23,156 nucleotides of DNA from a virus. The translations under genes and the position numbers were made by a program. The stretch lies in the IMG/VR virus record IMGVR_UViG_3300042907_000635, positions 1 through 23,156 of that record. One strand, written 5' to 3'. The notes below the pieces were generated by a model, which was not told the origin of the DNA, made no database searches, and saw only the letters and a list, made by a program, of their open reading frames with translations. Shown piece after piece: positions 1 to 23,156 of the stretch. The stretch's first letter is position 1. Each line of letters starts with the position of its first letter.

Positions 1-157
1 CAATCACCTGTAGATACACCCGGGGTGGCCATGGCACCTGAGGGGTGGCCAGACGGTAGGCGTATTCTGAGCTGGGATCCGGTCTGCCCATATGGTTCCA
101 TTGGCGGATGAAATCCACGATATGGCGGGCATGTTCTTGTAATTGCCAGGCTTTCAT
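1..157 (-). CDS. Hypothetical protein, N-terminal part (cut by window edge)
   Basis: This reading frame opens with ATG at 157-155 and stays open to base 1, giving at least 52 residues that begin MKAWQLQEHARHIVDF. The start overlaps the stop of the upstream gene as ATGA, and a GGAGGG Shine-Dalgarno sits six bases before it, so translation is probably coupled. The visible part is rich in Trp, His and Arg, has no membrane segment, and matches no family I recognise. It is the last visible gene of the operon that runs HNH protein, CsrA, 68-aa protein, this gene. Function unknown. Confidence 0.6.
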   Translation of the reverse strand, partial: MKAWQLQEHARHIVDFIRQWNHMGRPDPSSEYAYRLATPQVPWPPRVYLQVI

Positions 158-360
158 TTCCAACCCTCCAACTTGATTTCCAGAATGAATTGCTCGGCCT
201 GCTCAATGGCAGACTCTTTGGTTTCCGCTGTGCCCGTGGCTGTCCAAGCCATGTGGCCAATGTTTACGCTTGCGGTCCATTCCCATGATGCCCCTACGGC
301 ATTTGGGCCTAAGAATGGCACTCTGTGAATCTTGATTTGCTTACCGTTAATCTGTGTCAC
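154..360 (-). CDS. Small hypothetical protein (68 aa) after csrA
   Basis: The protein is 68 residues and starts with GTG at 360-358, which overlaps the TGA stop of csrA. An AGGAGG Shine-Dalgarno lies eight bases upstream, inside the 3' end of csrA, which supports this start over the in-frame alternatives. The sequence (MTQINGKQIKIHRVPF..., then a WEWTASVNIGHMAWTATG stretch and a helical C-terminus with ESAIEQAEQFILEIK) suggests a small alpha/beta fold, with strands followed by one helix. I recognise no family. Its coupling to csrA suggests co-expression, but nothing in the sequence shows a shared function. Confidence 0.6.
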   Translation of the reverse strand: MTQINGKQIKIHRVPFLGPNAVGASWEWTASVNIGHMAWTATGTAETKESAIEQAEQFILEIKLEGWK

Positions 361-527
361 TTCACGGGCCTCCTAATTATGGATTTGGTGTTTTTCTGGC
401 GTAGCACCAGCACCTCCTTGGGCGCCTCAATTCCCAGCCGAATCTTGCCCCTGTCTATCTCCAGAACGAAAACCTTGGCTTCTCCAACCTTGACAAATTG
501 GCCCTGTTTAACCGTTAGGCAAAGCAT
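357..527 (-). CDS. csrA: CsrA-family RNA-binding regulator
   Basis: This 56-residue protein matches the CsrA/RsmA fold. It starts MLCLTVKQGQ, has the central beta strands KVFVLEIDRGKIRLGIEAP, and carries the diagnostic GIEAPKEVLVLR segment. R43 aligns with the RNA-contacting Arg44 of E. coli CsrA. Family members are homodimers that bind GGA-containing hairpins near ribosome binding sites and so control translation or mRNA stability. I chose ATG 527 over an upstream in-frame ATG (563) because it gives the canonical N-terminus and has AAGGAGG nine bases before it. The gene overlaps the 3' end of the HNH gene by 20 bp and is coupled to the next gene by a TGA/GTG overlap. A CsrA on a phage could target phage or host messages; which is unknown. 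Confidence 0.88.
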   Translation of the reverse strand: MLCLTVKQGQFVKVGEAKVFVLEIDRGKIRLGIEAPKEVLVLRQKNTKSIIRRPVK

Positions 528-1206
528 CTTGGTTCCCCTCCTTTTGGCGTTGTGGGTATGCAAATTCAGCCCATAGCTGGTGGAATAGTTCCGCGCCGTG
601 CTTGCCTTGCTGGCGTAGGGCTAGAGCTCGGGCTTTTATTTGGCGCTCGATGTTGTGCGCCTTTTTTACATTTTCGGATGGCGTTAGGAGCTGGATGTTT
701 TCTAGCCTCACGGCTAGCTCTCCGAACGCCATGTCTAATTCACCTTCTGTTTCCGCACAAGCCATTGGAATTATGTGGTCTATTTGCTTGCCAGATTCTT
801 TATAGCTTGGGAAGGCTTTGCAAAAGTCTTGATGCGTCCAAGGTAAATAACGGGAAGAGATTCTCCGTTTTCTACCGTCGAATCCTTTGGCAACAGTTAA
901 AGAGTCCGATCTGACTCTATTGGCCCACTTCCCATATTGAGAACTTCTTGTAATGGAGTTTTTAATGCTTATTTTTCTAAGGCAACTATCGCAGGTTTTT
1001 TTTGAATTACCAGCCTTTGGTTTTAGGCAATTGACGCATGATAAAGGGTTATCAGCCCTTATTTTGTTGTATCTAGCAGTAAATCTTTCTTTGCATAAGG
1101 CGCATGTGACCCCGTGAATTTCTTGGTTTAACCGTCCACAATACGCGCACCTCCCATTTAGCTTCCTGAGCTTTGTTCTAAGCCTTCGCCTTTCCTTCTC
1201 GTTCAT
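508..1206 (-). CDS. HNH endonuclease-like protein with four N-terminal CxxC knuckles
   Basis: This 232-residue protein begins with a basic stretch (MNEKERRRLRTKLRKL). It then carries CxxC pairs at C20/C23, C35/C38, C57/C60 and C72/C75, enough for two four-Cys zinc sites. The C-terminal half has an HNH-like signature: QIDHIIPMA (H144), then RLENIQLLTPSENVKKAH (N170, N179, H184). HNH proteins of this type are metal-dependent nucleases used in DNA nicking, packaging or homing. Here the nuclease call rests on the DHxxP...ENxQLL...N..K pattern, and the family's second Cys pairs are absent from the HNH itself. The start codon follows the previous stop by two bases (TAGTTATG), with a G-rich ribosome site. 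It is co-transcribed with csrA. Its substrate is unknown, and homing or DNA modification roles are both possible. Confidence 0.72.
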   Translation of the reverse strand: MNEKERRRLRTKLRKLNGRCAYCGRLNQEIHGVTCALCKERFTARYNKIRADNPLSCVNCLKPKAGNSKKTCDSCLRKISIKNSITRSSQYGKWANRVRSDSLTVAKGFDGRKRRISSRYLPWTHQDFCKAFPSYKESGKQIDHIIPMACAETEGELDMAFGELAVRLENIQLLTPSENVKKAHNIERQIKARALALRQQGKHGAELFHQLWAEFAYPQRQKEGNQDALPNG

Positions 1207-1208
1207 AA

Positions 1209-1475
1209 CTAGCCCCCCACCGTAAAGGTGTACCCATGCCGGGCCAGCTCTTTTTGCATGGCCTCAACCTGGAGGGTGAGCTCTTTAAATTTCTTGGTTA
1301 GGATCTGAAGGCCACCGCGCCGGGCATCCTCGAGGCTTCTGCCAGACTTGGTTTTTTTGCCTGCAAGCTTTGCTTGTACTCGTTGCCATTTCCAGTACCG
1401 CACCCTGCGGCTAGAAACAGATTCTCCAGGAATTTCCTGGAAGACCGGGGCAGATTTGCCCAAAATCTTTTGCAT
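1209..1475 (-). CDS. Small basic coiled-coil protein (88 aa)
   Basis: The open frame extends upstream, but ATG 1475 is the likely start because AAGGGGA sits just before it and the upstream extension is low-quality sequence overlapping a structured leader. The 88-residue product has a very basic first half (SSRRVRYWKWQRVQAKLAGK) and a C-terminal heptad-like helix (LTKKFKELTLQVEAMQKELA), so it may form a coiled coil and bind nucleic acid. I recognise no family. It lies between the HTH excisionase-like gene and the zinc-knuckle HNH gene, in a position typical of small phage early or regulatory proteins. Confidence 0.55.
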   Translation of the reverse strand: MQKILGKSAPVFQEIPGESVSSRRVRYWKWQRVQAKLAGKKTKSGRSLEDARRGGLQILTKKFKELTLQVEAMQKELARHGYTFTVGG

Positions 1476-1487
1476 ACGATTCCCCTT

Positions 1488-1511
1488 AAACAGCCCTTGG
1501 ATGGGCTGTTT
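1488..1511. other. Inverted repeat in the leader of the 88-aa gene
   Basis: AAACAGCCC (1488-1496) and GGGCTGTTT (1503-1511) pair perfectly around a six-base loop. On the minus strand the hairpin ends a few bases before the AAGGGGA ribosome site of the 88-aa gene, so it could tune translation or stop transcription. On the plus strand it is followed by a short T run. Which strand uses it cannot be told from the sequence. Confidence 0.4.
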
Positions 1512-1568
1512 TCCCCGTGTATTTGCAGTAAAGGTGAGGCTGGCTAGAAGGTGATATGCCAGACTGCT

Positions 1569-1598
1569 TTGACGGATTTGGGGAACGGGTGATAGAAT
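1569..1598 (+). promoter_or_regulatory. Predicted sigma-70 promoter with extended -10, plus strand
   Basis: TTGACG (1569-1574) is separated by 18 bases from TAGAAT (1593-1598), and TG two bases before the -10 gives an extended -10 (TGATAGAAT). The -35 matches consensus at 5 of 6 positions and the -10 at 5 of 6. It points rightward, against every gene in the window, and would start an RNA near 1605 that meets an intrinsic terminator at 1647-1683. This is a sequence prediction only. Confidence 0.5.
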
Positions 1599-1604
1599 AC
1601 CCGT

Positions 1605-1683
1605 GCCACCTGTAGCGGGTGCGAAGTCTGGGCCTCGGTCCAGGCGCTGGGCCTCAGAGCTGTAACTCTGAGGCTCAGTTTTT
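1605..1683 (+). ncRNA. Candidate small RNA, about 79 nt, antisense to the left-operon leader
   Basis: A strong-looking plus-strand promoter (TTGACG-18-TAGAAT with TG extension) predicts transcription from about 1605. The RNA would end at a 13-bp hairpin followed by TTTTT. Between the two there is GC-rich sequence able to form a further stem (CCAG-GCG-CTGG). No open frame of useful size fits. The RNA is complementary to the leader between the HTH gene and the 88-aa gene, so it could act as a counter-transcribed regulator. It contains no GGA motif, which argues against a CsrA-titrating RNA. I do not recognise an RNA family. Confidence 0.45.
1647..1683 (+). terminator. Intrinsic terminator, plus strand
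   Basis: CTGGGCCTCAGAG (1647-1659) pairs with CTCTGAGGCTCAG (1666-1678) over 13 positions, with one G-U wobble and a six-base loop. TTTTT (1679-1683) follows directly. Read on the minus strand the hairpin lies just after the HTH gene stop but has no following T run, so it looks designed for the plus strand. Its T run overlaps the TAA of the HTH gene. Confidence 0.65.
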
Positions 1684-1894
1684 ACCGCCCGGCTTTGGCC
1701 AACTTCACCTGGCTGGCTGTTCTTAGGTAGCTGTCGAGCTCTCCCGGGTGCCACACCCGTCTAGCTCCAATCTTTAGGCCACCCGGAAAACTACCAGCCG
1801 ATACCAACCGGTATAGGGTCCTTCGTGATATGCCGATCAGACGGCAAACTTCGTTGGGCCCATATAAAACCGGCAGGAGTTGGCTGCCTTCCAT
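1682..1894 (-). CDS. AlpA/excisionase-like helix-turn-helix protein
   Basis: This 70-residue protein has the MerR-like winged-helix pattern of the HTH_17/AlpA/excisionase group. LYGPNEVCRLIGISRRTLYRLVSAGSFP is the HTH, followed by GGLKIGARRVWHPGELDSYL, the wing and terminal helix. Such proteins bind att or promoter DNA and either direct excision with a tyrosine integrase or act as transcription regulators. The position directly downstream of the integrase gene supports an excisionase or directionality factor. ATG 1894 has a strong AAGGGGGG ribosome site. A candidate promoter lies in the 136-bp gap upstream. Confidence 0.8.
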   Translation of the reverse strand: MEGSQLLPVLYGPNEVCRLIGISRRTLYRLVSAGSFPGGLKIGARRVWHPGELDSYLRTASQVKLAKAGR

Positions 1895-1942
1895 TTTTCG
1901 ATTGTCCCCCCTTGGCTGTCACTGTCCTTGAATGACATCGTC

Positions 1943-1971
1943 AATCTAATTGGTTTTCTTTTTTTAATCAA
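1943..1971 (-). promoter_or_regulatory. Candidate promoter for the excisionase-like gene
   Basis: On the minus strand TTGATT (1971-1966) is followed after 17 bases by TAGATT (1948-1943). The spacer is an A tract. Each hexamer matches the sigma-70 consensus at 4 of 6 positions. Transcription would start near 1936, about 40 bases before the ATG at 1894. The rest of the 1895-2030 gap is AT-rich and shows no gene. Confidence 0.35.
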
Positions 1972-2030
1972 ACTGCTGGCATTTTGTTAGCCATAAGTCC
2001 ATAAATAAATTAACCTTACGAGGCAACTAA

Positions 2031-3185
2031 CTATTCAAAAACAGAATCAATCTCCCTTCTAGACCTTACCGGGCTTAAATGTGCGTAGTGCTTGGAAAGA
2101 ATTGCAAGGCTTTTCCACCCGCCCATGCGTTGAACCAAGAGAATAGAAACCCCTTTAGAAAGCAGCTCGGTAGTGCCACCGTGGCGCAATGAATGAATCA
2201 CAGCCATTCCCTCCTCTGTCTCCCGCGGTATGTTAGCCTTTTTAAGATCTGCCCAAAAATTGGTGCTCAGGTTAATGGTTAAAAGCTTGTGGAATAAAGG
2301 AGCCCCGCTTGGGCATTCCTTCACTAGCTTTTTGAGTTTTGGAACCAGTCTGATGGGTATTGGTATCTGCTGGTCAATTTTAGTTTTGGCATGCTTGGCC
2401 CTCAGCATTAGCCACGGAGCCAGTGGGTTTTCAATGTTCAAGTCATTGGCAGTAATGGCAAGTAAGGCACCGCGCCTAGCAATCGTCGCAAAGGCCAAGG
2501 CATAAAAGATATTTCTAGGCCATGGGGCCTTGGCCTCTAGAGAATCAGCCTCCGCTCTGGTCAGGGCCCGCCTTGGGTGCTTTGCCTGGAAAGTAATGCT
2601 TGGGAAGGTGGGAATAGATCTCGCTATATTTTGCTTTTGAAGCCATTTATAAAAGCTTTTTACTTGTATCAATCTCTGCTGCTTAGAGCCCGTCGAAAGC
2701 TTTAATGAATCAATCCACCCCTCAATCTTCTTGCTGGTGAGTGAGTGGATTCCGTCCATCGTTTTTATCCCGAGCTCACCCAAGGCCCTACCCAACAGGG
2801 CCCTTACTTCTGAGACATATACATCTGTACACCCACTCCTTGCGCGGGAAGCTACAAACCTTGCAACTAAGGCCGGAAAATTTTCCCCAGCCTCATCAAT
2901 CGGGAATTCAAGCCCGGCCCTGATCCGCTCTTGTTCCGTCCGTTTTTCCGCTAAAATTCCCTCGGATGCCTGCTTGTCTCGGCAAAGCTTGATTGTCTTG
3001 GTGCTGCCATCAGCCATTCTCAGCTGGGCATACCATTCAGGCCTTGTGATGCTCACCCGTCCATTGGCATTCAGATCCACCCATACATCTTTGCCATCCA
3101 CCCTTAGCTTGGCCTGAGCCTTGCCTTTGTGGATCCTCTCGGGGGCATCTGGTGGAACTGCTCTGGTTTCCAGCTTCTTAAACAT
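2031..3185 (-). CDS. int: Tyrosine recombinase / phage integrase
   Basis: With the start at ATG 3185 the protein is 384 residues. The N-terminal part (about 20-95) is an arm-binding-like region, and a SAM-like core-binding domain runs about 100-190. The catalytic domain (205-384) holds the full set: Arg237 in IARRGAL, Lys267 or 269 in AKHAKTK, His331 and Arg334 in HSLRH, Trp357 in GGWKS, and nucleophile Tyr367 in SKHYAHL. It catalyses site-specific integration and, with a directionality factor, excision. I prefer 3185 because the 24-residue upstream extension is encoded by the repeat-bearing attP-like DNA and MFKKLETRAV is a natural N-terminus. No strong Shine-Dalgarno supports either choice. 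The start faces a candidate attP, and the HTH gene follows. Confidence 0.92.
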   Translation of the reverse strand: MFKKLETRAVPPDAPERIHKGKAQAKLRVDGKDVWVDLNANGRVSITRPEWYAQLRMADGSTKTIKLCRDKQASEGILAEKRTEQERIRAGLEFPIDEAGENFPALVARFVASRARSGCTDVYVSEVRALLGRALGELGIKTMDGIHSLTSKKIEGWIDSLKLSTGSKQQRLIQVKSFYKWLQKQNIARSIPTFPSITFQAKHPRRALTRAEADSLEAKAPWPRNIFYALAFATIARRGALLAITANDLNIENPLAPWLMLRAKHAKTKIDQQIPIPIRLVPKLKKLVKECPSGAPLFHKLLTINLSTNFWADLKKANIPRETEEGMAVIHSLRHGGTTELLSKGVSILLVQRMGGWKSLAILSKHYAHLSPVRSRREIDSVFE

Positions 3186-3194
3186 GATCGGCCA

Positions 3195-3389
3195 CCGTGC
3201 AATCCATTGTGCAATCAAAGTAGGCCCATACTGGCATACGATGGCACATGGTGGCAATAGTTGGCCGTAAAAAAAGCTTATTTTTTAGTGTTAAGCTAGA
3301 AAGGAAATCACCAATACACATACTGCAGAAACTAGGTAAGATGCTAGAAAACAGGCTTTTTTGTGTTGCCGTGCAATGGGTAGTGCAAA
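3195..3389. other. attP: Candidate phage attachment site (attP) with paired arm repeats
   Basis: The 322 bases between the int start and the next gene hold no gene. They contain two copies of CCGTGCAAT-N5-GTGCAA in the same orientation: 3195-3215 (GTGCAAT at 3197 and 3209) and 3369-3389 (GTGCAAT at 3371, GTGCAAA at 3383). Between them is an AT-rich segment with the inverted repeat AGCTTA-N11-TAAGCT at 3275-3297. Paired arm sites on both sides of an AT-rich core, next to int, is the known layout of lambda-type attP sites. The assignment is inference, and the crossover point cannot be placed without the host junctions. Confidence 0.5.
3275..3297. repeat. Inverted repeat AGCTTA-N11-TAAGCT
   Basis: A perfect six-base inverted repeat with an 11-base T-rich centre lies in the middle of the region between the two GTGCAAT repeat pairs. 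It could be the integrase core site or an operator in front of int. The sequence alone does not decide. Confidence 0.45.
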
Positions 3390-3424
3390 AGTAAAAGCCC
3401 CCCGGCATCCATGCCGGAGGGCTT
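3389..3424 (-). terminator. Intrinsic terminator of the late operon
   Basis: AAGCCC-C-CCGGCAT (3395-3408) pairs with ATGCCGG-A-GGGCTT (3411-3424) around a two-base loop, with one internal mismatch. Reading leftward the hairpin is followed by TTTTACTTTTG, a suitable T-rich run. It lies about 85 bases after the last late gene (stop at 3508) and before the attP-like region, so it separates the late genes from int. Confidence 0.75.
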
Positions 3425-3507
3425 AGGGCTCTGAGGGGCTACCGTATCACCCCCATCTCTGGCTGGGCCAGACTCTACTTTCCGGATATTGAGCTAAAAG
3501 CCCAGGC

Positions 3508-3849
3508 TCAGGAAAACACCCGCTTGAGCAAAAGCTGAATAGCGAAGTCCACAATCAGCACCCAAGGAATCAAACCCATCCGGGCCTCTGGCTGTTCATG
3601 CTGGCTGAGGGCCTGCTCCAAGGCCTCAGCCACCTTAGTCTCAAGGGGCCCGGGATCCATGCCCGGCACACCACTGGCCACTTGGCCAACCACCTTGGGT
3701 GGCACACCTAATGAGGCCCCGTAGCCCACCAGTGTCCACACCGCGGCCAGAACCTCACGGTCCCAGCTCTGGCGCCCACGCACAAAGTCCAACATTACAG
3801 CCACGCTCTTGGCTGGGAAATCTACCGGCAGCTCACATGGATCAGCCAT
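3508..3849 (-). CDS. Small protein with C-terminal membrane segment (113 aa)
   Basis: ATG 3849 is preceded by AAGGAGGAG at good spacing, which makes it the likely start although the frame is open further upstream. The 113-residue protein begins MADPCELPVD. It has amphipathic helices in the middle and ends with a hydrophobic helix, MGLIPWVLIVDFAIQLLL (about 91-108), followed by KRVFS, so it is probably tail-anchored in the inner membrane. It is the last gene before the late terminator and follows the papain-family peptidase. A holin, antiholin or spanin-like role is possible from context only. Confidence 0.65.
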   Translation of the reverse strand: MADPCELPVDFPAKSVAVMLDFVRGRQSWDREVLAAVWTLVGYGASLGVPPKVVGQVASGVPGMDPGPLETKVAEALEQALSQHEQPEARMGLIPWVLIVDFAIQLLLKRVFS

Positions 3850-3978
3850 CAGTCTTCTCCTCCTTTTTGCAAACACATCGGACCACGAACCTAGAACACC
3901 CATGGCACCAGGGTGGAGTTGGCTTGCTTCTGTGTGGCCTTGGCATGGAACCACGGGGCAGGCTCCTCCTGTGCCGTC

Positions 3979-4881
3979 TCAAATGATCCACCGCAATTTT
4001 TTGACCGGGAAACCATCCACTGAGCTAAAAGCCCATGAATCCTTTTCCGCCAACATCTTGGCGATCACCGCGGCCTCAGCCCAAAAACCTTCAGGGCCTG
4101 GATTGCCCCAGCCGGTTGGGCCAGTGTGGGCACTGGCTCCCCATGAGTTGTCTATCCGGCCATATTCCTTGCCACCCTCGATGTGGTAGCCAGCCAAGCA
4201 CATGCAATGGGCCCAAGAACCGGAGGCCTTGGCCACTCCGTTGGCATCCCGCTTCATGCTAAAACCTTGGCCCGAACACACAGCAATCCCATAGCCGCTG
4301 GCCAACATCCGCTTAGCCTCTTCCCATGTTTTTACCTGAGTGGTTTGCCTGATTGGGTGAACCTTGGCCAGTGGCTCTAGATCATTGGGCACCCCAGTGG
4401 ATCCCCAGCTCTTGCACCGTGCCTCTGAGTATTGCCGTAGGTCATAGGTGGCTTTTTCTGTCTTATATTCCAGCCGCCCAAGGATGCCATATTTCCGGCA
4501 CCAGTCCGCTGCCCATGCTCCCACGCTGCCATCACCGCGGAGCCGTCCCCCGCCAATCTCCACCCTGCTCCCGGCATATATCACCTCGGTGCATAGGTCC
4601 ATGAAGCTCTCAGGCTCACCTACTGCGATCTCCGCGCACATGCTGTACTCGACGGCCCGGGCTGTGCCAAAAGAAACACAGCTCCCAACCTGTCCCTGAT
4701 TCCTCGGTGGGATCAGCCCACCATTGACCACACGGGCCACATCCCACAGATACACATGGTCTGGAATATCTTCCACCTGTCCGGCTGGCGTATCACCAGC
4801 CACAGGGAATGGCAGGCTAGCCTGCACAGCCTGCACGGCCTCATCATCTCTCACCCAGCCTTGGGGGAAATTGTCGCTCAT
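3979..4881 (-). CDS. Papain-family (C1) cysteine peptidase
   Basis: This 300-residue protein has the C1 catalytic set in order: oxyanion Gln62 and nucleophile Cys68 in NQGQVGSCVSFG, His225 in GSWAHCMCLAGYH, and Asn245 in IDNSWG. Length and spacing fit a mature papain-like domain with a short N-terminal lead-in. I see no signal peptide. The start overlaps the upstream stop as ATGA. It follows a one-TM protein and a possible lipoprotein and precedes another membrane protein, so it lies where an endolysin would be expected, and no ordinary lysozyme, amidase or transglycosylase is visible in the window. It may cut peptide cross-links or proteins during lysis. A virion or anti-host role is the alternative. 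Confidence 0.88.
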   Translation of the reverse strand: MSDNFPQGWVRDDEAVQAVQASLPFPVAGDTPAGQVEDIPDHVYLWDVARVVNGGLIPPRNQGQVGSCVSFGTARAVEYSMCAEIAVGEPESFMDLCTEVIYAGSRVEIGGGRLRGDGSVGAWAADWCRKYGILGRLEYKTEKATYDLRQYSEARCKSWGSTGVPNDLEPLAKVHPIRQTTQVKTWEEAKRMLASGYGIAVCSGQGFSMKRDANGVAKASGSWAHCMCLAGYHIEGGKEYGRIDNSWGASAHTGPTGWGNPGPEGFWAEAAVIAKMLAEKDSWAFSSVDGFPVKKLRWII

Positions 4882-5552
4882 TGCAGGCTCTCCAGAATGG
4901 TGGCCACACGGGCCAGCTCTGCCCGGGCTCGAGCCCTCAGGGCCTCATCTATCACCATTTCCGGAACTTCACCCAGTGTGCTCCGCAGATGCTCAGCAAT
5001 GGTTTCCCGGATGGGCTGGATGGCTGTGGTAGGGATCCCGCGGCTCTGGGCCCTCAGGGTGCTTTCCAGTTGGCCAAGGGTGGCCACGGCTGATGGATCC
5101 ACAGCCCGGAAAACCTTGGCTAGGGCTGCCACTGATTGGGCTTTGCCTGCCTCCTGTAGCCCGCCATATATGCCCCTTAGGCTCATGGCTAGGGCATCAG
5201 GTGCTGGGGGCACTGGAGCTGGTGGGGTTGGCGCTGGTGGCATTGGTGGCACAGGAGCCGGAGGTGCCCCGCCAATCACCACGGTGCAGAGAACCGGATC
5301 ACTTGGGGTATCACCCGCCGCCGTATAGGCCAGAACTCGATACCTGCCTGGCTGGCCAGCCACCACCACCGTGGCCTTGGTGTTGGCCAGCAGAGCAGGT
5401 GGGAAAACTGAGAGCCCGGGATCTAGGGGGTAGAACTTCACCACCTTGCCGGAGGTTTCCGCCAAGATGGTTACAAACGAACCCACCTCCCCACGCACCT
5501 CTGAGGGGAGCTTAAGGTCTTGGTCACAGGCTAGTAGCAAAAGGTAGATCAT
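4878..5552 (-). CDS. Possible lipoprotein with Ig-like domain and Pro-rich linker
   Basis: The 224-residue protein opens with MIYLLLLACDQ, a very short hydrophobic stretch ending in a lipobox-like LLAC (Cys9), but with no basic n-region. Residues about 16-93 look like a beta-sandwich (GEVGSFVTILAET, TVVVAGQPGRYRVLAYTAAG). A Pro/Ala linker follows (about 95-119), then an all-helical C-terminal domain (about 120-224). ATGA overlap couples it to the upstream one-TM gene, and its own stop overlaps the peptidase start. I know no function. The order TM protein, lipoprotein, peptidase suggests an envelope or lysis role, by context only. Confidence 0.72.
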   Translation of the reverse strand: MIYLLLLACDQDLKLPSEVRGEVGSFVTILAETSGKVVKFYPLDPGLSVFPPALLANTKATVVVAGQPGRYRVLAYTAAGDTPSDPVLCTVVIGGAPPAPVPPMPPAPTPPAPVPPAPDALAMSLRGIYGGLQEAGKAQSVAALAKVFRAVDPSAVATLGQLESTLRAQSRGIPTTAIQPIRETIAEHLRSTLGEVPEMVIDEALRARARAELARVATILESLQ

Positions 5553-5788
5553 TCCCGCTTCCCCTTAAGGCACTGGAGCTCATTGATTCTCGTGTGGATT
5601 TCCCGCTGGCAGTCTGCGATAACTTCCAGAGTTTTTTCTAAGGATGTTAGAAAGCTGAAATGTCTATCCCTGAGTGGAACCACCACCTGTGTGCCAATCC
5701 AGATTCCACAGGTCCAAATTGCATAACCGAGGGCCAAGATGATGACAACAGGAAGGCCTAGATCACGGATGATTTGGACATAGTCCAT
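5549..5788 (-). CDS. One-TM membrane protein, holin-like by context (79 aa)
   Basis: The protein is 79 residues with a single hydrophobic segment at about 11-32 (GLPVVIILALGYAIWTCGIW). A helical, charged C-terminal half follows (SLEKTLEVIADCQREIHTRI) that may form a coiled coil. The start has GGAG ten bases upstream, within the end of the preceding gene. Size and topology fit a small holin or i-spanin-like protein, and the next genes encode a possible lipoprotein and a peptidase. No family match is evident, so holin is a guess. Confidence 0.65.
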   Translation of the reverse strand: MDYVQIIRDLGLPVVIILALGYAIWTCGIWIGTQVVVPLRDRHFSFLTSLEKTLEVIADCQREIHTRINELQCLKGKRE

Positions 5789-5795
5789 AGGGTGT

Positions 5796-7313
5796 TCACT
5801 CCAGCATCAGGCATGCCTTATGCTGATAAGGCACAACGGTTTTCAAATTGAACTCCCTCAAAGGTGATAATAACGGGCTGAGTGCCCGATACCCGCCCAA
5901 ATGGCAATCTTGGCCATCCTCAAACTGGTTCACATCCTGAGTGATCAGAATCCTCCGGTATCTCCCGCGGCTTAGCTCGAGCTTTGCCCACTTGAGCCAT
6001 GTGGTTACCCACGAGCTGGGCCAGTGGTGGAGAACATCTTTCATCAGAAGCATTTCAGCCGGAGGTATCTGATCCCTCTCGGTGTAGAAATCCAGATGGA
6101 GCCATTCCCTGCTCCGTGCCTCTGTCTTCAGCCGGTCAATGTGGGGCTGGTGGCAATCAATCCCCGTATAGTTGGCCACATGGATCTTTTGGCCAATGAT
6201 GCCATCGCCACAGCCCAGATCCACCACGCTCCGGGTGCCTGAGAAATCAATCAAGGTATTCACTAGATCCACATAGGCTTGGGCCTCATGGCCAATCGAT
6301 CCACCGCCAGAGCTGGAGCCATTGCCCCACAGCTCCCGCCGGTAGATCTCCCCGAATGTCTCTTCTGCCCCATGCTCATGGCCGCGGAGGTATTCCGTGA
6401 GGTGGTGGAATACCCGGGCCTCTTTTGGCAGGGCCCACTGGGGTGAGTTGTAGGATTGCCTCCCGGTTGGAATATCCCCAATCCGCATGAGCTTCCCTTG
6501 GCACCGATGAACCACCCTCACCTTGCCATCACTCAGCCCGCAGACGAAAGCCGTGTTCTGCCATGGGGCTTTGCCTAGGTTGTGCCAGAGCCGGGAGACA
6601 CCCAGCCCAGCTAGTACCACCCGCCATGTGTCCTGATCCCCGAACATGTGTTGATAATAGAAATCGCTGTGCTGATTCATCCACAGGGCTGCCAAGATCA
6701 CCCGCCATGCCCGCTTGCGGTCAATCATGAGCTGGCCACCTTGGATGGGTGGAACCCCGTTGTTGCCTATAGGCCACACAGAGGGCCATCTGATGGTGGT
6801 TTCGTTGTGTGCCATATCCTCCCAGAAAACGAATGGGGCCACTTCCAATGCCTGAAATAGCGGCTCTGGATCCTCCACCAGATAGGCATCAGCATCTAGA
6901 TAAATAACCTGCTCCCATCCGCAATGGGCCAAGGCCACAAGCTTCTGTTCCCAGCCCCTGAGAATCCGGCAGCCAAACTTGGTGGAGTCAACGAACTCAA
7001 CCGGCCCCAGCCGTTGGCAAAGCTCAGGCTCCACTGGCTCCTCTGCACCCCTGTGCCATATCTGAACCGGCAGGGTGCATCCCATCTCTCGGAGGAGCTT
7101 CAGGCCCACCAGTATGCCGGGCCAATACTTGCCACCACCCACCCACAGGATGCCACGGCCCTCAGCCTTTTCTGGCTGTGGTAATGGCATCTGGAGAACT
7201 TCCCGGAGGGCTGTGCCGTGGCGTGTGATTACATCGGGTTGGTGGGCCCAGCCGTTTGGGATAGGTTGGAGCTCGGGCTCTGGTATCGGATCCGCTAACC
7301 CCGGATAAATCAT
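5796..7313 (-). CDS. Fusion of GT71-like glycosyltransferase and SAM methyltransferase
   Basis: From ATG 7313 the protein has 505 residues. Residues about 54-250 resemble Mnn1-type (GT71) glycosyltransferases: ILWVGGGKYW, KLVALAHCGWEQVIYLDAD with a DxD at 140-142, FVFWEDM, GGQLMIDRKRAW, and YYQHMFGDQDTW. Residues about 330-505 form a class I methyltransferase, with W-GNGSSSGGGS upstream, motif I VDLGCGDG (364-371) and acidic NYTGID. Both active regions look intact. The domains would add a sugar from a nucleotide donor and a methyl group from SAM to an unknown acceptor, such as virion protein, DNA or host envelope glycan. I chose 7313 because it follows the previous stop directly (TAAGGGCATG) and the longer frame overlaps that gene. 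Confidence 0.82.
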   Translation of the reverse strand: MIYPGLADPIPEPELQPIPNGWAHQPDVITRHGTALREVLQMPLPQPEKAEGRGILWVGGGKYWPGILVGLKLLREMGCTLPVQIWHRGAEEPVEPELCQRLGPVEFVDSTKFGCRILRGWEQKLVALAHCGWEQVIYLDADAYLVEDPEPLFQALEVAPFVFWEDMAHNETTIRWPSVWPIGNNGVPPIQGGQLMIDRKRAWRVILAALWMNQHSDFYYQHMFGDQDTWRVVLAGLGVSRLWHNLGKAPWQNTAFVCGLSDGKVRVVHRCQGKLMRIGDIPTGRQSYNSPQWALPKEARVFHHLTEYLRGHEHGAEETFGEIYRRELWGNGSSSGGGSIGHEAQAYVDLVNTLIDFSGTRSVVDLGCGDGIIGQKIHVANYTGIDCHQPHIDRLKTEARSREWLHLDFYTERDQIPPAEMLLMKDVLHHWPSSWVTTWLKWAKLELSRGRYRRILITQDVNQFEDGQDCHLGGYRALSPLLSPLREFNLKTVVPYQHKACLMLE

Positions 7314-7317
7314 GCCC

Positions 7318-7707
7318 TTACCCCTTGCCCTGGTATCGATCACACCCCGTGCAAACCTTCCAGGCCTTGGTATTGCCCGTGAGCACACACTGGCCAAATA
7401 TCCCACAGGTATACAAAGGCCCACACCCGCATGCTGGCCGTGGATCCACTAGATCCCCAAGGTGGACACATGGCAGGGCTCGGCGCCTGGATTGATCCGC
7501 CAAGGCCTTGGCCACCGCGGTCTGGTGATCCCATGGTGGGGTTTTGAGCCACTGGATCACAGCCTCCCGGGCTGGTAGCCATTCCCGGGTTATGCTCACC
7601 CAGCCTGATGGTGTCTGGCCGATATATGAAAGCTCCCCACCTCTGAGGTATAGAAGCACCCCGAGCTCTTTAGCCTGGGCCACGATTTCGGCAGGTGTTA
7701 CGGGCAA
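7318..7707 (-). CDS. Small protein with C-terminal Cys cluster (129 aa)
   Basis: The N-terminal 55 residues (TPAEIVAQAKELGVLLYLRGGELSYIG...) look like a small helix-strand module of the TubC-docking type. The C-terminus has seven Cys residues (80, 93, 95, 101, 107, 119, 122) in a CGCGPLYTCGIFGQC...CTGC pattern that suggests a metal or disulphide knot. The likely start is TTG 7707, overlapping the previous gene by ten bases with AGAGG upstream; an internal GTG at 7683 is possible. I recall similar proteins from planctomycete genomes but know no function. It directly precedes the glycosyltransferase fusion and may be coupled to it. Confidence 0.62.
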   Translation of the reverse strand: MPVTPAEIVAQAKELGVLLYLRGGELSYIGQTPSGWVSITREWLPAREAVIQWLKTPPWDHQTAVAKALADQSRRRALPCVHLGDLVDPRPACGCGPLYTCGIFGQCVLTGNTKAWKVCTGCDRYQGKG

Positions 7708-7925
7708 TTGAATGTAACCTCTTCACCGTGATATGCCCCGTCTCTGTTTGGTATTCCGCAGGAGCAAAAACAGGAAACCCCCAAGCCTGGTATACTGCCA
7801 GATGGGCATGAAATAACTTCTTCCCACATGCCCAGAAATGAATCCCAAGCCACGGTGCAGGTGCCACCACAGGTGCAAGCTGTCGATGTGCAGCAATCAC
7901 AGGGCCCAATGTTGGTGGTGGGCAT
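7698..7925 (-). CDS. Cys-rich small protein (75 aa, 11 Cys)
   Basis: Eleven of 75 residues are Cys (9, 11, 12, 17, 19, 23, 40, 52, 54, 56, 74), including CDCC, CTCGGTC and SCFCSC clusters. This implies metal binding or a disulphide-knotted fold. The ATG at 7925 overlaps the TAA of the preceding gene by one base, so translation is probably coupled; no clear ribosome site is seen. Another frame over the same bases is open but lacks such a link and has ordinary composition. No known family. It may be a structural virion decoration because its neighbours are tail and accessory genes. Confidence 0.6.
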   Translation of the reverse strand: MPTTNIGPCDCCTSTACTCGGTCTVAWDSFLGMWEEVISCPSGSIPGLGVSCFCSCGIPNRDGAYHGEEVTFNCP

Positions 7926-8671
7926 TAGCAGAGCACCCCGCCGGGAATGCAGATGCTCCGTTTGGTCACTACAATATTGCCATCAATACACTGAACATTA
8001 GTAACCACTTCAACACAGACAAAATTGCCCTGCTGGCCGCTCACACATGGGTTGGAGCCACCTGAGCCACCGGAGCCATCAGAGCCACCAGAGCCACCAG
8101 AGCCGCCGGAAGCACCAGAGGCCCCGGAAGTCCCAGAGGTTACTGATCCGGATGTGCCTGAGCCGGAGCCAGAAACAGATCCAGATGTGGAGCCAGAAAC
8201 AGATCCAGATGTGGAGCCACCAGAGCCAGAGCCAGAGCCGGAGCCACTGCCAGAAGTCCCGGATGTGCCAGATCCAGAAACACCAGAGCCAGATTCAAGA
8301 GCCCCGCGGGCCTGAACCAAGTAGACCGGGTACACCGGATCCGCCTGACTACTCCCGGCCTCATCCCGCCCGGCTAGCCTGCCAAGGTATTGCACTTGGC
8401 TGAGGCTGGCGTTGTTGATTTCCCTAATACGGCAGGTATCGCCAGAGCTGTAGGCTTTAGTCAGGTTATCCCAGAACCGAACTACACCTGGCCACCAGCC
8501 CGCGGCATTTTGGGCGCCTGTAACCAGTACAACATTCACTGGTGGGGTGGAGCTGCCAAATCGCTGCTGCTTGTCACCCGTCCGCCCATCCGAGAATTGG
8601 CCACCCTCCCACTCGCGGAGCATATCCCCGAGCTGGCCAGCCGCTTTATCATCTAGGAGGTAGCCGGGCAA
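7925..8671 (-). CDS. Phage protein with 80-residue Gly/Ser linker and Cys-rich C-terminus
   Basis: The 248-residue protein has an N-terminal domain (1-125, PGYLLDDKAAGQL...REWEGG, later NVVLVTGAQN). A Gly/Ser/Thr linker follows at about 126-206, then a 42-residue C-terminal piece with Cys209, 219, 228, 241 and 248. The likely start is TTG 8671, eight bases after a TGAGG that contains the upstream stop. The N-terminal domain recalls proteins seen after tail genes in planctomycete phages, but I cannot name it. A flexible linker ending in a compact Cys domain suggests a tail tip or fibre adhesin-like part. This is inference from architecture and position. Confidence 0.7.
   Translation of the reverse strand: MPGYLLDDKAAGQLGDMLREWEGGQFSDGRTGDKQQRFGSSTPPVNVVLVTGAQNAAGWWPGVVRFWDNLTKAYSSGDTCRIREINNASLSQVQYLGRLAGRDEAGSSQADPVYPVYLVQARGALESGSGVSGSGTSGTSGSGSGSGSGSGGSTSGSVSGSTSGSVSGSGSGTSGSVTSGTSGASGASGGSGGSGGSDGSGGSGGSNPCVSGQQGNFVCVEVVTNVQCIDGNIVVTKRSICIPGGVLC
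8167..8214. repeat. Tandem 24-bp duplication in the Gly/Ser linker
   Basis: The 24-base unit 8167-8190 (AGCCAGAAACAGATCCAGAT followed by GTGG) is repeated exactly at 8191-8214. On the minus strand it encodes two adjacent STSGSVSG-type units. The surrounding 8050-8290 region is a degenerate repeat of Gly and Ser codons, so linker length probably varies by slippage. Confidence 0.85.
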
Positions 8672-8680
8672 GGTTTAGCC

Positions 8681-9586
8681 TCACAGTGGGGTTGGGAAGG
8701 TTACGCGTGGGTAGATGTTGAAGGTGCAGTAGATAGGATCTGCACCTGCTGCCGCCTCTTCACCGTCTTCTGTTAAGAGAACAGGCTGATCTATTTTGTA
8801 TCCAGTTGCTACATCATAAATTGGGTAAAGATTTGCTCCGCGCTTTTCTCTAAGTCCCTGATTCAGCACCTCTGCCGCCCATGTGGTCCGGTAGCCAAAA
8901 ACCAAGGTCCATCGCCAATAGTTGATGCCATTTTCATATAGGAATTGAGCTGAAATACTGTTGAGCTTTGCCTGACCCGGGTTGGCCACATAGGCGCCAA
9001 TCACCATGGTGTTGGAATTGACACAGCCAACAGACCCAAGCCAGGCACCACTTGGGGCGTTGAGAGAGTTAAGCCCAACCGTAATGGTTGCCTCAGCCCT
9101 TTGCATTTCCAAGGGCGGCAAAAAAGGATCTCCAGCTTTATTCACAATCGCCTTATTGGCAACCACAGTATCCTTGCACACAGCCATGGGATAGGTGGAA
9201 GTTGCAATGCTGTAATCATTGGGCCGGAACAAGGGCCTACTGTCCCTACTGGCAGGGCTAACCCCTTGCTGCTGGCCATCAATAGCCGGAACCCCAGTAC
9301 CACCACCCATGGTTAGATCAGGGTTGTAGCTGTATTCTGCCGTTACCCTCCAGAGGGTGGGATCCTGTGAATCTTGCACAGGGCTGAGACGCACACAGAA
9401 GGCCGCTATATCCTCAGGGTGTCGGCTGAATATGATGGGCAGGCTTGGATGTGATCCGGCATAGGCTGGCCCAAAATTGCCGGAATCCGTGCCCACCAGA
9501 AAAACCCGGGTATAGGTCCTCTGAAATTTGGAATCCACCGAGGCCTGGCGCCCCTCATGGATCTCAACAAAAAGCGTATAGGCCAC
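8681..9586 (-). CDS. Putative minor tail protein (301 aa)
   Basis: The 301-residue protein follows the tape measure gene, where siphoviruses encode distal tail or baseplate proteins. It starts with GTG 9586 with a GAGGTGA ribosome site five bases away. The sequence is beta-rich (AYTLFVEIHEGRQASV, LWRVTAEYSYNPDL, INYWRWTLVFGYRTTW), with no membrane segment or enzymatic motif. I cannot match it to a named family. The tail role is inferred from position, and a distal tail or hub component is the most likely. Confidence 0.65.
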   Translation of the reverse strand: MAYTLFVEIHEGRQASVDSKFQRTYTRVFLVGTDSGNFGPAYAGSHPSLPIIFSRHPEDIAAFCVRLSPVQDSQDPTLWRVTAEYSYNPDLTMGGGTGVPAIDGQQQGVSPASRDSRPLFRPNDYSIATSTYPMAVCKDTVVANKAIVNKAGDPFLPPLEMQRAEATITVGLNSLNAPSGAWLGSVGCVNSNTMVIGAYVANPGQAKLNSISAQFLYENGINYWRWTLVFGYRTTWAAEVLNQGLREKRGANLYPIYDVATGYKIDQPVLLTEDGEEAAAGADPIYCTFNIYPRVTFPTPL

Positions 9587-9596
9587 CGCTCACCTC

Positions 9597-11426
9597 TTAC
9601 TTAAATGCCACCACGCCGGGCCGGGCTTTCTCAAATGCTGCTATAGCCCGCTCTTGGGCCTCAAGCTGGGCCTTGGCCAGCCGGTTGGCCAGATCCATGG
9701 CCGCCTTGATTCTCTCTTGAACATCCTTGCCCTGCTCGCCAAACCTATTCCTCATGATGGTTTCCATGGCAGCCGCTGAGCCCTTATCCGCCCTGGCTGC
9801 CTGCCATGATGTGCCTACCTCGTTTTCTTTCAGCATGTCCATAATCTGCTTACCGGCCTTGCGCTTGAGGCCAGCCTCAAGTCTGCCCAGCAGTGGATCC
9901 CCAGCCGCTAGACGGGCCCGGGCATCCTTGAGCTGGTTGCCAACATCTGTCATGGTTTTGTTAAACTGCTCGGCAGGGCTGGCGAAATTCTCCTCTAGGT
10001 CCAGAGCCATTTTTTCAAATGTGTTTTTTGCAATCTCTAGCTTGGCCGCTGCCTGTTTGATCTGATCGCCAAGGGCTTTGGCGCCATTCTTGAAAGCATC
10101 AAACACCCCGCCAAGGTCAAATATCTTTCCTAGATTCAGCTTCTTGTCTTGGTCAGCATCACGGATGGCCGCCCTCTCACGCATGCGCTTCAGGGCATTC
10201 TTGGCCTCTTGGCCAAATTCTTCAGCCACTACAGGCTTCTGCCCATTCAGCTTTTTCCTCTCAGCCTCCGCCTTGGCAAATTCTTTTTGTGCAAATAGGG
10301 CCATACCCGCATTTGGATCCCCAAGCAAATTCTTTCCTTTAAGAATCAGATCATTTGAATTTTTAATTAAATTTGCAACCTCCCTGAAACCCTTCACAAT
10401 CACCTTGGCTGTGTCAATTAGGGCATCAGCAATCTCAAAAGTCATATCACGGGCAAACCGAAAGCTCTTTTCAATCCCCTCCGCCTTGTTTTTCGGGTCA
10501 ATTACTGGGAGGAATGTGTCAGCAATATCCTTGGCAATATCTCGCACAGCCGAAAAACCACCACGCAAACCAGCAGTAACCGCGGCCCAATCAAAGGCTT
10601 CTAGGAACATCTTGGAGATTTCCCGGAAGGTGTCTTCCATCGTCGTCTTGAGCCGGGCAATCTGCCCCTCAAATGATCCGAAAAACCGCTTGGCAGCCTC
10701 CTGTGCCTTGGGGCTGTTGCTGGCCGCATCAATGGCCTCAATGGCCGCGGCACTACTTACAGCCCCGCGCCTGATGGCCCGGATGGCCTCCTCGGTGGTG
10801 TAGGCCTTGCCGGTCACTTTGCTAAGGCTTTCTCCCAAGGCACCGAACACATCCAGCCCTTGATCCTGGAGGCTCATAAGGGCCCCCTCTGTGGCTGTGC
10901 CTGCCCGCATGAGCTGGTTGATGGATCCAGCCAGGGAGCTCATGCCCTGAGCACCCAGCAGCTCAGACGCATTGGCCATGCGCTCAAGCACCGTAGCGGC
11001 AGCCCCAGCAGACAGTCCCACCGTGGTTAGCTTTTGCAGGCCTCCCACCATCTCACTGAATGCCACGCCTGTTTCCATGCTCTGCTGGCGCATATCCTCC
11101 AGCACTTGGCCAGCCTGCTCCCATGAGCCGGTCACATAGGCCAGCCGGATCTGGGTGCTCTGGAGCTCAGCCCCGAGGGCTGCAAATGCCTGAACGGCAC
11201 CGGCTACCTTGCCGATGCCGCCCGTGAATAGATCCAGCTTGGATTTCAGCTCAGTCCACTTCATGCCGGAGCCACCGGCAGCCTTGCCGCTCTGCTCAGC
11301 CTTCTGATTGAGCTTGTCCACCTCTCCGGTAGTCTTTTTGGCTGAGTTGCCTACCTGCTCAAACCCGGCCACGGCCTCTTGGCCTTGGAAACCCACCTGA
11401 ACATTAACGCGGCTCAGGCTGGCCAT
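9597..11426 (-). CDS. Tape measure protein
   Basis: The 609-residue protein is Ala/Gly-rich and largely helical. It has an N-terminal region typical of tape measures (SRVNVQVGFQGQEAVAGFEQVGNSAKKT), then coiled-coil stretches and the conserved block LGAQGMSSLAGSINQLMRAG...LQDQGLDVFGALGES around residues 155-205, as in tape measure domains. The protein sets tail length during assembly and is ejected with DNA; at roughly 0.15 nm per residue, 609 residues suggest a tail near 90 nm. The start (ATG 11426, GGGAG upstream) overlaps the end of the tail chaperone T frame by 23 bases, the usual G-T-tape measure order. Confidence 0.93.
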   Translation of the reverse strand: MASLSRVNVQVGFQGQEAVAGFEQVGNSAKKTTGEVDKLNQKAEQSGKAAGGSGMKWTELKSKLDLFTGGIGKVAGAVQAFAALGAELQSTQIRLAYVTGSWEQAGQVLEDMRQQSMETGVAFSEMVGGLQKLTTVGLSAGAAATVLERMANASELLGAQGMSSLAGSINQLMRAGTATEGALMSLQDQGLDVFGALGESLSKVTGKAYTTEEAIRAIRRGAVSSAAAIEAIDAASNSPKAQEAAKRFFGSFEGQIARLKTTMEDTFREISKMFLEAFDWAAVTAGLRGGFSAVRDIAKDIADTFLPVIDPKNKAEGIEKSFRFARDMTFEIADALIDTAKVIVKGFREVANLIKNSNDLILKGKNLLGDPNAGMALFAQKEFAKAEAERKKLNGQKPVVAEEFGQEAKNALKRMRERAAIRDADQDKKLNLGKIFDLGGVFDAFKNGAKALGDQIKQAAAKLEIAKNTFEKMALDLEENFASPAEQFNKTMTDVGNQLKDARARLAAGDPLLGRLEAGLKRKAGKQIMDMLKENEVGTSWQAARADKGSAAAMETIMRNRFGEQGKDVQERIKAAMDLANRLAKAQLEAQERAIAAFEKARPGVVAFK

Positions 11427-11739
11427 CTGGTTTGCTCCCGTTGCTTAGGGCCCGGAAATATGCCCTTATCTGGGCTGGGTCCGTTGGTGTCACTGTCCGG
11501 TCACCGTACTGCGGCACAAAATCAGAAACCTTAACCTGATTGCTCCATGGGGCCGCTGATGCCCATGCGCCAATGGCTGCCTGGAAATCCGCCCGGTAAT
11601 GGCCCCACGGCTCAACTCTTAGCAGAGCCATCCACTCCGCATACTCCGCGGAGCTCATGCTCTGGTCTAATTCCGCCACTGTCCGGGAAAGCATTGCAGC
11701 CAGAGCGAACCTTGCCCGCCTGTCTGGCCGCTTGGCTAG
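11404..11739 (-). CDS. Tail assembly chaperone T extension, made by -1 frameshift
   Basis: This frame has no convincing start of its own and is read by ribosomes that slip -1 at 11739-11745 near the end of the upstream G gene. After slippage it adds 111 residues beginning LAKRPDRRARFALAAMLSRT, for a G-T product of 232 residues. The segment MLSRTVAELDQSMSSAEYAEWMALLRVEPWG matches the style of phage tail assembly T proteins. G and G-T together chaperone the tape measure during tail tube assembly and are absent from the virion. A separate ATG at 11790 in this frame overlaps G and is unlikely to be used. Confidence 0.82.
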   Translation of the reverse strand, partial: LAKRPDRRARFALAAMLSRTVAELDQSMSSAEYAEWMALLRVEPWGHYRADFQAAIGAWASAAPWSNQVKVSDFVPQYGDRTVTPTDPAQIRAYFRALSNGSKPDGQPEPR

Positions 11740-12101
11740 TTTTTTTCCAGGCTTTCCACATCTTCCTTCAAGAGCCGATTGAGCCTGCAAGCCGCGTCAA
11801 ATACCTTATCCACGCCCGAAGCCGGAAGGCTGGCCACATCGTTTACCTGATCCTCAGTAAAAAGAAGCCTGCCACCCGGAACGCATGCGGTCAGCACCAC
11901 CAGCCGGGCCCGGAAATTCTTGAATTTCTCAGGCCCAGTGGCTGATACCTGCTCACCCTCAAACTTGTCCCGTTGGCCCGCGGTTAGCTCCCGCACTTGG
12001 ACCGTGAGGCCCCACTCAGGCACCTCAACGGATTCCACCTTGAAGGCCGTGCGGGCCTTGGCCAAAACATCCGCCCCTGTCGTGAACCCCTCGGAAAGCA
12101 T
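11736..12101 (-). CDS. Tail assembly chaperone G
   Basis: The 121-residue protein has the usual G layout: an N-terminal beta region with VESVEVPEWGLTVQVRELTAGQRDKFE, then a helical part ending LLKEDVESLEKN. It lies between the tail tube and tape measure genes. The last sense codons GAA-AAA-AAC contain a canonical slippery heptamer, so part of translation continues into the T frame. The start ATG 12101 has GGGGGA upstream. Confidence 0.85.
   Translation of the reverse strand: MLSEGFTTGADVLAKARTAFKVESVEVPEWGLTVQVRELTAGQRDKFEGEQVSATGPEKFKNFRARLVVLTACVPGGRLLFTEDQVNDVASLPASGVDKVFDAACRLNRLLKEDVESLEKN
11739..11745 (-). promoter_or_regulatory. Programmed -1 ribosomal frameshift site (A AAA AAC)
   Basis: Read on the minus strand, the end of gene G is CTG-GAA-AAA-AAC-TAG. 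The heptamer A-AAA-AAC is in the X-XXY-YYZ register required for tandem -1 slippage. The -1 frame continues open for 111 codons (CTA-GCC-AAG...), exactly where tail genes G and G-T are expected. Confidence 0.85.
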
Positions 12102-12119
12102 TAGCCTATCCCCCTAATC

Positions 12120-12575
12120 CTAAACCCCGGTCACTTGGAAATTAACTGTATAGGTCAGGGCCTCATCAGATTGGCTGATCTCTGGCGTAGTCAAACCGGA
12201 GATAAAACCCACCAGAGAATCCAGAGGGCTCGTACTATCGTCAAAAGAGCCCGGTAGATTTAGCGTTACAGTGTTTCGCAGATATGTTAGTCTGCGATCT
12301 TTTAGCACCTTGTATTGGTTGGTTGCTGTGGTGGTGTCATCCAAGAAAAAAGTGATGGAGAAAGTCCCTGGCTCAATCCGCCTACTAGGTCGCTTGGGCA
12401 GCAATCCGGTACGGTCCACTGCCGATATATCCCCAAAACCAAGGATGCCCTCATTGGCCGTGATGGTTTTCACATTGGCCAAGGTCACATTGGTCCCGGT
12501 TGCCGTGGTGGTATCCGCGGCCAGCCAGTATTGAAGGGTGGCAGTCGTTCCAGCAGGGAAAATCACATCAGGCAT
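12120..12575 (-). CDS. Major tail tube protein
   Basis: This 151-residue beta-rich protein lies between the tail terminator and the tail chaperones, the standard place for the tube subunit. It starts MPDVIFPAGTTATLQYWLAA, has many Thr, Ser and Val strands, and a central loop RRIEPGTFSITFFLDD followed by a second sheet (LTYTVNFQVTGV at the end). These features fit the HK97 gp6-like/lambda gpV tube fold. ATG 12575 has AGGAGA seven bases upstream. Identification rests on position, length and composition. Confidence 0.78.
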   Translation of the reverse strand: MPDVIFPAGTTATLQYWLAADTTTATGTNVTLANVKTITANEGILGFGDISAVDRTGLLPKRPSRRIEPGTFSITFFLDDTTTATNQYKVLKDRRLTYLRNTVTLNLPGSFDDSTSPLDSLVGFISGLTTPEISQSDEALTYTVNFQVTGV

Positions 12576-12576
12576 T

Positions 12577-12993
12577 TCAGCTCTCCTTGTAGGTGCCAGT
12601 TAGGTCTATGTCCACAGTCCTAGCCGCCTCGTCTGAACCATCGTCAAACACCTCAGCCGAACTAGTTTCATCATCTACTATCCATTGGAATATAGTGACT
12701 GCCCCAACCGATTGACGGCTCGGAGTGGCCCGGATCTGATCAGCCACCCATTGGGCTGATGCCTGGGCCGCGGCTCGAGTCATGGCCACCACCGTGAACT
12801 GAACCCTCTCCGTGGTGGCCAGCACAGCACCTGCCACATCACGGGCTCTTGTTCGGCTCACTTGCTGGTAGGTGGCATATGGCATAACACCACCCACCGG
12901 ATTGGTGTCTGGGTGGATCCCGCCCGGCAGGGCTGCCGCGTAGCCTGTACGGGCCAGCAGGTATTCACGGGTGGTTTTCCCTAATTGGCTCAC
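12577..12993 (-). CDS. Tail terminator / DUF3168-like tail completion protein
   Basis: The 138-residue protein has the DUF3168 pattern: an N-terminal helix with short loop, MPYATYQQVSRTRA, VQFTVVAMTRAAAQASAQWVADQI, FQWIVDDET, ending DIDLTGTYKES. Such proteins cap the tail tube and join it to the head. It starts with GTG overlapping the TGA of the preceding gp10-like gene (GTGA). Position between gp10-like and tube genes supports the call. Confidence 0.82.
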   Translation of the reverse strand: MSQLGKTTREYLLARTGYAAALPGGIHPDTNPVGGVMPYATYQQVSRTRARDVAGAVLATTERVQFTVVAMTRAAAQASAQWVADQIRATPSRQSVGAVTIFQWIVDDETSSAEVFDDGSDEAARTVDIDLTGTYKES

Positions 12994-13589
12994 TCACCAC
13001 CTCCAGCAGATTCCATGGCCCTGGCTGCCGCTTTGGCTGCCGCGGCAGTCTTTGCGGCAAACAGCTTGGCCAGCTCGAGATCCAAAGCGGTCTTGGTTTC
13101 ATCGTTTATTTGGCCTTTGGCCTCATCAAAGCTTGGCCGTAGAAATGGCTTACCCGGGATCCGTTTAATCACCCTGCCGCGGATCTTGAGGTTGAAACCA
13201 CGCTCCACAAGGTGAGCATATTTGGATGGTGTCACCTTCACCGGCTTGCCTGTCCATGAGCTGATGGCATCCACCGTGGGAAAATCCTTCTTTCGCCTGG
13301 GCCCAGCCATGGCATACACTTGGCCGGTCTTGGTGTTCACAGCCACCTTGGTGCCAATGCTCCGCTTGAGGGATCCTGTTTGCCCGGTCACCAGGCTAAT
13401 GCTTTTCTCTCCGCGCTTCTTTTTCATCTTCTTAAAAGGCACCTTGCCACGCATAACCTTTGCAACCTTGGTCATGCTTTTCCGGCCAGCCTTTTTGAGA
13501 GCCGCCTTAAGGGCCTTGGGTGCCCCATCGAATTGAGCAATTAGCGCCTCAACTCCATCTAGTTTGGTCTGATATGCCCAGTTGCCCAT
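12990..13589 (-). CDS. HK97 gp10-like tail-component protein
   Basis: From ATG 13589 the protein has 199 residues. The GGAGG ribosome site seven bases away decides this start over ATG 13631, which lies inside the preceding gene. It is highly basic (KKAGRKSMTKVAKVMRGKVPFKKMKKKRGEKS), with the gp10-like elements LKRSIGTKVAVNTKTG and YAHLVERGFN...GKPFLRPSFDEAKGQ (the PFLRPAF-type motif). An Ala-rich C-terminus follows. Proteins of this family lie in head-tail joining clusters and act in tail completion. Neighbours on both sides are connector genes. Confidence 0.85.
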   Translation of the reverse strand: MGNWAYQTKLDGVEALIAQFDGAPKALKAALKKAGRKSMTKVAKVMRGKVPFKKMKKKRGEKSISLVTGQTGSLKRSIGTKVAVNTKTGQVYAMAGPRRKKDFPTVDAISSWTGKPVKVTPSKYAHLVERGFNLKIRGRVIKRIPGKPFLRPSFDEAKGQINDETKTALDLELAKLFAAKTAAAAKAAARAMESAGGGE

Positions 13590-13591
13590 GC

Positions 13592-13921
13592 CTAGGCCTC
13601 CTGGCGCTCTTCTGCCTGAATCACCATCCACTGGCCCCGTTCGTCCACATTCACGGGAGGAGCCAAAAAATGGAGCACCCTAGAGCCATAAAGGGCCCGA
13701 TGGGTGGAGGCCACGCCGGAAAGGTATCTGATAGTGATGGTGTGGGTGGCTGTGATCTGCTGCTCATTGGCCACGGCGCCCTCACTGCCTCCAGTGGGCT
13801 CAATCTGGGCCCAGACGGTGCCGTAGGTGCTCCAGCTCCTGGTGGGCTGCCCGTAGCTGTCCGTGGCATCCGTGGGGGCCTGTAGGTCTATCCGCTTGCG
13901 GAGCTCACCAATAGTGGGCAT
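13592..13921 (-). CDS. Head-tail adaptor (SPP1 gp16-like)
   Basis: This 109-residue protein has the head-tail joining pattern: N-terminal GELRKRIDLQAPTDATDSYGQPTRSW, then VWAQIEPTGGSE and THTITIRYLSGV, and C-terminal VLHFLAPPVNVDERGQWMVI. It forms a ring between the gp6-like connector and the tail. The ATG overlaps the upstream TGA (TGATG), so expression is coupled. Confidence 0.88.
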   Translation of the reverse strand: MPTIGELRKRIDLQAPTDATDSYGQPTRSWSTYGTVWAQIEPTGGSEGAVANEQQITATHTITIRYLSGVASTHRALYGSRVLHFLAPPVNVDERGQWMVIQAEERQEA

Positions 13922-14538
13922 CAGTAGCCCCCATCTGTGTACATCTGGAGGATGGAATCCACAGCCAGTGGCACCTCTGCCCCGTACTGGCCTACAGCCT
14001 CACGGTGCTCATACCAATGGGCCACCAGCATGAGCACCCCTTGGCGGAGGAGCTCCGGCACATTGGCGGAGGTGGCCCCGTAGCCCGCCACGAAATCCAC
14101 CTCCACGGCCTTGACCCGGTCCAGTTGGGTGTGGGGCCAAATGGTGAAGGGGAATAGCTGCAGGCTGGGTGGGTTATTATCCAGATCCAAAAAGTAATCC
14201 GTATTTACTACAGCAGTCTGCTGCACACCGTCCTCATCAATGTACCGCATGCGTGGCATAGCGTAGGCATAGCCCCCGCCAATCGCAACAGCCGAAACAG
14301 GGCTCCTTGGCAGCTCCACAGCATTAACCGGGAACTCGTCAAAAGTCCAACGGAAGGTCTGATGTATCAGGCTCCTCCGTGTTCTACGCTCGACCATATC
14401 CGTACCGGCAGACACAAGCCCCGAGATGAGGGTATCCTCCGCGGAGCCATCTACCCTCAGGTAGGCCTTGGCATCCGAAAGGCTCACGGCAGGGTTGGCC
14501 CGTGCCGTGATCACCTTAAGGCTCAGGGTCTGGCTCAT
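13921..14538 (-). CDS. Head-tail connector (gp6 / phiE125 gp8-like)
   Basis: The 205-residue protein begins with the typical connector module: VSLSDAKAYLRVDGSAEDTLISGLVSAGTDMVERRTRRSL. Next come FRWTFDEFP and a beta region (VELPRSPVSAVAIGGGY), then a helical end VPELLRQGVLMLVAHWYEHREAVG. These blocks match the phage gp6-like/phiE125 gp8 family that docks below the portal. ATGA overlap with the preceding small gene. Confidence 0.88.
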   Translation of the reverse strand: MSQTLSLKVITARANPAVSLSDAKAYLRVDGSAEDTLISGLVSAGTDMVERRTRRSLIHQTFRWTFDEFPVNAVELPRSPVSAVAIGGGYAYAMPRMRYIDEDGVQQTAVVNTDYFLDLDNNPPSLQLFPFTIWPHTQLDRVKAVEVDFVAGYGATSANVPELLRQGVLMLVAHWYEHREAVGQYGAEVPLAVDSILQMYTDGGY

Positions 14539-14720
14539 CGCTTCTCCCGCTTGACTGGCTTGGCGCTGGCCTCAGGGTTTTCTACTTGCTTGGTGTCCAG
14601 GGAGATAGCCCGGCCAGCTTCCACCAGCCGGGCACCCTCCGCGTTGTCCACCTCGGCAATATCACCAGGAATATAGGAGAATGAATCCCCCACCATCGAT
14701 TCAAGAATCTGTACCCTCAT
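14535..14720 (-). CDS. Small head-region protein (61 aa)
   Basis: AGGAG is only one base from the first ATG (14726) but seven bases from the second (14720), so the product is probably 61 residues beginning MRVQILESM. It has a small beta domain (VGDSFSYIPGDIAEVDNAEGARLVEAGRAI) and a basic tail (KPVKREKR). Short proteins of this type are common between capsid and connector genes in HK97-like phages; the function is not established. It is coupled by ATGA to the next gene. Confidence 0.7.
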   Translation of the reverse strand: MRVQILESMVGDSFSYIPGDIAEVDNAEGARLVEAGRAISLDTKQVENPEASAKPVKREKR

Positions 14721-14744
14721 GCTCATTCTCCTGTCCCGGTTTTA

Positions 14745-16088
14745 TTACGCTTGGGTAAGGCGCTTGATGGCCGCGCTCTGCACCACCTTGGCATCCTCGA
14801 ACGAAACAACCATAAAACCAGTTTGGTACTTATTTGCGTACAATTCGTTCAAGCGGATCAGCTCAAGGCTGCCCACTTGGCGGATATAGTACTTGCTGAA
14901 ATCACCAAAGAGCATGGTCTTGGCAGTGGTGGCAATGCTGCTGGCCATGTTGTTATTGAGGATGATCTCATAACCCAACAGCTTAGGCTGATTGCCGCTG
15001 ATGTAATCGGACACCAAGGGCCTGCCCTGGCTGTCCTGTAGTTTCAGAATTGCAGACCACACGCTCTGGTGCATCATGAACTTGGCGTTGGGCCAGTAGG
15101 CTGCATCAAGGCTGTTGGTCAGGCCAATGATGTCGTTGATGGCAATGGCCGTGGCGCTTGCCGCGGTCACACCAGCAGAGGAGCCGGTCACAACACCTTC
15201 AGGCTGGCTTGAGCCAGTACCCGTGGCATGATAGGCCGCCTGCTTGCGTCCGATCCGCTCACCCAACAGGCCGCCAATCTCAGTCTCAAGATTGATGCCG
15301 GTATCACGGAGCAGCTCGTTGCTGGCGATCACCAGGCTCTCAAGCCGGTAGCTGCTGAGGTTGACCGTGCCAAAGGTGAGGTCCACACCTGTGACGGCAG
15401 TACCTTCAGCACCAAGGGCCGCCGCGTTGGATGTGTCGTCGATGGTTGGCATCGGCAGGGTGTTGCCTTCTGCCGTGTTGATTACCCGGGCCACATTGAG
15501 CAGAGGATTAAAAAACACCTGCTTCTTTTCCAGCTCAGCCAAGAACCCGGCTGGGATGGTATAGCCACCTGCCGTGTTGCTGGTGCTGTTGTCCCGAGTC
15601 TCAGACCGGAGAGTTAGGCTCGGGTTGAACAGATCCAAGCCGGTACGCTGAGCCGCTGCTCTGTGCTCAGCACCCGAGCGATTGCCCAACAGCCAGCCAC
15701 GGAGGGCCAGGTCCTTGTCTTTCTGCGCTTGACGGTCATTGATGTCCCGCACGAAAGCAGGGGCAGACCTACGGCCCACGCTCTGGCGCTCCACCTTCTC
15801 AAGGGCTGCCAGCAGTCGCTTTTGCAGGCTGTCCAGATTGGCGCTGTTTTGCTGAACCTCTGGCGCTGGTGCTGCATCAGGCATTGGGGCCTCCTCCTCT
15901 ACTTCCTCGCCTCCGATTGCCTCCTCAATAGCTGCCACCTTGGTATCCAACTCAGCCACCTTGGCTGTGAGCTGATCCCACGCGGCCTGCTCATCAGGTG
16001 AGAGCTCCCGCTTGTTCATGCCGTCAAGCTTAGAAACCAGATCACGGCGCTCCGCCAATAGTTGGCGGATATCATTTACCTTTTTCAT
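14745..16088 (-). CDS. Major capsid protein, HK97 fold
   Basis: From ATG 16088 (AAGGAGAG upstream) the protein has 447 residues. Residues 1 to about 110 are a charged coiled-coil delta domain (MKKVNDIRQLLAERRDLVSKL, DQLTAKVAELDTKVAAIEEAIGGEE) that serves as scaffold and is normally removed by the prohead protease. The mature part has the HK97 gp5 hallmarks: GGYTIPAGFLAELE, NVARVINTAEGNTLPMPT, LESLVIASNELLRD, EIGGLLGERIGRKQAAYHATGTGSSQPEGV, KFMMHQSVW, FGDFSKYYIRQVGSLEL. It follows the protease directly, as usual. A ten-residue longer frame exists but lacks a ribosome site. Confidence 0.96.
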   Translation of the reverse strand: MKKVNDIRQLLAERRDLVSKLDGMNKRELSPDEQAAWDQLTAKVAELDTKVAAIEEAIGGEEVEEEAPMPDAAPAPEVQQNSANLDSLQKRLLAALEKVERQSVGRRSAPAFVRDINDRQAQKDKDLALRGWLLGNRSGAEHRAAAQRTGLDLFNPSLTLRSETRDNSTSNTAGGYTIPAGFLAELEKKQVFFNPLLNVARVINTAEGNTLPMPTIDDTSNAAALGAEGTAVTGVDLTFGTVNLSSYRLESLVIASNELLRDTGINLETEIGGLLGERIGRKQAAYHATGTGSSQPEGVVTGSSAGVTAASATAIAINDIIGLTNSLDAAYWPNAKFMMHQSVWSAILKLQDSQGRPLVSDYISGNQPKLLGYEIILNNNMASSIATTAKTMLFGDFSKYYIRQVGSLELIRLNELYANKYQTGFMVVSFEDAKVVQSAAIKRLTQA

Positions 16089-16144
16089 CGTCTCTCCTTG
16101 AAAGGGAATCAAATACACAAGAATCTATCAATCAACCCGCACGA

Positions 16145-16714
16145 TCACCCACCCCACCGCGGGGCCACCCTGTTTGTTGCAAGCCAATGGTCCCTGGCCT
16201 GCTTTGCTTCTTGGTTCAGCCTGCCCATGGAGCGCAGAGCCGCCACGGTGTCCGGGTATGCCGGAATGGTCACAACCGAAACCTCAATTAGCTGCACATC
16301 CGTTAGGGTCCGGATCCGCATGCCAGCCTCATCCCGGCCCTCCCACTTCTCTCCATTGGGCTCAACCAGAAAGGCAAAGCTCATTTGGCTCACATCGCCA
16401 CGCTCGAGCAGGGCCCGGAGATCATTGGCATAGGTTGTATCTGGCAGGTCTATTTCCACCTTGAGCCCGCGCTCATCCGTGCTTAGCTTGAGGGTGCCGG
16501 AGGAGCTCCGCCCGAGCACCTTGGCTGTGTCATGGTCCACCAGGGCCCGAATGTCTGTGTCCCCCTCGAGGCTCCGATTGAATGCCTCAGGGGCCACACG
16601 CTCACGGAATCCGCCAAGGTCCTCACTCAACGGGCCAAATACCGCTGCATAGCCCACCAGCTTGCTGCCTTGGGGCTGGATGTTGGCCACTCGCTTTTCA
16701 ATTCTTGGGGGCAT
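16145..16714 (-). CDS. Prohead protease (HK97 / U35 family)
   Basis: GAGGAG six bases before ATG 16714 sets the start and gives 189 residues; the longer frame would overlap the HNH gene widely. The U35 pattern is clear: KLVGYAAVFGPLSEDLGGFRERVAPEAF, catalytic His61 in ALVDHD, VEIDLPDTTYANDLRALLERGDVSQMSFAF with Ser112, and TDVQLIEVSVVTIPAYPDT with Glu144. It cleaves the capsid delta domain during head maturation. The 17-bp overlap with the upstream HNH frame is small. A short basic tail after about residue 160 is typical. Confidence 0.94.
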   Translation of the reverse strand: MPPRIEKRVANIQPQGSKLVGYAAVFGPLSEDLGGFRERVAPEAFNRSLEGDTDIRALVDHDTAKVLGRSSSGTLKLSTDERGLKVEIDLPDTTYANDLRALLERGDVSQMSFAFLVEPNGEKWEGRDEAGMRIRTLTDVQLIEVSVVTIPAYPDTVAALRSMGRLNQEAKQARDHWLATNRVAPRWGG

Positions 16715-17063
16715 GGTGTTCTCCTCTGTAGTTGTGAACCCTGCCCCTGAAATTTGCCGTATCCAGTAGCACATGGGGGTTATGGCATCGCCAGCACCCA
16801 AGGTGCCCAAATATGAAATGGCACTTCTCGCACAGTGGCAATAAGTTGGCGGGCTCTAGCTCGAGATCAGGCCGAACATGAAAGGGCTCAATATGGTGTA
16901 CCTCGAGCGCCTTGCCAGATCCACAGGCCGCGCATGTGGCACCCTCGAGCACCAGATCACGAAGCTTCCCCCAATGCGGATGGCGCTTGGCTCCACCCCA
17001 CACTGGCCGTGGGAACAGCCACTCCCAGAACCAAATCAAATAGGCACCCACTGAAAGCCCCAA
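16698..17063 (-). CDS. HNH endonuclease in the head operon
   Basis: The frame encodes up to 121 residues. It has CAACG (CxxC), LEVHHIEPFHVRPDLELEPANLLPLCEKCH, then FGHLGCWRCHNP: the HNH core plus a CHxxxGHLxxW tail. HNH enzymes often assist terminase in packaging. No ATG is available: TTG 17063 has GGGGA upstream and overlaps the portal gene end, while GTG 17051 is an alternative. An N-terminal hydrophobic Trp-rich stretch (LIWFWEWLFP) is odd for a nuclease and could be a membrane or protein-contact helix, or mean that translation starts later. Nested between portal and protease genes. Confidence 0.82.
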   Translation of the reverse strand: MGLSVGAYLIWFWEWLFPRPVWGGAKRHPHWGKLRDLVLEGATCAACGSGKALEVHHIEPFHVRPDLELEPANLLPLCEKCHFIFGHLGCWRCHNPHVLLDTANFRGRVHNYRGEHHAPKN

Positions 17064-18529
17064 GCATGTTCCCCGCCGGGCTTGCTAGGTGGTATTAGCT
17101 CACGCTCTTTCTTGATCCCGCAAATGGGGCACCGATTAGTTTTTCCATGCTCACAGGCCCCAATCTGGTACTCCGTCATGGCTTCAGCCAGTCGCTTGCT
17201 GGAATCACATGGTCCTAGATCATTGGCCTCGACATTATCCACCCCGGCAGTGGCAGCAGCAGGGGAGGGGTTAGGGGCCACCGCCACCACCGCCGGAGTT
17301 GCTGTAGGGGCCGATGGGCCCGCGGGAGCTTGCAAGGGCTGCATGTTCAGAGGCTGGAGGTAGATGTCTCCACCATCAACCGGATCCATGCCCTCTTTGG
17401 CCCTGATGTCATTGACTGAAAGCCAGCCCCAATTCCTACCAATCGAATAAGCATTATACCTAGCGCTAAGATCCACCCGGAGGATGGCATCCACCAGATG
17501 CTCCGCATATAGAACCGGCTTTTCGTGCGCCAGCAAAAGCTTGGCGCTAATCTCCTGCTCCCACCTGATTAGCCATGGGCGGAGGGTTTCCGCCAGGAAA
17601 GCCATGTTCTCTTGTTCCAAACTGGCATAATTGGCCCCGCCTGAGTCCCGGAGCTTGCTTACCGGGATATTGAACCACCTAGCCACTTCACCGATCTGGA
17701 AAGCTCTAGTCTGTAAAAATTGGGCATCCTCTGGTGGTATGCCAATGGTTTGCCACTGCATCCCCTGCTCGAGGAATGCTACTCTGTGGCTGTTGGCAAT
17801 GCCTGAATGGGTAGCCGCGAAATCCCGCTTGAGCCTGGCGAATGCCTCATCAGACAGATGGCCCGGCAGGGTAACCACACCAGAAGGCCTTGCCCCTTGG
17901 CCAAAGAACTTGGCGCCGAACTTCTCTGCCGCTATCGTTAGGCCCAGACTGTCACGGGCCATGCCCACCACGGAATAGCCCTGCATACCGTCAAAACCAA
18001 GCCCACGGATGTGAAATACATCCCGGGCATTCAATTCCGCCTGGCCATGCTTTGGGTGCCGGTAAATATACCTTGGGCCACCTTCTTCATCTTGATCCAC
18101 CGTTATGCACTGGGGTGGTAGAATCCATAGGGCCAGAGGGCGCCCGAGTAGATCCCGCTCAATCTCCGCAAAGCCATTGCCCCACAGGAGGGCATGGGCC
18201 TGCAATGTTTCCCGGAATGCCAGGCTGGGGGTGTATTGGTTGGGTTGGTCGTGCAGGATGTCATAGAGTGGGTGATCAGCCGCCACACGCCTGCCACCAT
18301 CTAGCCTCTCGTATAGCTTGAGGGGCAAACATGCCACACCTTCTGAGATCACCCGCGTGGCTGCCCATACTGCGCTGGATTGAAGGGCAGATGATTCATT
18401 AACCACCACACCGGAATCACTCTCCTGCCCACGGAATAGAGCTGCCAATGCGGGATCCCTGAGGGAATATCCGCCTGCCACTCTCTGCTCCAAACCGAGC
18501 AGGCCACGCAATGTGTTGATGATTCCCAT
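17036..18529 (-). CDS. Portal protein, HK97 type, with C-terminal Cys/His extension
   Basis: The 497-residue protein has portal hallmarks: SSALQSSAVWAATRVISEGVACLPLKLYERLDGG, YNQ-like NQYTPSLAFRETLQAHALLWGNGFAEIERD, DVFHIRGLGFDGMQGYSVVGMARDSLGL, then GQGARPSGVVTLPG and WFNIPVSKLRDSGGANYASLEQENMAF. After about residue 400 it carries an Ala/Pro linker and a C-terminal tail with Cys459, His461, Cys467 and Cys470, a likely zinc knuckle not usual for portals. It forms the dodecameric DNA gate. ATG 18529 has GGAG upstream. It lies after the C39-like gene. Confidence 0.95.
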   Translation of the reverse strand: MGIINTLRGLLGLEQRVAGGYSLRDPALAALFRGQESDSGVVVNESSALQSSAVWAATRVISEGVACLPLKLYERLDGGRRVAADHPLYDILHDQPNQYTPSLAFRETLQAHALLWGNGFAEIERDLLGRPLALWILPPQCITVDQDEEGGPRYIYRHPKHGQAELNARDVFHIRGLGFDGMQGYSVVGMARDSLGLTIAAEKFGAKFFGQGARPSGVVTLPGHLSDEAFARLKRDFAATHSGIANSHRVAFLEQGMQWQTIGIPPEDAQFLQTRAFQIGEVARWFNIPVSKLRDSGGANYASLEQENMAFLAETLRPWLIRWEQEISAKLLLAHEKPVLYAEHLVDAILRVDLSARYNAYSIGRNWGWLSVNDIRAKEGMDPVDGGDIYLQPLNMQPLQAPAGPSAPTATPAVVAVAPNPSPAAATAGVDNVEANDLGPCDSSKRLAEAMTEYQIGACEHGKTNRCPICGIKKERELIPPSKPGGEHAWGFQWVPI

Positions 18530-18577
18530 GAAAGGCTCCGGGTACTATTGGCCCAGACTAATCACAAGCCCGCACGA

Positions 18578-19024
18578 TCACGGCCTCCAGGCAGATATGC
18601 CCCACTGGTGGTAGGTGGCCCCGAGCCGGTCCACCTCCCGCCAGCCCTTCAGCCATGTCCTCAGCCCGCTCCGGCTTGGCCCTTCCGTGGGGCACTGGTA
18701 GTGGATGGTCTGCCCCTCGATGCCCGCCACAACCACATAGTGGCCAATGCCGTGGGCTGGGGTGGTCAGGCACACCACGGGCCTCCCTGAGCTGGTGAGC
18801 CATTCAAGGTTTTCCACGGTAAAACTTCCGGCTTGTACCCGTAGCCCGAGCTGGCGAAAAAATGTCTCCATACTCCGCGGGTCGGTGCCATCCACCGGAT
18901 CACAGGCCAGCCCGCTGAGCTGCTGGGCCGTGGGCCTCCGGCCTAAGAACCTCAGAAGCACCCGGGCAACCGTGAGGCCACAGTCATGGTCTGACTGTTG
19001 GCGGATGTCCGGGAGCTTGATCAC
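18578..19024 (-). CDS. C39-like cysteine peptidase
   Basis: This 148-residue protein has the papain-like C39 layout: Gln9/Gln10 and nucleophile Cys15 in QQSDHDCGLTVARVLLRFLG, then PVVCLTTPAHGIGHYVVVAGIEGQTIHYQCP with His95. Where C39 proteins usually have a catalytic Asp (DP), this one has Cys-Pro (C111-P112), so the triad may be incomplete. Starts with GTG overlapping the TGA of the terminase gene. It has no transporter domain. It could process a head protein, an inhibitor or a host peptide, or be a non-catalytic binding protein. Its place between terminase and portal genes is unusual. Confidence 0.75.
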   Translation of the reverse strand: MIKLPDIRQQSDHDCGLTVARVLLRFLGRRPTAQQLSGLACDPVDGTDPRSMETFFRQLGLRVQAGSFTVENLEWLTSSGRPVVCLTTPAHGIGHYVVVAGIEGQTIHYQCPTEGPSRSGLRTWLKGWREVDRLGATYHQWGISAWRP

Positions 19025-20601
19025 AGAAACCTGAGCCCCCGCTCCTCGTACACGCTTGAATTGGCCACCGCCTGCACCCGAGCCCGGGCTGTGGCCATAA
19101 TGGATGCCACTGCCAGATCTATCTTTTCGGTCGATTTCTTTTTGCTGGGCCGGTAGTTACTTTGGCTGTCGGCCTCGATCATGGTATTACCCACGCACCA
19201 CCTGAGCACAGGGTGCCCGTTGTGGCGTAGCTTGCCAGCCAAGGTGAGGGCCTCAAAGTCTTTGGCCGCGGGGCTCATGGTGGCCCAGCCCATGCCAAAG
19301 GCCACAACCTCAAGGCCATCACTGAGGAGCTGCTGGGCCAGTTGGGCCGCGTTCCACCGGTCTAGGGCTATATCCCGGATCCGGTATACTTTGGAAAGCT
19401 CAAGCACCTTCTCCCGGATCCGCCCGTAGTCGATCACTTCCCCCTCTGTGATCTCCAGATGGCCAGATCTGGCCCAGTTGTCAAACCGGGTCTTGTTGCG
19501 CTTCTCACGGTACTGGATGGCCGCCCGTGGGGCCCAGCCAAAGGGCATGAGCCAAATCTTGTCATCAACCGGGAATGCCAGCACCAGAGCTGTTAAATCC
19601 GTGGTGCTGGAGAGGTCCAGCCCGGCCCAGCATTGCCGCCCGGTCAAGTCTGGCATCTCAGCCTGGCAGGCATCCCACTTCTCCAGGGAAATCCACCGCG
19701 TCTCCGAGTCGGTCCATTGGTTGAGGTGTAGCCGCCGGAATGCCTGTTCTTTGCCCGGGCTGGATTGGGATTCGGTCACCTGCTGGGCAAAGTAGTCCTG
19801 ATGGACCGATACCCCAAACCCCGGGTTAGCCTCTCTCCAAGTTGGCTCCACCCGCCAATCCCCATCTGATGTGTAGATCACCGGGAGGAATCCGGGATCC
19901 TCAATGGTTCCATCCAGCAGGCTCTGGCTGTAGGTGTGCAATTCCCAGCACAGGCTCTCCCGGTCATGCCCTGCCGTGGTGATGCCAAAGGTTAGGGGCT
20001 GGCGCCTGGAGCCAGTGGCCGTGGTCAGGGTATCCCAGAGCTCCCGGTCTGGCTGGCAATGCAGCTCGTCAAATACAATCCCGGATAGGTTAAATCCGTG
20101 TTTTGTAGCCGCTTCGCTGGAAATGGCCCGATACCGTGCCCCCTTGTGGGTCACGATCTCTTTACGGTAAACCACGCACCGGCTAGCTAGCTCAGGGCAC
20201 CCCTCCACCATCTGCTTGGCCATGTCAAAACAGATGGAGGCCTGTTCCCTATCCGCCGCGGCACTCACCACCTCAGCCCCGGCCTCCCCATCCGCAAACA
20301 GCAGGTACAGGGCCAGCCCTGCCGCCAGAGTGGTTTTGCCGTTTTTGCGTGGAATTTCGACGTAGGCTGTCCGGTATTGCCGGAGGCCATCAGGCCTGAG
20401 GGTGTCGAATAGGGGCCTCACGATGTCGTTGAGCTGCCAGTCTGCCAGGTTGAAGGGCTTGCCCGCATGCTCACCTTTGCCGTGGGTTAAGAACCGGGCA
20501 AAGAAACCTTGCACCTTCTCGGATGGGAGCAAGGCCTTGGGTGGCTGGGGTGGCACTTGGGCCCTGGGCTTGCGCTTGGGCTGGGGAATGGTCTTGCTCA
20601 T
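19021..20601 (-). CDS. terL: Terminase large subunit (Terminase_1 type)
   Basis: The 526-residue packaging motor has an N-terminal ATPase with Walker A-like PRKNGKT (84-90), Walker B GIVFDELH (174-181) and coupling motif ITTAGHD (207-213). The C-terminal nuclease is marked by AGLDLSSTTDLTALV (Asp329), IALDRWNA and IDLAVASIMA. It cuts concatemeric DNA and pumps it into the prohead through the portal. ATG overlaps the stop of the small subunit gene (ATGA). An N-terminal basic Pro-rich stretch (SKTIPQPKRKPRAQVPPQPP) precedes the motor. Confidence 0.95.
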   Translation of the reverse strand: MSKTIPQPKRKPRAQVPPQPPKALLPSEKVQGFFARFLTHGKGEHAGKPFNLADWQLNDIVRPLFDTLRPDGLRQYRTAYVEIPRKNGKTTLAAGLALYLLFADGEAGAEVVSAAADREQASICFDMAKQMVEGCPELASRCVVYRKEIVTHKGARYRAISSEAATKHGFNLSGIVFDELHCQPDRELWDTLTTATGSRRQPLTFGITTAGHDRESLCWELHTYSQSLLDGTIEDPGFLPVIYTSDGDWRVEPTWREANPGFGVSVHQDYFAQQVTESQSSPGKEQAFRRLHLNQWTDSETRWISLEKWDACQAEMPDLTGRQCWAGLDLSSTTDLTALVLAFPVDDKIWLMPFGWAPRAAIQYREKRNKTRFDNWARSGHLEITEGEVIDYGRIREKVLELSKVYRIRDIALDRWNAAQLAQQLLSDGLEVVAFGMGWATMSPAAKDFEALTLAGKLRHNGHPVLRWCVGNTMIEADSQSNYRPSKKKSTEKIDLAVASIMATARARVQAVANSSVYEERGLRFL

Positions 20602-21026
20602 CCAAGCAGCTTGAGGATGGGGTCTTGGTTAGAGTCGTCAGGGGCATGGCCTGTTGGCTCCTGATTGCCCGCCTTGCTCTTTCGGCTCCGTGGAGTGATC
20701 ATCAGGGTGGTGAATGTTGCCCGGAGCTGGCTCTCAGCATTTCGCAGCTCACCCCATAGCGGGTGCATCCGCTCAATACCCCTGTCATCTGCTTGGGTGA
20801 ATGGTGTCTTGGCAGACTCCTCACGCATGGCCTCCACTCTGGCAAGCTGATAGGCCCCCATAATCAGGAGCTCCATATCTGCCGCACCCACGCCCACGCC
20901 TGATGCCTGGCTAACCCTTTCCCGCAATCTCAACCAACACTTGTTCACTGCCTGTGGCAGTCCAGTTGGAGGGCTGGATTCCATCTTGGGTGAATGATTC
21001 ACAGTTGGCTTTCTGCCTCTGGCCAT
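20598..21026 (-). CDS. terS: Terminase small subunit (P27-like)
   Basis: The 142-residue protein starts MARGRKPTV, typical of P27-family subunits. It has an alpha-helical body and the family-like end HPLWGELRNAESQLRATFTTLMITPRSRKSK. It binds the packaging start site and recruits the large subunit. ATG 21026 has AGAGGA six bases upstream. It is directly followed by, and overlaps, terL. Confidence 0.85.
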   Translation of the reverse strand: MARGRKPTVNHSPKMESSPPTGLPQAVNKCWLRLRERVSQASGVGVGAADMELLIMGAYQLARVEAMREESAKTPFTQADDRGIERMHPLWGELRNAESQLRATFTTLMITPRSRKSKAGNQEPTGHAPDDSNQDPILKLLG

Positions 21027-21242
21027 GATCGATTCCTCTAACTTTTAAAACGGCAAGCAGCTCTGTGATGCCTGTCCAGCCACCGGACTCCCATTATCTA
21101 CCCCTCACATAGCATTTGTGATCCGACATAAACACGACATATTTGTTTGATCAGGGACACCAGAGGTCTTCCGCTTCCTGCCATAGGTTAGGTCACCCCC
21201 CTAGGGGTAAATAACTCAAAAGATAGCACCTTGTGCGCCCGA
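21027..21242. other. Intergenic gap upstream of the terminase genes
   Basis: This 216-bp region is the largest gap in the late genes. It holds a 10-bp palindrome CCCCTAGGGG (21198-21207), a weak promoter-like pair and otherwise nothing recognisable. Packaging start sites (cos or pac) often lie next to terS, so it is a candidate location, but no sequence proves it. Confidence 0.4.
21093..21122 (-). promoter_or_regulatory. Weak candidate promoter upstream of terS
   Basis: On the minus strand ATCACA (21122-21117) is 18 bases from GATAAT (21098-21093). The matches to sigma-70 consensus are 4 of 6 and 5 of 6. It would drive the terminase and head genes with a leader of about 60 bases. Weak and unsupported by anything else. 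Confidence 0.22.
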
Positions 21243-22097
21243 TTATGTAGGCAGAGCCCTGAAATCCAACCTGTAGCTGGCTTTCGTCTTGTACGCTGAC
21301 ACCTCAAGCCACCAGCCACCAATGGGCCTGGCTGCCCGGCCCTGCTGCACATGCCAGCCATCTCCGGCCTCATCTTTCCAACAGCTTGCCCGTAAGAAAA
21401 GCTGGCGCCTTCTTCTGACAACACCCCGGGCCGTTACTCTGGTGATCACATTCTCATCGCAGTTGCGCCTGTGGATGTGCCCGCTTAGATAGACATCAGC
21501 CTCATACTGTCCGCGGGTGCGGTTGTGATCCAAAAGGCCCCGGCTTGCTTCCCCGCCTCCACCATACCCATGATGCCAGCAGATCTTGATATTATCCCTA
21601 TTAGCGTTAGCGAAATCCCCAACCACAACCAAGTAGCCCCAGTAAGGCCCACATTCCACAGGGCTGCCCATCCGTCTAAGCTCTTGGCAAAGCCTCTGGA
21701 GTAGGTCTACCTCATGTTTTTTCTTGATGCTGGTTTCATGGTTGCCGTAGCTGATCACAGCCAAATTGGCAGCATATGGCTGGAGCCATTCCGCTGCCGT
21801 GCTCACCAGTAGATCCAAATAGGCCCCGCCTCTGTGCTCATCCCTCAGGGCTTTCTGGTCTGATCTGGGATCCCATTTGCCCTGCATGGCATCGAAAAAA
21901 TCCCCGGCAATCACCACAGGGGAACCCTCAGCCTTGGCCTGCTCCAGGCTATCCCTGAGCAGATCCAATCGGCAGTGGGCTGAATCCCAATGCACATCAG
22001 CCAAGAGCAAAACCTTCCGCGTATCCTTGCTTTGCCCGAAGGTCACACCTAGCCGGTAGGCATTAGTATCTGTTTTTTCTAGTTTCCACCAGCTCAT
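21243..22097 (-). CDS. Calcineurin-like metallophosphoesterase
   Basis: The 284-residue protein has the full dimetal motif set: DVHWD (Asp34, His36), GDFFD (Asp66), GNHE (Asn119, His120), CWHHGYGG (His175/176) and GHIHRR (His207, His209). This family hydrolyses phosphomonoesters or phosphodiesters and includes nucleases such as Mre11/SbcD as well as protein or nucleotide phosphatases. No accessory nuclease domain is visible, so the substrate is open. GGAGGA precedes ATG 22097, which follows the Ig-like gene by a few bases. It is the last gene before the gap upstream of terS. A DNA-end or nucleotide-directed role in replication or defence is inference. Confidence 0.9.
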   Translation of the reverse strand: MSWWKLEKTDTNAYRLGVTFGQSKDTRKVLLLADVHWDSAHCRLDLLRDSLEQAKAEGSPVVIAGDFFDAMQGKWDPRSDQKALRDEHRGGAYLDLLVSTAAEWLQPYAANLAVISYGNHETSIKKKHEVDLLQRLCQELRRMGSPVECGPYWGYLVVVGDFANANRDNIKICWHHGYGGGGEASRGLLDHNRTRGQYEADVYLSGHIHRRNCDENVITRVTARGVVRRRRQLFLRASCWKDEAGDGWHVQQGRAARPIGGWWLEVSAYKTKASYRLDFRALPT

Positions 22098-22109
22098 GGA
22101 GATCCTCCG

Positions 22110-22418
22110 CTAGAACTGTGTGGTAACTACCGAGAACTGGCTTTCATCTGCTGCCGTATAGGCACCCGTGCCAGCCCAGTTGTAGAAATGCACCCCGGAA
22201 GCAGTCACCGGGAAATCATAATAATAGATACCAGTAGAAACCCTGCTAATAGTACCGGGATAGGTGTAGGTGGTAATCGTTCCAGATGGCGCCTTGACCT
22301 TCAGTGTCACATTGGTGGGATCAGCCACAGCCCCGGCAATATCGGTGAATGTGGCCTTCAGCCTGAGCAAGTCGCCAATGTTGTAGGTGTAGGTGCCACT
22401 GGCCACATCGTATGGCAT
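22110..22418 (-). CDS. Small Ig-like beta-sandwich protein (102 aa)
   Basis: This 102-residue protein reads as an Ig-like domain: YTYNIGDLLRLKATFTDIAGAVADPTNVTLKVKAPSG, then TYTYPGTISRVSTGIYYYDFPVTASGVHFYNWAGTGAYTAADESQF. Alternating hydrophobic strands and the final VHFYNWAGTG block are common in phage surface decorations and tail-fibre accessory proteins. It starts four bases after the stop of the upstream gene. No signal peptide. It is likely a virion-surface or fibre-associated protein, from fold and neighbours. Confidence 0.72.
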   Translation of the reverse strand: MPYDVASGTYTYNIGDLLRLKATFTDIAGAVADPTNVTLKVKAPSGTITTYTYPGTISRVSTGIYYYDFPVTASGVHFYNWAGTGAYTAADESQFSVVTTQF

Positions 22419-22421
22419 CTA

Positions 22422-22691
22422 TTAGCCTCCCAAAATGGTGTAGGTAATGGTTGCCATTTCTGCAACCGTTCCCGATACATCCCCAGACACATTGGCCGTA
22501 GTCACAATATTCGCAGGCTCCGCCGCACTAACCGAACCACCAGCCAACAAACCATACCCAGCAAGCGCAAAATTCAGCCGGTCGGTAAGCCTGCGAGTTG
22601 GCAGAGCCTTAGCCGCGCTGTCAGCCGATCCGCCCAGGCTGGTGCTGGGTGACAGGCAGAGGTTCAGCTTGCTAACATAGCTCATGCCCAC
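22422..22691 (-). CDS. Small hypothetical protein (89 aa)
   Basis: The 89-residue protein begins MGMSYVSKLNLCLSPSTSLGG and has a small-residue-rich hydrophobic stretch in the middle (LNFALAGYGLLAGGSVSAAEPANI). Its C-terminus is beta-like (VSGDVSGTVAEMATITYTILGG). The start overlaps the end of the 113-aa gene by ten bases; a second ATG (22685) is also possible. I recognise no family. Its neighbours suggest a fibre accessory role. Confidence 0.6.
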   Translation of the reverse strand: MGMSYVSKLNLCLSPSTSLGGSADSAAKALPTRRLTDRLNFALAGYGLLAGGSVSAAEPANIVTTANVSGDVSGTVAEMATITYTILGG

Positions 22692-23023
22692 ACCTGGTTG
22701 GGTATGGCTGGGTTTGCTGGGTCACGCTCGCCTATAAATGGCAGAATCTCGGCTGGTAGCTCAATTTCTACCAGGCTCCTCACCATAACCCACCATTTGC
22801 CATCCCCAGCCATAACCGGAACAAGCTCACCGCTTGGCCCTTCGGTGGTTTCCCCAGTAGGCTTGTAGTGTTCACCGATCACACAGATGGCCAGATCCAG
22901 TGTGGCTTGAGTGGTCTTCCACTCACCGGTATCTGTGTCTTGCGTGGAATAGCCAAGCGCTTGGCCAATTTGCGCGGCTTGCGTCTGGCTGTCAAATCTT
23001 AGCAACACATCTTGGATTGTCAT
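22682..23023 (-). CDS. Small hypothetical phage protein after the tail fibre gene (113 aa)
   Basis: The 113-residue protein (MTIQDVLLRFDSQTQAAQIGQALGYSTQDTDTGEWKT...) ends ...RDPANPAIPNQVWA. The layout (LRFxSxxxAxxxGxALGY, TG-W, final VWA) recalls small proteins encoded next to tail fibres in many proteobacterial phages, a recollection I have not checked. ATGA couples it to the upstream gene, and AGGAG lies upstream of the ATG. No membrane segment or catalytic motif. Confidence 0.7.
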   Translation of the reverse strand: MTIQDVLLRFDSQTQAAQIGQALGYSTQDTDTGEWKTTQATLDLAICVIGEHYKPTGETTEGPSGELVPVMAGDGKWWVMVRSLVEIELPAEILPFIGERDPANPAIPNQVWA

Positions 23024-23156
23024 GTGGAGAACTCCTGTAATTTGGAGTTTGTTAGGCGTGTATTAAAATAGCGTAGGCGGGCGATGTGGCCGTTAAGTGC
23101 TGCACTTATCAAGCTAGAACCACCAATTTCCATCCTGTTTACCGTTGGCAATGTTC
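23020..23156 (-). CDS. C-terminus of a tail fibre or lectin-like protein (cut by window edge)
   Basis: The frame is open from the right window edge to TGA at 23022-23020 and gives 44 residues: TLPTVNRMEIGGSS..., then LNGHIARLRYFNTRLTNSKL. This ending (GxIxRLRYFxxRLTNxxLQ) is typical of the last strand and helix of concanavalin/LamG-like domains at the ends of phage tail and fibre proteins. Its stop overlaps the ATG of the 113-aa gene. The rest lies outside the window. Confidence 0.7.
   Translation of the reverse strand, partial: TLPTVNRMEIGGSSLISAALNGHIARLRYFNTRLTNSKLQEFST

Follow-up and report, generated by a model that had tools for sequence, protein, structure and literature searches.

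A conserved predicted small RNA gene abutting the excisionase stop codon in uncultivated temperate phages

The OOP RNA of phage lambda promotes decay of cII mRNA by RNase III, the cuts falling outside the coding region (PMC5869508, PMC12197685), and overlaps the cII codons by 52 bases (PMC5869508). The sar RNA of P22 and the aQ RNA of lambda likewise act as antisense RNAs in cis and tune the choice between lysis and lysogeny (PMC12197685). Here we describe a locus of related layout in the virus record IMGVR_UViG_3300042907_000635, analysed over a stretch of 23,156 nucleotides (positions 1 to 23,156; the window). Like OOP with its pO-oop-tO arrangement, the predicted RNA is short, has its own promoter and intrinsic terminator and is read against an early operon. 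Like OOP also, it ends at the 3´ side of the gene for a small DNA-binding regulator, which is cII in lambda and the excisionase gene xis in the window.

The predicted unit occupies positions 1569–1683 of the plus strand. A motif scan places a sigma-70 type promoter, kept among relatives, at 1569–1598; it comprises the -35 element TTGACG (1569–1574), an 18-nt spacer and the -10 element TAGAAT (1593–1598) preceded by TG, and matches 10 of the 12 consensus bases. The RNA gene itself is placed at 1605–1683 on the grounds of folding, conserved pairing and an asymmetry of G-U pairs, giving a predicted transcript of 79 nt that starts at G1605 with GCCACC, ends in TTTTT and forms three consecutive hairpins. 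Hairpin 1 (1607–1621), seen in folding and alignment, pairs CACCU with GGGUG around a variable loop, and hairpin 2 occupies 1626–1645. Hairpin 3 and the adjoining U tract (1647–1683) constitute an intrinsic terminator with arms at 1647–1659 and 1666–1678 (13 bp, one of them G-U, around a 6-nt loop) and a T run at 1679–1683, the final bases of which touch the xis stop codon (1682–1684). Counted from the -10 element, the terminator hairpin begins at +49 nt and the T run at +81 nt. An earlier note on this DNA had pointed out both the TTGACG promoter with its 18-nt spacer and the 13-bp hairpin with TTTTT some 80 nt further on; both are present, and the two hairpins upstream of the terminator refine that picture.

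This arrangement is not readily produced by chance. Folding of 1604–1685 (82 nt, plus strand) yields -47.4 kcal/mol with a z-score of -5.4, equalled by 0 of 200 shuffles. When a 215-nt region was subjected to 4000 dinucleotide shuffles and searched for a promoter of at least 10/12 followed by a strong terminator, the two were never found in order (0/4000), the promoter alone occurring in 11 and the terminator alone in 31. On both strands of the entire window, this is the sole promoter scoring at least 10/12 and the sole promoter-terminator unit of such quality. The earlier note recognised no known RNA family, and the search of the window against Rfam 15 agrees, with no family at the gathering cut-off and weak, chance-level matches of unrelated kinds at a relaxed threshold; neither tRNA nor tmRNA was found.

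The 79 nt that immediately follow the xis coding region are exactly complementary to the RNA. The xis gene (1682–1894, minus strand) encodes a 70-aa excisionase/AlpA-type helix-turn-helix protein (Pfam HTH_17, 2.3e-11, and Phage_AlpA; PHROG excisionase), and upstream of it on the same strand lies int (2031–3257), encoding a tyrosine integrase (Pfam Phage_integrase, 2.7e-13); xis together with int is the proposed antisense target. Between int and the genes upstream, a strong terminator-like hairpin occurs on the minus strand at 3395–3424. The first gene after the RNA locus (1209–1475, minus strand) encodes an 88-aa protein that matches no Pfam or PHROG family, and the complement of the RNA lies 130–208 nt upstream of its ATG. 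A further hairpin at 1489–1510, just upstream of the ribosome-binding site of this gene, is kept with an altered stem in the relatives L003, L111 and L112 described below; the L111 copy, read on the plus strand, is followed by CTTTTT and is terminator-like. A few genes downstream of xis there is a CsrA-like gene (357–563). All gene candidates examined in the window are on the minus strand, bearing out the statement that the RNA runs opposite to the genes.

Searching viral contigs (IMG/VR) at both the protein and the DNA level gave seven other contigs in which the same integrase clade stands beside an AlpA/HTH_17-type excisionase, such that the sample consists of eight contigs in two families, all of them IMG/VR viral contigs. 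Family A includes, besides the window, 3300034102_001630 (L002, L004), which is near identical to it, 3300006030_000124 (L003; xis 86% and int 55% identical to the window), and 3300042907_000764 (L111) and 3300020151_000966 (L112), both with 53% identity in xis and 57–58% in int. Family B, with integrases about 41–42% identical, comprises 3300042937_000482 (L109, L113), 3300035680_000158 (L114) and 3300027754_000642 (L115). The first of these (L108–L110, 42912 bases) seems to combine parts of two related phages: an ATPase near its end shares 91% identity with the L003 ATPase, and apart from it there is an int-xis set with about 41–42% identity to that of the window. The hosts may be Planctomycetota.

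No relative was seen to keep the flanking genes and lose the element. In all seven, a structured RNA follows the xis stop on the opposite strand, with the T run meeting the stop codon, although in L114 the contig ends inside the RNA promoter. Seven copies, the window included, have a complete promoter, and in each of them the spacer measures 18 nt; the -10 element is separated by 6 bases from the RNA 5´ end, which reads GCCACC in family A and GCCAACC in family B, and the predicted RNA size across the seven complete copies is 79–82 nt. TTGACG is unchanged in every family A copy, and the -10 element appears as TAGAAT, TAAAAT, TACAAT or TATACT. In family B the RNA sequence differs, but the spacing, the type of 5´ start, the size and the three-hairpin plan recur. 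At the level of motifs, an own promoter and terminator opposite a phage gene or transcript are thus found in both families.

Wider searches added no further members. A covariance model searched against 43 sources matched only family A copies convincingly, family B being beyond its detection. When viral contigs were scanned for a 16-nt core of hairpin 2, and genome contigs for one of 23 nt, every match outside the known relatives lay in an unrelated context. A search for phages sharing only the ATPase returned 34 loci, three of which were relatives already known. Among 20 records scanned for int and HTH_17 (19 of the ATPase-sharing loci and L107), only L076 had both above the cut-off, in a different layout and without the RNA element. 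In collections of phages and plasmids, the integrase had no more than weak matches.

Base pairing compared among the copies speaks for an RNA. Pairing in hairpins 2 and 3 was examined across four distinct, divergent family A sequences, giving 84 pair cells. Standard pairs were found in all 84 and none was broken; both sides had changed in 17 cells, as compared with 8.5 expected when partners are shuffled. Shifting the partners by 1–3 columns lowered pairing to 29–52%. Hairpin 2 contributes two compensating pairs and nine G-U cells, and hairpin 3 seven compensating pairs. RNAalifold, run on an earlier alignment, found both-side changes in 11 of 25 pairs. G-U pairs fill 14 of the 84 cells and A-C pairs none, and a minus-strand consensus loses most of hairpin 2. 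Since the 14 G-U pairs would be A-C mismatches on the minus strand, it is the plus strand that would make the RNA, and this asymmetry, the promoter and the T run together assign the predicted RNA to the plus strand.

The window and L003 agree at 91% of the RNA positions (70/77) but at only 43% of the four-fold degenerate sites of int and 50% of those of xis, so selection holds the locus. The differences within the RNA fall mostly in loops, and the terminator loop CTGTAA (1660–1665) is the exact reverse complement of TTACAG in L003; this loop is nearly inverted between L113 and L115 as well. Taken together, the comparisons strongly support the prediction of an independent, evolutionarily conserved small RNA gene on the plus strand.

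Two inverted repeats at the promoter are possible operators. The dyad ACGGGT-N8-ACCCGT (1585–1604) lies around the -10 element; its arms change together in L003 and L111 (pairs seen among the phages, the window included: ACGGGT/ACCCGT, ACCGG/CCGGT, ATCG/CGAT), and it is broken in L112. The dyad CTGGC-N13-GCCAG (1540–1562) lies upstream of the -35 element, with arms CCGGC/GCCGG in L003 and GCTGC/GCAGC in L111 and L112. In family B, GGCAAC-N14-GTTGCC spans the -10 element of L113 and may play the same part. From these dyads we infer that a DNA-binding protein could set the timing of RNA synthesis.

What, then, would the RNA act on? The plus-strand small RNA of the earlier note has strong comparative support, but its proposal that this RNA is complementary to the leader of the operon for the 88-aa protein, the HNH protein and CsrA, and may serve there in a lysis-lysogeny or csrA control circuit, fares less well. 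In its favour, family A has only untranslated sequence between the RNA and the 88-aa gene (the ORF is conserved in L003, L111 and L112), the terminator scan places none on the minus strand between xis and that gene, and a CsrA-like gene follows in every relative whose region was examined (L003, L111, L112, L113 and L115, in some with scores below the Pfam cut-off). In family B, however, the RNA and the early operon are separated by a divergent spacer and by an ORF of 68 aa on the plus strand. This ORF lies before the RNA promoter (L109 8797–9003), its protein is identical in L113 and L115 and has no Pfam or PHROG match, and visual inspection suggests that it might be of the ribbon-helix-helix type; an early gene of the same family (L109 7135–8013, minus strand) is similar to RNA polymerase sigma factors (PHROG 351, E 3.4e-8). 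The leader in family B therefore probably has no complement in the RNA. As pairing of the RNA with csrA start regions is also no better than chance, there is no support for control of the csrA operon leader, which we consider distinctly improbable.

Only one neighbour of the RNA stays the same in both families, namely the xis stop codon. For this reason, and given the probable lack of a complement in the early leader of family B, the int-xis mRNA is favoured as the target. We propose that the RNA, made from its own promoter and terminator, is cis-antisense to this message just past the xis stop, an explanation that we hold to be the likeliest and about equally apt to be right or wrong, and that it probably dampens the integrase-excisionase message. 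Assuming that minus-strand transcription runs through the RNA complement, the RNA would pair with the 3´ untranslated part of the message whenever transcription passes xis, and the duplex would lead to cleavage and decay of the message, in the manner of OOP on cII. As long as the RNA is made, the level of excisionase would be low, as perhaps would readthrough into the early operon, and stable integration would be favoured.

A purely cis-antisense RNA would have no need of the sequence conservation seen in two of its parts. Across family A, neither GCCACC at the 5´ end nor GCCUCGG in the loop region of hairpin 2 varies, while the stems drift and that of the terminator is largely replaced; family B has GCCAACC at the matching position. 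The two 5´ ends resemble each other modestly. Between 2 and 76 of 3000 shuffles reach their anchored alignment score, the number varying with the sequence compared, and the score thus ranks in the top 0.1–2.5%. These elements may point to a second partner. One reading, unlikely but a serious contender, is that the RNA acts in trans, with GCCACC and the loop CCUCGG of hairpin 2 binding host or phage mRNAs or a protein, and that its position at xis is incidental. However, no consistent target emerged from a seed search for complements of the RNA 5´ end near phage start codons or from duplex energies against the start regions of neighbouring genes, and this reading would not explain why the RNA abuts xis exactly in either family. 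A combination is also conceivable, if rather unlikely, in which a dual-function RNA is cis-antisense to the int-xis message and a trans regulator through GCCA(A)CC and the hairpin-2 loop, across phages with integrases about 41% identical, its promoter being controlled by a phage DNA-binding protein.

The terminator by itself could shield xis and int from opposing transcription, in which case the short RNA would be a by-product and, in family B, the terminator would also end the transcript of the 68-aa ORF. It is the best preserved structure of the locus and abuts xis, and its stem has been replaced with pairing kept and its loop inverted between the window and L003, all of which suits such a role. 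We nonetheless find insulation improbable as the main function, for it does not explain a dedicated conserved promoter, the compensating changes in hairpin 2 or the conserved 5´ end, and no gene-like plus-strand ORF precedes the terminator in the window. Least credible of all is that the locus acts solely as DNA, as an attachment site or operator cluster that gives no RNA. The nearby int and xis and the dyads would fit, but paired changes that keep G-U on one strand only, the same one that bears the promoter and U tract, would not be expected of it.

If the proposed antisense action on the int-xis message is correct, there is an RNA arm in the integrate-or-excise decision of an uncultivated temperate phage group, and the OOP-like layout, with an antisense RNA abutting the end of a regulator gene, occurs also outside the lambdoid phages, at the gene for an excisionase. 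Rfam has no family for the RNA, which through its covariation and strand signal is a solid candidate for a new one.

Among known systems, the CsrB/CsrC-type sponges come to mind because the window likewise has a CsrA-like gene a few genes away. The RNA, however, is dissimilar in structure and contains no GGA motif for CsrA in 1605–1683, and a CsrA sponge was rejected on the latter ground. With sar and aQ it would share the class of phage cis-antisense RNAs, but sar blocks initiation of ant translation and aQ acts on Q, whereas the complement of the RNA in the window follows a stop codon. The likeness to OOP goes further, with these differences: the RNA reaches only the xis stop codon, its complement being untranslated where OOP overlaps codons, and the proposed target is the int-xis message. 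In its presumed working, the RNA is most like OOP, and it may fairly be labelled a new RNA family of an already known kind.
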